From Mollicutes bacterium (GTDB taxonomy: Bacteria > Bacillota_I > Bacilli_A > RF39 > UBA660): DNA of 57,381 nt. The DNA is taken from positions 1 to 57,381 of the forward strand of contig JAAZKW010000050.1 of assembly GCA_012799635.1 (NCBI GenBank), written 5' to 3'. Of the stretch, positions 1 to 57,381 are shown piece by piece (position 1 is the first letter of the stretch; each line of letters starts with the position of its first letter). The position numbers and the translations under genes are program-made. A model generated the notes under the pieces. It saw only the letters and a program-made list of their open reading frames with translations. It was not told the origin of the DNA and made no database searches.

Positions 1-66
1 TTATCTAAAACTAATAAAACTGTTAACTCTCCTTGGGCTAAATGGAACCCTAATAAGATATTTTAA
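1..66 (+). CDS. Transposase C-terminus (partial, ISNCY/IS1202-like)
   Basis: An open frame enters from the left edge and ends at TAA 64-66. It encodes about 21 residues ending SPWAKWNPNKIF. The family assignment is inferred from context: the stop is followed at once by CTGACATT-type repeats of the kind that bound this IS elsewhere in the window, and the opposite window edge holds the N-terminus of a transposase. Too little protein is present to name the family independently. Confidence 0.4.
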   Translation, partial: LSKTNKTVNSPWAKWNPNKIF

Positions 67-75
67 AAGAATGCC

Positions 76-126
76 TACTGACATTCTCTAAAAATTTCTA
101 ACTGACATTTTCAAAAAAATTTGACA
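76..126 (+). repeat. Right end of IS element (CTGACATT repeats)
   Basis: Three spaced copies of a TGACATT motif follow the transposase stop (at about 78, 101 and 122). The second copy with its A-run and TTTGACA tail shares about 26 bases with the relic at 54255-54280. This is what a multi-repeat IS terminus looks like. The outer boundary cannot be fixed without a second full copy. Confidence 0.5.
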
Positions 127-178
127 TTATAACTTGATATAAAAAGAGTCCTTAATATTTACTAACTAAAACAAAAGA

Positions 179-216
179 GATGTTCACTTAGTTAAGTGCT
201 AAGCAAACATCCCCTA
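179..216 (-). terminator. Rho-independent terminator of the tRNA operon
   Basis: Read on the minus strand, GATGTT pairs with AACATC and, inside it, CTTAG pairs with CTAAG, closing a short loop. A TCTTTTGTTTT tract follows. It sits about 35 nt after tRNA-Thr and ends the tRNA-Val/tRNA-Thr transcript. Confidence 0.7.
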
Positions 217-246
217 AATACCACATGGGCTATAATTAACTTTTAA

Positions 247-322
247 TGGTGCCGACAGAGGGAGTTGAACCCCCAACCTACTGATTACAAGTCAGTTGCG
301 CTGCCAGTTACGCTATGTCGGC
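247..322 (-). tRNA. tRNA-Thr (anticodon TGT)
   Basis: The minus strand begins GCCGACA and ends TGTCGGC plus ACCA, so the CCA tail is encoded. The anticodon arm carries loop CTTGTAA (anticodon TGT, reading ACA). The D arm (GCGTAACTGGCAGCGC) and the T arm (GGGGGTTCAACTCCC) are intact. It lies 8 nt after tRNA-Val and shares its promoter and terminator. Confidence 0.96.
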
Positions 323-329
323 AAAAAAA

Positions 330-406
330 TGGTGGGCGATGTAGGACTCGAACCTACGACCCCCTGCTTGTAAGGCAGGTGCTCTAGCCAACTGAGCTAA
401 TCGCCC
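330..406 (-). tRNA. tRNA-Val (anticodon TAC)
   Basis: The minus strand begins GGGCGAT, has D arm TAGCTCAGTTGG, anticodon loop CTTACAA (anticodon TAC, reading GTA), T arm GTAGGTTCGAGTCCTAC, and ends ATCGCCC plus encoded ACCA. It is the first gene of a two-tRNA operon whose promoter lies 27 nt upstream. Confidence 0.96.
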
Positions 407-432
407 GCAACGTCTTTTCTTAGACAATTTAG

Positions 433-461
433 ATTATACTATATAAAATATTAAAGTTCAA
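433..461 (-). promoter_or_regulatory. Promoter of the tRNA-Val/tRNA-Thr operon
   Basis: On the minus strand TTGAAC (456-461) and TATAAT (433-438) are separated by exactly 17 bases, a near-consensus sigma-A promoter directly upstream of tRNA-Val. Confidence 0.8.
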
Positions 462-490
462 TAAAAATTTCGTTTTTATAAGAAAATTAT

Positions 491-916
491 TTAATATAAA
501 ATACCTTCATCAATTGCAAAAGGAACAAAATGATCTCTAATTGCTGAGGATAATTGATATTCTTTTTCACCAAGTTTATACCAATGATATTTTAGAATTT
601 CATGATCGGGAGAAAAATAAGTATCTATTTTTTTAGTACAAATAAATATCGTCATAATAATTGTCGTTTCTGGATCAGATGCTGCCGCTTCTTTAAAACA
701 CATCACGGGAATAAGATCTTCTTCCTTTATTTCAAACCCATTATGTATCTCTTCTCCAACTTCTCTAATTGCAGCTTCTACTTCACTTTCTCCAGCTGCA
801 ACACCACCTCCAATTAAGGTCCATATATTATTCTTACTACTTCTTACAGACTGAACAATTAAAAGTTTTCCATCTTCAATAAAAGCTACCCCTATTACTT
901 TCTTCATCTTTCCCAT
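491..916 (-). CDS. NUDIX hydrolase
   Basis: A 141-residue protein with one Nudix fold. It should cleave a nucleoside diphosphate linked to another moiety, but the substrate cannot be read from the sequence. The Nudix box spans about residues 37-59: G-x5-E43, then REVGEEI, which provides the metal-binding glutamates. The usual glycine after REUxEEx is replaced by His58. The start is ATG at 916, preceded by AAGAGGATGATA. It is a single gene between the tRNA operon and a divergent helicase gene. MutT, ADP-ribose or ADP-glucose type activity all remain possible. Confidence 0.85.
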   Translation of the reverse strand: MGKMKKVIGVAFIEDGKLLIVQSVRSSKNNIWTLIGGGVAAGESEVEAAIREVGEEIHNGFEIKEEDLIPVMCFKEAAASDPETTIIMTIFICTKKIDTYFSPDHEILKYHWYKLGEKEYQLSSAIRDHFVPFAIDEGILY

Positions 917-1004
917 ATTATCATCCTCTTAACTATTGTATCAAACTTTTACAAAAAAGTCTTTGTTTGTTAAAATATATTTATGATATGAAAGAAAGGC
1001 TTTC

Positions 1005-2396
1005 ATGAACTTGCATGATTATTACCAAAATCTTGTTATTAAATCATCAGGCTCCCTTCTTGTTATCGCAGGGCCTGGTGCAGGAAAAACCACAACTATT
1101 ATAGGCAAAATAAATTATTTGCTTTCTTCTGGTATCAATAAAAATGAAATTTTACTTTTATCATTTACTAACACCTCAGTTATTGATTTAAAAAATAAAA
1201 TCAATGTCGATGTTTTTGTTACAACATTTCATAAACTTGCTATAGATATTTTAAAATTTAATAATATAACCTTTAATGTCACTAATAATAACTTACTTGA
1301 TTATATAATTGATGAATTTTTTTACTCTCTTTCATACAAAGAGAAAAAAAGATTATTAAGGTACTTAAATATTAGAAGATTTTCCGTTAATTCTCATGAA
1401 TTTATTTATATTAAGAATCTTATTAAAACTTTTATAACTTTATTTAAAACTAATAATTACAATAAAAACAATTTAATAAATATTGTTACTAATTATAAAG
1501 ACAAATACTTAATAAAAATTATACTTGTTATTTTTGATAATTATGAAAAAGAAAAACAAAGTACTAACACTTTTGATTATGATGACTTGATTATAAAAGC
1601 GACAGATATTTTAATAACTACCAAAAATTATAAAAAATTTAAATATATCATTGTCGATGAGTTTCAAGATACCTCTTTTATAAGACTTAATTTAATTAAA
1701 AAAATCTATGAATTAAATTCAGCAAAGATTATTGCTGTAGGTGATGACTTTCAATCTATTTATCATTTTTCTGGTTGTTCTCCAGAGATCTTTTTAAACT
1801 TTAAAAAACATTTCCCCGAAAGTAAAATTCATTATTTAAAATATACCTATCGCAATAGTCAAGAATTAATTAATATCGCTACTAATTTCATCAATAAAAA
1901 TTCTTTTCAATTAAAAAAAGAGATGATATCTCTTAAACGAAGAGAAAGTCCAATTGAAATAATATCTTATTTTAATCCTGTAAAAAAGCTTAAAAAATTA
2001 CTTAATAGTATAAATGGTGAAATATTAATTTTATATCGCAATAAAAAAGATTTATTTATCTATGTTGATAAAGATATCCTAATTAAAAATGATTATTTAA
2101 TCTATGATAATCGTAAATATAAACATCTTACCATTCATTCTGCTAAAGGACTTGAAGCTGAAAATGTTATTATATTAAATTGTTCTAATGAACTAATGGG
2201 GATTCCAAATAAAATAGTTTCCCATCCCATACTAAATTATGTCATCAAAAATGAGGATAACTATCCTTTTGCCGAAGAAAGAAGGGTATTTTTTGTAGCA
2301 CTAACTAGATGCAAAGAAAAAGTATATTTATTAACCCCTTTCAATAATCCATCACCCTTTATTAAAGAAATTAAAGAATTATTTTTTATTAATTAA
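1005..2396 (+). CDS. UvrD/Rep-family superfamily 1 helicase, short
   Basis: A 463-residue ATP-dependent 3'-5' DNA helicase of the UvrD type. Motif I (GPGAGKTTT) is near residue 23. Motif II (VDEFQDT) and motif III (GDDFQSIYHFSG) lie mid-protein. THSAKGLEAENV and VALTRCKEKVYLL match motifs V and VI near the C-terminus. PcrA/UvrD proteins are about 700-750 residues, so the 1B and 2B inserts are reduced here. It is transcribed alone on the plus strand after AAAGAAAGG. Its last 18 bases overlap the 3' end of the convergent glycosyltransferase gene. The role may be repair or defence; nothing nearby decides it. Confidence 0.88.
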   Translation: MNLHDYYQNLVIKSSGSLLVIAGPGAGKTTTIIGKINYLLSSGINKNEILLLSFTNTSVIDLKNKINVDVFVTTFHKLAIDILKFNNITFNVTNNNLLDYIIDEFFYSLSYKEKKRLLRYLNIRRFSVNSHEFIYIKNLIKTFITLFKTNNYNKNNLINIVTNYKDKYLIKIILVIFDNYEKEKQSTNTFDYDDLIIKATDILITTKNYKKFKYIIVDEFQDTSFIRLNLIKKIYELNSAKIIAVGDDFQSIYHFSGCSPEIFLNFKKHFPESKIHYLKYTYRNSQELINIATNFINKNSFQLKKEMISLKRRESPIEIISYFNPVKKLKKLLNSINGEILILYRNKKDLFIYVDKDILIKNDYLIYDNRKYKHLTIHSAKGLEAENVIILNCSNELMGIPNKIVSHPILNYVIKNEDNYPFAEERRVFFVALTRCKEKVYLLTPFNNPSPFIKEIKELFFIN

Positions 2397-3554
2397 ATCC
2401 AAATAAATTTCATATGCCCCATCTACTACATCATCCCATTTTTTATATAATTGTTTATGGGCATTATTAGATACCTTTTTAAGATGTTTTTCATTATTTA
2501 TAACACTTATAATCTTATTACCATAGTCTTCTACTGTATAATCAGATAAAAAACCATTCACATCATCTGTGACTGTAGCAGCAGTTGCTGTTCCTTTTAG
2601 AAATACACATGGCGTTTTTTGTGACGCTGCCTCAATTTGGACTATTGATGAAGCATCATATACTGATGGAAACAAAAATAAATCAGCTCGTGCAAAATAT
2701 GAAGCTAAAAGCTCCCTATCCATAATTTTCCCTGTTAAAATTACATCATTTTCTAAGCTAAGGTCAGAGATTTTATCTTTTAGTTTTTCTTCATCTCTTC
2801 CAGCACCAACATAAATCATTTTAAATGCCCAACTAGGCTTTTGATCTTTGATATATTTAAGACTATCAGCAATAAATAAAATGTTTTTCAAAGTGTTTAT
2901 CCTACCAACAAACAAAAACACTTTTGTTTTAGCAGTAATATTATGTAATTTATTAATTTTATCACAAGCTTTTTTAAGATCTTTTAAAGTAACCATCTCT
3001 GTTGCATTATTCATAACTCTAGGCATTGTTTTATAACCATATTCCTCATAATATATTCTAGCAACCTCACTATTAACAGCCCAGCACTCATCACATTTAT
3101 TAAAGAACCTTATCAATTTATCGGTTAGTTTTGTAGCTATTTTTTTTACTTTAACAGCCTTTTCAAAGTCCTGTTTAAATTGACTATGCATTGTTGCTAC
3201 ACAAGGTATATTATGTTCTTCTGCATATTCATATCCAGCAACGCCCAAAGTAAAAGGTGAATGAATATGTACAATATCAAGTTTGTGCTTATTTAAAATT
3301 TTTCGAAATTTCACATCTAATTTAGGTATTGGTAAAGAATAATCTAAAAGGGGCATTTTAAGAGAATGGCATCTTACCACCTTATAAGGAAATTTACTAT
3401 CATCATACTTCTTTCTAAAATATTTGGGAACAAAAACTATAACATTAGCATATTTTGAAAGTCTTCTGGCATAATTATCAATTACAAGTATTACCCCATC
3501 TGCCATTGGGTAAAACGAGTCATTAAAAATTCCAATTGTAATTTTTTTCTTCAT
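2379..3554 (-). CDS. Glycosyltransferase family 4 (glycolipid synthase-like)
   Basis: A 391-residue GT-B glycosyltransferase. The N-terminal half has FNDSFYPMADGV and the acceptor-side HIHSPFTLG. The C-terminal GT4 half has LFVGRINTLKN and FPSVYDASSIVQIEAAS, which carries the second Glu of the EX7E signature. The pattern resembles membrane-lipid glucosyltransferases (monoglucosyl-diacylglycerol synthases) and PimB-like enzymes, so a cytoplasmic-face, UDP-sugar-dependent glycolipid enzyme is likely. The start follows AAAAGGAAATTAT. It is 63 nt downstream of cysS on the same strand. Confidence 0.82.
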   Translation of the reverse strand: MKKKITIGIFNDSFYPMADGVILVIDNYARRLSKYANVIVFVPKYFRKKYDDSKFPYKVVRCHSLKMPLLDYSLPIPKLDVKFRKILNKHKLDIVHIHSPFTLGVAGYEYAEEHNIPCVATMHSQFKQDFEKAVKVKKIATKLTDKLIRFFNKCDECWAVNSEVARIYYEEYGYKTMPRVMNNATEMVTLKDLKKACDKINKLHNITAKTKVFLFVGRINTLKNILFIADSLKYIKDQKPSWAFKMIYVGAGRDEEKLKDKISDLSLENDVILTGKIMDRELLASYFARADLFLFPSVYDASSIVQIEAASQKTPCVFLKGTATAATVTDDVNGFLSDYTVEDYGNKIISVINNEKHLKKVSNNAHKQLYKKWDDVVDGAYEIYLDLINKK

Positions 3555-3617
3555 ATAATTTCCTTTTAATACTAATATATTGTATCAAGTAATAATAAAA
3601 TTTGCAAAAAAGCACTT

Positions 3618-5072
3618 TTAAAAATTACCATTTTTTTGTTTAAATGGAATATCAATATCCCACTCTGTTTTTTTACTACCATCTTTTATAATAATCCTTT
3701 TTGAATATAACTCATCTCTTATTTTATCAGCTTCATTCCAATTTTTTTCTTCTTTATATCTTTGTCTTTTTATAATCATATTATTTATCTTTTCTTCAGA
3801 GATATTATTAATCTTTAAATATTTATTTTTTATCTCTTCGATTACTTTATTTGGTTCCTGTCCAAGTAAACCCAATACTTTATATATATTAACTAATGCA
3901 TATTTTATATCTACCATTCTTTGAATATTATTTTCTTTTATTAGTTTATTAATTGTATTCACATATTCAAAGATATCAGAAATTGCAACCGAAGTATTAA
4001 AATCATTATTCATAGCTTTCCTAAAATTACTATCAATAATTTTAAAATCCTCAGAATTTTTATTAGATTTTAAATTTTTTCCTAAATCATCAATTAAATA
4101 AAATAACTTATATATATTATAAATTTTTGACTCATATATTTCAAAGATACCATCAACTATGTTCATATCAGAACGATAATTATTTTCTAAAAGGGTAATT
4201 CTTATAACCTCTGGATTATAAAGGTCTAACACCTCTTCAATCAAAATACCATTATTTAATGATTTGCTCATTTTCTGACCATTAACTTTAATTAAACCAT
4301 TATGTAACCAATATTTTGAAAACATCTTTCCAGTTAAGGATTCACTTTGAGCAATCTCATTTTCATGATGGGGAAAAATAAGGTCTCTTCCTCCACCATG
4401 AATATCAATTGTTTCTCCTAAGTACTTCATTCCCATCGCAGAACACTCAATATGCCAACCAGGTCGTCCTGGACCCCATGGTGATTCCCAATATATTTCA
4501 TCATCTTTAGCATTTTTCCATAAAGCAAAATCTTTATCATCTAATTTTCCAGGCTCAATATTTATCCTAACACCAGATAGACTATCGTCAACTATTCTAT
4601 TTGATAATTTACCATAATCTGAAAAAGATGATACCTTAAAGAAAACATCTCCATTTTCCGTGCTATAAGCATGACCTTTTTCAATCAACTTCTCTATAAA
4701 AAAAATCATATCCGAAATACATTCGGTAGCTTTTGATTCAATCGTAGGCTTATCAACAAAAAGACGTGATAATTCTTCATCAGTCTTTTTGATCGTTTTA
4801 TTAGCATAATCCATAGGATTAACACCTAATTCACGAGCCTTTATAATTATTTTGTCATCAACATCAGTATAATTTCTAACATACGTTACATCATAACCAA
4901 TATATTCTAAATATTTTTTTATCACATCAAAAATAATTGCTTGATAAGCATGGCCAATATGAGCATCTCCTGATGCGGTAATACCACAAGCATACATTTT
5001 TACTTTCCCTTCTTCTAAAGGGATGAATTCTTCTTTTTTTCGACTTAATACATTATATACTTTTAAACTCAT
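3618..5072 (-). CDS. cysS: Cysteinyl-tRNA synthetase
   Basis: A 484-residue class Ia synthetase that charges tRNA-Cys. HIGH is present (HIGHAYQ, about residues 37-43) and KMSKSLNNG provides KMSKS. Zinc ligands are visible as the N-terminal Cys of ACGITASGDAHIGH, the Cys of WHIECSAMG and the His of HHENEIAQ. The signature ACGITASGDAHIGHA departs from the usual CGPTVYDxxHIGN, which marks a divergent CysS clade. The start ATG follows ATGAGGTAGAAA. It follows the papain-like gene by 30 nt. It is the only cysS seen, so I take it as the functional enzyme. Confidence 0.95.
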   Translation of the reverse strand: MSLKVYNVLSRKKEEFIPLEEGKVKMYACGITASGDAHIGHAYQAIIFDVIKKYLEYIGYDVTYVRNYTDVDDKIIIKARELGVNPMDYANKTIKKTDEELSRLFVDKPTIESKATECISDMIFFIEKLIEKGHAYSTENGDVFFKVSSFSDYGKLSNRIVDDSLSGVRINIEPGKLDDKDFALWKNAKDDEIYWESPWGPGRPGWHIECSAMGMKYLGETIDIHGGGRDLIFPHHENEIAQSESLTGKMFSKYWLHNGLIKVNGQKMSKSLNNGILIEEVLDLYNPEVIRITLLENNYRSDMNIVDGIFEIYESKIYNIYKLFYLIDDLGKNLKSNKNSEDFKIIDSNFRKAMNNDFNTSVAISDIFEYVNTINKLIKENNIQRMVDIKYALVNIYKVLGLLGQEPNKVIEEIKNKYLKINNISEEKINNMIIKRQRYKEEKNWNEADKIRDELYSKRIIIKDGSKKTEWDIDIPFKQKNGNF

Positions 5073-5102
5073 TTTCTACCTCATAATTTCATTTATATAT
5101 AT

Positions 5103-5636
5103 TTAAAAATCTTTCAATTTCCCTTCATATATTTTGATAATGTTTGGAATCTTAGTAAAATCAATTGCGGTAACACTTGTAAAAGGTTTTTTAAATTTAT
5201 GAATACCCGATTTTTCTAAAACGCTTGCTACAAACTGAGTACAAACATAATAATATTCTCTTACCATTAAATTTTTATAAAAATATCTAAGCATTAATCC
5301 TAAAATATCATAACGATATTTATTAACATTCTTTTCAAAACAATTTAGCTCTCGTTTTAAACTATTATATTCTTCTTTTGTTACTAAAAGTTCGTATACA
5401 GCACAAGAAGTTTTATTAAATCTTTGGAAAAAAGCACTATCAAAACCATAATTTACAAATCCAGCATTAAACATATTATATTTTCCTTTTCTTCCAAAAC
5501 TATACATCTTTTTTAGTTTTGCATCAAGAGAAAGAGCAGCATGAGCATATTTATATTTTGTAAAACCCCTAACAGCTCTGCTTGCAATCGTGCCTGTAAA
5601 CATTAAAATTATATATATTTTATAATGCTTAGACAC
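5103..5636 (-). CDS. Permuted papain-like amidase (YiiX/YebB-type), GTG start
   Basis: I place the start at GTG 5636, not at an ATG further upstream: GAGGAA lies 7 nt before it, and it overlaps the glyQS stop by 8 nt (GTGTCTAA), implying translational coupling. The 177-residue product starts with a hydrophobic strand (KIYIILMFTGTIASR). It then has YAHAALSLD with the candidate catalytic His, and YYVCTQFVASVLEKSG with the candidate catalytic Cys. This His-before-Cys order fits the circularly permuted NlpC/P60 (papain-like) families. Substrate unknown; cell-wall peptide or lipid amide bonds are family precedents. Confidence 0.65.
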   Translation of the reverse strand: MSKHYKIYIILMFTGTIASRAVRGFTKYKYAHAALSLDAKLKKMYSFGRKGKYNMFNAGFVNYGFDSAFFQRFNKTSCAVYELLVTKEEYNSLKRELNCFEKNVNKYRYDILGLMLRYFYKNLMVREYYYVCTQFVASVLEKSGIHKFKKPFTSVTAIDFTKIPNIIKIYEGKLKDF

Positions 5637-7008
5637 AAATTTGTTCCTCAATATAAGATATAATATCATCTATATTAACTATATCTTGTTTCGTTGTATC
5701 TCTATTTCTAATAGTAACTGTATTATTATTTAATGTTTCATCATCAACTGTAATACAAAATGGGGTTCCAATAGCATCAGCTCTTCGATAACGTTTTCCT
5801 ATTGAACCGCTTTCATCATAACTAATAGGAAACTTTTTACTTAACATATTAAACAATTCTTCAGCTTTTTCATTATGAAGTTTTTTTATTAATGGTAACA
5901 CATTTATCTTATATGGCGCTAAATTATAATTAATTTTAAGAAGTTCTCTAGTATCACCATTATCTAAAGTCTCTTCATTATAAGCATTACAAATAACAGC
6001 AAGAAATAATCTATCAAGACCTATTGAAGGTTCTACTACATAAGGTAAATATTTTTCATGAGTTTCAGGATCTAAATAATGTAAATCTTTTCTAGAATGT
6101 TTTTCATGAACAGTTAAATCATAATCAGTACGATCTGCAATTCCCCATAATTCACCCCATCCCATTGGATATAAATATTCAATATCAGTAGTAGCTTTGC
6201 TATAAAAAGATAATTCCTCTTTAGTATGATCTCTAAAACGAAGTTTTTCTTTATCAAGACCTATTAAATATAAAAAATTAATACAATAATCTTTCCAATA
6301 TTTAAACCACTCTAAATCAGTTCCCGGTTTGCAAAAAAACTCCAATTCCATTTGTTCAAATTCTCTAGTTCTAAAAATAAAATTACCTGGAGTTACCTCA
6401 TTTCTAAATGCCTTACCTGTTTGACATATACCAAAAGGAATTTTAGCTCGCATTGCTCTTTCTACATTTTTAAAGTTAACAAAAATGCCTTGAGCAGTTT
6501 CTCCACGTAGATAAACGGTGCTTTTACTTTCATCAACTACACCTATTTTAGTTTCAAATAATAAATTGAACTTTCTTACTGGAGTAAAGTCGCTTTTTTT
6601 ACATGTAGGACAAACAACTTTATTATCGGTAATGTATTTTTCAATTTTTTCATTTGACCATCCATCAGCAGTTTCTTTTCCCTTAGTAAATTCTGAAATC
6701 AAATGGTCAGCACGATGTCTAGCTTTGCATTTTTTACAATCAATTAAAGGATCAGCAAAAGATGCGACATGTCCTGATGCAATCCACACATTTGGATTCA
6801 TAATAATAGCCGCATCAAGGCCATAATTTAATTTGTTTTCTGTTATAAATTTTTGTTTCCAAAAATTTCTAATATTTTCTTTTAACATTGTTCCTAAAGG
6901 ACCATAATCCCAAGAATTAGAAAGACCACCATATATCTCGCTTCCTTGAAATATAAAACCATAATTCTTAGCATAATTTACAACTTTTTCCATTGTTAAA
7001 TTTTCCAT
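5629..7008 (-). CDS. glyQS: Glycyl-tRNA synthetase, single-chain type
   Basis: A 459-residue class II synthetase of the homodimeric type, not the alpha2beta2 GlyQ/GlyS type. The N-terminus has QGSEIYGGLSNSWDYGPLG. A Cys4 zinc knuckle is formed by DCKKCKARH and CPTCKKS. Motif 2 is FRTREFEQMELEFF, and the C-terminal anticodon-binding region carries SIGKRYRRADAIGTPFC. The start follows AAGGAGGAAATT. Upstream lies a promoter with a roughly 190-nt structured leader. The next gene's GTG overlaps the stop codon. Confidence 0.96.
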   Translation of the reverse strand: MENLTMEKVVNYAKNYGFIFQGSEIYGGLSNSWDYGPLGTMLKENIRNFWKQKFITENKLNYGLDAAIIMNPNVWIASGHVASFADPLIDCKKCKARHRADHLISEFTKGKETADGWSNEKIEKYITDNKVVCPTCKKSDFTPVRKFNLLFETKIGVVDESKSTVYLRGETAQGIFVNFKNVERAMRAKIPFGICQTGKAFRNEVTPGNFIFRTREFEQMELEFFCKPGTDLEWFKYWKDYCINFLYLIGLDKEKLRFRDHTKEELSFYSKATTDIEYLYPMGWGELWGIADRTDYDLTVHEKHSRKDLHYLDPETHEKYLPYVVEPSIGLDRLFLAVICNAYNEETLDNGDTRELLKINYNLAPYKINVLPLIKKLHNEKAEELFNMLSKKFPISYDESGSIGKRYRRADAIGTPFCITVDDETLNNNTVTIRNRDTTKQDIVNIDDIISYIEEQICV

Positions 7009-7021
7009 AATTTCCTCCTTA

Positions 7022-7206
7022 TAAAATAAAAAACCCCTGTAAATACATAGGGATGAATTTGTATCCGCAGTATCTCCCTATTTATTCACAAAAGGGATCT
7101 CTTTTCTTGCCTACATTCCACTTTTTGTTATTTTCCTTATTTTATAATAGTTTGTGAGTGTTTCTTAATATACAGCCATTGCCCGAGTCATCCCTGCTTA
7201 CACAAT
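7022..7206 (-). promoter_or_regulatory. T-box-like leader of glyQS (degenerate)
   Basis: On the minus strand AATAGGG can pair with CCCTATg around a bulge reading GATACTGCGG, which matches the T-box core ACCGCGG imperfectly. The competing hairpin CCCTATGT/ACAGGGG runs into T6, so an antiterminator/terminator switch is visible. The UGGN bases that pair with the tRNA acceptor are not conserved (AGAT), and no canonical Stem I is clear, although GGC (Gly) occurs twice. The 5' element AGGGATGA (complement of 7188-7195) is fully complementary to TCATCCCT in the terminator (complement of 7049-7056), a second alternative pairing. Confidence 0.55.
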
Positions 7207-7210
7207 TAAC

Positions 7211-7239
7211 ATTATATATAATATCAACTATTTTTACAA
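7211..7239 (-). promoter_or_regulatory. Promoter of glyQS leader
   Basis: TTGTAA (7234-7239) and TATAAT (7211-7216) on the minus strand are spaced 17 bases apart. Transcription would start near 7204, leaving a leader of about 190 nt. Confidence 0.75.
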
Positions 7240-7248
7240 GTTTTTTTG

Positions 7249-7857
7249 CTACTTTGTTAATTTTCTATTAAAATCTTCTTTTAACTTTAGTTTGCTAATA
7301 TAGCAATCACTACAAAGAGGGATATACTTTATATTATCAATTCCATCAATTGCAACAACATCTCCCTCACGAGTAAATTCTTCATTTACTACACGGGCAT
7401 TCATATTTGCTATATTACCACAAGGACATCTTGTTATGAGCTCTGTTTTACTATCAGCATAACCAAACAAAGCACAGCTACCTTCAAAAGGAATACCTCT
7501 AAAATCAGTTTTTAAACCATAACAAAAAACCTGAACATCTTTTAGATGAGCTATTAACCACAGTTCTTTAATTTGGCTAGCGGATAAAAATTGTGCTTCA
7601 TCAACAAAAATTGCTTTGGCCTTTTGAATCATTGATAAATTTTTTTTATCTGTAAACGATTCTTCTGGGGAAATTAAAATATCAACATCTATTGAATCAC
7701 CAATTCGAGATATTATTTTATTACCGCCTTTTTTATCAACTAGCGGTTTTATTACAATTATATTATGCTCATTTTTACGATAATTAAATACATCCTGTAA
7801 TAACTTACTGGTTTTACCCGCTTCCATTACACCATAAATATAACTTAAATCAGCCAT
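7249..7857 (-). CDS. tdk: Thymidine kinase, type II
   Basis: A 202-residue enzyme that phosphorylates thymidine to dTMP in the salvage pathway. The P-loop is YGVMEAGKTS (the family usually has GPMFSGKS/T). FVDEAQFL is the Walker B/catalytic segment, and KTDFRGIPFEGS is the thymidine-binding lasso region. CPCG plus a later CSDC are the structural zinc ligands. The start is the ATG at 7857 because GGAGG sits 7 nt upstream; an upstream in-frame GTG at 7872 is part of that RBS. It ends just before the glyQS promoter. Confidence 0.92.
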   Translation of the reverse strand: MADLSYIYGVMEAGKTSKLLQDVFNYRKNEHNIIVIKPLVDKKGGNKIISRIGDSIDVDILISPEESFTDKKNLSMIQKAKAIFVDEAQFLSASQIKELWLIAHLKDVQVFCYGLKTDFRGIPFEGSCALFGYADSKTELITRCPCGNIANMNARVVNEEFTREGDVVAIDGIDNIKYIPLCSDCYISKLKLKEDFNRKLTK

Positions 7858-7928
7858 AACAATTACCTCCACCCTATGTTAATATTAAGCTTTAAATAAA
7901 AATATATCAAGGCTGATAGACATAACAT

Positions 7929-8648
7929 TTACAAAAGTGTAATCTTCTTTTTTATATCAATATATATTCCTGTCATATTATCATAATAATCCATAAGAAA
8001 CTTATTAATTGTTTTTTTATATTCTTCTTTAACATTGATAGTACTAATAGATTTTATATCTACATAATAATATAGTCTTATAAGTTTAATAACTTTAGGG
8101 TCTACTATTAATTGATTTTCTATACAATTTTTACATATAAAACCACCACTTGAACCATCAATTGTAACTATCTTAGTTTGATTATTACATTTAACACAAC
8201 TATTTAAATCAAGACCAACACCTAAAAAAGGAAGATATTTAAGTTCTAATATATTTGTAATTGTCATTGGATCTAAACCTTCATTTATTTTTATGATAGA
8301 GTTAATAAATAAATCAAAAACATTTTTATCAGTCTGTCTAATAATTTGTGATGTAAGTTTAGATATATAAGTAATGTAATTAATTAATAAAAGATCTTTT
8401 TTTATAAAAGAAAGATTATCAATAATATCAACATTTATTAAACTTGATAATTTATCTTTTTTATAATAAATATGAAAATAGCCATATGTGAAAACTTGTG
8501 TAAAAGCTCTAAGTTTTGATTTCATTGACTTAGCTCCCTTACACATTATTCCTATAAGGCCTTTTTCTTCAGTATAAACATTTATTATTTTACTTGTTTC
8601 TCCATAAGATGTTTCATTTAATACAAAACCCTTTACCTTAGTTATCAT
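7929..8648 (-). CDS. recO: DNA repair protein RecO
   Basis: A 239-residue protein with an N-terminal OB fold (VKGFVLNETSYGETSKIINVYTEE) and the RecO C-terminal helical domain with a zinc-binding Cys4 element (CVKCNNQ...FICKNC). RecO anneals ssDNA and, with RecF and RecR, loads RecA onto SSB-coated DNA. It lies 14 nt downstream of era, the classical era-recO order in Bacillota, which supports the call. Confidence 0.93.
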   Translation of the reverse strand: MITKVKGFVLNETSYGETSKIINVYTEEKGLIGIMCKGAKSMKSKLRAFTQVFTYGYFHIYYKKDKLSSLINVDIIDNLSFIKKDLLLINYITYISKLTSQIIRQTDKNVFDLFINSIIKINEGLDPMTITNILELKYLPFLGVGLDLNSCVKCNNQTKIVTIDGSSGGFICKNCIENQLIVDPKVIKLIRLYYYVDIKSISTINVKEEYKKTINKFLMDYYDNMTGIYIDIKKKITLL

Positions 8649-8662
8649 ATACTACCTTTAAT

Positions 8663-9544
8663 TTATTTTTCTACATAACCAAATTCCATTAAATATTTTT
8701 CTTTTTCTTTCCAATTTTTTATTGTTTTTACATATAATTCTAAATAAACTTTCTTCTTAAGAAGTTTTTCTATTTCTTCTCTTGCTTCAATGCCGACTTT
8801 TTTAAGTCTATTACCATTTTTTCCAATAACTATTTTTTTAATAGAATCTCTATCAACAATAATATCAACTAAAATATTAACAATATCTTTTTTCTCTTCA
8901 TATCCAACACAATTACATGCTATTGAATGAGGAACTTCTTCAATAGTGTCTTTTAAAAGTTTCTCTCTTACTATTTCAGATACCATAAAACCAATTGAAC
9001 TTGATGTAACAATATCATCATCAAAATATCTAACCTCATCATTACAATATTTTTTTATTACTTCCAATAAACGTTCAGTATTATCGTTTGTATAAGCAGA
9101 CACTAGTACAATATCTGCAAAAGGATAAATATCTTTATATTCATTTATCGTATATAAAATCATTTCATTAGTCATGGTATCAATTTTATTAATAACAAGA
9201 ACTACGGGTATTTCCACTCTTTTTAATATTTCTGCTATATATTTATCTCCAGGGCCTAGCCCTTCTTTGCCATCAACTACAAACAAAATACAATCAACAT
9301 CCTGTATTTGTTCAAGAGCTGTACGATTTAAAACTTTACCCAAGCGATTAATTGGCTTAGCGATTCCAGGAGTATCAATAAAAACAATTTGTAAATCCTT
9401 TTCATTATATATCCCTTGAATAGCATGTCTAGTTGTTCCAGCTTTATCTGATGTAATAGCTATTTTATGAGTAATTAAACTATTTAAAAGGGTGCTCTTA
9501 CCAACATTTGGCCTTCCTATTAAACTAACAAACCCACTTTTCAT
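8663..9544 (-). CDS. era: GTPase Era
   Basis: A 293-residue ribosome-assembly GTPase acting on the 3' end of 16S rRNA in the small subunit. G1 is GRPNVGKST (10-18), G2 AGTTRH, G3 DTPG (57-60) and G4 NKID (119-122). The C-terminal KH domain includes VIGKNGNRLKKVGIEAREEI. Length is normal for the family. Order on the minus strand is ybeY, dgkA, era, recO, the conserved cluster of Gram-positive genomes, with 6 nt to dgkA. Confidence 0.97.
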   Translation of the reverse strand: MKSGFVSLIGRPNVGKSTLLNSLITHKIAITSDKAGTTRHAIQGIYNEKDLQIVFIDTPGIAKPINRLGKVLNRTALEQIQDVDCILFVVDGKEGLGPGDKYIAEILKRVEIPVVLVINKIDTMTNEMILYTINEYKDIYPFADIVLVSAYTNDNTERLLEVIKKYCNDEVRYFDDDIVTSSSIGFMVSEIVREKLLKDTIEEVPHSIACNCVGYEEKKDIVNILVDIIVDRDSIKKIVIGKNGNRLKKVGIEAREEIEKLLKKKVYLELYVKTIKNWKEKEKYLMEFGYVEK

Positions 9545-9550
9545 ATTAAC

Positions 9551-9949
9551 CTACTTAATAAAGGGTAAATATGGTACAACATATATATAAAAATGAACAA
9601 TCACTGCAACCAAAGTAGCCATGAAAGTCGCAGCACTACCACAATCTTTAGCTATTTTAGCAAGAGGATGATATTTGTCAGTCACAAGATCAACTACAGC
9701 CTCAATTGCAGTATTCAAAAATTCTATTTCTGTTATAAGTAAAAGACTAACAAGTGAAAATACCCATTGATGAGGTTTAACTTGTAATATTGTGTTCATT
9801 ATAATTGCTAAAACAAAAGCAATCGCTTCGAATATAAAGCTAGTCTCATGAGTATAACAATAAATTATTCCTTGAAATGAATACTTGATTTTATTTATAA
9901 CATCTGCAAAGATTCCTACTTTTTTACCTTTTTGTTTCATTAAATCCAT
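9551..9949 (-). CDS. dgkA: Undecaprenol/diacylglycerol kinase (DgkA family)
   Basis: A 132-residue integral membrane kinase with three predicted helices. The family signature EIEFLNTAIEAVVDL is present and is followed by HPLAKIAKDCGSAA (usually KDxAAGAV). In Gram-positives these enzymes recycle undecaprenol to the phosphate carrier used for cell-wall precursors. The start ATG follows GGAGGAAATATTAA. It overlaps the ybeY 3' end by 26 nt and immediately precedes era. Confidence 0.92.
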   Translation of the reverse strand: MDLMKQKGKKVGIFADVINKIKYSFQGIIYCYTHETSFIFEAIAFVLAIIMNTILQVKPHQWVFSLVSLLLITEIEFLNTAIEAVVDLVTDKYHPLAKIAKDCGSAATFMATLVAVIVHFYIYVVPYLPFIK

Positions 9950-10367
9950 TTAATATTTCCTCCTGCTTTGTAAACATTATTTTTTCTTCTTCAGCATTCA
10001 TATGATTATAACCTAATAAATGCAAAAGGCCGTGAACTCCTAAAAATGCAAGTTCTCTTGTCTTCGAATGACCATATTTTTTTGCTTGTTTTATCATCTG
10101 AGGAATACATATATATATTTCACCCAGAACTCTTATACCATTATACAATCTTTTGTCATTATCTTCAAATGCAAAAGATATAACATCTGTAACTTTATCA
10201 ATATCACGATAATCACGATTAATAGTTCTGATCTTATTTTCATTAACTAAAACAACAGAAAAATAAGCATTATTAACCTTTTCATACTCTAAAGTTTTAT
10301 TAAAAACTTTATTTAATATTTTAAAATCATTATAACCATAGTCATCATATATATCAAAATTATTCAT
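9924..10367 (-). CDS. ybeY: Endoribonuclease YbeY
   Basis: A 147-residue metal-dependent RNase for rRNA maturation and quality control. The zinc motif is HGLLHLLGYNH (the last position before His is Asn where Asp is usual), preceded by LGEIYICIPQ. I start at the ATG at 10367 because AGGTGATGAT lies before it; the 19 residues encoded upstream run into the vanZ-like gene and lack an RBS. It sits 8 nt after the vanZ-like gene. Confidence 0.94.
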   Translation of the reverse strand: MNNFDIYDDYGYNDFKILNKVFNKTLEYEKVNNAYFSVVLVNENKIRTINRDYRDIDKVTDVISFAFEDNDKRLYNGIRVLGEIYICIPQMIKQAKKYGHSKTRELAFLGVHGLLHLLGYNHMNAEEEKIMFTKQEEILNGFNETKR

Positions 10368-10375
10368 ATCATCAC

Positions 10376-10975
10376 CTAAATAAATATTATGATTACTCCT
10401 ATTATAACAGTAACAAATAAACAAAATAAATTATTGAACCATACTGTTTTAAATTTTAAAGGAAGTTTTTTATAGATACGAATAAAAAGTAAATATAATA
10501 TATATCCAATAACACAGCCAATTGTATTTAATAATATATCATCAATATCAAAAGACCTTCCAATATTACGCTGAACACTTTCGATAGTTAAACTAACAAT
10601 AAAACCGATTGTTAAATGAGGCCATATTTTTTTAGGTTTTAAATACGTTGCAACAATAAAACCAAAAGGAATAAACATTATAATATTTCCCATAACATTA
10701 TAATAAAACATTTTACTTTCAAAACTATATCTAAATATCTCAGCAAAAGGAATTAAATTAACGCCACTATAAGTGTTTATATCTACTCTAGTTACTAAAT
10801 CATAAAACAATATTAAATAACATATAGCAAACAAATTCCAATATTCGCGATATATATATATTTTTTTCTTTCTTTCAATGCAATAAGCTATTCTAACAGC
10901 AATTATTGCAATAAGGATAATAATTAGCGACGGCAAGCTGTATTTGAAAGATTCTCTAAGTATCCCTTTAAACAT
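10376..10975 (-). CDS. VanZ-like family membrane protein
   Basis: A 199-residue protein with about five hydrophobic segments and a VanZ core: IIMFIPFGFIVATYL, then SLTIESVQRNIGRSFDIDDI and LLNTIGCVIGYILY. VanZ-type proteins are linked to teicoplanin resistance and to changes at the cell surface, but the biochemical role is unknown. The start follows TGGAGGAATC. It is the first gene before ybeY-dgkA-era-recO and probably shares their transcript. Confidence 0.78.
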   Translation of the reverse strand: MFKGILRESFKYSLPSLIIILIAIIAVRIAYCIERKKKIYIYREYWNLFAICYLILFYDLVTRVDINTYSGVNLIPFAEIFRYSFESKMFYYNVMGNIIMFIPFGFIVATYLKPKKIWPHLTIGFIVSLTIESVQRNIGRSFDIDDILLNTIGCVIGYILYLLFIRIYKKLPLKFKTVWFNNLFCLFVTVIIGVIIIFI

Positions 10976-11033
10976 GATTCCTCCATTAATATTTCACATA
11001 CTATTATACTATTTTTTATATCATTTTACAAAA

Positions 11034-11068
11034 CAAAAAAAGATAGATAATTAAAAATTTTCTATCTC
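11034..11068 (-). terminator. Terminator after rpsU
   Basis: On the minus strand GATAGA and TCTATC form a stem around an A/T loop, followed directly by T7. It starts about 8 nt after the rpsU stop. Confidence 0.75.
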
Positions 11069-11075
11069 TATAATA

Positions 11076-11264
11076 TTAATTATTACGGTTCCTACGGTTA
11101 GCTTTTTTAATGTTTTCCTTTTTTTTGTTTTTTCTTTTAACTCCTGGCTTTTCGTAAAACTTTTTCTTCTTCAATTTAGAAGGGACGCCACTGCGAGCAA
11201 CTTTGTTTTTAAATTTTTTAATGGCTAAATCTACATCGCCATTTTGTACTACAACCTTTGTCAT
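11076..11264 (-). CDS. rpsU: 30S ribosomal protein S21
   Basis: A 62-residue basic protein: TKVVVQNGDVDLAIKKFKNK, then a Lys/Arg-rich tail ending RKNKKKENIKKANRRNRNN. Length and composition are typical of bS21, which helps the 30S subunit bind mRNA. The start follows AAGGGAGGGATATA. It has its own promoter and terminator, so it is probably monocistronic. Confidence 0.96.
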   Translation of the reverse strand: MTKVVVQNGDVDLAIKKFKNKVARSGVPSKLKKKKFYEKPGVKRKNKKKENIKKANRRNRNN

Positions 11265-11292
11265 TATATCCCTCCCTTCTTGAGCTATAAGT

Positions 11293-11321
11293 ATTATAAC
11301 ACTATGATATTTTTTTTACAA
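11293..11321 (-). promoter_or_regulatory. Promoter of rpsU
   Basis: TTGTAA (11316-11321) and TATAAT (11293-11298) on the minus strand, 17 bases apart. It lies right after the stop codon of the second bacteriocin-like peptide. Confidence 0.78.
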
Positions 11322-11334
11322 GAATTTTAGCCAA

Positions 11335-11505
11335 TTAATTGCTATTCAAATAATTTTCTTTTAAAAATTTACCAATTTCCTTGCCTAAACTATATGTAAA
11401 TTTTAAAAGTGATATTATGGATGTAATTAAAGCAGCTGTTATTACAGTTTCACCCCCATAACAATTTATACTTTCGTCATTTTTAAGTATCATATTATCT
11501 TTCAT
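11335..11505 (-). CDS. Double-glycine bacteriocin-like peptide 2 (56 aa)
   Basis: A 56-residue ORF, ATG at 11505 after AAAGGCATCAT, stop TAA 11335-11337. The leader ends LKNDESINCYGG. The predicted mature peptide is 38 residues, starts ETVITAALITS, is hydrophobic and then amphipathic, and contains GKEIG (a GxxxG motif). The leader closely matches peptide 1 (DDKQTINYYGG), with IN[YC]YGG shared. Its start overlaps the end of peptide 1 by 11 nt. Together with the C39-peptidase exporter upstream this supports a two-peptide (class IIb-like) bacteriocin. A peptide pheromone is an alternative. Confidence 0.7.
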   Translation of the reverse strand: MKDNMILKNDESINCYGGETVITAALITSIISLLKFTYSLGKEIGKFLKENYLNSN

Positions 11506-11638
11506 ATGATGCCTTTGTTGTTGATATTCCTTGCCATAAACCTAAAAGGAATGTTATAATCCCACTAATTAAAATAATGGCTCCAACGCCTGTAGCTCCG
11601 CCATAATAATTTATTGTTTGTTTATCGTCTAAAGGCAA
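11495..11638 (-). CDS. Double-glycine bacteriocin-like peptide 1 (47 aa, TTG start)
   Basis: I start this ORF at TTG 11638, because AGAAAGGAGG ends 5 nt before it; the ORF extends upstream only into the preceding gene. The 47-residue product has a 14-residue leader, LPLDDKQTINYYGG. The predicted mature part is 33 residues, beginning ATGVGAIILISGIITF, strongly hydrophobic, with GLWQG (GxxxG, residues 33-37) and a charged tail. Leu at -12 with GG at -2/-1 fits C39-processed leaders. It is the first of two overlapping peptide genes. Confidence 0.7.
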   Translation of the reverse strand: MPLDDKQTINYYGGATGVGAIILISGIITFLLGLWQGISTTKASYER

Positions 11639-11651
11639 CTTTACCTCCTTT

Positions 11652-12050
11652 CTAGAATATAATTCTGATAATTTTTTTAATAATTCTTTCTCTATTATAA
11701 TAAAAGACAACCTTTACAATTTCATTTTTAATAAAAGGATTTCCCTTTATTTTTAATGAATATATTTGATAGTTATTATTTTCTTTTTCTAATAATTCTG
11801 ATACTTGTATTATACTATATTTCATAATTTTAGAGTTATATTTAAAAAATTGTGCCCTTTTTATAATGTCAGAGTTTTCTATTAGGACACTAACGTTTAA
11901 ATTTACTCCATCATAGTTAGCATACATCTCATAAGTATCATAACATTTTACAAAAGAAAGCAATACCAACGTTATAAAAAAAACAATAAATGTTATAATA
12001 ATAAAAAATAATTTAGCATATTTAATATTTTTAATATAATTATAATTCAC
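11652..12050 (-). CDS. Small membrane-anchored accessory protein of the exporter locus
   Basis: A 132-residue protein started by GTG (12048-12050) after GGAGTCAAATA and overlapping the exporter stop by 11 nt. It has one transmembrane segment (about residues 13-34), then an extracytoplasmic domain of about 95 residues ending in a basic tail (NRERIIKKIIRIIF). I recognise no family. Position between a C39 ABC exporter and its peptides suggests an accessory export protein, much shorter than the usual HlyD-like one, or an immunity protein. Confidence 0.6.
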   Translation of the reverse strand: MNYNYIKNIKYAKLFFIIITFIVFFITLVLLSFVKCYDTYEMYANYDGVNLNVSVLIENSDIIKRAQFFKYNSKIMKYSIIQVSELLEKENNNYQIYSLKIKGNPFIKNEIVKVVFYYNRERIIKKIIRIIF

Positions 12051-14094
12051 TATTTGACTCCAAATTAATTATTCTTTCAAATAAATTATCTTGATTTTTA
12101 TGTGTTACATATATTAAAGTTTTATCTTTAAAATGGGTAATAATGTTTTCAATTATTCTTCTTTCTGTAATATAATCTGTTTCGCTTAAAGCTTCATCTA
12201 TTATTAATATGTTTCTATTTCTAAGTAATGCCCTAGCCAAAACAATTCTTTGCCTTTCACCTCCCGATATATTTTGAGAATAATTATCAATTATTTCTTC
12301 ATATCTAAAAGTCTTTTTGCTAACAATTTCATCAATCAAACATATTTTACAAACTATATCAAACAAATCATTTGCTTTTTCATAAAATAAAATATTGTTT
12401 TTTATTGAATCTGAATATAATTTATCATTTTGACCAACATAAGTAATATGTTTTCTTAAAGTATAAATATTATAATCCCTAATATTTTTACCATTTATAC
12501 TTATAAGTCCCTTACAAGGAACATTAATTCCGCAAAGCATTTTACAAAGAGTACTTTTCCCACACCCACTTTTACCTTTAATCATAATCTTCGAACCATT
12601 TAAAATCTCTAAATTAAAATTTTTGAACATAATATGATAGTTGTCATAAGAAAAAGTAACATTTTTATAAAGAATATTACCTATAACAAATTTTTCATCC
12701 TTAACAATATTCTCTTCTTCAAGATCTATAAAACCCATAATCTTATTAAAAGAAGTTTTAATAAAGTTATATTTAATTAATATTAAAGGTAGTGTTTTAA
12801 TTGGATAAGTTATATAGAAAGAAAAATTATTAAAGGTAATAAAGTCAACAAATGACAATTGTTTTTTATATATTAATATAAAACCAAATACACTAATTAA
12901 ATAAGTGCCCACTTCTACAAACAACTTTTTTAAAAACATATTGGTATTTACTAAATTAACAAATAAATAATTATCATATAAATAATTGCATGATAATTGT
13001 TCAATATCATTCAATACTGCTTGAGTATTATTTAAATTTTTAATGCTTTCCAACATATTAATATTATCAATAATCCGATTATTTAATTTAATTTGTAAAT
13101 TATTATTATGCTTTGTTCTTTCATAAAGATACTTATTTTCAATAATAGTATATATGAAATAAATAATTACAATTAAAACTAATAATAATGCCATTTTATA
13201 ATTTATAAAACACAAAATTATAAAGATACTAAATGCAAGAAAGTAATCAAGAAACACACTTATTAATATTTCTCCAAATAAATCTTTAATATTCTTTATT
13301 TCGTTAAATCGAGAAAGAATTTCCCCTGAGTTATGACTTTTAATTGTCTTGAAAGGAAGATTAATTAAATGAGAAAGAAAATCTCTAATGATATATATAT
13401 CAATATTTTTATTTAAATGATTAATATAATAATTCCTAATATATTCATAAAATATTTTAAAAGTAATATTAATTAAAAATATATAAAATAATATTTTTAT
13501 TAAATTAAAATCACTTACAAACAGATATTTAAATATCACTTTTATAAAGATATTGTTTATTATTGTAAAAATTATTATAAGAAAACTGCATAATACAACA
13601 CTTATAAATATTTTTTTGTTATCTTTTATAATAGCTGTTATAAGACTATAAATACTACTACCTTTACTTAAATAAATAACATGATCAGTTGGACTAAATT
13701 CAATGACGATACCGGTAAAAACATCATTAAATGAATCTATTTCCATTTTATTTATACCTTTAGCAGGATCCATTATCGTTACGTACTTACTATTATAGCC
13801 ATATACACAAACATAATGAGTATAACCATTATTATTTTTAATGTATGCAATAACAGGTAACTTGGTATGGGAAATGTTTTTATCTAGATATTTTTTTGCA
13901 ATTGCTCCTAAACCATACTTTTTAGATGCTTCCACAAGATGGTATATTGAAGTTCCCTTTGTTGTAGTAAAAGCATCATCTCTAATTCTTTCAATTGATA
14001 CATAACCCCCATGATAACGAATAATTGATTGCAAACAACAAGGACCACAATCTTTTGTATCCTTTTGATTCACAACTATAATTTTCTTTCTCAA
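12040..14094 (-). CDS. Bacteriocin-processing ABC exporter with C39 peptidase
   Basis: A 684-residue peptidase-containing ABC transporter (PCAT). I start at TTG 14094 because AAAGGAGG lies 4 nt before it; the upstream extension begins at another TTG without an RBS. The C39 domain has QKDTKDCGPCCLQ (catalytic Cys16), THYVCVYGYN (His93) and IMDPAKG (Asp109). A six-helix membrane domain spans about residues 140-440. The nucleotide-binding domain has GKSGCGKST, the signature ISGGERQR and Walker B ILIIDEA. It should cut leaders after Gly-Gly and export the mature peptides. Its likely substrates are the two peptides encoded just downstream. Confidence 0.93.
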   Translation of the reverse strand: MRKKIIVVNQKDTKDCGPCCLQSIIRYHGGYVSIERIRDDAFTTTKGTSIYHLVEASKKYGLGAIAKKYLDKNISHTKLPVIAYIKNNNGYTHYVCVYGYNSKYVTIMDPAKGINKMEIDSFNDVFTGIVIEFSPTDHVIYLSKGSSIYSLITAIIKDNKKIFISVVLCSFLIIIFTIINNIFIKVIFKYLFVSDFNLIKILFYIFLINITFKIFYEYIRNYYINHLNKNIDIYIIRDFLSHLINLPFKTIKSHNSGEILSRFNEIKNIKDLFGEILISVFLDYFLAFSIFIILCFINYKMALLLVLIVIIYFIYTIIENKYLYERTKHNNNLQIKLNNRIIDNINMLESIKNLNNTQAVLNDIEQLSCNYLYDNYLFVNLVNTNMFLKKLFVEVGTYLISVFGFILIYKKQLSFVDFITFNNFSFYITYPIKTLPLILIKYNFIKTSFNKIMGFIDLEEENIVKDEKFVIGNILYKNVTFSYDNYHIMFKNFNLEILNGSKIMIKGKSGCGKSTLCKMLCGINVPCKGLISINGKNIRDYNIYTLRKHITYVGQNDKLYSDSIKNNILFYEKANDLFDIVCKICLIDEIVSKKTFRYEEIIDNYSQNISGGERQRIVLARALLRNRNILIIDEALSETDYITERRIIENIITHFKDKTLIYVTHKNQDNLFERIINLESNSEL

Positions 14095-14154
14095 ATTCCC
14101 TCCTTTCACACCATATATATCAAAATAAAAGTCATTATCCTTTTTTCGAGACAA

Positions 14155-14402
14155 AATTCATTAATATAAGTTAAAAATCTTCAATATTTGCATAAATCTT
14201 TTTTAAAAAATAAATATCAGCATTAAAAAAAGCAGTTTACCTCTTTCTATTAAGACTCCGCTTTTTATTATTTTAGTTATGTTATTAAAGTATCTCTAAT
14301 ATTCCCACTTCATATTCTTATTCTGAAGTCTGAAATATACTTTCATACCTTATCTCCCGTTTAGTAACATTATATAGAATATTATATAGTTTTTAAAAAA
14401 CC
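14155..14402 (-). promoter_or_regulatory. Intergenic region between the modification operon and the exporter operon
   Basis: On the minus strand a weak hairpin, AAAGC/GCTTT with a further AGT/ACT pair, is followed by T7 (14225-14266). It may terminate the upstream operon. Upstream of it, CTATATAATG gives a possible -10, and a 16-codon ORF (MKVYFRLQNKNMKWEY) follows AACGGGAGATAAGGT. That could be a leader peptide but has no other support. No clear promoter with a good -35 was seen for the exporter. Confidence 0.3.
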
Positions 14403-15077
14403 TTATTTATTATACTTAAATATTGTTATTTTGTGTTTTATTCTCTTATTTTTAATTTTATTAGCTATTTCTTCACCATATATAACTTCAAAACACATTT
14501 TAGCTTCTTCTAATGTTTTAAACTCGAAATAAGTATCGATTTGTTTATCTATAATAAAACTATTGAGTAATATCCATTTATTGTAGTCTTTTGTTCTATT
14601 ATCTTTATTTCTATTTCTTATTTCTTCAAATTCACTGTCAGTATCATTTTCTATTAATATGATAATACCATCTTCTTTTAGTACTCTTTTTAATTCATTT
14701 AAGCATTTATTTCTTTCTTCTAAATCTGTAATTGTTCCAAGTACCCATGATGATATTATTAAATCTACTGAATTATCTTTTAAATTTATACTAGATAAAT
14801 TTGAACAAATAAACTTTGATGTGCCCTTTTTTGATTTATTAATTGCTCTTTCTAACTGCTTATCGGATAAGTCTATACCTATATACTCTTTAGATTTAGT
14901 TTCTAATACACTTAGAAATTTCCCCGTCCCACATCCTGCATCTAAAACTATTTTATCTTTAGAAATATTTTCTAAATAATTTCTTACTTTTCCTTCCGCA
15001 TCTTCTCTAATACTAAATATTTCATAGTAATTATTTTTATCATAATAAGCACTAGATTCCTTTAATAGGTTTTTCAT
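14403..15077 (-). CDS. Class I SAM-dependent methyltransferase
   Basis: A 224-residue Rossmann-fold methyltransferase. Motif I is VLDAGCGTGKFLSVLE, the acidic motif II IGIDLSDKQLERA, and motif IV region VDLIISSWVLGTI. The substrate is unknown. It is the last gene of the overlapping operon: its ATG lies 26 nt inside the ATP-grasp gene and follows AAAGGATAAAATAA. Context suggests it methylates the product of that pathway, but a metabolite or an rRNA base are equally possible on sequence alone. Confidence 0.85.
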   Translation of the reverse strand: MKNLLKESSAYYDKNNYYEIFSIREDAEGKVRNYLENISKDKIVLDAGCGTGKFLSVLETKSKEYIGIDLSDKQLERAINKSKKGTSKFICSNLSSINLKDNSVDLIISSWVLGTITDLEERNKCLNELKRVLKEDGIIILIENDTDSEFEEIRNRNKDNRTKDYNKWILLNSFIIDKQIDTYFEFKTLEEAKMCFEVIYGEEIANKIKNKRIKHKITIFKYNK

Positions 15078-16092
15078 TTATTTTATCCTTTTCATAGTCT
15101 TTAGTTTCCGGATAAATCATATCTACCATATATTTTGCAATATTTTGTGATTTACCAATTGCAGGTCTAAAATGCATATGTATGCCTGGAACAGTGTTTA
15201 TTTCTATTATTCTATAACTATTTTCATCTTGCTTTTCATCTATGTTATTAGTCATAAAATCAATTCCTACATAAGGAAGTCCAGGAAATGAATTTAATAC
15301 TCTCATTCCTATGTCTATTACACTTGAATGTGTTTTATCTGTATAGTCTTCACATACTCCACCCATTGCAACATTGGAATTAGGTCTTAAATACACTTTT
15401 TCCCCATTAAAAGGTATATAATTCATACTTATTCCATTTGTTTCTAAATACTTGTACATCTCATTATCCACTAAGATTTCACATAGTGCATTAGTTCTAG
15501 GGTTCATTCTATTATAGTTTTCTTCTTCTATTAATTCTTTAATAGTTTTAGCACCATCTCCAAATACATGAGCGGGATTACGAAGTAAAACTGCATAATC
15601 ACCATTTTTTGTTATAAATATTCTATATTCTTGTGCTTCATAATATTCTTCAACTATTATTTTCGTTAGTTCTCCTCTATGTTCTATAATGCTTTTTATA
15701 GCATTTTCAACATCGTCCTCTGTCTTTAAATTTATATATACATCATATCCATGAGAACCAAATACTGGTTTAATTACAACAGGACAATTTAAAATTTTAA
15801 ATGCTTTTTTTATATAATCAATATCTTTAGCTAGAAATGTTTCACCTATTGGAACTGATATTCCGTTAATCATTAAATTTCTCTTCGTAAAACCTTTATC
15901 TCCTGCAAGTATTGAAACATTATAAGGCATAATAGAAGAATCTCTATCGCATATTAACTCGTCGTGTCCATTATATGAAGTCTTTATTAATTCTCTTTCC
16001 GCATCTATTACTTCTACGCTGATTCCTCTTTTAAGCATTTCGTATATAAGAATTTTCTGGTTAGAATGCAAATCTTCATATATGTTTTTCAT
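15052..16092 (-). CDS. ATP-grasp ligase (CphA/GshF-like)
   Basis: A 346-residue ATP-grasp carboxylate-amine ligase. Visible elements: GDKGFTKRNLM (dK..t), VVIKPVFGSHGYDVYI (ATP-binding Lys and Gly loop), VEEYYEAQEYRIFI, FGDGAKTIKELI, VYLRPNSNVAMGG, and YVGIDFMTN with IIEINTVPGIHMHF, which supplies the metal-binding Glu/Asn. The pattern matches the C-terminal ligase of bifunctional glutathione synthetase and cyanophycin synthetase, so an amide bond between a carboxylate and an amine is the expected product. Its ATG overlaps the stop of the repeat protein (TAATG). Confidence 0.88.
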   Translation of the reverse strand: MKNIYEDLHSNQKILIYEMLKRGISVEVIDAERELIKTSYNGHDELICDRDSSIMPYNVSILAGDKGFTKRNLMINGISVPIGETFLAKDIDYIKKAFKILNCPVVIKPVFGSHGYDVYINLKTEDDVENAIKSIIEHRGELTKIIVEEYYEAQEYRIFITKNGDYAVLLRNPAHVFGDGAKTIKELIEEENYNRMNPRTNALCEILVDNEMYKYLETNGISMNYIPFNGEKVYLRPNSNVAMGGVCEDYTDKTHSSVIDIGMRVLNSFPGLPYVGIDFMTNNIDEKQDENSYRIIEINTVPGIHMHFRPAIGKSQNIAKYMVDMIYPETKDYEKDKINEKPIKGI

Positions 16093-16733
16093 TATCTATG
16101 AAATCCCTCTTCAAGTATAATTCTCGCACGATCAAGTTCTTCAATATCTCCTTTTAATTCTTCAATTTCTTCTTGTTCTGCAAGCAGTTGTATTAATTTT
16201 TTCAATCTTTCATCTCGTTCTGCTCGAAGCAAAATAACTTCTGCGCTTTGTATTTGATTGCCATCTGGATTATCTTTACTTATCCTTTCAATTAAACTAT
16301 CAATATCATCTAAAGAATTATATCTTGATGTTCGGTTTGGTCTGCCACTTTGCTCTTGCAACCATTTTTCATATGCTGCATGCATTTCACCTTGACTACT
16401 TAACCCACCGCGAACCATCCAAGGGTTCGTTTTTAACCAATCAGCATAAGAAAGCCCTCTACTTTCAGAACTAATCCTTGATTCTCCACTTTCTGCATGC
16501 ATTTCACCTTGACTACTTAACCCACCGCTAACAACACAAGGTTTCGTTTTTAACCAATCAGCATAAGAAAGCCCTCTACTTTCAGAACTAATCCTTGATT
16601 CTCCACTTTCAGAATTATTTGGATTAGCTTTTCTATAGTCACCACGACTCTCACCGATATAATTGCTCTCTGATGGATATCCGCCACAACTTCCCCCGTA
16701 ATTACTTTCACTTCTTCCATAATTACTTTCCAT
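16092..16733 (-). CDS. Tandem-repeat Ser/Gly/Glu-rich protein, candidate peptide substrate
   Basis: About 213 residues; no family recognised. The N-terminal part has three ESNY-containing segments rich in Ser, Gly, Glu and Tyr. The middle has two tandem 39-residue repeats of the form ESGESRISSESRGLSYADWL followed by KT[KN]P..V.GGLSSQGEMHA. A third, degenerate YEKWLQEQSG follows, and the C-terminus is a charged helix (QSAEVILLRAERDERLKKL). GGAGG lies 3 nt before the ATG at 16739 and 9 nt before the ATG at 16733; I prefer the latter. Its position between a DUF3419-like enzyme and an ATP-grasp ligase suggests a ribosomal substrate of the operon's enzymes (inference). Confidence 0.6.
   Translation of the reverse strand: MESNYGRSESNYGGSCGGYPSESNYIGESRGDYRKANPNNSESGESRISSESRGLSYADWLKTKPCVVSGGLSSQGEMHAESGESRISSESRGLSYADWLKTNPWMVRGGLSSQGEMHAAYEKWLQEQSGRPNRTSRYNSLDDIDSLIERISKDNPDGNQIQSAEVILLRAERDERLKKLIQLLAEQEEIEELKGDIEELDRARIILEEGFHR
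16377..16610 (-). repeat. Two tandem 117-bp (39-codon) repeats
   Basis: Units at 16377-16493 and 16494-16610 are almost identical in DNA. The differences cluster within about 18 bases that encode KPCVVS in one copy and NPWMVR in the other. Identity on both sides indicates recent duplication; the local divergence is not random scatter. Confidence 0.9.
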
Positions 16734-17553
16734 CTTCATTTGCCTCCTTTATAAATACTGCATCTTCAGTATCTTTGTCATAATTAAGTAATGCACTTTT
16801 AATTCTTCTAATTTTAAATTTTCCAAAACAATTAGTTACCTTTTCGAGATCATCTATTATACTTCTTTTTGTTTTACTATTTATATCATAAATATAAGCA
16901 AAATAGATATATCTTACTTTTTGTAAAAACCCGAAAATTAAATTCTTATAATTGTCTAAACATCTATCTTTATAAAAAGCTTCAATATAATCAGAAATAT
17001 TCGATAAAAACATATAATCATAATTTTCATCAATTTTTAAGTCTTTTAAATTTGAACGTATAAATCGTATTTTAAGTAGACTTAATCTATTTTTTATTAT
17101 ATCATAATTTTCTTTATTTAGATATAAATTACATTCAATTTTATTTTTAATATTAAAGTGTTTTATATTAAATAAATTTGAATTTCTCATTTTTTTACCA
17201 TTATTATTATTTTTTAATAATTCTTTTAACCAAAAATCTTTGCTTTCTTGATCCATTTTTATTCTTTTTACTATTTCATAATCAAAAGACTTATCTGTAT
17301 CATAAAGTAAAAAGTCTAAAAAGTCATCATACGATAATTCTTTAATAGCGCATAATTTTAAATCCATATAATATTTTGTTAACGGATTTATATCAAAAGT
17401 TGTAATATCTAAACAACCTTTTAATATAGCATTAATTATATGGTCTGATGAACCAGTAACTGTAATAATTTTCTTATCAGTTAAATCTAAATCCTCCATA
17501 TATCCAGCAATATTTTCGGTTGTAAATAGATATATGCTACTGAATTTTCCCAT
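16723..17553 (-). CDS. DUF3419/BtaA-like SAM-dependent protein
   Basis: A 276-residue protein. The N-terminal half has IITVTGSSDHIINAILKGC and TTFDINPLTKYYMDLKLCAI. That is the SAM-binding pattern of DUF3419 proteins such as BtaA, which transfer the 3-amino-3-carboxypropyl group of SAM rather than a methyl. The C-terminal half (DYMFLSNISDYIEAF) fits the same fold. The start follows AAGGGAAGATGTT and overlaps the preceding gene by 17 nt. Substrate unknown; context suggests a peptide or small molecule made by this operon rather than a lipid. Confidence 0.6.
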   Translation of the reverse strand: MGKFSSIYLFTTENIAGYMEDLDLTDKKIITVTGSSDHIINAILKGCLDITTFDINPLTKYYMDLKLCAIKELSYDDFLDFLLYDTDKSFDYEIVKRIKMDQESKDFWLKELLKNNNNGKKMRNSNLFNIKHFNIKNKIECNLYLNKENYDIIKNRLSLLKIRFIRSNLKDLKIDENYDYMFLSNISDYIEAFYKDRCLDNYKNLIFGFLQKVRYIYFAYIYDINSKTKRSIIDDLEKVTNCFGKFKIRRIKSALLNYDKDTEDAVFIKEANEDGK

Positions 17554-19000
17554 AACATCTTCCCTTTATCTTTTTTGATACAAACGTTGATAATTTACTA
17601 TCCTTTAATATATCCTTAAATTTATTATTCCTTAAAGATCTAATTGAAACACAAGATTTATCGTTTTCATAAACCCATGGACAAGGGCTTACTTGCCCTA
17701 AATTATTTATATATATAAACTTGTCGCCTCCGGGACATATACTAACATAATTAGGTTGCCTTCCAAAATTATAGTTAATATTTATTTTCTTATTATATTT
17801 TTTATTTAAGACTTTAATAGTAGATATTAACTTATCATTAGATATTGTTTTTACGAAAGCTTTACTTTGACCTTCAACTGGTTCCATTATTGAGAATATT
17901 ATTTCATCTGCATTATAATCAATCGAACTATTAATTAAATCCTCTAAAGTTTTTTCATTATTGATATGAATTACTGACCCAATTCTTACTTTGTTCTTTG
18001 ATTTTTTTAAACATTCCAATCCTCTAATTGTTCTATCATAAGTGTTTTTTCCTCTAACAGATTCATGTGCTTCTTTATTTCCATCTAAACTAACATGAAT
18101 CATTTTTAATGGTATCTTATTTAATTCTTTCACAATATCTACAGTTATTAAAGATGCATTAGTTGAAATATCTGTTATTAGATTTTTTGACGCATATTTT
18201 AAAATGTCTAATATGTCTTTACGAATAAACGGTTCTCCTCCCGTTATTTTTAAATGTTTAAAGCCATTTTTAACTAATTCATCTATAACATGAAAGCACT
18301 CTTCTGTAGTTAATTCTTCTTTTACAGCACTATTCGTCTTACAAGAAAATATACAATATGAACATCCATAATTGCATTTATGAGTTATCTCCCATATTGC
18401 TTTTCCCTCATTATTAGGTAAGGTAAACTTACACTCGATCTTATTAATAAATTCTTCTACTTTTATAACTGATTCTTCAATATTATAATCATTATTTATA
18501 ACTATTACTTTTTCACTTTCTAGTACCTTGCTATCAATTTTTTGTAACCCAAATCTCTTCAAAATATCTTGTTTTGGTAAATCACTTTTACTTAATCTAT
18601 TTAATCTTTCTTCCACACTTGTATCAATGTATATTACTTTATCAAAATAACCCAATAGCCTGTCCTTTAATATTAATGCCCAATCTACAATAATCGTTTT
18701 ATCTTTAATATTTGAAATGTAAGAAAATAAATATTTATATAGTATATCTTTATATTTAGACATATTTTCTTCATTATCATATATATATTTATTTAATATA
18801 GATGAATCTATATTATCAAACTCAGATAATCCTATAATAGATTCCTTTAATCTATTAACATAGTCTAAATCATTAAATAAATTTCTTCTAAAATTATCTA
18901 CATCTATATATTCATAATCTGGATTAAGCTCAACTATTTTTTTTGAAATAGTAGATTTTCCAGATGACATACCTCCGGTTATTCCTATTAACCTATTCAT
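17537..19000 (-). CDS. Fusion: dephospho-CoA-kinase-like domain plus radical SAM domain
   Basis: A 487-residue two-domain protein. Residues 1-190 look like a CoaE-type P-loop kinase: LIGITGGMSSGKST (P-loop 9-16), IDVDNFRR, YIDTSVEERLNRLSKSD and INNDYN. Residues 195-487 are a radical SAM enzyme: CNYGCSYC (Cys209, 213, 216), KITGGEPFIRKDI, HVSLDGNKEAHESVRG, and a SPASM/twitch-like C-terminus with ICPGG and SPCPW. The start is the ATG at 19000, with GGGAGG 7 nt upstream; it overlaps the upstream gene's stop by 8 nt (ATGAATAG). I know of no standard family with this architecture. Radical SAM-SPASM proteins often modify ribosomal peptides. Confidence 0.85.
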   Translation of the reverse strand: MNRLIGITGGMSSGKSTISKKIVELNPDYEYIDVDNFRRNLFNDLDYVNRLKESIIGLSEFDNIDSSILNKYIYDNEENMSKYKDILYKYLFSYISNIKDKTIIVDWALILKDRLLGYFDKVIYIDTSVEERLNRLSKSDLPKQDILKRFGLQKIDSKVLESEKVIVINNDYNIEESVIKVEEFINKIECKFTLPNNEGKAIWEITHKCNYGCSYCIFSCKTNSAVKEELTTEECFHVIDELVKNGFKHLKITGGEPFIRKDILDILKYASKNLITDISTNASLITVDIVKELNKIPLKMIHVSLDGNKEAHESVRGKNTYDRTIRGLECLKKSKNKVRIGSVIHINNEKTLEDLINSSIDYNADEIIFSIMEPVEGQSKAFVKTISNDKLISTIKVLNKKYNKKININYNFGRQPNYVSICPGGDKFIYINNLGQVSPCPWVYENDKSCVSIRSLRNNKFKDILKDSKLSTFVSKKIKGRCYGKIQ

Positions 19001-19802
19001 ACCAAAACCTCCCATATTTTATAGGGACAAATGACACTATCTTCTTACTATTACATGTATTCCAATCAATATTATCAATAATAATATCATAGCCTTCATC
19101 TTTTAATTCATCTATTAATTTTGCTATATCTTCACTAATCTCGTTATTTAATACATTGGGCTTATTGTTATGTATATATTGTGATTTGTTTAAAACATTT
19201 TTATTTTCATAAAAAACTGGTGTTCCTACTCTATAAGATAAATAATGTAATCTAATCTCGTGAGGTTTTATAGTTAATAATAAATTTTTTGTTTTTATAA
19301 TGTCTTCCTTTTTAGAACCTGGATAATCTAATATAAAACTTGTCCTTACTCTATACCCTATTTTCTTTACCTCAAATATTACTTCTTTAATATACTCAAT
19401 ATTCATATTTTTATTCATTTTGCTTAAAACAAGTTCACTTCCAGACTCAATTCCAAAATGAATCCATCTAAAGCCAACCTTATACATCTCCTGTATCATG
19501 TATTTATCATAACACTCTATACTACAAAGAACTCCAAATAAACACTTTATGTTTTTTTCTTTTATTTTTTTACATATTTTTAACATTCTCTTTTTATCCA
19601 CAGTAGCATTATCATCTAAAAATAATATTTTCTTGGCATTAAATTTACTTACAAGCATTTCTATTTCACTTATAACATCATATACTCCTTTACCACTCCA
19701 GTTACCAAAATAATAAGGTGTATTACAAAACTTACATCTTCCAATACAACCCCTAGAAGTTACCATTGTTCTAGTATCCATATATTTATCTATTTCAACC
19801 AT
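18993..19802 (-). CDS. B12-type radical SAM protein, catalytic half (downstream of a frameshift)
   Basis: The radical SAM half of a cobalamin-dependent type enzyme. SRGCIGRCKFC provides the CxxxCxxC cluster (Cys19, 23, 26 from the ATG at 19802). LFLDDNAT, HFGIESGSELVLSKMNKN and TSFILDYPGSKKEDI are the following core motifs. The frame stays open upstream of this ATG to about 19908 and encodes KLPIPDRSM, the standard linker between B12-binding and radical SAM domains. The ATG is therefore internal, and this gene and 19889-20323 are one gene with a -1 shift at an A7 run (19901-19907). Confidence 0.8.
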   Translation of the reverse strand: MVEIDKYMDTRTMVTSRGCIGRCKFCNTPYYFGNWSGKGVYDVISEIEMLVSKFNAKKILFLDDNATVDKKRMLKICKKIKEKNIKCLFGVLCSIECYDKYMIQEMYKVGFRWIHFGIESGSELVLSKMNKNMNIEYIKEVIFEVKKIGYRVRTSFILDYPGSKKEDIIKTKNLLLTIKPHEIRLHYLSYRVGTPVFYENKNVLNKSQYIHNNKPNVLNNEISEDIAKLIDELKDEGYDIIIDNIDWNTCNSKKIVSFVPIKYGRFWYE

Positions 19803-19888
19803 ACTTCTATCAGGAATAGGTAATTTATCAAAATTATTTTCTATATGTTTATTATTAGTTATTATTATTTCATTATTGTTTTTAATAA

Positions 19889-20323
19889 TTAAGTTAGGTA
19901 TTTTTTTAATCTATCACTATCATATATACTATCTATTACTTCGTTAATAATCGGTTCTGCCAAGCCGCGAATAACTACATCTATACCATTATCTATAAAT
20001 TTTTGATAAAAATAAGTTGAAGTTTTTCCAATTATAATAATTTTTGTCTCTTTATCTATGTTTCTAACTATTTCAAATATATTATTCATTGCCAAAGATG
20101 TATGAAGTGGTATTTGATAATCATATACAAAAATAACTACATTTTTATCTGTTAAAAATATGTTTATATTATTATCTAGCCTATTAACATCCATATCTAA
20201 GACTTTTACTTTTTTAAACTTTTCACTAATTACTGTGGCAATCTGTAATACATCAATTGGTTCTGCTAATATAGTTAAATTAGTAAATGGTTTGTTTGGC
20301 GGATTAACAACTAATATATTCAT
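19889..20323 (-). CDS. B12-binding domain of a split radical SAM protein
   Basis: A 144-residue N-terminal cobalamin-binding domain of the B12-radical SAM type: ILVVNPPNKPFTNLT, VKVLDMDVNRLD, VVIFVYDYQIPLHTS and VVIRGLAEPIINEVI. It ends early at TAA 19889-19891, just after DRLKKYLT. Shifting -1 on the preceding A AAA AAA heptamer continues the protein through IPNLIIKNNNEIIITNN into the radical SAM half. The start follows AGAAAGGAAACAT and is the first gene of the operon. Confidence 0.8.
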   Translation of the reverse strand: MNILVVNPPNKPFTNLTILAEPIDVLQIATVISEKFKKVKVLDMDVNRLDNNINIFLTDKNVVIFVYDYQIPLHTSLAMNNIFEIVRNIDKETKIIIIGKTSTYFYQKFIDNGIDVVIRGLAEPIINEVIDSIYDSDRLKKYLT

Positions 20324-20429
20324 ATGTTTCCTTTCTAACTTGCAAGAAAAACTTACTAGTTTACATTTTATTATCTTTTTGAGACATACTCATAATATAC
20401 ATATACCTCATTTATCATTTTACTTTTTT

Positions 20430-20792
20430 TTAATTAGGTTTTTCCATTTCCCAACTTTTAAAATATATACACTCTAAATTTTCATTAAATTTTATTTCAT
20501 ATATACCACTATACTCTTCATTATTTTGTTTTAAATACCATTCAACAATTAAAACATTACTATCTATTGCCAATATCTTAAAAAGTATTTCTTGAATTGG
20601 CTCATTTATTATATATTTCCATTCTTTAGCAATTTCATTAATGTTCGTATATGGCATCATAAATGGAGTTTCTTGATAATATGTTGTTTTTTCAAATAAA
20701 GATAAAACTTCACTTATTTTTTTATTATACCAATGATATTTTAATTTATTTAACCACTCTTCTGCAAATTTTATAGTTAATTTCTTTTTCAT
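20430..20792 (-). CDS. SnoaL-like/NTF2-fold protein
   Basis: A 120-residue protein with the small alpha-beta barrel pattern of NTF2/SnoaL proteins: an opening helix (FAEEWLNKLKYHWYNKK), FEKTTYYQETPFMMPYTNI, then strands VLIVEWYLKQN and SGIYEIKFNENLECIYFKSW. Such proteins are often of unknown ligand. The start follows AGGTGAGGTAAC. It precedes the B12-radical SAM gene by about 105 nt on the same strand, so co-transcription is possible but not shown. Confidence 0.68.
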   Translation of the reverse strand: MKKKLTIKFAEEWLNKLKYHWYNKKISEVLSLFEKTTYYQETPFMMPYTNINEIAKEWKYIINEPIQEILFKILAIDSNVLIVEWYLKQNNEEYSGIYEIKFNENLECIYFKSWEMEKPN

Positions 20793-20864
20793 GTTACCTC
20801 ACCTTTGACTATCTTCAACAACCAGCCAATGTTTGTTTTATTGTTCATAGCTATTTTACTCCTT

Positions 20865-21602
20865 TTATACTTTTGTCTTTAGTTCAAAGTCAGTAATTTT
20901 AAAATCTTGTATTACATAATTATAAAGTTTTTTAATATTAACATAAGTTTCATTTTCAAAGCAAATTAATACTAGACTAACAAATTCATCATCAGGATAG
21001 TTTTTTAAATGATATTTATCTCGATAATTTTTATCTTTAAATATTTTTTCTATTTTAGCAAATGGAACTGTAGATATTTTGTTTTTATAATAATAATTAC
21101 TTATTAATTCTTTTAATAATAAATTATAATTGAAACTTATGTTTTCTTTATTATTAATTTTATCTTCTAGTTCATTCATTAAATCCCAACAAATATAATT
21201 ATTTATCATTATGGTTGTTTCATCAGGGTCAGGAAAATCTTTTTCATAATATTCCAACCCTTTTTTCTTAAGTTCTTGAGTAATACCTGTTTTATCAAAA
21301 ATTACTTTTCCATGTACATACATCCCAGCATCAGATAATCTTCTTCTTTTATTATGATCATTTTCCATATATTTATAAATCTCTGATACTGGATTCATAA
21401 AATATTCAATCATTATATCATCAACAATAACATTACCACGTTTTTTCCATCCTGTTTCGGTTGTAATAATCTGAACATCAATATCTGATTTTTCATTTTG
21501 GTTTCCTGAAGCATAGCTTCCAACTAAAACTGCTGCAATAACATAATCTTTTTCCTTATATTTTCCAATAAACTTTTCTAATGCTTTTTCCCATTTTTTC
21601 AT
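20865..21602 (-). CDS. Nucleotidyltransferase-domain protein (aminoglycoside-modifying-like)
   Basis: A 245-residue protein with an N-terminal pol-beta nucleotidyltransferase motif GSYASGNQNEKSDIDVQI (G-S-x10-D-x-D). The C-terminal helical region resembles streptomycin/spectinomycin adenylyltransferase-like proteins. ATP-dependent nucleotidylation is expected; the acceptor is unknown. The start follows GGGAGACAAAATAG. It stands alone between an SDR gene and the NTF2-like gene. Assigning an antibiotic resistance role would be over-reading. Confidence 0.72.
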   Translation of the reverse strand: MKKWEKALEKFIGKYKEKDYVIAAVLVGSYASGNQNEKSDIDVQIITTETGWKKRGNVIVDDIMIEYFMNPVSEIYKYMENDHNKRRRLSDAGMYVHGKVIFDKTGITQELKKKGLEYYEKDFPDPDETTIMINNYICWDLMNELEDKINNKENISFNYNLLLKELISNYYYKNKISTVPFAKIEKIFKDKNYRDKYHLKNYPDDEFVSLVLICFENETYVNIKKLYNYVIQDFKITDFELKTKV

Positions 21603-21663
21603 CTATTTTGTCTCCCTTCTAATTTAAAAGTCTTGTCGATACAATTTTTGGGAAATATTTTTT

Positions 21664-22389
21664 TTATGATAACCTTCCTCCATTTATCCAAATGTTTTCG
21701 CCTGTAATAAAGCTGGCATCATCTGATAATAAGAACATACATAATTTAGATGTATCTTCTGGGGCAGCAAATCTTCCTAGTGGTGTATCTTTTAATTTTT
21801 GATCTATCTCTTCTTTATTCCATCCTTTTAATGATAATAATGTTGGAGTAAATGCAGGACAAATACTATTTACCCTAATTTTCTTATCCGCGTATTCAAT
21901 TGCCGTCGCTTTAGTAAAATTAATAATTGCTGCAGCTGCAGCACAATATGCCGCAGACTCTAAACAAGGAACAATGCCTAAGTGAGACGAAATATTTACT
22001 ATCGATCCTCCATGACTCATAATTTTATATGAATGCTTAGTACAAATAACTTTTCCTATTAAATTAACATCTAAAACTTTTTTAAAATCAGCTATATTAT
22101 AATCTTTAATATAACTGTCAATAAATGTCCCTGCGTTATTTACTAAATAATCTAACTTTCCGTAATTTTCTTTGATTAATTTAAATAATTTTATAACTTC
22201 TTCCTCATTACTTACATCACATTTTTTAACTATTAAATTATCATTATTAATCTCTTGCTTCATTTCTTTAGCTGCTTTCTCATTATCATGATAACATGTT
22301 ATTACGATACATCCTTTATCTAAAAGTTCTTTAACTATTCCCTTTCCAATACCGCTTGTACCACCAGTAACAAATGCAACTTTTTCCAT
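21664..22389 (-). CDS. SDR-family oxidoreductase lacking the catalytic Lys
   Basis: A 241-residue classical short-chain dehydrogenase/reductase fold. TGGTSGIGKGI binds NAD(P), NNAGTF and DVNLIGK follow, and VNISSHLGI supplies the Ser. The active-site motif reads AAYCAAAAAIINFTKA: Tyr is present but the Lys four positions later is Ala, encoded by a GCTGCAGCTGCAGCA run. The C-terminal FITGENIWINGG is normal. The start is taken at 22389 because AAGGAG is 9 nt upstream of it. With Lys missing the usual redox activity is doubtful. Confidence 0.82.
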   Translation of the reverse strand: MEKVAFVTGGTSGIGKGIVKELLDKGCIVITCYHDNEKAAKEMKQEINNDNLIVKKCDVSNEEEVIKLFKLIKENYGKLDYLVNNAGTFIDSYIKDYNIADFKKVLDVNLIGKVICTKHSYKIMSHGGSIVNISSHLGIVPCLESAAYCAAAAAIINFTKATAIEYADKKIRVNSICPAFTPTLLSLKGWNKEEIDQKLKDTPLGRFAAPEDTSKLCMFLLSDDASFITGENIWINGGRLS

Positions 22390-22804
22390 ATTAAACATCT
22401 CCTTAATTTATCTAATAATTTTTTTTCATAATATTCAAGCTTTTGTTTAAAAGCAACATTTTTATAAATATGTTCTTTATAATTGTATCATAATCATAAA
22501 GAATAATGTTATTTTTCCATATAAAATTATTATACATTAAAAAGAGATTTTAATTACAAATTCATTTGCTTTATTTTTAATAATCAAAATATATAATTGT
22601 GACTTTATTGCACGTTAAATTTAAATTAGCAAAAAACATATTTGTAATTTAGGATTATAAATGATAAAATATATTTATATTAGATTTAATTTACAAAATT
22701 CAAAAACTTAACAAAAAGATTATTATTAACAATAGTTTTGCAAACCCCTTGAAAAAAGTTATGACCTCGAAAGAGTTTATAAAAAAATAAGAAAGGAGTA
22801 AACT
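22390..22804. other. Intergenic region of about 400 bp, no gene seen
   Basis: Very AT-rich, with stops in all frames. It separates the SDR gene (minus) from the lipoprotein gene (plus) and must hold divergent promoters. Only the RBS AGAAAGGAG before 22805 is clear. I found no convincing paired -35/-10 and no structured RNA. Confidence 0.5.
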
Positions 22805-23206
22805 ATGAAAAAGATAAAGGTATTATTAATGCTGTTTATTGTATTAGGGCTTTTTGTTATTACGGGATGTTCTAATGTAGCTAAAAAACAACAAAGCAAT
22901 AAAAAGAACTACGAATTTGTAGAGGAACTCAAATTGATTGAGGGTGGCGACGTAGAAGGAACCTGGCCGGGAATGAAATACATTGTTGGAACAATTAAAA
23001 ATAAGTCAAACAAAAAGACCGGAAGAGTTCAAATTAATTTTGATATTTACGATGAAAACGGCAATAAAATTGGTGAGAGTTTCGATGCTGAAGATTCAAT
23101 AGAAAAAGACGGAACTTGGAAAGTTATAGCAACTGTTAGCGAATATTATGATGCCGAAATTTTCGAAATCACTAATGTAGAAGGTTTTGACGAAGAAATA
23201 AGATAG
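22805..23206 (+). CDS. Lipoprotein with FxLYD-type domain
   Basis: A 133-residue secreted lipoprotein. The signal peptide (MKKIKVLLMLFIVLGLFV) ends in the lipobox ITGC, so Cys22 should carry the lipid. After a Lys/Asn/Gln spacer comes a beta-sandwich with YIVGTIKNKSNKKTGRVQIN, FDIYDENGNKIGES and WKVIATVSEYYDAEIFEI, matching FxLYD domains. No neighbours suggest its partner. It has a richer GC codon choice than adjacent genes (by eye) and is one of the few plus-strand genes. Confidence 0.78.
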   Translation: MKKIKVLLMLFIVLGLFVITGCSNVAKKQQSNKKNYEFVEELKLIEGGDVEGTWPGMKYIVGTIKNKSNKKTGRVQINFDIYDENGNKIGESFDAEDSIEKDGTWKVIATVSEYYDAEIFEITNVEGFDEEIR

Positions 23207-23212
23207 TTGTAA

Positions 23213-23256
23213 AAAATTAAAAAGAAGGCTTTTATTAGCACTTCTTTTTAATTTTA
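23213..23256. terminator. Bidirectional terminator
   Basis: AAATTAAAAAGAAG and CTTCTTTTTAATTT form a long A/T-flanked hairpin between the convergent lipoprotein and 63-aa genes, giving a U-tract in either direction. Confidence 0.75.
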
Positions 23257-23448
23257 TTAATCACTTTTATTATTTATATTAACAAGCTTCATTATTTCTT
23301 TTCTTAACATCGCTGGTTTTTTTACCAATAATTTGTTTTTTACTTTATCATTTGAATAAAGTATATAACTTGTATTATCTTTCAATGAAATAATATTTAA
23401 TATCCACATGTTTCCATAACTATCCATTACTCTAACAAATTTACTCAT
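23257..23448 (-). CDS. Small conserved-looking hypothetical protein (63 aa)
   Basis: I start at the ATG at 23448, with GAGGTTATTA before it; the four residues upstream have no RBS. The 63-residue product (MSKFVRVMDSYGNMWILNI...) is a basic, beta-rich, soluble protein without a recognised domain. It lies 35 nt downstream of the PurA-like gene on the same strand and ends in the bidirectional terminator, so the two are probably co-transcribed. Confidence 0.6.
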   Translation of the reverse strand: MSKFVRVMDSYGNMWILNIISLKDNTSYILYSNDKVKNKLLVKKPAMLRKEIMKLVNINNKSD

Positions 23449-23483
23449 TAATAACCTCACTAATCTTTTTAAAAAAAGAAATA

Positions 23484-24593
23484 TTACTTCTTTATTCTAA
23501 CTTTTTCCCCTACTTCTGCTCCTGTTCCTAAATATCTAACCTTAACACCTACGTTATCTTCAATCCAATAAATATATTCTCTTAAAGGCTTAGTAAGATA
23601 AATATTATTACTCATTCCATTATATATTCCTTTTATACCCTCATACTCATAATCTAAATGTTGAAAAAAATTTAAATATAAATAATCTGGAGTATTAATT
23701 TGAATATTTCTTTGAAGTTGCTTTATATCTATTCCTTCAAAAACCCTTTTCACTTCACCATTTTTAGGAATTACTTCCGTATAATCTACAACTTCATAGC
23801 CTGAATTTTCACCAACATCTTCATACGCACCAGGGCCTAACACTGAATCAATATTTACTTTTTTCCATGATATTTCCTTACTATTTCCAACATTACCTGG
23901 AGCAACCCGAATAGGATAAGGCCTAATAATCATTCCCACTTCTTTGACATGTTTAAAAGAGATTCCAGCATCAGCTAACATTTGTGTAACTGCAACTTGT
24001 TTTGAAGTTGTATTAGGATAATGACCGCTGTGATTAATATCTAAATCACAGCCTTGACTACCTTCTAACAATATTTTTTTAGAATTTTCTAGATGTTTTC
24101 TTAATCTAGCATAATATTCATCATAACTTAAAACTTTAATCCCTTTATAACCTTTGAAAAAACTCAATTCAAAACTTCGCATTATCTTTTCACGAGCGCA
24201 TGCTCCTCCACCACTAAAAGTTGAACCACTTTTTTTAAGAACATTCTTTTCATAATCAATATGTCTTTGTTCAATTAAAGCTATATTGGGATGTGCATAA
24301 ATATCTCTTCCATCAAGTAAATCTAAGTTATCATAGTATTCTTTTTCAAGAATATCCATATTAATAAAAACATTTGGTCCCAAAAATAATTCTGTGTCTT
24401 TATTAACCGATGATACAGGAATATGTCTAAAAATACGTTTTTTTCCATTAACAACCGCAGAATGATCGGCATTAGGCATATGATTTATAATAGCTAACTC
24501 TGGCTTTTCTTCCAAAGCAAATTCTGAATATACTTTTCCTTTACCACAATCTCCACTCATACCATCAATAATAATATATACATTTTTCTTCAT
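23484..24593 (-). CDS. Short adenylosuccinate-synthetase-like protein
   Basis: A 369-residue PurA-superfamily protein, against about 430 for true PurA. The P-loop/catalytic segment is IDGMSGDCGKGK (usually WGDEGKGK), with the Asp kept but Glu changed to Cys. NADHSAVVNGK keeps the catalytic His44 (NAGHT in PurA). LLEGSQGCDLDINHSGHYP corresponds to FEGAQGxxLDIDxGTYP. I cannot find the usual GTP-specifying region near the C-terminus. The enzyme should join an amino acid to a 6-oxopurine or similar base, but its substrate is open. PurZ-type enzymes are comparable in length, though their partner genes are absent here. Confidence 0.75.
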   Translation of the reverse strand: MKKNVYIIIDGMSGDCGKGKVYSEFALEEKPELAIINHMPNADHSAVVNGKKRIFRHIPVSSVNKDTELFLGPNVFINMDILEKEYYDNLDLLDGRDIYAHPNIALIEQRHIDYEKNVLKKSGSTFSGGGACAREKIMRSFELSFFKGYKGIKVLSYDEYYARLRKHLENSKKILLEGSQGCDLDINHSGHYPNTTSKQVAVTQMLADAGISFKHVKEVGMIIRPYPIRVAPGNVGNSKEISWKKVNIDSVLGPGAYEDVGENSGYEVVDYTEVIPKNGEVKRVFEGIDIKQLQRNIQINTPDYLYLNFFQHLDYEYEGIKGIYNGMSNNIYLTKPLREYIYWIEDNVGVKVRYLGTGAEVGEKVRIKK

Positions 24594-24599
24594 AAACTC

Positions 24600-24804
24600 C
24601 CCTAATCTATATATTTTAAATTTTTCCCCACATTATCTTGATTTTCCAATTAATATTTGTTTATATTTTACTAATTTTTAATTTTTTGCATAAAATAATT
24701 CATTATTCATAGAAAAATGTAAATCATTTATGGTTACACCTTTTAGTCCTCAACTTTTAGATATTACCCCTTCATGTTTCAATTATAACATATATCATAA
24801 GGAT
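24600..24804 (-). promoter_or_regulatory. Promoter and roughly 190-nt leader of the PurA-like gene
   Basis: An extended -10 (TGTTATAAT, -10 at 24782-24787) drives the minus strand about 190 nt upstream of the start codon. The leader contains GGGGTAAT and GGTGTAACC segments and a TGTAA/TTACA pair. I could not match it to a riboswitch class known to me, and no intrinsic terminator stands before the gene. Confidence 0.4.
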
Positions 24805-25272
24805 TTAAGTTATTATATCTATCTTTTCTGCATCTATTTGTGGTGGATAACTTTCATTAACACTACCATTAAAAGTTATTTTAATTTGAAAATCTATATT
24901 TAAATTTTCTTTTATATTTATGTTAATTTCGGAAATATTTACAGAAACATGATTTCCTTTACCAAAACCCTTTGTATCTTTTGTTACTTCTACAAGCATT
25001 CCATCATTGTTTATATCAACAATTTTAGCTTCTAATATTACTTCGTCTGATTTTAATTTAATATCAGTTTTATTATATACTTGAATTCCTAATATATTAA
25101 TCTTCCAACCCTTTTCATATCCACCTTGATATTGTTCGTTTAGTTTATGAACTTTAATTATTTTATATAAGATGGCTTTATATTCCATTGAACCACCATC
25201 TTTTAATCTCATTGGAATTGGAATTAAAGTTATTATAATCAAAATTAATATTATTATTACTTTTTTCTTCAT
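24805..25272 (-). CDS. Membrane-anchored hypothetical protein
   Basis: 155 residues from the ATG at 25272 (GAGG lies 9 nt upstream; an ATG directly after the GAGG is too close). It has one N-terminal transmembrane segment (VIIILILIIITLIPIP), then an extracytoplasmic beta-rich domain: GSMEYKAILYKIIKVHKLN, GWKINILGIQVYN, LEAKIVDINNDGMLVEV. This is the layout of a common Bacillota/Clostridia hypothetical family. Function unknown; it stands alone. Confidence 0.62.
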   Translation of the reverse strand: MKKKVIIILILIIITLIPIPMRLKDGGSMEYKAILYKIIKVHKLNEQYQGGYEKGWKINILGIQVYNKTDIKLKSDEVILEAKIVDINNDGMLVEVTKDTKGFGKGNHVSVNISEININIKENLNIDFQIKITFNGSVNESYPPQIDAEKIDIIT

Positions 25273-25312
25273 TAATATCATCCTCTTTATATTTTTGATC
25301 TTCCATATAAAA

Positions 25313-25346
25313 ACCTCATTACATATTCAAAAAACGAGGTCTTTAT
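25313..25346 (-). terminator. Terminator after the Cys-rich membrane protein
   Basis: GACCTCG and TGAGGT form a stem on the minus strand and are followed by TTTTTAT. It begins about 20 nt after the stop at 25362. Confidence 0.6.
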
Positions 25347-25361
25347 TATTATCTTTTAATT

Positions 25362-26057
25362 TTAATTACAAGTCCATGATCCGCCCAAACTGCCTTTATA
25401 GCCTTCTATTTCAGTTTTTTGCTCATCTACTGTTCTTCCTTCACCAATTTGTTTTGTTCGATTCAATGTAGCTTTTATAACATTTCCATTAATATTTATA
25501 TCGCAATCAGATTCATCAAGATCTGGACAAAGATTTTCTCTAGCAGTAGCTTTAAAGTCGTTTAACATTTGCTCATCATATATAGTTAGTTCCATCGTAC
25601 CAATAGCTTCTTTAATTACTCTTGTATCTTTATCATATTTTAATCTTATTTCTTCATGCATTTTTCCACGGTCTGGATCTTCTTCTCGCATTGTACATAT
25701 CATTATTGGATCAACAGGATTTGTTTCTTGTCTACTATCAGTTTTATTCACTTTTGGGTCTTTAGTAACTTCTGTTGATTTTGTCACATCATCTTTGTTT
25801 TCAATTTCTTCTTCCGGTTCATATATTACAATTTCATAACCGTCTGGACAAACACAATATCCTTTTCCTTCTTTAAATACATATTTCCCGCCATCACAAT
25901 ATGTAACACACGTTTGAACAAATGCATCTTCTGATACTCCTTTTGGTTTGGTAACTGATTTGTTAGTTGTTTTTTTATTAAAAACTAACACCAAGGCAAT
26001 AGCAACCAATGTTACAACTACTACACTTATAATTATAACTATAACGTTCTTCTTCAT
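25362..26057 (-). CDS. Membrane-anchored Cys-rich secreted protein
   Basis: A 231-residue protein. An N-terminal TM anchor (VIVIIISVVVVTLVAIALVL) is followed by a Cys-rich EGF-like stretch (CVTYCDGGKY...YCVCPDGYE) and an acidic linker (about residues 85-115). The C-terminal domain has two Cys near each other (LCPDLDESDCDI) and resembles DUF1307/YehR-type domains (EEIRLKYDKDTRVIKEA). The domain faces the outside, and the cysteines suggest disulfides. The start follows AAAGGAGAAAA. Role unknown. Confidence 0.6.
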   Translation of the reverse strand: MKKNVIVIIISVVVVTLVAIALVLVFNKKTTNKSVTKPKGVSEDAFVQTCVTYCDGGKYVFKEGKGYCVCPDGYEIVIYEPEEEIENKDDVTKSTEVTKDPKVNKTDSRQETNPVDPIMICTMREEDPDRGKMHEEIRLKYDKDTRVIKEAIGTMELTIYDEQMLNDFKATARENLCPDLDESDCDININGNVIKATLNRTKQIGEGRTVDEQKTEIEGYKGSLGGSWTCN

Positions 26058-26132
26058 TTTTCTCCTTTCATCATCTTATTTTAATAATTATAACATATTT
26101 AAATAAAAAAACATCCCAAGACATACATCACC

Positions 26133-26882
26133 CTAATTGCTTTTTGTAGATAATATTTTCGCAAAATCCTTACTATTAAAATCACTATAAAGTATATTTT
26201 TAAAAATTATATCATTATCTGTTCCATATTTATGTTCTGCAAGTGATAGATTAAAATCTATTGCATAAAAGCTAATACTTTCTTCATCTAATTTTTCTTT
26301 CAATTTAATTAATAACTCCTTAGCTCTATCAAAGTCTAAATTATTATCATAAAAATATACTGTTATGTATCCCGCTTCTTTTGCAAATTCATTAATATCA
26401 TAATCTTTATCAAGTATTAAATCTTTCATATTTAAATATTTTTCTTTATCATATTTATCTGAAAAAACGATAGTTCCATATCCAAAGTTTAAATAATCTT
26501 TAAATTTGTTTTTCAAAAACAATTCTACTATTTCTTTATATTTCATATCAATTCTATTCGCAGTATTTGAACCACTTAACACATCTTTTTTATAAGTATC
26601 TTCAATAAACTTAACTTTACTGTTATAAATTAAATCAAAGTATGTATCTTTACTTGATTTGGACTTAATTACAACATAATAATTTTCATCTTTAAAATTA
26701 TAATATCCTTTATCAATAAAATAATCCTTATCCTTATAATTTGTTTCAATATATTTATTTGCTGCTATTTTTATTTTTATTCTTGTTATTGGATTACCAA
26801 CCATTAAACTTAATATAAATAAACCATATATTGCCCCTAGAACTAATATTGTAATTACTATATATTTTACTACTTTTTTCAT
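26133..26882 (-). CDS. Membrane-anchored hypothetical protein
   Basis: 249 residues with one N-terminal transmembrane helix (VVKYIVITILVLGAIYGLFI) and a soluble outside domain: NKYIETNYKDKDYFIDKGYYNF and YNFKDENYYVVIKSKSS, the shape of YfjS/DUF3139-like proteins. No catalytic motif is seen. It is separate from its neighbours, with a weak RBS (AAAGG) far from the ATG. Confidence 0.6.
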   Translation of the reverse strand: MKKVVKYIVITILVLGAIYGLFILSLMVGNPITRIKIKIAANKYIETNYKDKDYFIDKGYYNFKDENYYVVIKSKSSKDTYFDLIYNSKVKFIEDTYKKDVLSGSNTANRIDMKYKEIVELFLKNKFKDYLNFGYGTIVFSDKYDKEKYLNMKDLILDKDYDINEFAKEAGYITVYFYDNNLDFDRAKELLIKLKEKLDEESISFYAIDFNLSLAEHKYGTDNDIIFKNILYSDFNSKDFAKILSTKSN

Positions 26883-26990
26883 AATTAATATAACCTTTCT
26901 ATATAACTTATTATGGCTAAAAAAGATATTCTAAGCTTTTACTTCTCATATCATATTATCAGTATAATTATATCATTATAATACATAAAA

Positions 26991-27022
26991 GAAAAACGCG
27001 AAATTTAATTATTTCACGTTAT
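26991..27022 (-). terminator. Terminator after the beta-lactamase-like gene
   Basis: On the minus strand AACGTGAAAT pairs with ATTTCGCGTT (one G-U pair), and TTTTTCTTTT follows. Confidence 0.7.
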
Positions 27023-27028
27023 TTTCTT

Positions 27029-27976
27029 TTAAATACCCTTTTTAAGCGTTCTAACATAACCCAAAGGTTCACGCTCACTTACATACTGGGTCTCTTCTTC
27101 TGTCAAAAAACTACCTTTGTTTTCAAGAAACGGGTCAAGAACTGATCGGAAAGCCTCTCCTCCTGCAGCAAACCCTGGATGATGATCATAGTAACGATAA
27201 TCTGTGTTGTGTTTAGTAAATATAGACGCTATAAAATTTCCATATTTTGTAAATATTATACCACCATCATTTCTAACTGAAGGAATATTTTTCTTTTTAC
27301 TTCCAAAAGCACCACTTTTAGTAGCCATAGCTATAAGCTCAGCATTTTCTTCCCCCATTTCGTCTAGCAAGTCTGGTGAAATGCTATATTCTAAAAGCGT
27401 ACGATATTTTTGTCGAGAGAATATTTCTATCATCTCTTTACATCTTTCTTCATCTAAATCTATATTATCATTTAATAAAATTTTTTGAAAAAGACTAGCA
27501 TATTCATATGCAGTAGTAGTTCCAACTTCTCGATAAATATCAAAATCTAATTTATCAGCCAAAAGCTTTGTATTCGGAAAGTTTTTTTGAATTGTACCAT
27601 TTATTTGATCAATCCCTAAACGCTCAATTATCATATTTGTGGCAACATTATCACTAATTACAATCATCTGTTTTGCTAAATTTATCGCATAATATGGTGT
27701 CCCATTAAGCATAAAACCCGCAATTCCACTTCCTAAAGTACGATGACGATGCTCATCATAAATCAAAATTTCTTCGTTTGCTATTTTTTGCCTAAAATAT
27801 TCTAATAATATGAATGATTTAATACAACTTCCAGCCTCTACTACTTTATTTTCATTTACAGCAATTTCACTTTTACCATCTGTAGCATAAAATGATAATT
27901 CACCATCAAATTGATCCTGTAAAGTATATAACTTGTTTTCAATGTTTAAGAACCCTGATTTTTGAATGTTTTGCAT
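27029..27976 (-). CDS. Class A beta-lactamase-related serine hydrolase
   Basis: A 315-residue penicillin-recognising-fold enzyme. SCIK (Ser50, Lys53) is the nucleophile motif, SDN (108-110) the second, and KSG (220-222) the KTG equivalent. TTTAYEYA resembles the region after the omega loop, but a clear Glu166 motif (ExELN) is not visible. There is no signal peptide or TM helix, so it should be cytoplasmic unless the start is wrong; ATG after AGGAGTTT is the best start. Esterase or peptidase activity is as likely as beta-lactam hydrolysis. Confidence 0.8.
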   Translation of the reverse strand: MQNIQKSGFLNIENKLYTLQDQFDGELSFYATDGKSEIAVNENKVVEAGSCIKSFILLEYFRQKIANEEILIYDEHRHRTLGSGIAGFMLNGTPYYAINLAKQMIVISDNVATNMIIERLGIDQINGTIQKNFPNTKLLADKLDFDIYREVGTTTAYEYASLFQKILLNDNIDLDEERCKEMIEIFSRQKYRTLLEYSISPDLLDEMGEENAELIAMATKSGAFGSKKKNIPSVRNDGGIIFTKYGNFIASIFTKHNTDYRYYDHHPGFAAGGEAFRSVLDPFLENKGSFLTEEETQYVSEREPLGYVRTLKKGI

Positions 27977-28091
27977 AAACTCCTATTCCTCCTTTTTGTG
28001 TAAACTTGACGCTTATGTTAACACTTTTTGCCCTGAATGTCAATTTTTATTATTCCCTATTATTTATCAAAGTAAATGCAATAAATAAGAA

Positions 28092-28116
28092 TAAAAAAAG
28101 AGTTAAAAACTCTAAA
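28092..28116 (-). terminator. Terminator after the Nudix-like gene
   Basis: AGAGTT/AACTCT hairpin with a three-base loop, followed on the minus strand by T7. Confidence 0.8.
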
Positions 28117-28142
28117 ATATTTAACCCTTCTAAACGATTCTT

Positions 28143-28856
28143 TTAAAGTATATATTCTGACTTTTTAGATATAATCTGTCTTTGATTATTAATAACATAT
28201 TCCCCTTTTTCGATGTCTTCATCAGAAACTAAAATAATTTCTTTCCTTTTAATAATTTCCTTTAACATTTCTGGTGGTAATTCTAGTTCAAAAATATCAA
28301 AAATTATAATTTCATCACCTTTATATTTATTTGAAAATTCTATTGGCTCTTTAATTTGTTTTATAAATTCTATCCTAGACTTTTTTAAAAGCTTCATACT
28401 AAAGTCAAATGATGAACCTAAATCTTTAAAAAAATTTCTAATTATTAAGACTTCTCTATTTTTACCAGTAGCAAACCAATCTAAAAATTGGGATAAATAT
28501 TTACCTTTTAAACTTATTTTTAAATCATTTTCTTCTGTAGATGTCTTACTTATTTCATCACGTATCTCTAAATTTTCTTTAATATTTTTAAATGAATCAT
28601 AGTATTTATATACCCCTCCAATAGGATGATATTTTTTTTCATTTTGTTCTTTTATTAAAATATACTTATCTTGATATTTAACCCTAAAAAGATAAGCACA
28701 CATAATATGTATTTCTTTATTATATCTTTTATAACCTTGCATTAAAACCTTTATTTTTTTTCGATTATTAAAAATAGTTCCTGCTATAAATGCAATAGGC
28801 ATTATAATAATTTCCGTTATAATTGTTTTAAAAAAACTTATTATTTCATTTCCCAT
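28143..28856 (-). CDS. Membrane-anchored SMODS-associated Nudix-like protein
   Basis: 237 residues: an N-terminal TM helix (about 8-28), then a domain beginning HIMCAYLFRVKYQDKYILIKE and KKYHPIGGVYKYYDS, with LSQFLDWFATGKNREVLIIRNFF further on. These blocks look like the SMODS-associated NUDIX domain described with CBASS-type immunity genes. The catalytic box REUxEE is absent, so it probably binds rather than cleaves a nucleotide. No cyclase (GSYxxxTxxxxxSDID with SMODS context) stands next to it. A stand-alone sensor/effector role is inference. Confidence 0.55.
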   Translation of the reverse strand: MGNEIISFFKTIITEIIIMPIAFIAGTIFNNRKKIKVLMQGYKRYNKEIHIMCAYLFRVKYQDKYILIKEQNEKKYHPIGGVYKYYDSFKNIKENLEIRDEISKTSTEENDLKISLKGKYLSQFLDWFATGKNREVLIIRNFFKDLGSSFDFSMKLLKKSRIEFIKQIKEPIEFSNKYKGDEIIIFDIFELELPPEMLKEIIKRKEIILVSDEDIEKGEYVINNQRQIISKKSEYIL

Positions 28857-28931
28857 CTTTACAAACTCTCCTTATTTAATATTTTATTTAAAGCTTTTGG
28901 TGCTCTTTATATTAGCTTAAAAAATAACTTT

Positions 28932-29495
28932 TTAAACTTTGTTTTTCTCTAAATATTCAACTAATCTTTTATAAGAATCTAAACTCCAAAATTGCCATCT
29001 TTCTTCATCTGGAAAGCACCCCAAAGTTTTTTCTTCTCCTTCCGGTATAAATACAAAATCCCAGCTCCATCCATACCTTCCAGATTTTTTTGTATCAATT
29101 TTACCTTTAGTTATTCCCTCAAAAACAATAGGTTCTTTTCCAGGTTCGCAATAAGCTATTGCCTCTTTAAAATATGCGGTTCTATCCTTTAAGCCTTCCA
29201 TTAACTTTAAAAGACCATCTTCTCCTATAGTTTCATCAACATAATGAGTATATACACCAGGAAATCCTTTCAAAGCATTAACAAACAAACCGGAATCGTT
29301 TTTTAACACTGCTTTCCCTAAATATTCACAAGCCCATTTTGCTGAATATTTTGCAACCTCTGTAACATCATTTGCTTGAATTTCAGGAGTTTCAAGCTTA
29401 ATATTATCTACTGTATACCCAAGCGGCTCTAATATCTGTTTAGCGCTATCTATTTTGGCCCAATTTCCTGTTACATAAGTTATCTTTTTTTCCAT
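28932..29495 (-). CDS. Ham1/RdgB-type non-canonical purine NTP pyrophosphatase
   Basis: A 187-residue Maf/Ham1-fold enzyme that hydrolyses dITP, ITP or XTP to the monophosphate. Family blocks: ITYVTGNWAKI (TGNxxK), KNDSGLFVNALKGFPGVYT (catalytic Asp and the FPG loop), GRYGWSWDFVFIPEG and the C-terminal RWQFWSLDSYKRLVEYL. Its central region is closer to the archaeal/eukaryotic ITPA style than to E. coli RdgB. The start follows GAGGTATGT. Confidence 0.85.
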   Translation of the reverse strand: MEKKITYVTGNWAKIDSAKQILEPLGYTVDNIKLETPEIQANDVTEVAKYSAKWACEYLGKAVLKNDSGLFVNALKGFPGVYTHYVDETIGEDGLLKLMEGLKDRTAYFKEAIAYCEPGKEPIVFEGITKGKIDTKKSGRYGWSWDFVFIPEGEEKTLGCFPDEERWQFWSLDSYKRLVEYLEKNKV

Positions 29496-29574
29496 ACATA
29501 CCTCAATATATATGTATTATATCATAACGCTCTGAAGATTTAGAAAAAAAAATATCAGCTTAATTAATATAACT

Positions 29575-30168
29575 TTATTTTATATTCTCTATACTAATTA
29601 AGTCGTTATCCTTGTTAAAAATTAATTTGAAAGTTTCACAGTAATCCCACTTTCCATCAAAAAAAACTTGAGAATTATGCTCATATAAATAAATATTACA
29701 CCAATTACTAAATAGCGCTATAAAAGCTGTAGCATGTCCAACAATTAAAATTTTCTTCCCTCTATGTTTATTTAAAATATCTTCTAATAATTTTATTTGT
29801 CTTAACTTAACCTCATTTAACGACTCGCCATTTTTTAATTTATAATTAAAGTTTTCAATTTGCTTTTTTTCAAACTCTTTTGGAAGCTCACTCCAATCAT
29901 TTATACCAAATTTTCTTTCCCCAAACGCTGCATTAACATTTATTGTATTATTTGTAAAATATTTGGCTGTAGAAATCGCTCTAATATAATTAGATGAATA
30001 AACCACATCAAAATTCAATAACTCATCTTGTAATGCTTTTTTACTAGCTAAATTTTCTCCATGTGTTGTTAATGGCCATTTTTCATTTTGAATTTGCAAA
30101 CTCTCCTTATTATCCAAATTAATATATTTTAACGGTTCCGAATGTCGCATAAAATAAATTGTTGTCAT
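29575..30168 (-). CDS. Histidine phosphatase family protein
   Basis: A 197-residue phosphoglycerate-mutase-like phosphatase. The phosphohistidine motif is MRHSEP (RHS instead of the usual RHG). VVYSSNYIRAISTAK supplies the phosphate-binding Arg, ENFNYKLKNGESLNEV the acid region, and ILIVGHATAF the second His. Substrate unknown. It lies 10 nt downstream of the Sir2 gene with an RBS AAGGAGTATGAT, so the two are co-transcribed. Confidence 0.85.
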   Translation of the reverse strand: MTTIYFMRHSEPLKYINLDNKESLQIQNEKWPLTTHGENLASKKALQDELLNFDVVYSSNYIRAISTAKYFTNNTINVNAAFGERKFGINDWSELPKEFEKKQIENFNYKLKNGESLNEVKLRQIKLLEDILNKHRGKKILIVGHATAFIALFSNWCNIYLYEHNSQVFFDGKWDYCETFKLIFNKDNDLISIENIK

Positions 30169-30178
30169 ATCATACTCC

Positions 30179-30898
<720 letters not shown>

Positions 30899-30922
30899 AA
30901 TTACCACCTTTTTAAGTTAATC

Positions 30923-31006
30923 TTTTCTTCCTTTCTAGGAAGATTATATTATATAAGACTGACATTTTCAAAAAACTAACTATACTGACATTATCATAAA
31001 ACTATT
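30923..31006 (+). repeat. IS-end relic A (left flank of the surface island)
   Basis: Bases 30923-30975 are identical to 54218-54270 (53 nt), including the hairpin CTTCCT/AGGAAG. Bases 30970-31006 are a perfect inverted match of 50903-50939 (37 nt). The segment contains two ACTGACATT motifs like those after the transposase stop at the left edge. Confidence 0.85.
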
Positions 31007-31025
31007 ACAAATAATTTTGAAATAC

Positions 31026-31054
31026 TTGATATTTTTAAGGTTTTATCATATAAT
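31026..31054 (+). promoter_or_regulatory. Promoter of tRNA-Arg
   Basis: TTGATA (31026-31031), 17-base spacer, TATAAT (31049-31054), 16 nt before the tRNA. This is close to a consensus sigma-A promoter. Confidence 0.8.
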
Positions 31055-31070
31055 GTCTATGTCAACAAAT

Positions 31071-31147
31071 GCCCTCGTAGCTCAGTTGGATAGAGCAACC
31101 GCCTTCTAAGCGGTAGGTCGAAGGTTCAAATCCTTTCGAGGGTGCCA
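31071..31147 (+). tRNA. tRNA-Arg (anticodon TCT)
   Basis: GCCCTCG pairs with CGAGGGT (first pair G-U), discriminator G, encoded CCA. The anticodon loop CTTCTAA gives TCT (reads AGA). D arm GCTCAGTTGGATAGAGC and T arm GAAGGTTCAAATCCTTTC are intact. It sits just inside the left inverted repeat, next to the end of the surface operon. Confidence 0.96.
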
Positions 31148-31198
31148 TTTAAAAAAACATTAGATTAACTAATGGTTTTTATTTGTTTATTAATAGTT

Positions 31199-32725
31199 TT
31201 AAGCAACTTCTTTATCATCATTATTTAGGCCCAAAACTTCTCTAACATCTAAAACAAAATCAATATCATTCAAATTCATTTTTAATCTTTTAATATCTTG
31301 ATTTAAAATCATGTTTTCTAAATCATGAATAATATTCTTTATTGAATCACCTTCTAAAGAGGCTTCATCAATTTCTAAATTAACTAAACGATATCGATCA
31401 TATATAATTTGAGGAATATTTTTATTTTCACTAATAGCAACATTAGAAATAATATTAATATCACTAGTATATATAAAGTTATATAATTTTTTCATTTGAC
31501 TATCTATATATTTAATATCTAGATTTTCGTTATTTTCCTTTAAAAGTTTAACAAAATAGTTAAAATCAGTTAAAGATAATTTCAATAAATCCAAATAACT
31601 TGTATCATCTGAAACTTTGTTATATATAATGTTTTTTATTTTTAATTCTTTAAGTTCTTCATAAAAATTTTTTAATTCATTAATAATATTATTTCTTAAT
31701 AAAATAAGCTCATTTAATTTATTTTCTTTTAATCCAAAAAAACCTTTCTTATTTAATTTTTTATTAATTTTAAATAATTCTCCCTCTTTTTTATTTATTT
31801 CCTTTAACTTGCTATTATAAACATCTTTATATTCCTCTTTTTTAGCAAAAAGATTAATTAAATCATCAATAATAAAAGAAAAGTACTGCAAAGTTTTGTA
31901 TTCTTCTAAAGAGTCTTTAAGTTTAATTAAATTAAAATAAACTTCTGGCGTTTTTTCACCTAAAATATATTTTTTATTAAAATCATCAACATGCTTATCA
32001 TTAACCCATGCAGTAAGCATTTTACCGGAAAAAAATTTATTAAAAATATATTTTACCGAATTATGTTTAGAATAATTCTGATTATCATATGCTTTTTTAT
32101 ATTCACTTAAATAATCAAACATTTTAGAAGTATTATACTTATCAGTAAAAAACTTTGTAATTGCTTTTTCATTTTTGTAATATAAGTATCGAAAATTAAT
32201 TTCAATTTGATGAATGAAATTGGGATTTCTCCAAAATATTTCTTCGAACATCGTTTTAATATTAACATCTTTAGACAAAAGAGCATTAATATAAAGTCTA
32301 ACATCATTTGAATATATAAAGTCTTTAGCAGTTAATTTAATTCCTGTTTTTTCAAACTCTTTTATTATTTGAATAATTACTTCGTTTATCTTCTCTAAAT
32401 TATTTTTATAAAAATGACTCAATTCATATAATAAATAATTTAAATTCATTTTTTCTAAAGAATCATAGTATGAAGAAGAACATCTAATAAAATTAATATC
32501 TAATTCAGATATATTTGGAATATCAGCATCTTTATTATTTTCAAAAATAATTTTATTATATCGTGATAAAATTTCTTTTTTAACTTTATCTCTCTTTTCA
32601 ATATGAAGATCTATTTGTTCTTTCAGATAGCTTTTATATTTTTCCTTGTTTTTCTTGTTGTTTGTTGGAAGCGTTCCTAAAATTGAAGTGATGTTTTCTA
32701 TATCTTTTACTAATTTATCCTTCAT
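31199..32725 (-). CDS. Cytoplasmic helical protein of unknown function (508 aa)
   Basis: A 508-residue, Lys/Glu/Asn-rich, mostly helical protein without signal peptide or membrane segment. A coiled-coil is likely around residues 305-370 (YNSKLKEINKKEGELFKINK). I recognise no domain. The start follows GAAGGAGATAAAA. It is the last gene of the transcript that encodes the 2778-residue surface protein and overlaps the 34-aa ORF by 11 nt, so a cytoplasmic or membrane-side role in making that surface structure is plausible (inference). Confidence 0.65.
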   Translation of the reverse strand: MKDKLVKDIENITSILGTLPTNNKKNKEKYKSYLKEQIDLHIEKRDKVKKEILSRYNKIIFENNKDADIPNISELDINFIRCSSSYYDSLEKMNLNYLLYELSHFYKNNLEKINEVIIQIIKEFEKTGIKLTAKDFIYSNDVRLYINALLSKDVNIKTMFEEIFWRNPNFIHQIEINFRYLYYKNEKAITKFFTDKYNTSKMFDYLSEYKKAYDNQNYSKHNSVKYIFNKFFSGKMLTAWVNDKHVDDFNKKYILGEKTPEVYFNLIKLKDSLEEYKTLQYFSFIIDDLINLFAKKEEYKDVYNSKLKEINKKEGELFKINKKLNKKGFFGLKENKLNELILLRNNIINELKNFYEELKELKIKNIIYNKVSDDTSYLDLLKLSLTDFNYFVKLLKENNENLDIKYIDSQMKKLYNFIYTSDINIISNVAISENKNIPQIIYDRYRLVNLEIDEASLEGDSIKNIIHDLENMILNQDIKRLKMNLNDIDFVLDVREVLGLNNDDKEVA

Positions 32726-32819
32726 TTTTATCTCCTTCTTCTTTACTTTTTAAAGTCCTAATAAAATCTTCCAAGATTTCATATATCTCTAAAAGCTCTA
32801 CATTACTAATATCTTCCAT
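32715..32819 (-). CDS. Small ORF in the surface operon (34 aa)
   Basis: A 34-codon acidic ORF (MEDISNVELLEIYEILEDFI...), ATG at 32819 after AGAAGGAAGGTAATATAT, stop overlapping the start of the 508-aa gene. It lies 16 nt after the giant gene. Helical and charged; no family. The good RBS and tight fit between two genes argue that it is translated, perhaps for coupling. Confidence 0.5.
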   Translation of the reverse strand: MEDISNVELLEIYEILEDFIRTLKSKEEGDKNEG

Positions 32820-32835
32820 ATATATTACCTTCCTT

Positions 32836-35800
32836 CTATTTAATAATAAAGTATTTCTCTACAATACCTATTTCAGTAACATTATCATACAATACAAATT
32901 CAAGTTTATAAGTACCTATCTCTAATCCAGACTTAAGCTGAATTGCTAAATTATTTTCCGCTTGAGGGCTTGATATTGCTATATAATCATTTGGATTAGA
33001 CGATGGTATTAATGGTAATGAAGTATAGTCTTGTAAATCAACAAGTTCAAAATTGGTATCATAAATTGTATCATATTTTCTGCGATACAATCTTAAATGA
33101 ATATTTGGTTGTAATAACCCAGAATTATATTGAATAAAATAATTAAGCGTATTTAAATTTTTTAAATTTAAACCAGTTGTTCCATCAATAATCATTTCTT
33201 GAGGATCAACAGTAACATCTAATCCATAGATTTCATTAATAACATTAATATCAAACTCTTTCTTTGCAGGCGTTGTATTACCATAGTAAAGCCCATCAGG
33301 TGAACCAAAAGCTTCGACGACGACTTTATATGCACCCGTAGCTAGTTTGCTTGTTCCAGTATAAACATTTACCCACGTTTTAGCACTACCTACCTTATCT
33401 GCAATTTTAACTCTAATAGTTCCATCAATATTCGGATAATAATTAACTCCTGCAATTTTATAATAAAGACCTAATAAAGACGTACCACTAACAATTTGTC
33501 CTTGACTATTCTTTAAATAAATCTTTAATCCCATTTTATAATCTAAGAAACGAGTATCATAAACGGTACTTCCGCCAACTTTTGTTTGAGTATATACCGT
33601 ATCTAAATCAAGTAGAAAAAACTCTCCCGCATAAATTTCATTTTTACTAATAGTTCCAGTAACATTTACTGACGCATCATGATCTGTATATATATTATAT
33701 ACCATATTTGGTTGCTGAACACCAAGAACATTAATTATTGTATGCCCATTACTATCAAGCAGTTCAAATAATAGTGAATTGCCTAATGCGGTTGATGAAA
33801 TTGTAGTATCTTCAAAATCAATAATGAAAATAAATTCTTCAGCACTATAATCATCAATCGCATTATAATATTGAGCATTCTTAACTGCATCATCATAATA
33901 AGCTCCACTATTATATGCTCCCATTACTTCAAACATCGATAAATTATATCGAATATCTCCATATGTAGCCAATTGGTTGATTGCATCTTGAACGTCTTGT
34001 GCCGTTATAACGTGATAATAATATTCTGGCAAACTAATATCACTTAAATCAATCATTGTAATTTTGGTATTTTCAGGTAAAACATAATTTGAAATTAATG
34101 CTCTATGATATCCTTGTTGATATAAATTTGTTCCATCAGCAAACAAGGAGAAATAAGTACTAAATGACGATTTTGAGCTTATCTTTACATTTGTCGTAGC
34201 AAATAAATCATATTTTCTTCCTTCAGTTATGGCACCTTCATAGTCATTTGTTGTATAAAGAGCTCTAGATAAATTAACATTAACAACTAATCTTTCGGTT
34301 TCATTCGTTAAATCATCAATTCTAGTAATTGCCATAATAATTATTTTAACAGTACCCATACTACCTGCAGTACCTATATTTTTAGAGTGAATTAAATAGA
34401 AAAGTAATGATGGGATATCTGTAGTATTATCACCAACATAGGTTCTTGTTCCAATAATAGGAGTTGTACTACTTGTTAAAAAGCCAGTAGTTCCTGAAGT
34501 AAGCCAACCAGTATTACTTGATTCCATTTGTAAAGCCATTACGCTATCAGCAATAGTAGAACTTGCAGCAACACGACTTACATTATTTTTATCAACAAGT
34601 TCTATCCCAGCAGCAATACCCGTATAGTCAAAACCTAGTATTTCAAATGAAGTGTTTTCTTGTGAAAAGTCATTAAAAGCCAGTTCCGTTGTTCCTAATG
34701 TTGAATACTTCGATGCTACTAAATCAATATCATATTCAATAACTTTTTGACCAACAACCCACATATACATATCCGAATCTGGAGGCGTTGGCTCGATATA
34801 TCCAATTATAGCAGTTGAATCATCCTCATTAATAGTATTAGTATAAAAACCATCTACTGTTATATCGTGATTTAATTTATGACTTCCAGCTACATAAGAA
34901 CCTGAGTCAATTATATCTCCCCAATCAAGTAAATCCCCAAAGTTGTGTTTATCATATATTCCAACACTTACATCCCCACCACCAGTTACTTTATAAAGTC
35001 CAAAGAAGCTCATTCCTTCAACATCTCCAAATATAGTAACGTTTTGGTTTTTAGCAATGTTTAATGCTTTTGCATTATCGGCTAAAGCGTAAATTCTATT
35101 ATCCACATTTTTTACAATAGTACCACTGTCTTCATCAATGGTAACAGTAGCAAGATTATTATATTGATCAACACTTCTAAACTTTTCAACTAAGTTAAAC
35201 CCTGTTTGAAAGAACATATTTGAATTATTTTTTAATACCAATGTTTTAATTCTTGATAACGTAAATAAAACATCAGAATATTCATTAACTCTATCTGTTG
35301 CTCCGATTAATTGAATTGAACTATTATCTATTGTTAAAGTATCAGTTCTTTGAATAGATATATTCGTTTTAGGATTTGCATATGTTCCATAATCTTTAAT
35401 ACTAATAACACTAGTACCGCCAGATGATGAAGCATTACCACTTCCAAAGATAGATCCTTCAATATCAAAGTTATCATAATTATTACCATTAATATCTATT
35501 ACAATTGCATTAGTAACACTAATAAATGAATAGTCGTATATTTCTGAACCTGATGCGTTAGCTTCACCACCACCAAAGACAGTTCCTTTAATTAAGATAT
35601 CGCCTTTTACTACTGTAGGACCAGTTACAACGCTTGCACCAATGTTTACATCCGCTTCGCCATAAACTTTAGAAGTATTTGCTCCACCATAGACATTACC
35701 ATAAATTAAGCCACCTGCAATATTAACAACAGCTTGTGAATTATTGGTTGATTCTTGTCCTGTAACAGCAGCGTTTCCTCCACCAAATACTGAACAAGTA

Positions 35801-38800
35801 TTTAAAACAGTACATGATGTAGTTCCAACAACTGTGTCGCCACTTACCGTTATATTTGTATTTAATTTTACAGTAGCAGTTTCACCATTTCCACCACCAT
35901 AAGCACTGCCGTAAATAGTACCATCTTTGATATTGACAAAAGTATTGCCATTAACAGCACCTTGATTTCCGCCGCCATAAAGATTTGAAACAATTATACC
36001 TCCTGTTACATCAAGAGTAGTATCTGTGGTAACAGCAGCTTGATTTCCTCCACCATATAAATTAGTGATAGTTCCGCCAGTTACTAATGTCTCAGCAGCA
36101 CTTGCCACCGCCTCATTTCCACCACCATATAAAGAAGTAATTGTTCCACCATTTACTTCAACAGATGTATTTGTAACACTTGCTTTGTTACCACCACCAT
36201 ATAAGTTAGTAATTGTTCCATTAGTTATTTCGACATTAGTATTTCCAGAAATTGCTTGATTTCCTCCACCATAAACAGATCCTAATGTACCATTTAAAAT
36301 ATCCACATTAGTGGTGGTAGTTTGACCACCAGCATTATTACCACCATAAACTTGATTAATTGTGCCATGTTCTACAATAACATTTGAAGTTGTTACAGTA
36401 CCAAGTTGATTAGAACCACCATATAAATTAGTAATATTTATAGTATTACTTCCTCCGGTAAGTTTATGAGTCTTAACATTTGTTGTAGTAGCTCCAGCTT
36501 GATTTCCTCCAGCAAAGACATTCGTCATTGTTCCATTATATATATCAACATTACTTGTTGTAACACTAGCCTGATTACCACCACCATAAACTTGATTAAT
36601 CGTACCACCATTTACACTTAAATTAGTAATACTTGCTGTTGCTTCATTTCCGCCACCAAAAACCCTTGTAATATTTCCATCATTAATTGTTACATAAGTA
36701 TTAGTAGTTACAGCTTTATTACCACCACCATATATGTTATCTGCTGTTGTTCCATTAAAAGTTACATTGCCTGTAACAGTTGTACCACCAGCATTATTAC
36801 CACCATATATATTTGCAAAGCTTCCTTGATTTATTAGAACATTAGAGGTAGTTACTGTTCCTGATTGATTAGAACCACCATAGATATCTGTTACAGTAAT
36901 ATTTTTTGTAGCATCTTGATATGCCCTAACATTTGTTGTTGTAACACCAGCTTGGTTGCCGCCACCATAAATACTAGGAATTGTCCCCTCAGTATTATAA
37001 ATATTTACATTGGTAGTTGTTGTCGCAACAAGATTTCCGCCACCATAAACAGATCCTAAAATAGTTGCTCCATTTAAATTAACGTTTGTCTCTTGACAAG
37101 TTCCTCCAACGTTATTACCACCATAGATATTTGTAACTTGTCCTGTATTAATCGTTATATTCGTATCAAGAACTGTTCCTGATTGATTAGAACCACCATA
37201 AATTTCATTACAAGTTGAACCATCTAAATAAACTTTTGTAGTATCGATTGAAGTGTTTTTCCCCCCACCAAAAGCAGTACCTACAATACCACCATTTAAA
37301 TGAACTTCAACATTTCCTACAGGTTTACCATTTTGATCAAAACCACCATAAACATATGCCGTTGTACCACCGTTAATATCTACTCTTATATTCCCTTTTA
37401 CATATGGAACAGTTGAACTATTTCCTTTAGCACCGCCAAAAACTTCTCCGGTAATTGTTCCATTATTTACAGTTACAGTTACCTGTTTGTTATTTGCGGC
37501 TTCACCTGTTGTAGTAGCATTAACAGTTCCATAAGCTGAGCCACCATAAACATTCCCAGAAACATTAGGCCCAGAAGTAGAATTACCAATGGTAACAGTA
37601 ACATCATCTCTAACAAAAGTTGCTGCTCCTTCACCACCACCATAAACATGATTGACATTTCCACCATAAACATTAACCTTAGTTGTTCCATAAACCGTTC
37701 CCGTGATGTTAGAGCCACCATAGATACCTCCAGATATATTTCCACCATAAACATTTACATTAATGTCAGCATCAATATTATAAAAGGTTAACCCATTAGC
37801 GCTATGGCTATAATTACCAGCACCATTTCGATTTGCTGCTCCATAAACAGTACCTAAAATATCACCACCATATATATTTACTTCCGTTACGGTTGGTGAT
37901 GAAGATGCTGCATTACTATAACCGGTAGCTCCATAGTTTCCACCACCATATACACTTTTTCGAACTAAAGCATCTCCATTAATAACAATATAAGAGTTTG
38001 TTACTGATCCAACCCCAACTGATGAGCTATTACCATTTCCAGCACCTAAAACATTACCAGCAGTAACTTCCGAAATTGGTTCTAAAGTTCCTGCATTAAC
38101 TAAATTCTCATCGCCAACAATAGCATGCCCGCCAACATAAACATAAGAACTGCCATTTAAAGTACCTGCTGCTGTCGATCCTCCTGTATCACTACCTTGA
38201 ATACCATTTGATCCACCAAAAATACTATAATTAACAATACCTCCAGTATGTTGAATAATTCGATTACCATAAGTTGCCGAACGACCAGCTCCTCCAATAA
38301 CAATATCAATGCTACCCCCTTTAATATACATATAGGTATCATTATAATATTCCATACTTGAAGCTGAAAGTGGACCACCAATTAAATTATAAATCCAGCC
38401 ACCTTCAATAGTAGCTGTTCTTGATGAATAATGGGTTCCACCATTTAATCCCCCAACATATATACCAGAGATATAATCTGATTTGTTAGTTCCAAATTCA
38501 CCGCTTTTAACTGTTAAATTCAAAGCACTATCAGTTACGCCACCTGGTGAATAAATAGAACTTCCCCAAGCTCCTGCGGCGGTTGACCTTACCTCAAGAT
38601 TAGTGTTAATATTATTTACCCGATCATAATCATTTCCATAAGTTCCTAGCACTTTAAAAGTATAACTATAACTTCCCCCTGACGCTGTTGAAAGCCCAAG
38701 CGAATTATAATAGCCAGACTCAACAATAAAGGTGTATTTTCCATAATTACCCGAAGATGAGGAATAAGCACCAATCATCGTTGAAAAGGTTGCTAGATTA

Positions 38801-41172
38801 CCACTTTCTTTAACAATACCTCTTCCTATCTTTACATTATTCCATCTTCCATATAAAGAAAGCCCATTTATTGGAGTGATCGAAGAGTTTGACAAATATG
38901 TATTTCTTGAATAAAATCTCATCTCTTCAATTCTTATATCATTATAAATATTTAAATTATTTCTTATTTGCCAATATGTTGAATTTTTATAGCTGACGCC
39001 ATTGTTTATTGCCGTAATTGTACAAGGGTTTGGTTGCGATGAAAAATTGCTAGTAAGATTAGCTCTTAGAACAATAATATTGGTATCTCTAGTTATAAAA
39101 TAATAATATGTTACTCCTGAAACAGCTACCTCGACGGTACCATTAGCATCAGTATTTTTAATATATTCTAAATAAACACAACCATTTGAATTATTACAAG
39201 TACCACTTGTAAATTCAACATTATTAAAATCAAAATAGCCAACAAGTGAAACTCCATATGGAATTCTTATTTCACGATAAAAACCTCCTACTGGATCACC
39301 TAAAGCAACTTCATATCTTGTTTCAGTACTAACTGGCTGTGGATACACTACTGAGAACGTATAGCCATACCAATAACTATATGATCTAGAATAATAAGTA
39401 AGGCTAGGATCGAAAATATTACTTAAAACAGCTGTAAAAAAGGTACAAGAGCTTGAATTACAAGTTGAGCCACCCAGATCACTACGTCCACCTTGATAAT
39501 AAGAATTTGATGGGAATGTTTCACCATAACTAATAGTTTCTTGATAATAATAGCCTGTTAAATTATAAACAACAATCGTTCCATTAGCAGCTCTTAGAGT
39601 ATAACCAGTATACATCTGATTCATTACATTAGTCCACTGATTATTATTAGTAATATTCACTGCATTAGCATATGTCCACGAGGTATAAAAATCGATTATA
39701 ATTGGTACTGGAACTCCACTTTCATATGTAACAGGAACTTTTACGCTTCTTACATAAGTATCAATATCTAATGTTATCTTTGCTCCTTCATATAAAGTAG
39801 TCCACCCATTAAATGCTTTATTATTTGGTCTATTTGCCCAAGGATTATCTATTAAATCAAATTCTATATAATCATCGGTAAGGTCTGGCGTATTATTAGT
39901 ATTTACTTCATAAACCTTATAATAAACATATTTATTTTGTAGTTCTGTTAATGAGACATAACCCACATGTCCTAAACTATTATCAACATGATGCTGGTAA
40001 TCTTCGCCATTATAAGTTACCTGTACCGTTACTAAATTCGATGAATTATATACATTTTTATTAACTCTTGTTGGTAAAGTGCCATCAGTGTTATAAGTAA
40101 AGTTTAGTCCTTCAAAATAATCTAAATCAGCTTGATAATCATTAACATATACGGTACTACCACTAATACCACTATCATGAAAATCAATTACTGGTGGATC
40201 TTCTTCTTCTGGTTCTCCAACGCCAGTATTAAGAAGCCTTATTGTATTATTTCTATGAGCCCAAGTTAAAGAAGAATTTAAGTTAAACTTTTCAATTACA
40301 GCACTTACTGAATAACTATTATCAAAAGTAATTATTTGACCAGTTTTAGTAAAAGTATAAACATTACTAAAAGAAGTTGAGTTATTATAAATTAAAGCAT
40401 AACCATTATTTTTATGAATTATATAACTAATATTTGAACCATTATAATTATTTAATAAATTACCACCATTAGAACTAGTATTATCTACATCAGAGAAAAT
40501 ATTAGAAATATTATTTGCTCCTTGATCATTTACAACAAGGCCTGCAACATTATGATAATAATTTACATTATCTGTTATATTATAATTTATTGCTGATAAA
40601 GATATGTTGTGTATTGTTGAGCTAGATGCGCTTATAGCAAGTGTTGCAACATTACTATTTTCAAGGCCAGATGTAATACTTGCTCCAATAATATTCATAT
40701 TACTTACATTGGCATTATTTAACTCATAAAACAAAGCATAATGACATACACTAGTATATGGGTCTATTACTTCAAGACCACAGTCATTAATTCTTAAATT
40801 AGAAATTGTATAACCATTTCCATCAAAATTACCACTAAAAATTATCCCATAATTAATATAGGAAAAATTTAAATTATTTAAATCAATATTATTTGATAAA
40901 ACATAATATTTATTATAATAGCTACTATAATTTGGACCATTAAGTAAAGAATAAAAATAAGCAAGTTCTGAGCCCGTTGATATTTCATAAGGACTATTAA
41001 CAGTTCCATTTCCTGATGTAAAAGATGTTGCTACACTTCCATCCCAAACCGAAGAAGTTGTTTTCTCAGTAAGCGTTGGATAAAAGACAAAAAAGAAAAC
41101 AGCCAACAATATCATTACGCCGCTTATAATAAGACGATGTTTATTAAAATACTTTCCTATTTTCTTCAGCAT
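32836..41172 (-). CDS. Giant YGGGN-repeat surface protein (2778 aa)
   Basis: From ATG 41172 (GGAG 8 nt upstream). One N-terminal TM helix (about residues 13-33) anchors or exports the protein. Residues about 45-320 include a GLUG-like stretch (FSGNFDGNGYTISNLRI). The region of about 1000-1860 has dozens of roughly 20-residue units of the form NxYGGGNxAxVTxTxVxIxGGTI, which should fold as a beta-solenoid. About 1900-2778 looks like several beta-sandwich domains. No LPXTG, C-terminal TM or choline-binding motif was seen. It has its own promoter but lies beside the SipW/TasA operon, so I infer a long extracellular adhesin or fibre component. Confidence 0.8.
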   Translation of the reverse strand: MLKKIGKYFNKHRLIISGVMILLAVFFFVFYPTLTEKTTSSVWDGSVATSFTSGNGTVNSPYEISTGSELAYFYSLLNGPNYSSYYNKYYVLSNNIDLNNLNFSYINYGIIFSGNFDGNGYTISNLRINDCGLEVIDPYTSVCHYALFYELNNANVSNMNIIGASITSGLENSNVATLAISASSSTIHNISLSAINYNITDNVNYYHNVAGLVVNDQGANNISNIFSDVDNTSSNGGNLLNNYNGSNISYIIHKNNGYALIYNNSTSFSNVYTFTKTGQIITFDNSYSVSAVIEKFNLNSSLTWAHRNNTIRLLNTGVGEPEEEDPPVIDFHDSGISGSTVYVNDYQADLDYFEGLNFTYNTDGTLPTRVNKNVYNSSNLVTVQVTYNGEDYQHHVDNSLGHVGYVSLTELQNKYVYYKVYEVNTNNTPDLTDDYIEFDLIDNPWANRPNNKAFNGWTTLYEGAKITLDIDTYVRSVKVPVTYESGVPVPIIIDFYTSWTYANAVNITNNNQWTNVMNQMYTGYTLRAANGTIVVYNLTGYYYQETISYGETFPSNSYYQGGRSDLGGSTCNSSSCTFFTAVLSNIFDPSLTYYSRSYSYWYGYTFSVVYPQPVSTETRYEVALGDPVGGFYREIRIPYGVSLVGYFDFNNVEFTSGTCNNSNGCVYLEYIKNTDANGTVEVAVSGVTYYYFITRDTNIIVLRANLTSNFSSQPNPCTITAINNGVSYKNSTYWQIRNNLNIYNDIRIEEMRFYSRNTYLSNSSITPINGLSLYGRWNNVKIGRGIVKESGNLATFSTMIGAYSSSSGNYGKYTFIVESGYYNSLGLSTASGGSYSYTFKVLGTYGNDYDRVNNINTNLEVRSTAAGAWGSSIYSPGGVTDSALNLTVKSGEFGTNKSDYISGIYVGGLNGGTHYSSRTATIEGGWIYNLIGGPLSASSMEYYNDTYMYIKGGSIDIVIGGAGRSATYGNRIIQHTGGIVNYSIFGGSNGIQGSDTGGSTAAGTLNGSSYVYVGGHAIVGDENLVNAGTLEPISEVTAGNVLGAGNGNSSSVGVGSVTNSYIVINGDALVRKSVYGGGNYGATGYSNAASSSPTVTEVNIYGGDILGTVYGAANRNGAGNYSHSANGLTFYNIDADINVNVYGGNISGGIYGGSNITGTVYGTTKVNVYGGNVNHVYGGGEGAATFVRDDVTVTIGNSTSGPNVSGNVYGGSAYGTVNATTTGEAANNKQVTVTVNNGTITGEVFGGAKGNSSTVPYVKGNIRVDINGGTTAYVYGGFDQNGKPVGNVEVHLNGGIVGTAFGGGKNTSIDTTKVYLDGSTCNEIYGGSNQSGTVLDTNITINTGQVTNIYGGNNVGGTCQETNVNLNGATILGSVYGGGNLVATTTTNVNIYNTEGTIPSIYGGGNQAGVTTTNVRAYQDATKNITVTDIYGGSNQSGTVTTSNVLINQGSFANIYGGNNAGGTTVTGNVTFNGTTADNIYGGGNKAVTTNTYVTINDGNITRVFGGGNEATASITNLSVNGGTINQVYGGGNQASVTTSNVDIYNGTMTNVFAGGNQAGATTTNVKTHKLTGGSNTINITNLYGGSNQLGTVTTSNVIVEHGTINQVYGGNNAGGQTTTTNVDILNGTLGSVYGGGNQAISGNTNVEITNGTITNLYGGGNKASVTNTSVEVNGGTITSLYGGGNEAVASAAETLVTGGTITNLYGGGNQAAVTTDTTLDVTGGIIVSNLYGGGNQGAVNGNTFVNIKDGTIYGSAYGGGNGETATVKLNTNITVSGDTVVGTTSCTVLNTCSVFGGGNAAVTGQESTNNSQAVVNIAGGLIYGNVYGGANTSKVYGEADVNIGASVVTGPTVVKGDILIKGTVFGGGEANASGSEIYDYSFISVTNAIVIDINGNNYDNFDIEGSIFGSGNASSSGGTSVISIKDYGTYANPKTNISIQRTDTLTIDNSSIQLIGATDRVNEYSDVLFTLSRIKTLVLKNNSNMFFQTGFNLVEKFRSVDQYNNLATVTIDEDSGTIVKNVDNRIYALADNAKALNIAKNQNVTIFGDVEGMSFFGLYKVTGGGDVSVGIYDKHNFGDLLDWGDIIDSGSYVAGSHKLNHDITVDGFYTNTINEDDSTAIIGYIEPTPPDSDMYMWVVGQKVIEYDIDLVASKYSTLGTTELAFNDFSQENTSFEILGFDYTGIAAGIELVDKNNVSRVAASSTIADSVMALQMESSNTGWLTSGTTGFLTSSTTPIIGTRTYVGDNTTDIPSLLFYLIHSKNIGTAGSMGTVKIIIMAITRIDDLTNETERLVVNVNLSRALYTTNDYEGAITEGRKYDLFATTNVKISSKSSFSTYFSLFADGTNLYQQGYHRALISNYVLPENTKITMIDLSDISLPEYYYHVITAQDVQDAINQLATYGDIRYNLSMFEVMGAYNSGAYYDDAVKNAQYYNAIDDYSAEEFIFIIDFEDTTISSTALGNSLLFELLDSNGHTIINVLGVQQPNMVYNIYTDHDASVNVTGTISKNEIYAGEFFLLDLDTVYTQTKVGGSTVYDTRFLDYKMGLKIYLKNSQGQIVSGTSLLGLYYKIAGVNYYPNIDGTIRVKIADKVGSAKTWVNVYTGTSKLATGAYKVVVEAFGSPDGLYYGNTTPAKKEFDINVINEIYGLDVTVDPQEMIIDGTTGLNLKNLNTLNYFIQYNSGLLQPNIHLRLYRRKYDTIYDTNFELVDLQDYTSLPLIPSSNPNDYIAISSPQAENNLAIQLKSGLEIGTYKLEFVLYDNVTEIGIVEKYFIIK
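35580..37780 (-). repeat. Degenerate YGGGN coding repeats (about 60 bp)
   Basis: About 30-40 imperfect units whose minus-strand sense is TAYGGTGGTGGNAA..., each encoding YGGGN/YGGSN/YGGNN plus a VxI-N-GTI strand. Units differ at third positions and at surface residues, so this is an old, diversified array with some near-duplicate blocks (for example the YGGSNQSGTV units). Confidence 0.85.
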
Positions 41173-41198
41173 CCTTAACACTCCATATTATTATATAG

Positions 41199-41204
41199 AT
41201 TATA
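41199..41204 (-). promoter_or_regulatory. Extended -10 promoter of the giant-protein transcript
   Basis: TGGTATAAT on the minus strand about 27 nt before the start codon: TG-N-TATAAT with a poor -35. It follows a terminator at 41261-41292, so the giant gene has its own transcript. Confidence 0.6.
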
Positions 41205-41260
41205 CCATATCTTCGCATAAAAATATAATAAAGATAATATAATTTAGCTCAAAATTAAAC

Positions 41261-41292
41261 AAAAAAAATATACTGATAGTCAATCAGTATAT
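41261..41292 (-). terminator. Terminator between the 96-aa gene and the giant gene
   Basis: A perfect ATATACTGAT/ATCAGTATAT hairpin with a five-base loop; on the minus strand it runs into T8. Confidence 0.85.
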
Positions 41293-41376
41293 CTTTTGTG
41301 GAAAAACTACCTTAAACCTGTTTTTCGACTAAAAAAACATAGAATAAGTGATATCAAGCATCCACAAGTGTACACC

Positions 41377-41667
41377 TTAGTTAACGGCTTGATATATAGG
41401 GGAATCAGTAATAACCAATATAGCATTTACTATACTAGCTAAAACCAAAAGAAGTGCTCCCATTTCTTTAAATCCTTTAGAGATCATAATCGAAACGGAC
41501 CTACTCGATAAGTTACTTAAAGAGTTAATGCGTTGTTCACACAAATAACACCAAAAGATAAAACCTATCAGAAAATAGTACACGATAGTCAAAATAATTT
41601 TTGTTATTTCAACAACCCCTAAACTATTAACTAGATTTAGTCTAACATATGTAAAAATAAAAAGCAA
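41377..41667 (-). CDS. Small two-helix membrane protein
   Basis: Up to 96 residues with two transmembrane helices (IILTIVYYFLIGFIFWCYL and MGALLLVLASIVNAILVIT) joined by a polar loop. No family recognised. The start is uncertain: the first codon is TTG without RBS, a TTGCTT/TAGACT promoter-like pair overlaps the first 12 codons, and the true protein may begin later. It stands divergently from the TasA-like gene and ends in a strong terminator. Confidence 0.45.
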   Translation of the reverse strand: MLFIFTYVRLNLVNSLGVVEITKIILTIVYYFLIGFIFWCYLCEQRINSLSNLSSRSVSIMISKGFKEMGALLLVLASIVNAILVITDSPIYQAVN

Positions 41668-41760
41668 TACTTTTTTTGTTAGTTTACAAATTTATTTTTT
41701 TATTTTAAAAAAATGTTATTTTTTCATCACCATTTTGAGTTTTAAGCCCAATTTAACACC

Positions 41761-41845
41761 ACACTTTTTTAGTGTAAAGCTATATGTAAAATTTTACGTT
41801 TTCTTACAATATATATGTAAAAATTTATACACTTTAGTGTATAAT
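41761..41845 (+). promoter_or_regulatory. Operator-like palindromes and -10 of the TasA-like gene
   Basis: TATACACTTTAGTGTATA (41826-41843) is a perfect 8+2+8 palindrome that overlaps the -10 TATAAT (41840-41845). A second ACACT(N5)AGTGT copy lies at 41761-41775 with a wider gap. Two copies of the same half-site at the promoter are what a dimeric repressor needs. Confidence 0.55.
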
Positions 41846-41874
41846 AGTAGTAAACAAGAAGGGAGTGATGCAAA

Positions 41875-42456
41875 TTGAAATTAAATAAAAAGTTAGTTCT
41901 TTTACTTGCTGTGATATCGCTTGCAATATGTATTTCTTTAATTCAATCGACATATGCTAAATATGTTACCCAAGCTGACGCTAATGCATCACTTACAATA
42001 GCTAGATGGAATATTCTAGTAAATAATCAAGATGTTATCGCAGAATCTGATTTTTCTGATGTAATCACTCCAGCATTTTTAGGTTCAACACATATTAAAT
42101 CTGGTGTTATAGCACCAACTGCTGAAGGATATTTTGATGTTACAATTAACGGAGAAAATACTGATGTATCTTATCAATATTCCCTTATTGCAACATTAAG
42201 TGACCAAAATACGGTTACTGATTTAAGAATAACAAAGTATGAAATAGAGGGTATTGAATATGCTTATACTCATGGAGATGCAATATCAGATACTGTTTTA
42301 TTTAATCAATCAGACAAAACCATCACAATTCGTTTTCACGTTTCGTGGTATGAAAATTCTATAGATGAAACAATGGACAATGAAGCCGATACTTTAGCAA
42401 CAATTAGTGGCGTTGCTGCTGTTGCTGTCAATTTACACTTAGTTCAAGTCCAATAA
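41875..42456 (+). CDS. TasA/CalY-like SipW-dependent fibre subunit (plus strand)
   Basis: 193 residues from TTG 41875, which follows GAAGGGAGTG; the nearby ATG (41869) closes after six codons. The signal peptide is KLVLLLAVISLAICISLIQSTYAKYV, the pattern of SipW-processed TasA/camelysin precursors (hydrophobic core, then STYAKY). The mature part starts ADANASLTIARWNILVNN and has SGVIAPTAEGYFDVTINGENTDVSYQYSL, a jelly-roll fibre domain. It is transcribed opposite to the other subunits, with its own operator-like promoter. Confidence 0.78.
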   Translation: MKLNKKLVLLLAVISLAICISLIQSTYAKYVTQADANASLTIARWNILVNNQDVIAESDFSDVITPAFLGSTHIKSGVIAPTAEGYFDVTINGENTDVSYQYSLIATLSDQNTVTDLRITKYEIEGIEYAYTHGDAISDTVLFNQSDKTITIRFHVSWYENSIDETMDNEADTLATISGVAAVAVNLHLVQVQ

Positions 42457-42470
42457 AAAACCAGCACTTA

Positions 42471-43127
42471 TTATGGGCCGGTTCCTTGAGTTATAAATAT
42501 TTTTAATTTTAAAGATATTGATGGTAATGTTGGATAAAGAACTTTATAATCGTAGGCATTTTTACCCCAAGTCGTATCAGCTGCATCATCTCCGCCTTCA
42601 TATGGCCAAACTATACCAACCGTAAAGGTTGCTACTCCATATTCTTGCTCAATTATAGTATTAGTAAGGGTAAAACTTATTGTAAAAGGATAATCTTCTT
42701 CAAGACTTGCTATCATATCAGCACTAGATAAATCATCTGGATCTGGCGCTTCTCCTGCCTCTGCCCTTCCTTCAATTGTTTTAAAATTATAATTTAAAAT
42801 ATTGCCTTCCAAAAGAGTATACGTAACGTTTGCAGAAATATCACTTAAATTTTGAATTTCAATCTCTTTTTCATAATCGTCCATGCCTGGATAAATGCTA
42901 TCTACTTCAATATCTATATAATCAGTAATTTGCTGACTATCGCTTTCCATCAATATTCTCCAGCTTCTTACTCTTACATTAATGTTTCCTTCAACTTTTT
43001 CATTATATATAAACCAAGCAAAAGTATTGCTTATAAGCAATATTATTAGAATAACAATATGAGAAACTTTTACTTTCTTTTTAACAACTTTCCATATAGT
43101 TGCGTATTTACTTTTCCCCTTTTTCAT
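42471..43127 (-). CDS. TasA/CalY-like surface subunit
   Basis: 218 residues from ATG 43127, after GAGAGTGATGATA and overlapping the signal peptidase gene by 20 nt; the longer ORF start has no RBS. The signal/anchor is VSHIVILIILLISNTFAWFIYNEKVEG, followed by INVRVRSWRILMES. A beta-rich body contains IEVDSIYPGMDDYEKEIEIQ. FAWFIYN and the strand order match TasA/CalY-type proteins. It is the last gene of the 50.8-42.5 kb operon and is probably the substrate of the adjacent SipW-type peptidase. Confidence 0.72.
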   Translation of the reverse strand: MKKGKSKYATIWKVVKKKVKVSHIVILIILLISNTFAWFIYNEKVEGNINVRVRSWRILMESDSQQITDYIDIEVDSIYPGMDDYEKEIEIQNLSDISANVTYTLLEGNILNYNFKTIEGRAEAGEAPDPDDLSSADMIASLEEDYPFTISFTLTNTIIEQEYGVATFTVGIVWPYEGGDDAADTTWGKNAYDYKVLYPTLPSISLKLKIFITQGTGP

Positions 43128-43689
43128 TATCATCACTCTCTTCTTTGAGCTGGAAAACAATTCTAACAACTTGAATAGATGCAATTAACCCTACAATTGT
43201 AAATACAATATAATTTATTACTATATTATTAATCAACTTACTTATAAAACTTAATAAATAAGCTCTATACATAACTTTACCATATATTTGATCATAAGAA
43301 ATCTCTGGATCAACCACGTCATTGGCAAGACCTTTAGTTGTAAAAAGATATTTCCCTTCTTCTTTGGTTTTACTAATTACTTTGTGGGTTACAACCATCC
43401 CGTTAAAATCACCCTTATTTCCCAAATATGTTACATCATCACCAACAACAATTTTTTCAGCAGGAACTTTTTTTGTAAAAAGGATATCACCAATATCATA
43501 TTTTGGAGCCATTGACTTTGAAACAACACAAAAGACTCTTAATCCCCCAACAGCTAAATTATTATCAGAAAACCTTTGTAATATAATGATAAATAATACC
43601 AGTAATAAAATAACCGTAGTGATTGCTTTTATAATTTTATAAATAATACTAACAACTTTATTTTCAAAAATTTTTCTTAACTTTTTCAT
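43108..43689 (-). CDS. SipW-type signal peptidase I (third)
   Basis: A 193-residue membrane protease with TM helices at about 15-37 and 150-178. SKSMAP holds the nucleophile Ser59, and VVTHKVI has His102 in place of Lys, the ER-type Ser-His dyad typical of SipW. GDILFTKKV and KGLANDVVDP follow the S26 layout. It should cleave the signal peptide of the TasA-like protein whose gene overlaps its 3' end. The start follows GGAGTAGTTT. Confidence 0.85.
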   Translation of the reverse strand: MKKLRKIFENKVVSIIYKIIKAITTVILLLVLFIIILQRFSDNNLAVGGLRVFCVVSKSMAPKYDIGDILFTKKVPAEKIVVGDDVTYLGNKGDFNGMVVTHKVISKTKEEGKYLFTTKGLANDVVDPEISYDQIYGKVMYRAYLLSFISKLINNIVINYIVFTIVGLIASIQVVRIVFQLKEESDDNEKGEK

Positions 43690-43692
43690 AAA

Positions 43693-44814
43693 CTACTCCA
43701 CAAATTTAAAATTAATTATCTTACTTAATGCGCTTTGAATCTTACTATTAAATGCTTTTTCAACTTCTTCAATAGATGCCATCTTCTTATTTCTTATTAC
43801 AGCAATTTTATCTCCAATAATATTTTCAAGTTGTTCCAAAGGCATATCAGTATTTATCTCTATTATTTTATTAATCATATTATTTGTAACTCTTTCAATC
43901 ACTTCTCTACTAAGTTTTTCTTTTGATGCTGTTTCATCAATATCATTCACAGCTAAATAATTAAGTAAAAAAACATCATCAAATAAACCTTTAGTTGCTT
44001 TATTATCCTTATAAACCTTTCTATCTTTAACAGCTTTATTACTAACCTCAGGATTTTCAGCTAAATAATTCCATAATTTCATTGCATATTGGAAGTTTGT
44101 ATTCTTTAAAATTAAATTAGTCTTTTTTACCGGAGGAATTACTTTAGCCACATGTTCTTTAGCAAGCGTTTTATATACTTCTGTATTAGTTAAGTCAGAA
44201 ATATGTAATTCAAGTTTTTCAATTCTTTTATCAACAGGCATTTCAGAAGAACCTTTATATTCTTTATTTGATTGCTTCCTACTTTCCATGGCAACATTAA
44301 TATTAATGTTTTCTCCCGCTACTTTACTTGATCCAGTATATTCAAATTTTTTAGCATCCTTATAATAAGAAGAAGTAACTAAATTTCTTTTTTTAAGATC
44401 TACATACATTCTCATATTTTGAATCAAAGTATAAATTACTCTGTTTTCATATGTATTATAACTTTCATCTTTGTTAATATTCAATATTTTAGAAGGTTTA
44501 ACTTCACCTTGTTCATTAATCTCTTGAATAAAGTTGGTATTTTTAGATAAATGTTTAATGCTTTCTACAGTTATTCTACGAGCTTTTTCAACATTAACAA
44601 TTTCTTCTTCATTAACAATAAAACGATTGGGATTTCTTAAAATATTATCAAGATAGGGAATTGTTTCTTCCATTAATTCAAGCCATTCAAAATCAGCTTC
44701 AAAGCTTTCTGAATTTTGTTCTACTTTATATACTGAATTTACATGCCCGTTAAATGACTCTATCCGATTTGGATCAGAGGCATTATATAAGGAAAAAATC
44801 TTTGGTTCATCCAT
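43693..44814 (-). CDS. DUF2357 protein (McrC-side component) without visible nuclease
   Basis: 373 residues. ESYNTYENRVIYTLIQNMRMYV and TNLILKNTNFQYAMKLWNYL match DUF2357, a domain normally found with a PD-(D/E)XK nuclease next to McrB-like AAA proteins. I see no PD-(D/E)XK motif here, and the C-terminus is a helical segment (SIEEVEKAFNSKIQ). The partner AAA gene lies 16 nt upstream. The start follows AAAGGGGCTTAAAAG. It may have lost DNA cleavage and kept a scaffold or adaptor role. Confidence 0.68.
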   Translation of the reverse strand: MDEPKIFSLYNASDPNRIESFNGHVNSVYKVEQNSESFEADFEWLELMEETIPYLDNILRNPNRFIVNEEEIVNVEKARRITVESIKHLSKNTNFIQEINEQGEVKPSKILNINKDESYNTYENRVIYTLIQNMRMYVDLKKRNLVTSSYYKDAKKFEYTGSSKVAGENININVAMESRKQSNKEYKGSSEMPVDKRIEKLELHISDLTNTEVYKTLAKEHVAKVIPPVKKTNLILKNTNFQYAMKLWNYLAENPEVSNKAVKDRKVYKDNKATKGLFDDVFLLNYLAVNDIDETASKEKLSREVIERVTNNMINKIIEINTDMPLEQLENIIGDKIAVIRNKKMASIEEVEKAFNSKIQSALSKIINFKFVE

Positions 44815-44829
44815 CTTTTAAGCCCCTTT

Positions 44830-46365
44830 CTAACTCATTTTCTTAAGTCTTGTTACATATTCAATACATTCTTTCATTTTCCCTTCTCCGAATGTTTTAT
44901 TTAAGAAATCAACAAAACCATCTATCTCATCTCTAATATATGATATATTAAGTTGTTCAAATTTACGTAATATTTTTCGGGCAATAAAATAATCTACTCC
45001 ATCAACTTCCTCGCCACCACATGCAATAAATACTGGTACAAACTTTTTCATGTGAGCAACAATTCTATTACCAAAAGCAATACGGAAATGCTTAATAACA
45101 TAATCATCCATTTCTTCAATTTTATTTAACATTTCTTCAGACATTTCATTAGATGCAATTGCATCTTCAAATAGACCATTTAAATATGAATAGTTTATAT
45201 CTTGTGCTGGAACATCTTCTGGTTCAAATACCTTTCCTTTATCATTGATATCAAGAGGCATAGCACGGTCATAAACTTTATCTGTAACCATAAAAGTTGA
45301 GTCGTCATTATTAATAGTTCCAATATACCAAACGTTTGGAGGTATTTTTAACTTACCACTAATAAGATTTTTAGGATCGCTTTTCCATGCAGAAGACACC
45401 ACCTCTACTATCCATTCATCCTTATTAGGCATCTCCAAAATAGAAAGCATTTCTGCAAAATAATACTCAACACGAGAGATATTCATCTCATCTAGTATTA
45501 CTGTGTATATATCATCGGTATAACCCGCTTCATATAACGTCTTTAAAATATCTGTTTCATTAAACTTCTTAGTAAACTCATTAAAATAACCAAATAATTC
45601 TGACCTATCACGCCATGATGGTTGAACTGAAGCAACACACGAATCATGCTTTAAAAATTTACCCCACGCATAAGCAAGTGATGTTTTACCGGTTCCAGAA
45701 ATACCTTGTAAAATAACAAGCTTTGTTGAAGCAAGTGCCGATATAAATAAACGTATCATATCGGTTGTATAATATAATCCTAGTTTACCTGCTGCAAAAT
45801 TTCTAAATAATTCTACTAATTCTTCTAATGTAAAAGAATTACCATAATTTTGAATTTTATAATCTTTAAACATGATATCTACATCATGAAGTTTTGAAAA
45901 ACGAATATCGGTTGTTTGATCAACACCATCTTCTTCACTTAAATCACTATCAGCTATCCCCTCAGTTGGAGACTCACCAGGTTTTAAACCTAATTGAGAT
46001 ACTTTCATTGCTAATATATCTTCCTTTTCCTGTACTAAAGAAGCAACTTTATTATTTAATTCTGCTATTTCTTCAAGCATTGACTCTTGTTCAACAATTG
46101 TTTTTCTAAATCTTAATAATCTTCTTATTATGAAAAAGATAAGTAATACAAAAGCAACTATTAATATTAGTAATATTAAAGAAGCTATTCCAAATAAAAC
46201 CCATTCCCCAATTCCAAAATCAGATTTATATCGATTAGTAATATTAATATAACTAGAGATATTAACAATTTTAAGGATCCCATTCCAGATACCTTTTACC
46301 ATCGTAGCAAAACCTGAAAAAAATTGAGACAAAAATTCATATAAAAATCTAAAAAATGTACTCAT
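44830..46365 (-). CDS. Membrane-anchored McrB-like AAA+ ATPase
   Basis: 511 residues. A TM helix (about 55-81) is followed by a coiled coil (about 85-120), an acidic linker and an AAA+ domain: Walker A LQGISGTGKTSLAY (about 219-232), PSWRDRSELFGYFN, Walker B VILDEMNISRVEYYFAEML (289-307) and sensor TINNDDSTFMVTDKVYDRA. This is the McrB/AAA_5 pattern, but soluble restriction McrB has no TM anchor. The start follows GAGGTAAAG. In this operon it probably acts at the membrane on surface-protein assembly (inference). Confidence 0.78.
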   Translation of the reverse strand: MSTFFRFLYEFLSQFFSGFATMVKGIWNGILKIVNISSYINITNRYKSDFGIGEWVLFGIASLILLILIVAFVLLIFFIIRRLLRFRKTIVEQESMLEEIAELNNKVASLVQEKEDILAMKVSQLGLKPGESPTEGIADSDLSEEDGVDQTTDIRFSKLHDVDIMFKDYKIQNYGNSFTLEELVELFRNFAAGKLGLYYTTDMIRLFISALASTKLVILQGISGTGKTSLAYAWGKFLKHDSCVASVQPSWRDRSELFGYFNEFTKKFNETDILKTLYEAGYTDDIYTVILDEMNISRVEYYFAEMLSILEMPNKDEWIVEVVSSAWKSDPKNLISGKLKIPPNVWYIGTINNDDSTFMVTDKVYDRAMPLDINDKGKVFEPEDVPAQDINYSYLNGLFEDAIASNEMSEEMLNKIEEMDDYVIKHFRIAFGNRIVAHMKKFVPVFIACGGEEVDGVDYFIARKILRKFEQLNISYIRDEIDGFVDFLNKTFGEGKMKECIEYVTRLKKMS

Positions 46366-46373
46366 CTTTACCT

Positions 46374-47354
46374 CTATATTGTAACAATAGTTGTTCTTAT
46401 ACTTTCCCTACTCTCTGTAATCATATCATAATAATCATATTTTTCATATACAAAAACATAAGAAAATAAAACTAAAACTTCTAAATCATTATTATATGTT
46501 TCATCCAAAGTAACAGCTATACTATAACCATCTTTTATAAAACTCTCTATCATTTTTCTGTTTTTTATAAAAGTATCATAAGTAAAATGAATACTTATTT
46601 TTTGTTTTAACAAAGGATTATTTAAAGTATTTAAATACCTTAGAATTTTTTTGTTTTTAGAAAACAACGATTCAGGAAATCTAACAACATATTTTTTCTT
46701 ATAATCTAAATTAATTACATCGCTAAGAGCTTTTAATGATAACATATTATACATTAATAAACATTTGTTTTCATTAACTATTTCTCCTGAATAAGCCTTA
46801 TCTATTGCATATTGACTATAAAGTTTAGAGATATTACAACTTTGGTCTATATCAACAAAATATAAATTACGACGATATCTTTTTTCTTTTAATTCAAATT
46901 CTTTAACATCTGACAAATTATAAAAAGCTTTCTTTTGTTTTATAAAGTCTTTAACAACCTTCTTAAAATTTTCTTTAACATCATCAGTATATGCAAGTTT
47001 AATTATTTCATCACTAAATAATGTATCAAATAATGTGTTTATATCAGAATACTCACTTACTTCATCAATATAAAGAACATAACCCATCAAAGCAAAGATG
47101 TTTTTTATATCATTTGTTTTATCTTCATTTTGTTCTAATAACTCCTTAGCTACTAAACGCAAGTCTTTATTAATTCTTTCCACAATTTTAATTACCGAAG
47201 CATAAGAAGAAATATTATAATACCTTACATCAATATATTTCTCAATAAAAGGCATTACTAATTTTGCATTGTACTTGTTATCTAAAAGAGTTTTATAATA
47301 CTTTGTTAAAAATGCTTTAACATACTTAATATATTTATCTACCACACTGTCCAT
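46374..47354 (-). CDS. Operon protein of unknown function (326 aa)
   Basis: A 326-residue soluble, Lys/Tyr-rich protein with no signal peptide or TM helix. The C-terminal half alternates strands and helices: KYVVRFPESLFSKNKKILRYL, KQKISIHFTYDTF, SIAVTLDETYNNDLEVLVLFSYVFV. No domain recognised. It lies 8 nt before the AAA+ gene, starts after GGAGGGAAA, and may work directly with the AAA/DUF2357 pair. Confidence 0.65.
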   Translation of the reverse strand: MDSVVDKYIKYVKAFLTKYYKTLLDNKYNAKLVMPFIEKYIDVRYYNISSYASVIKIVERINKDLRLVAKELLEQNEDKTNDIKNIFALMGYVLYIDEVSEYSDINTLFDTLFSDEIIKLAYTDDVKENFKKVVKDFIKQKKAFYNLSDVKEFELKEKRYRRNLYFVDIDQSCNISKLYSQYAIDKAYSGEIVNENKCLLMYNMLSLKALSDVINLDYKKKYVVRFPESLFSKNKKILRYLNTLNNPLLKQKISIHFTYDTFIKNRKMIESFIKDGYSIAVTLDETYNNDLEVLVLFSYVFVYEKYDYYDMITESRESIRTTIVTI

Positions 47355-47362
47355 TTTCCCTC

Positions 47363-48271
47363 CTATATAGCGCTAAAAGTAATAATCGGTGTTGGATTTA
47401 CAATAGGATATGTATAATTAGCACTAACATTTCTTTTGTAAAATCTTATTTTAGTAGTACTTACGGCATCAACATTAAAAGTTACAGAACTTACATAAGA
47501 TATCCCATTATATAAAGTATATGTTTTTTGAGAATTATTTAAAAGATCATTTGTTGTATCCAAAATTATAGTAGCAGGAGCAAAACTTAAAGTTACAACA
47601 GCAGATGCGAAATTTGCTTGATCAGCAGGTGAAAGGGAATTATATTCATCAATAGATATTTCATCTCCAACATTATATGAACCAGTTGCTACTCTACATG
47701 TGTAACTATCAATTGAATTTGTTATAATAAAGTTTAAATATGTTTGTCCTGCTTTATCAACAATCTCATAGTCAATACCTTCTTTTCCAACAATTAATTT
47801 ATATCTAGCAGATAAAGTTTTCGTATATGGAGAGGTTGATGTTGCTGTAATATCTATCGTTACAAATTCTCCGCTAGCAAACGCTCTTTGAGGTGTTGCG
47901 GTAAGTACAAAACTATCTGTTAACTCATCGGTATATATAACTCCACTTGTACTATTAATAGAGCATAATAAATCTTGACTGCAAACATAATCAACTTCAT
48001 AAGCTACATCAGAATCAGATGTAAGAAGATTATTCTTATGATTATTAAGTTCAAATTGAATATCAAAACTTCCTACACCACCCCAATTATTCATTTCATA
48101 ATTGATTCCGCCTTTTTTTAATTTATCACTACTAAAAAAGAAGCTATCTGCTTGAATAATATAATAGTTAATAAAATCATAGATATATTTTGAAAAAGTA
48201 ATGCTTAAAGGAACAAGAAAAACAATTACAACACTAATAATTAATAGTTTTCTTTTAGATATTTTTTTCAT
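47363..48271 (-). CDS. Secreted beta-rich surface protein
   Basis: 302 residues. An N-terminal export/anchor segment (LLIISVVIVFLVPLSITFSKYIYDF) is followed by repeated beta-sandwich-like segments (VDYVCSQDLLCSINSTSG, FVTIDITATSTSPYTKTLSARYKLIVGKEG). The TFSKYIYD junction resembles SipW-type signals. Two neighbouring Cys may form a disulfide. The start follows AAGGAGCATT. It sits between a TasA-like gene and the 326-aa gene, so it is probably another structural component. Confidence 0.65.
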   Translation of the reverse strand: MKKISKRKLLIISVVIVFLVPLSITFSKYIYDFINYYIIQADSFFFSSDKLKKGGINYEMNNWGGVGSFDIQFELNNHKNNLLTSDSDVAYEVDYVCSQDLLCSINSTSGVIYTDELTDSFVLTATPQRAFASGEFVTIDITATSTSPYTKTLSARYKLIVGKEGIDYEIVDKAGQTYLNFIITNSIDSYTCRVATGSYNVGDEISIDEYNSLSPADQANFASAVVTLSFAPATIILDTTNDLLNNSQKTYTLYNGISYVSSVTFNVDAVSTTKIRFYKRNVSANYTYPIVNPTPIITFSAI

Positions 48272-48319
48272 AATGCTCCTTCCTACTTTATAAAAATAAG
48301 TATAACATAATCGCTAGTC

Positions 48320-48919
48320 TTAAACAACTTGTTCAGCCGATACAATCACTGATATCATTTCAATTTTGCCTTGATAATCATCAGGAAAATCTTTATATTC
48401 AGGAGGGAAAGTTACTACTATTGTATATTGATCCGTTTCATTTGCACTATGAAGAAAAGTTCTTTGACCAGTAGTTGTTAGCATTTGATAATAAACATCT
48501 GCTTCTTGAATAATATTTCTATTTACAATAATATCTGTTGCACTTGGTGAATATACCTCGTTTCTAATAACCTCATAGCTAAGAGGTAAATTAGTAGTTG
48601 TCTTAAAAGCAATAGAATATTTTAAATCTACTTTAGCTCTTAAACCATCTTTAAAATTATTAACATTAATTGTATAAAGATATTTATCTGTCGAAGGAGC
48701 AAGTCCTTCTAAGGTTATAGTTTGTTCTTGAGTACTTTGCCCTACTACGAAAAAAGCTACCTGAGGATTAGCATACATTTGGGCTGTAGATGTATATCTT
48801 GAATATGTTAAACCGATGATATTAATAATAATAATAAGTGCTAAAATAATTGAACTAAACTTAATTGTAAAGGAAAATTTTTGCCGATCAAAGATTTTAA
48901 AAAAACTTTTAGTTGTCAT
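48320..48919 (-). CDS. TasA/CalY-like surface subunit
   Basis: 199 residues from ATG 48919, after GGGGATAATAAAA. Its start overlaps the end of the SipW-type gene by 11 nt. The signal segment SIILALIIIINIIGLTYSRYT is followed by STAQMYANPQVAFFVVGQSTQ; TYSRYT matches the SipW cleavage pattern seen in the other subunits. The body (YLYTINVNNFKDGLRAKVDLKYSI) is beta-rich. It is paired with the signal peptidase gene just upstream. Confidence 0.72.
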   Translation of the reverse strand: MTTKSFFKIFDRQKFSFTIKFSSIILALIIIINIIGLTYSRYTSTAQMYANPQVAFFVVGQSTQEQTITLEGLAPSTDKYLYTINVNNFKDGLRAKVDLKYSIAFKTTTNLPLSYEVIRNEVYSPSATDIIVNRNIIQEADVYYQMLTTTGQRTFLHSANETDQYTIVVTFPPEYKDFPDDYQGKIEMISVIVSAEQVV

Positions 48920-49667
48920 TTTTATTATCCCCATTCATTTTACTATCAATTTCTCTTTGTATTTCATTTAAATCAAGTCTTATCGTATAATTAATAAACT
49001 CTTCTTCCTTCTTTTTTAAAATAACATCTTTATCTTGCTGCGATTTTTCTAATTTTTGATACAAACTAATTATTTCTTCATCACTTAACTGTGGAGCATC
49101 ATCATAACTTCTAGCTTCTTCGAGACTTTTATTATCTACTTTGCTTAGCTTCTCTTTGGCGATGTTTTCTTGTCTTCCTTTATAAGAAAAGGCTAAATCA
49201 AATAAAAGTAAAGTAACAAAAATCATTATTACTACCGATGGTGTTGTCAAAATCTTTTGCCATATTCCAGCTTGAACTAAAACCTTTACAACTTTACCTA
49301 TTATAATATCGTTTTTAATAGTCCCATCAATAGAATTATTTGCATCACCTTTAGTTACATAACCATTATCATTAATATCAATAATACGATGGGTAATAAA
49401 ATCCATATCTTTTTTATAAGTGATAATGTCATCTGTATTATATTTTTTTTCTGTCTTTACAACAATAATATCATTTTGATTTATTGTTGGAGCCATACTT
49501 CCAGTTGCTACATTAAATACTGAATATCCAAAAAGAGATAAATATTTATTATCTTTCTTTAAAATTGTATTAACTTTTATAAAAGCAACAAAAAGAAGCA
49601 ATGCAATACTTGCATATGTTAAAAAATCTAGTAACAATTTAAATCCTTTTTTTATTACTCTTTTCAC
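48909..49667 (-). CDS. SipW-type signal peptidase I (second)
   Basis: 252 residues, GTG start after AAGAGGAAGAAA. TGSMAP carries the nucleophile Ser57, and FITHRIIDI carries His93, so this is a Ser-His (SipW/ER-type) peptidase. TM helices at about 11-32 and 140-163. The C-terminal cytoplasmic tail (about 175-252) is unusually long, acidic and helical (SLEEARSYDDAPQLSDEE), so it could dock a cytoplasmic partner. It is paired with the TasA-like gene that overlaps its 3' end. Confidence 0.85.
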   Translation of the reverse strand: MKRVIKKGFKLLLDFLTYASIALLLFVAFIKVNTILKKDNKYLSLFGYSVFNVATGSMAPTINQNDIIVVKTEKKYNTDDIITYKKDMDFITHRIIDINDNGYVTKGDANNSIDGTIKNDIIIGKVVKVLVQAGIWQKILTTPSVVIMIFVTLLLFDLAFSYKGRQENIAKEKLSKVDNKSLEEARSYDDAPQLSDEEIISLYQKLEKSQQDKDVILKKKEEEFINYTIRLDLNEIQREIDSKMNGDNKNDN

Positions 49668-49684
49668 TTTCTTCCTCTTTATTA

Positions 49685-50302
49685 TTAAGGGGCAACATAA
49701 GGGGTTATAGCTTCTCCTAAATATTGGACAACATTTACTGTTACTGGAATAGGAATTCCCACCCCAGGCACAATACCTAATGCTGTATCAGTTGCATCAT
49801 AACCGCTTTGATTTTGCCAATCAATATTAATTCTTAAATTAATTATCTTGTTTTGAATAATGTCTGCAACACTTATCACACCAGAATAAGTACTCGGTCC
49901 CGTTTGAATAATGCTACTTCCTACTGGTACTGTTACACTAAAAACAATATTATCTGCATATGGTGTATCAATAGCAACATCAATATCATATCGAACTGCA
50001 ACATCTGTTGAAGTTGCATCAAGAGATATATCAAAATAACCACTTCTGCCTGGAGCAATATATCCATCTTCAACAGTGGTAGAATCTTCAAATGTAAATG
50101 TAGTAACAGTAAATGTTTCAACTTGGCCAGTAGTAATTTCGACATTATTTAATTTAATAACCCATTTACCTATTGCTAAAAGAGCTTCTGCTTCGGCATT
50201 TCTTTCAAATATAGCGTAAGTTTTAGACACAACAAGAAGAGTTATTATAAAAAAAACTAAAACAGCTAACCATAATCTTCTTTTAACTCTTCTTTTCTTC
50301 AC
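49685..50302 (-). CDS. TasA/CalY-like surface subunit
   Basis: 205 residues, GTG start at 50302 inside the 3' end of the upstream gene (20-nt overlap). The RBS is weak, so translation may depend on coupling. The signal is LWLAVLVFFIITLLVVSKTYAIFERNAEA. The body starts AIGKWVIKLNNVEI and has DGYIAPGRSGYFDISLDATSTDVAVRYDI, very close in layout to the plus-strand subunit (IAP...GYFD[IV]...TDV..[RQ]Y). A secreted fibre subunit is the best reading. Confidence 0.78.
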   Translation of the reverse strand: MKKRRVKRRLWLAVLVFFIITLLVVSKTYAIFERNAEAEALLAIGKWVIKLNNVEITTGQVETFTVTTFTFEDSTTVEDGYIAPGRSGYFDISLDATSTDVAVRYDIDVAIDTPYADNIVFSVTVPVGSSIIQTGPSTYSGVISVADIIQNKIINLRINIDWQNQSGYDATDTALGIVPGVGIPIPVTVNVVQYLGEAITPYVAP

Positions 50303-50837
50303 CGCTTAATTCTTTCTTACTTTCTTTTTTAACTTCTAAAACAATACTATATACTTCATATACAACAGCATATAAAGTAGGAAGAATTATTAAAAACATA
50401 AAACCCCATCTTGATTTTAAAACTCCTAGTATTAATCCTACTTTACGCCACACTATAGCGCCATCAGCTTTACCCATAATATGACCATAGGACCTATCTA
50501 TAGAATCAAACTTAAAGACATCTTCTGCTCTATCAATTCTGTCTATATCAATTACTTGACCTAAATTAATAAAGCTCATTGTTTCTTTATTACCCATGTA
50601 AAAAAATAAATAATCTCCAATATTGTAATCATTTTCTTCGCCTTTTTTAACAATAACAAGATCGTGTTTTTTAAATTTAGGTTCTAAAGATTTATTATCT
50701 ACTACAAAAAGTGAATAATCTCCAAAATCGCTTACCATATAATCATTATATGCTAGTAAGCAAATCGTTGTTATAATCGCTACTACTACCCATATTGAAA
50801 CGATTATTCCCTTGATAAACTTCATTATTATTCTCAT
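50283..50837 (-). CDS. S26-like signal peptidase, probably non-canonical (first)
   Basis: 184 residues, first gene of the operon; ATG after GGTGATAATAT. TM helices at about 9-30 and 132-160. The motif VVDNKSLEPKFKKHDLVIVKK aligns with SxSMxPxxxxGDxxxV, with Ser50 kept but Met replaced by Leu. The general-base position reads SFINLGQVI where the other two peptidases have THKV or THRI, so no His or Lys is seen there. It may be an inactive chaperone-like homologue or use another base. Confidence 0.62.
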   Translation of the reverse strand: MRIIMKFIKGIIVSIWVVVAIITTICLLAYNDYMVSDFGDYSLFVVDNKSLEPKFKKHDLVIVKKGEENDYNIGDYLFFYMGNKETMSFINLGQVIDIDRIDRAEDVFKFDSIDRSYGHIMGKADGAIVWRKVGLILGVLKSRWGFMFLIILPTLYAVVYEVYSIVLEVKKESKKELSGEEKKS

Positions 50838-50874
50838 ATATTATCACCATTAAAATAATATCATAGATTATTAT

Positions 50875-50904
50875 TTTATACAAATCAAAATGAGTAATTT
50901 GCAA
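50875..50904 (-). promoter_or_regulatory. Promoter of the surface-fibre operon
   Basis: TTGCAA (50899-50904) and TATAAA (50875-50880), 18 bases apart, on the minus strand. The -35 shares two bases with the edge of the 37-bp inverted repeat. Confidence 0.5.
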
Positions 50905-50939
50905 TAGTTTTATGATAATGTCAGTATAGTTAGTTTTTT
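50903..50939 (-). repeat. IS-end relic B (right flank of the surface island)
   Basis: 37 bases identical, in inverted orientation, to 30970-31006, and containing the ACTGACATTATCA motif. It lies 66 nt upstream of the first gene of the surface operon. Confidence 0.85.
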
Positions 50940-50941
50940 AG

Positions 50942-50969
50942 AAAAAATAAAACCCTTAGCTTTCTAAGG
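50942..50969 (-). terminator. Terminator after miaB and the 51-aa ORF
   Basis: CCTTAG/CTAAGG hairpin with a four-base loop, followed on the minus strand by GTTTTATTTTTT. It abuts relic B. Confidence 0.75.
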
Positions 50970-51110
50970 ATTTATTATCACACTATTTTAGCGACTTAAT
51001 TGTCCTTTTATATATTATGTTATACGATTCTCCAACTATTTTTATATTATTAGGCATAACATAGATGCAAGAGCATTAGCTCGTTCTCTTTCAGCCCTTA
51101 TCGTCTACTG

Positions 51111-51266
51111 CTATCTTTTTCTTCCCTCAATCCCTTTATTAAAATGTTCTTCCATTTGTTCAAAAAAAATTCTTAATTGTTCAGCAGTTATAATTACTGG
51201 TTTTCCACTTGATGTTTGAACACAAAAAATTGCTTTTGGGTGTGATTCTTTATTAGGTTTTTCCAT
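51111..51266 (-). CDS. Small ORF downstream of miaB (51 aa)
   Basis: 51 codons, ATG at 51266 after GAGGTGAAAAGA, stop TAG 51111-51113. The sequence starts MEKPNKESHPKAIFCVQTSS and contains GKPVIITAEQLRIFFEQMEE, then a basic tail. Soluble, no family recognised. The good RBS and position 43 nt after miaB support expression in the miaB transcript. The 140 bp after it hold a TATGTTAT/ATAACATA inverted repeat but no gene I can support. Confidence 0.55.
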   Translation of the reverse strand: MEKPNKESHPKAIFCVQTSSGKPVIITAEQLRIFFEQMEEHFNKGIEGRKR

Positions 51267-51309
51267 TCTTTTCACCTCGCACATTAATGTACACTATATT
51301 CAATCAAAT

Positions 51310-52710
51310 TTACGTTAACTTCCCATCTAAACTAAAACTCTTGGCATCTATTATCTTTACCGCTATAATTTTACCTATAAAGGCCTTATCAAAAGCAACA
51401 TTAACAAGCTTAAAAGTATCAGTATATCCATACATCTTAGTATTATCTTTTTCACTAACACCCATTATTAAAACCGGGACCATCTTTCCCAATAATCTTT
51501 TATTATTTTCTTTCGAATATCTATTAACAAGTTCATTTAATGTTGCAAGTCTTTTTTCCTTTTCTTCTAAAGGAGTATCATCTTTTAATAAAGCTGCTGG
51601 TGTTCCTTTTCTTTTGGAAAAAATAAAAGTATATGCCCCATCAAATTTGCAACAATTAACTACATCTATTGTTTCCTTAAAATCCTCTTTTGTTTCACCA
51701 GGAAAACCAACAATAATATCTGTTGTAATAGCAGCTTTAGGAATCTTTTTTCTTATCTTATCAACTAAATTTAAATATTCTTCTTTAGTATATCGACGAT
51801 TCATTTTCCTTAAAATATTGTTACTTCCTGATTGAATGGGAAGATGAATATAAGGCATAATATTATCATATTTAGCTATTACATCAATCATTTTGTCAGT
51901 AAAATTCCATGGGTGAGAAGTTACAAAGCGAAGTCTGGGAATTCCAAGTTTAGCTATATCTTCTAGTAAAGATGCAAAGTTATAATCAGAATATAAATCA
52001 TTTCCATAAGCATTAACATTTTGACCAAGCAAAGTTATTTCTTGATAACCATTTTCTATTAAACATTTACATTCTTTTAATATTGCTTCTTTCTTTCTAC
52101 TTCTTTCTCTTCCTCTTGTATAAGGAACAATACAGTAGGTACAAAATTTATCACAACCATACATAACATTTACCCACGCTGATATTTTAGAATCACGATG
52201 ATATTTAACATTCTCAGGTACTATATCACTATTAGAGTGAACTTCAATATTTTGCCCCTTTTGTCTTTCTAAAAGCAGCTTTGGAAGATCATAAATATTA
52301 TTGGGACCAATTATAATATCAATATATTTATGTTTATCTTGAAACTCTTTAACAACATCTTCTTGTGCTGCCATACATCCCATAATAATTATTATTAAAT
52401 CTTTATTAAGTTTTTTTACATGTTTACATCTACCTAAAAAGCCAATTACTTTATCATGAGCATTTTCTCTTATAGCACAAGTGTTTAACAAAATAACATC
52501 AGCATCTTTAAGAACCTCTGTTTTGGACATTCCAAGCATAATTAAATAATTACTTATTTCTTCAGAATCATGAACATTCATTTGGCAACCATATGTTCTA
52601 AGAAAATATTTTTTATTTTTAAATACTTCTTCATATTTGATATTAACATCTTTATAAACAATATCAACTTTAGTTCTTGATTTTGCTTCTTCATAATTTG
52701 GAAGTTTCAT
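51310..52710 (-). CDS. miaB: tRNA (N6-isopentenyladenosine-37-C2)-methylthiotransferase
   Basis: 466 residues from ATG 52710 (AAAGGGG is 8 nt upstream; the longer ORF starts at an unsupported TTG). The N-terminal MTTase domain has TYGCQMNVHDSEE, NTCAIRENA and IMGCMAAQE, three cluster Cys. The radical SAM core has YGCDKFCTYCIVPYTRGRE and ITLLGQNVNAYG. The C-terminus is a TRAM domain (GYTDTFKLVNV). It adds methylthio to i6A37 of tRNAs reading UNN codons, using two 4Fe-4S clusters. The MiaB rather than MtaB assignment rests on QMNVHDSE and NTCAIREN. Confidence 0.93.
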   Translation of the reverse strand: MKLPNYEEAKSRTKVDIVYKDVNIKYEEVFKNKKYFLRTYGCQMNVHDSEEISNYLIMLGMSKTEVLKDADVILLNTCAIRENAHDKVIGFLGRCKHVKKLNKDLIIIIMGCMAAQEDVVKEFQDKHKYIDIIIGPNNIYDLPKLLLERQKGQNIEVHSNSDIVPENVKYHRDSKISAWVNVMYGCDKFCTYCIVPYTRGRERSRKKEAILKECKCLIENGYQEITLLGQNVNAYGNDLYSDYNFASLLEDIAKLGIPRLRFVTSHPWNFTDKMIDVIAKYDNIMPYIHLPIQSGSNNILRKMNRRYTKEEYLNLVDKIRKKIPKAAITTDIIVGFPGETKEDFKETIDVVNCCKFDGAYTFIFSKRKGTPAALLKDDTPLEEKEKRLATLNELVNRYSKENNKRLLGKMVPVLIMGVSEKDNTKMYGYTDTFKLVNVAFDKAFIGKIIAVKIIDAKSFSLDGKLT

Positions 52711-52788
52711 TAAATCATCCCCTTTGGCTTGCAAAAGTATTATAACACAAAAGCGTTTTTATTTGTTATAATTTAACTGAGGTATCAT

Positions 52789-54012
52789 ATGAAATTTATA
52801 GATAATATCAAAAAAGAAGATTATATAAGCTTTTGGGAAAAACACCCTAATTCACATTTTTTAAATGCATACTTTTGGGGAAAGGCTAATAAAGCACAAA
52901 GAAATCAAGAACCTGTTTATGTGGGAATGACAGATGATAAAGGAAATATATTATGTGAAACCCTTTTATTAAAAAGAAAAACGCCCCTTAACATGTGTTA
53001 TTATTATGCGCCGCGAGGATTTGTTATTGATTGGAATGATAAAAAATTAGTAACTGCTTTTACTAAGGAACTAAAAAAATATTTAGAAAAAACTAATGCT
53101 ATATATTTAAAAGTTGACCCTGGAATAGAATATCAAGATATTGATGAAGAAGCAAATCCTATTAAAAATGATAATAATAATTATGAATTATTTAATTTTT
53201 TAATATCATTAGGTTATAAACATCAGGGGTTTAATAAATTATATGAAAAAAATCAACCACGTTATACTTTTAGAACATATTTTAAAAACTATAAAACTTT
53301 TGAAGATGTAGAAAAAACTATTTCTAAAACTTTTATGCGTTCTATTAAAAGGAGTTATAATTATGAATTAACAATATCTTTAGAGGATAATGTAGATCAT
53401 CTTTATAATTTAATTTCTTTAGTTGCATTAAAAGATGGCTTTGAGCCTTTTAGTAAAAAATATTATGAAGATATTTTTAATTCTTATTATGAATATGGTT
53501 ATGCTAAAAATTATACCGCAAGAATTAATCCTCAAAAGATTATTTCAAGTTTCGAAGATATCATTTCAAAAGAAAAAAATATTGATCGTATTAATAAATT
53601 CAAAAAAGATATTGAATTTTTAAAAACCAAAATTAAAGATGATGAAGATGAGTTTGTTATAGCTTCATTAGTGTGTGTGTACACTAAAAAAGGTGCTTGG
53701 TCACTTTATGTAGGAAGTGATGAAACCGCTGAATATACTGGAACTGTTAATCGTCTTTATTATGAATTTATGAAAGATGCTTATAATGACAAAAGAGATT
53801 TTGCTGATCTTTTTGGTACTATTGGAGATCCTCATTCTAAATTTAAAAATTTATCAGGAATATATGAATATAAGAAAAAACTAGGTGGTAAATATGTAGA
53901 ATTTATCGGAGAGTTTGACATTATTAATAAACCCTTTTGGTATAAAATACTACCTACAATGCTTTCTTTTTATAGAAAAATTAAGAAAATTATAAAAAGA
54001 AAAGGAGATTAA
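52789..54012 (+). CDS. FemX/FemAB-family aminoacyltransferase
   Basis: 407 residues. FemAB enzymes transfer an amino acid from aminoacyl-tRNA onto the lysine side chain of peptidoglycan precursors at the inner membrane face, building the cross-bridge. Blocks: WEKHPNSHFLNAYFWGKA, KTPLNMCYYYAPRGFVIDW, FLISLGYKHQGFNK, FADLFGTIGDPHSKFKNLSG and YVEFIGEFDIINKPFWYKI. The first residue added cannot be told. Monocistronic on the plus strand with a terminator overlapping its stop. Confidence 0.88.
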   Translation: MKFIDNIKKEDYISFWEKHPNSHFLNAYFWGKANKAQRNQEPVYVGMTDDKGNILCETLLLKRKTPLNMCYYYAPRGFVIDWNDKKLVTAFTKELKKYLEKTNAIYLKVDPGIEYQDIDEEANPIKNDNNNYELFNFLISLGYKHQGFNKLYEKNQPRYTFRTYFKNYKTFEDVEKTISKTFMRSIKRSYNYELTISLEDNVDHLYNLISLVALKDGFEPFSKKYYEDIFNSYYEYGYAKNYTARINPQKIISSFEDIISKEKNIDRINKFKKDIEFLKTKIKDDEDEFVIASLVCVYTKKGAWSLYVGSDETAEYTGTVNRLYYEFMKDAYNDKRDFADLFGTIGDPHSKFKNLSGIYEYKKKLGGKYVEFIGEFDIINKPFWYKILPTMLSFYRKIKKIIKRKGD

Positions 54013-54026
54013 CCCTTTTCTTTTTT
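53995..54026 (+). terminator. Terminator overlapping the end of femX
   Basis: AGAAAAGG (in the last codons) pairs with CCTTTTCT just after the stop and is followed by T6. Confidence 0.65.
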
Positions 54027-54285
54027 AATGAAAGTAAGTTTTGAATGACGTGGACTAATTTGCGCTTTGAAGTATATGATTTTTATAATAGGTTGTATGA
54101 TATGAATAATTTAAGAATAATAATGTATTTATGTTATCCAAAACCCACTTCCAATATTCATTATACTCACCTTTATATTATCTTCAATGCATTGGACAAA
54201 ATATGACAAAAGATTTATTTTCTTCCTTTCTAGGAAGATTATATTATATAAGACTGACATTTTCAAAAAAATTTGACACTTGGCA
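54027..54285. other. Non-coding segment with IS-end relic C
   Basis: No gene supported. Bases 54218-54270 are identical to 30923-30975, including the hairpin CTTCCT/AGGAAG and GACTGACATTTTC. The following TTTGACA matches the IS right end at the left window edge. A 64-codon ORF here (54129-54323) lacks an RBS and family support. Confidence 0.7.
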
Positions 54286-54922
54286 TTAAAAAATAGTCTT
54301 TGATAAATATTTAATAATATCACTAAGATGCTTGATAGATTTTATATCATCTTCGGCTATTCCATAATATAAAGCATTCCAACCATTTTCTATTGGCATT
54401 AAATAATCACTTTTTAAAGTATCACCAATATGTAAAAATTCATCTGACTTATAACCGGTTTTTTGTTCAATATATTTATAGCTTTCTTTATCATCTTTTG
54501 TATAACCAATGTCATAAGAGTAAAAAACATAATCAGCAAGGCATAATAAATCTTTATCTAAATTATTAGCAAATAAATAGCACGAATTAGAAAAAAAGAT
54601 TATTTTATAGCCTTCTTTTTTAAGTTTTTTAATAACTTCTTTTGCTTCCTTATTTATTATTGTTTCTTCTTCTTGATTAAATTTATTGTGAAAAAAATTA
54701 TTAATATCATCGCTTTCATTAATATTTAGTACTTGACAAAACGATTTAACTAAAAAAGAAAATTTACCTTTTTTTTTGAAAAACCTCTTTATAGGCAAAT
54801 CTTACTTCATCATATGGCTTTGCAACAAGATGAGTTAATTTCTTTAAATTATATTGATCTTCCTTATTATTTTTATTTAATAATATAGTTCCGCCAATAT
54901 CAAAGGAAATTACTTTAATCAT
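54286..54922 (-). pseudogene. HAD-like hydrolase, split by a frameshift at A9
   Basis: The gene starts at ATG 54922 (overlapping the grpB stop, ATGATTAA) and encodes MIKVISFDIGGTILLNKNNK, the HAD motif I (DxGGT). It reads to VFQKKR and stops. A +1 shift at the A9 run (complement of 54769-54777) joins it to a frame encoding KGKFSFLVKSF, then IIFFSNSCY (motif II) and FLHIGDTLKSDYLMPIENGW (motif IV) to 54286. Together this is a complete HAD phosphatase of about 210 residues. An extra A, slippage or a sequencing error could explain it. Confidence 0.72.
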
Positions 54923-55442
54923 TGTATTCTTTTTTTGCTAAATTAACTATATTAGTAATAAACTCATTTTTACCTTGGGTATATTTAGCCCTTTCATTTG
55001 AATATTTTTTAGCTAATTTATTTTTTAAATCACAATATTCTTTTAAAGCAGATGGATGATCCATTAAATATCTTTTAAAATATGTTTGATTATAATATGT
55101 ATTACTATTTTTCGTTGTAAAATGAAGATAATGAGTTCTAGCATCTTCTGGGCCTTTAGCAAAGAAATATCTATCACTTACTCCTTGTTGTCCCCTATTT
55201 TCATAATCATAATTTTTTAATAAATCATCTACTTCATTAATATCATTTAAATCTTCTATAACAATTAAAATATCAATTACTGGTTTAGCCAGTAATCCAG
55301 GAATAGATGTACTACCAATATGATGAATTTCTATTATTTTATCTTTTAAGACCTTTTTTAATAATTCTTCTTCTTTCTTATATTCCTTTTCCCAGTTTTT
55401 ATCATAATTTAAAAGTTCAACTATTCCTCTTTTAAGTGCCAT
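54915..55442 (-). CDS. GrpB family protein (UPF0157 nucleotidyltransferase-like)
   Basis: 175 residues. IEIHHIGSTSIPGLLAKPVIDILIVIED is the GrpB/UPF0157 signature (GSTS...PxIDI), a minimal nucleotidyltransferase fold. Family members are mostly uncharacterised, and some are fused to dephospho-CoA kinase. The start follows GGAGGAAAT. It overlaps the HAD gene by 8 nt, so both were one operon. Confidence 0.85.
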   Translation of the reverse strand: MALKRGIVELLNYDKNWEKEYKKEEELLKKVLKDKIIEIHHIGSTSIPGLLAKPVIDILIVIEDLNDINEVDDLLKNYDYENRGQQGVSDRYFFAKGPEDARTHYLHFTTKNSNTYYNQTYFKRYLMDHPSALKEYCDLKNKLAKKYSNERAKYTQGKNEFITNIVNLAKKEYND

Positions 55443-55474
55443 ATTTCCTCCAATATAATTTTATTTTAACACAT

Positions 55475-55616
55475 TTATCTTTGAATATTAAAACTTTTAT
55501 TTATTTCATGTAACAAATCATCATTTAAGATGTTTATAATTGTTTCAAGTTTTACAAATAATTGTTTACCTTTTTTCTGTTAATTTAAAACTATTAAAAT
55601 TTCGATCAAGTATTTT
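55475..55616 (-). pseudogene. MarR-family regulator C-terminal remnant
   Basis: On the minus strand the fragment reads ILDRNFNSFKLTEK and then, after an A-run shift, GKQLFVKLETIINILNDDLL...INKSFNIQR and a stop. LxxRxxxxxxxxLTEKGKxL is the wing end of MarR-type winged helices. The N-terminal two thirds are missing, so it is a decayed gene. The assignment rests on about 45 residues. Confidence 0.4.
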
Positions 55617-55640
55617 TCAAGGCAAATCAGTGCTTGGCAT

Positions 55641-55667
55641 TAAAAAACCTGCTTTTTTAAGCAGGTT
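55641..55667 (-). terminator. Terminator after serS
   Basis: AACCTGCTT/AAGCAGGTT hairpin with a four-base loop, then T6 on the minus strand, right after the serS stop. Confidence 0.88.
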
Positions 55668-55671
55668 ATAA

Positions 55672-56958
55672 TTACTTTTTAGGAATAAGTTTTTCTTTTC
55701 CGCCCATATAAGGCCTTAAAGCCTTAGGTATAGTTACTGTTCCATCTTCGTTATAATTGTTCTCTAAAAGCGCTATTAAGCCCCTAGAAGTAGCTACTAC
55801 AGTATTATTTAAAGTATGTAAGAAATAACTACCTTTTTCATTTCTAGCTCTAATAGCAAGTCTTCTAGCTTGAGCATCAGAAAGATTAGAACAAGAGGCA
55901 ACTTCGAAATATTTTTGTTGTCTTGGACTCCAAGCTTCAATATCACATGATTTAACTTTTAAATCAGCAAGATCTCCAGAACAACATTCAAATTGTCTTA
56001 CGGGGATATTCCACATTCTAAATAAATCAACTGTTAATTTCCACATCTTATTATACCAATCCATAGAATCTTTCGGCTCACATATAACAACCATTTCTTG
56101 CTTTTCAAATTGATGAACTCTATAAGTGCCTCTTTCTTCGATACCATGAGATCCTATTTCTTTTCTAAAGCAAGGCGAATAAGAAGTAAGAGTGATTGGA
56201 AGTTTATCTTTTTCTGTTATTTGATCTTTAAATTTACCTATCATTGAATGTTCTGATGTACCAATTAAATATAAGTCTTCATTTTCTATCTTATACATCA
56301 TAACATCTCTTTCAGCAAATGACATAACACCATTTACAACATCACTGCGAATCATAAATGGTGGAATACAATATGTAAAACCATTATCAATCATATAGTC
56401 TCTTGCATGAGCAAGCATAGCATCATTAAGACGTGCAATATCACCCATCAAATAATAAAAGCCCTCACCAGAAGTTCTTCCTGCAGATTCTTTATCAATA
56501 CCATCAAATTTAGTCATAATATCTGCATGATGAGGAATTTCATATTCTGGTTTATATGCTTTGCCATATCTTTCAATTTCAACATTTTCAGAATCATCTT
56601 TACCTATTGGTACGCTATCATCAATAATATTCGGAATAATTAACATTATTTCTCTTATTTCCTCAGCTAAGATTCCTTCTTCTTTTTCTAAAGCCTCAAG
56701 TTCTTTATTTATTTTATTTACTTTTTCTTTAGTAGCAGATACCATATCCATCTTTTTATCACGAACAAAAGCGCCTATTTGACTACTTATTTCATTTCTT
56801 TGATTTCTAAGTTCATCTGCCATAGTCTTTATTTCACGATATCTAATATCCTTTTCATAAACTTCATCTACTTTAGATAATTTTTCATCTTGAAACTTCT
56901 TTTTAATATTTTCTTTAACTAATTCTTTTTGTTCTCTTATTAATTTAATATCGATCAT
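55672..56958 (-). CDS. serS: Seryl-tRNA synthetase
   Basis: 428 residues, class II. The N-terminal coiled-coil tRNA-binding arm runs from about 30 to 105. Motif 2 is SPCFRKEIGSHG with GTYRVHQFEKQEMV, and motif 3 lies in NTVVATSRGLIALLENN. LIGTSEHSMIG binds serine. The length is normal. The start ATG follows AAAGGGTGAAAA. A complete serine T-box leader and a promoter lie upstream, and a strong terminator lies downstream, so it is monocistronic. Confidence 0.97.
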   Translation of the reverse strand: MIDIKLIREQKELVKENIKKKFQDEKLSKVDEVYEKDIRYREIKTMADELRNQRNEISSQIGAFVRDKKMDMVSATKEKVNKINKELEALEKEEGILAEEIREIMLIIPNIIDDSVPIGKDDSENVEIERYGKAYKPEYEIPHHADIMTKFDGIDKESAGRTSGEGFYYLMGDIARLNDAMLAHARDYMIDNGFTYCIPPFMIRSDVVNGVMSFAERDVMMYKIENEDLYLIGTSEHSMIGKFKDQITEKDKLPITLTSYSPCFRKEIGSHGIEERGTYRVHQFEKQEMVVICEPKDSMDWYNKMWKLTVDLFRMWNIPVRQFECCSGDLADLKVKSCDIEAWSPRQQKYFEVASCSNLSDAQARRLAIRARNEKGSYFLHTLNNTVVATSRGLIALLENNYNEDGTVTIPKALRPYMGGKEKLIPKK

Positions 56959-57002
56959 TTTTTCACCCTTTCTTTTAATTAATAATCTTTTAAAACAAAA
57001 AG

Positions 57003-57192
57003 ATGATACCCTAAGGAGTAATTTCTTACGGTACCATCCTTTATTTTACTTCATTATATATAACGGTTATTAACCGGAGATGATTAATCTCTCTTTAGAA
57101 AGTAGATTTCTGTTAAATATTATATCTATTTCCACCAACCACAGACTCTCTTTAATATTTAGGTAACATACTTATCTTTCCTCAAGCAATTT
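57003..57192 (-). promoter_or_regulatory. T-box leader of serS (Ser specifier UCU)
   Basis: On the minus strand Stem I has GAAAG pairing CTTTC, with TCT-A directly before the 3' strand: specifier UCU (Ser). The apical part has GTTGGTGGAAA. The antiterminator AAGGATGGTACCG...CTCCTT contains the T-box core TGGTACCG. The competing terminator GATGGTACC/GGGTATCATC runs into T5. Uncharged tRNA-Ser should allow read-through into serS. Confidence 0.9.
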
Positions 57193-57197
57193 AAATT

Positions 57198-57226
57198 ATT
57201 TTATCACTATTATTGTTTTAAATCAA
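57198..57226 (-). promoter_or_regulatory. Promoter of serS T-box transcript
   Basis: TTGATT (57221-57226) and TAAAAT (57198-57203), 17-base spacer, minus strand. Confidence 0.7.
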
Positions 57227-57259
57227 GGGCTATTTTCTATCATATTCCCTACTATATGA

Positions 57260-57302
57260 TTATTCCGTGATAATGTCTTAATAGTTATTCCGCGATTATG
57301 TC
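57260..57302 (+). repeat. Left end of IS element with two direct repeats
   Basis: TTATTCCGTGATAATGTC (57260-57277) and TTATTCCGCGATTATGTC (57285-57302) are 25-bp-spaced direct repeats just before the transposase start. Their GATAATGTC core is the complement of the GACATTATC in relics A and B. Confidence 0.65.
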
Positions 57303-57336
57303 CCAACTATGTTATATTACACCATTGAGGTGGAAA

Positions 57337-57381
57337 ATGAGAAAGGTTATATTAAGAATGAATGAACAACAAAAATATGAA
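57337..57381 (+). CDS. Transposase N-terminus (partial, ISNCY/IS1202-like)
   Basis: ATG at 57337 after TGAGGTGGAAA; 15 codons (MRKVILRMNEQQKYE) run off the right edge. The sequence resembles the start of ISNCY/IS1202-type transposases, which continue into a helix-turn-helix. The flanking direct repeats support a mobile element. Confidence 0.6.
   Translation, partial: MRKVILRMNEQQKYE

Follow-up and report, generated by a model that had tools for sequence, protein, structure and literature searches.

A conserved six-gene cassette of tiny-genome gut-type bacteria that probably makes a RiPP of an undescribed class

The window, i.e., the whole stretch of 57,381 nucleotides that was analysed, carries on its minus strand (20323-14403) a six-gene operon with overlapping junctions, one gene of which is frameshifted. 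We propose that this cassette probably makes a RiPP of a class that has not been described, and that the small protein with Glu-Ser-Arg (ESR) motifs encoded within it is the precursor. The evidence behind this proposal consists of conserved synteny, co-occurrence, a motif, and the fold of the parts. The fast-changing ESR protein goes together with a constant set of modifying enzymes (two radical SAM enzymes, a kinase, an aminocarboxypropyl-type transferase, an amide ligase and, at most loci, a methyltransferase), which suggests an unnamed kind of RiPP.

Results

The operon and its genes

The operon is real. The earlier note had named six genes with junctions that overlap by 1-26 nt; all six were recovered at their positions on the minus strand (listed below together with a neighbouring gene):

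18993..20323, minus strand, B12-binding-type radical SAM gene, in two ORFs (20323-19889 and 19802-18993)
17537..19000, minus strand, CoaE-like P-loop kinase fused to a radical SAM/SPASM enzyme (Pfam CoaE 7e-12, Radical_SAM 1.6e-24)
16723..17553, minus strand, DUF3419 (BtaA-type) class I SAM-dependent transferase, 276 aa (Pfam DUF3419 1.6e-13)
16092..16739, minus strand, ESR-motif protein, the proposed precursor, 215 aa (5 ESR and 10 ES sites)
15052..16092, minus strand, ATP-grasp ligase of the cyanophycin synthetase/GshAB group (NCBIfam cya_phycin_syn 7e-69)
14403..15077, minus strand, class I methyltransferase (Pfam Methyltransf_11 6e-22)
12040..14154, minus strand, C39 peptidase/ABC exporter gene (Pfam Peptidase_C39 2e-33), 250 bp downstream of the cassette

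The computed overlaps were, in gene order, 8, 17, 17, 1 and 26 nt; the first of them (B12 radical SAM/kinase ORF) becomes 23 nt when the kinase ORF is begun at its earlier ATG, and a start at 19000 rather than at 19015 is more likely. Pfam detected radical SAM, CoaE-like kinase plus radical SAM plus SPASM, DUF3419, ATP-grasp and methyltransferase domains in the operon proteins, with matches that exceed the gathering cut-off except for a weak B12-binding domain. The C39 exporter gene was rejected as a cassette member, since the other cassettes have no equivalent full-length gene beside them; it is probably a neighbour and not a part of the cassette.

Distribution of the cassette

Thirteen genomes of tiny-genome gut-type bacteria carry the cassette (the window and twelve further loci); that metagenome-assembled genomes are the only known source of the gene set is a point against the proposal. 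At the twelve further loci the gene order is identical as far as the contigs extend (two loci are truncated), and at 13 of 13 loci a small ESR protein lies between the DUF3419 and ATP-grasp genes, so that the same enzyme order without the small protein, an arrangement that the earlier note had taken as incompatible with its proposal, was seen at none of them. The co-occurrence search which that note had called for was carried out with two subfamilies: among 386 genomes of the family, the ATP-grasp and the kinase/radical SAM subfamilies occur together in 8 of 8. Both the constant slot and this co-occurrence support the RiPP logic proposed at that time. One extra radical SAM match in the family genomes (G074) belongs to an unrelated locus, whose neighbours are a second radical SAM, a glutamine-synthetase-like and a sugar-kinase-like gene; having neither precursor nor ATP-grasp, it was not accepted as a variant cassette. 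The ATP-grasp matches that other families within the class gave (E 1e-52 to 1e-56) lie in open frames of 630-790 aa, a GshAB-like size, and do not belong to the cassette subfamily. DUF3419 was discarded as a cassette marker, because the family is common outside the cassette.

None of the flanking genes recurs at most loci, and the unit therefore consists of the six genes. The flanks likewise hold no protease or exporter common across the loci, and genes for these functions (leader removal and export) may lie at other places in the genome; that neither is conserved with the gene set counts against the RiPP reading and leaves export unexplained. A plasmid origin was dropped, since the plasmids searched gave no DUF3419 matches. 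A viral or phage origin was dropped as well, since neither the ESR protein nor the ATP-grasp had relatives in viral contigs, and the ESR protein had none in phage records; the two viral matches obtained were weak and covered the kinase part only.

The ESR protein joins a helical segment to predicted disordered tracts with paired sites

Three regions of the window's ESR protein were delimited:

16449..16739, minus strand, proposed core region (residues 1-97) with E-S pairs, mostly predicted disordered
16377..16610, minus strand, 117-bp (39-residue) tandem duplication, with E-S sites at residues 44/47/53 and 83/86/92
16095..16322, minus strand, conserved helical segment, the proposed leader/follower recognition region (alignment, profile, AlphaFold)

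The proteins of the 13 loci are 87-215 aa long and carry 3-9 copies of Glu-Ser-Arg, usually paired and 5-6 residues apart, which amounts to 29.7 ESR per 1000 aa in the small proteins versus 0.07 in the other ORFs of the same loci. In the window the E-S pairs of the core region are ESNYGRSESN, SESNYIGESR and ESGESRISSESR (twice). The earlier note had described a tandem-repeat protein. The 39-residue duplication does exist in the window, but the unit is single in the nearest relative (L075); the repeat is merely a local duplication, and the conserved feature is the ESR motif plus the helical segment. Likewise, of the short repetitive protein which that note had placed at the centre of the cluster, the small protein stands, but it presents paired ESR motifs beside a helical segment instead of a repeat. 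This segment was found in 12 of the 13 proteins, before, between or after the ESR tracts, and is recognisable in L082 merely as a short remnant; its profile picked up one copy each, always the one in the cassette, in 7 of the 8 cassette genomes. In the AlphaFold model of the window protein, residues 1-93 have mostly a pLDDT of ~40 and are predicted to be disordered, while helices 143-156 and 166-214 are mostly above 70 (above 90 over 171-210). As modelled, confident helices next to a disordered ESR tract are the build of a RiPP precursor that has several cores and a recognition segment able to change place. Both a small gene-encoded precursor conserved beside modifying enzymes (13 of 13 loci) and separate recognition and core regions (with the remnant in L082) are thus present, as in a RiPP system. 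The length of 87-215 aa, long for a RiPP precursor, and the variable position of the helical segment speak against it.

The identity of the small protein drops to 46% or below, whereas the enzymes are well conserved (ATP-grasp 59-77%), and in one pair dN/dS was ~0.5 for the small protein versus 0.13-0.25 for the enzymes. Cys residues number 0-3 per protein, none is conserved, and five of the 13 proteins have none. Most of the proteins terminate in ESRW or begin almost at ESR, so the termini may matter. This last feature, together with an ATP-grasp ligase and an invariant Glu-Ser, would also suit a carrier that is used repeatedly, like those of the amino-group carrier protein (LysW-type) and pearlin-type pathways; the ATP-grasp would load an amino acid onto Glu or a terminus, and the cargo would be modified by the other enzymes and released as a small molecule; the building of an amino acid would fit an aminocarboxypropyl-type enzyme, with 3-thiaglutamate as the carboxymethyl precedent (PMC10491745). 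We regard such a carrier as unlikely: the 3-9 sites, variable in number and spacing, lie on fast-diverging tails, unlike those of a one-site carrier, no carrier-protein match was obtained in Pfam or NCBIfam, and the gene set has no release hydrolase or protease. That the protein is instead no substrate but serves to keep the enzymes together, as a scaffold or regulator, in a pathway for an unrelated small molecule, is quite improbable; the helical segment could mediate complex formation, but the strict paired E-S(-R) sites in disordered, otherwise changing tails would then have no reason.

The B12 radical SAM gene is interrupted in the window

The two ORFs of this gene can be joined only via a -1 shift at an A7 tract:

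19901..19907, minus strand, A7 tract, the frameshift site (GAT AGA TTA AAA AAA TAC)

Read-through at -1 gives a protein of 443 aa that can be aligned over its full length with its uninterrupted relative in L075, of 447 aa (63% identity, dN/dS ~0.22); uninterrupted homologues of 444-474 aa were found at ten other loci, and the CxxxCxxC motif is kept. In L075 and L085 every frame of the gene set is open. The gene announced in the earlier note is therefore present and is a radical SAM by Pfam, but its frame is broken here. The window copy could thus be a decaying remnant, in which the frameshift disables a pathway that works elsewhere. The interrupted frame, and the alteration of a C-terminal Cys and Tyr that are otherwise invariant, point in this direction, but what remains of the gene is still constrained, with a dN/dS similar to that of its neighbours, and a single protein could be regained if slippage occurs at A7 or if the break is an assembly error. 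We consider decay a serious possibility, albeit one that we doubt. It would be compatible with the RiPP explanation for the relatives; for the window copy itself, it counts against that explanation.

The remaining enzymes

The SPASM domain of the kinase/radical SAM fusion scores above or near the cut-off, and at L079, L080 and L081 kinase and radical SAM are two separate ORFs. SkfB was the nearest solved relative (PDB sequence search with the L075 homologue), and StsB and AhbD were the nearest SPASM peptide maturases/cofactor enzymes in NCBIfam. The PADLOC profiles of viperin-kinase (4e-11) and pVip (4e-21) also matched the fusion, as if the operon were an antiviral nucleotide-analogue system. 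However, the viperin-kinase model did not match the kinase domain of the window when this was taken alone, the radical SAM part has a SPASM domain and scored 108 and 105 bits with SPASM maturases against 74, and no viperin match was obtained among the other five window proteins tested. On these domain-wise tests the viperin-kinase identity was rejected, and we give the antiviral reading hardly any credence. No RRE (PqqD-like) domain was found in the window's enzymes, which counts against the RiPP reading.

The DUF3419 protein scored 51.1 bits (gathering score 28.2). Its model has a pLDDT of 92, and the fold search returned the general SAM-methyltransferase (Rossmann-like) fold only, while a PDB sequence search found no relative. 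It possibly transfers a 3-amino-3-carboxypropyl group. The best NCBIfam models for the ATP-grasp are cyanophycin synthetase, GshAB and NAGGN synthetase, the cya_phycin_syn match being far under the equivalog cut-off of that model; across the loci the protein is 59-77% identical to that of the window, with D278, E297 and N299 invariant. Of the 13 loci, only L084 has no methyltransferase, and the copy at L082 is partial.

Discussion

A proposed division of labour

We infer from the above that the ESR protein is modified, and likewise the residues concerned, the order of the steps, the product and its role. The helical segment would be the recognition element for the cassette enzymes and the disordered tracts with paired [S/G]-E-S-R sites would be the cores, so that enzymes docked on the segment, for which an N-terminal position would not be required, could work on E-S-R sites in either tail. 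Most likely, the kinase, the DUF3419 enzyme or both would modify the Ser hydroxyl, with a phosphate or a 3-amino-3-carboxypropyl group; the ATP-grasp, being of the GshAB/CphA type, would activate the Glu side-chain carboxylate and couple an amine or hydroxyl to it; the SPASM radical SAM would carry out a radical C-H modification or a cross-link within or between neighbouring ESR sites; and both the B12 radical SAM and the methyltransferase would add methyl groups. More tentatively, the RiPP class may be new in that a helical segment of variable position guides two radical SAMs, a kinase, an aminocarboxypropyl transferase and a ligase of the glutathione/cyanophycin type to the Glu-Ser-Arg pairs on the two tails of a single protein, leading to a multiply cross-linked or SAM-decorated peptide, with an aminocarboxypropyl chemistry not yet described in RiPPs.

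If true, this would be a RiPP class whose enzyme set is absent from the described classes found here. The host family is poorly cultured and has genomes of ~1 Mb, in which an investment of six genes is notable. The cassette also offers a test bed for what the fusion of a kinase with a SPASM radical SAM does, and for whether DUF3419 enzymes place aminocarboxypropyl groups on peptides.

Comparison with known systems

The earlier note knew of no class with this gene set, and we can extend that statement: no known small-molecule pathway or described RiPP class matched in Pfam, NCBIfam, PHROGs, PADLOC, PDB sequences or open papers, and the open literature (subscription papers were outside the scope) held no system in which DUF3419, an aminocarboxypropyl or a cyanophycin-type ligase goes together with a RiPP. 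Viperin (pVip) systems pair a nucleotide kinase with a viperin radical SAM that has no SPASM, which is present here. The betaine-lipid enzyme BtaA shares the Pfam domain (DUF3419) and the SAM-dependent fold with the cassette enzyme, but the latter has 276 aa and no lipid context. The SPASM radical SAM RiPPs (sactipeptides, e.g., SKF, and ranthipeptides) resemble the cassette in their SPASM-type maturase, with SkfB as the closest solved relative; those systems, however, have neither kinase fusion nor ATP-grasp, no RRE was seen in the cassette, and the core Cys donors for thioethers are lacking: 0-3 Cys per precursor rule out thioethers as the main product. Aminopyruvatide (ApyD) and other B12 radical SAM RiPPs share the B12-type radical SAM, with moderate similarity to ApyD, but the score is far under the cut-off of the ApyD model and the cassette has no P450 or peptide-binding RRE domain. 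The 3-thiaglutamate (pearlin) pathway performs unusual amino-acid chemistry on a ribosomal peptide (PMC10491745), as proposed here for the cassette, with other enzymes; no protease or tRNA-dependent ligase was seen in the cassette. Finally, the graspetides (microviridins, fuscimiditide) have an ATP-grasp ligase, in some cases a methyltransferase, and a repeated core with acidic and hydroxyl residues. The cassette differs in that its ATP-grasp groups with cyanophycin synthetase and GshAB, with no graspetide ligase model among the NCBIfam matches listed, and in that it adds two radical SAM enzymes, a kinase and a DUF3419 enzyme. The long graspetide leader functions at either end when engineered (PMC13003496), and the cassette provides a test bed for whether precursors with middle or C-terminal leaders also occur in nature.

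Organization and distribution of the cassette

The six-gene order claimed in the earlier note is present in the window, where the operon was verified base by base:

20323-14403, minus strand: all six genes, in the order B12-type radical SAM, kinase-radical SAM fusion, DUF3419, small repeat-bearing protein, ATP-grasp and methyltransferase
20323-19889 and 19802-18993, minus strand: the two ORFs that hold the pieces of the B12-type radical SAM gene

With the kinase start at 19000, successive junctions overlap by 8, 17, 17, 1 and 26 nt, in agreement with the claimed 1-26 nt, and junctions were likewise tight or overlapping in the other relatives measured. The B12 radical SAM gene was found, but not as the single open frame that had been assumed: a -1 shift at AAAAAAA (19907-19901) is needed to join both ORFs into a 443-residue protein. 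The joined product aligned over its full length with its intact counterpart at the related locus L075 (63% identical), and its dN/dS was near 0.22, like that of the neighbouring genes. The frame break may have arisen by recent mutation, may mark a slippage site or may come from an error in assembly.

A search with an ATP-grasp profile of 386 family, 385 order and 395 class genomes, and of 84,980 species genomes, yielded twelve further loci (all loci come from metagenome-assembled genomes): L075, L076, L077, L078 (= L047), L079 (= L048), L080 (= L087), L081 (= L086), L082 (= L049), L083, L084, L085 and L088. Gene order was identical at all twelve up to contig limits, i.e., contig ends interrupt the cassette at L082 and L088; L084 has no methyltransferase, and an unrelated amidase-like protein is next instead. 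No other searched genome of the window's own genus carried the cassette. Within the 386 family genomes, the ATP-grasp and kinase/radical SAM subfamilies occurred together in 8 of 8, and one additional radical SAM match, in genome G074, came from a different gene neighbourhood. Locus L116 (G074:C16, 5833-9951), a separate small cluster from this bacterial family, contains two radical SAM/SPASM-like genes, a glutamine-synthetase-like and a sugar-kinase-like gene.

The cassette surroundings differ between genera, and no flanking gene compared was common to most loci, so that the unit consists of the six genes. The C39 peptidase/ABC exporter adjoining the window cassette (12040-14154), which has no obvious substrate gene beside it, is a local neighbour only. 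Elsewhere in the window, a 2781-residue ORF (32836-41181) had zero Pfam matches. At L076 (10815-12481) and L083 (10826-12432), five tandem paralogues of ~110 residues lie 3′ of the cassette, followed by genes that look NUDIX-like by eye.

The ESR protein

Between the DUF3419 and ATP-grasp genes, each locus has a slot that encodes a protein of 87-215 residues (at L083, 111 counted from the first standard start). Alignment of these proteins is difficult, yet each carries 3-9 copies of Glu-Ser-Arg (ESR), whereas shuffling each protein gave an expected mean of 0.15-0.5. Of the 350 ORFs with 60 or more residues at these loci, only the slot proteins contain ESR at least twice, and the rate was 29.7 per 1000 residues in them versus 0.07 elsewhere. 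Ser or Gly precedes the motif in 53 of the 61 copies, and 19 intervals between successive copies are of 5 or 6 residues. Arg is less conserved than Glu-Ser (variants ESN, ESS, ESH and ESA). A C-terminal ESRW was observed in 7/11 aligned precursors and also in L083; in several others, ESR lies within a few residues of the N-terminal start. The tandem repeat noticed earlier is real in the window, but this 39-residue duplication is single in L075.

A second element, of ~80 residues (ID-x-LI-E ... R-x-x-KLxELRxL ... ENDELDxAI), changes its place relative to the ESR tract:

Position of the second element
After the ESR tract: window, L075, L085, L088
Before the ESR tract: L079, L080, L081, L083, L084
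Between two ESR tracts: L076, L077, L078

In 7 of the 8 cassette genomes, the profile of this element matched the cassette copy and nothing else; the genome missed was that of L082, whose element is short. In the AlphaFold prediction for the window protein, the element is helical (pLDDT exceeds 90 from residue 171 to 210), and residues 1-93, including the E-S sites, are mostly disordered. At L083 (8545-8999) the frame is open 5′ of the first ATG, the helical segment is intact, and the likely start is ACG, after a ribosome-binding site.

The enzymes

The B12 radical SAM protein, whose CxxxCxxC motif is kept in 10/10 intact copies, is similar to the B12 radical SAM methylases PhpK and the glutamine C-methyltransferase of methyl-CoM reductase, and also to ApyD, all these matches being far below model cut-offs. 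In the fusion, the kinase part is a P-loop enzyme of the dephospho-CoA kinase family, and the other part is a radical SAM/SPASM enzyme. Among proteins of solved structure, the closest sequence relative of the latter, with the L075 homologue as query, is SkfB, a sactipeptide maturase. At L079, L080 and L081 separate ORFs encode the two parts, which shows them to be two functional units. The ATP-grasp protein groups with the corresponding domains of cyanophycin synthetase and GshAB; its residues D278, E297 and N299 are retained in all loci.

The DUF3419 protein gave a confident structure model with a general SAM-methyltransferase fold; by analogy with BtaA, the family's characterised member and the sole basis for the assignment, we infer that it may transfer an aminocarboxypropyl group. 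DUF3419-like genes occur in 71/193 genomes of the bacterial family, mostly apart from the cassette. At L063 (G028:C25:92000-111000) and L064 (G167:C7:36500-56400), ~15-20 diverged copies lie head to tail, the L063 array between genes named by eye as glyceraldehyde-3-phosphate dehydrogenase-like (before) and phosphoglycerate kinase-like (after).

A proposed multi-core RiPP class

The fast-diverging small protein, the fixed short motif, the conserved recognition-like segment and the fixed modifying enzymes together give the cassette the look of a multi-core RiPP, which we propose as a class; none such was present in the open literature searched, subscription papers being outside its scope. Conservation of the Glu-Ser pair suggests its carboxylate and hydroxyl as sites of chemistry: the ATP-grasp enzyme would act on Glu, the kinase and the DUF3419 enzyme on Ser, and the radical SAM enzymes possibly on Arg or the backbone. 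Across the loci compared, no protease or exporter was kept with the cassette. Rival explanations are that the ESR protein is a carrier for a small molecule or a scaffold that is not itself a substrate; a viperin-type system is disfavoured, since domain-wise tests speak against it. If the cassette is a RiPP, as we propose, a recognition segment that shifts from end to end between relatives would be an unusual trait; in graspetides, engineering shows that a relocated recognition segment can work (PMC13003496).
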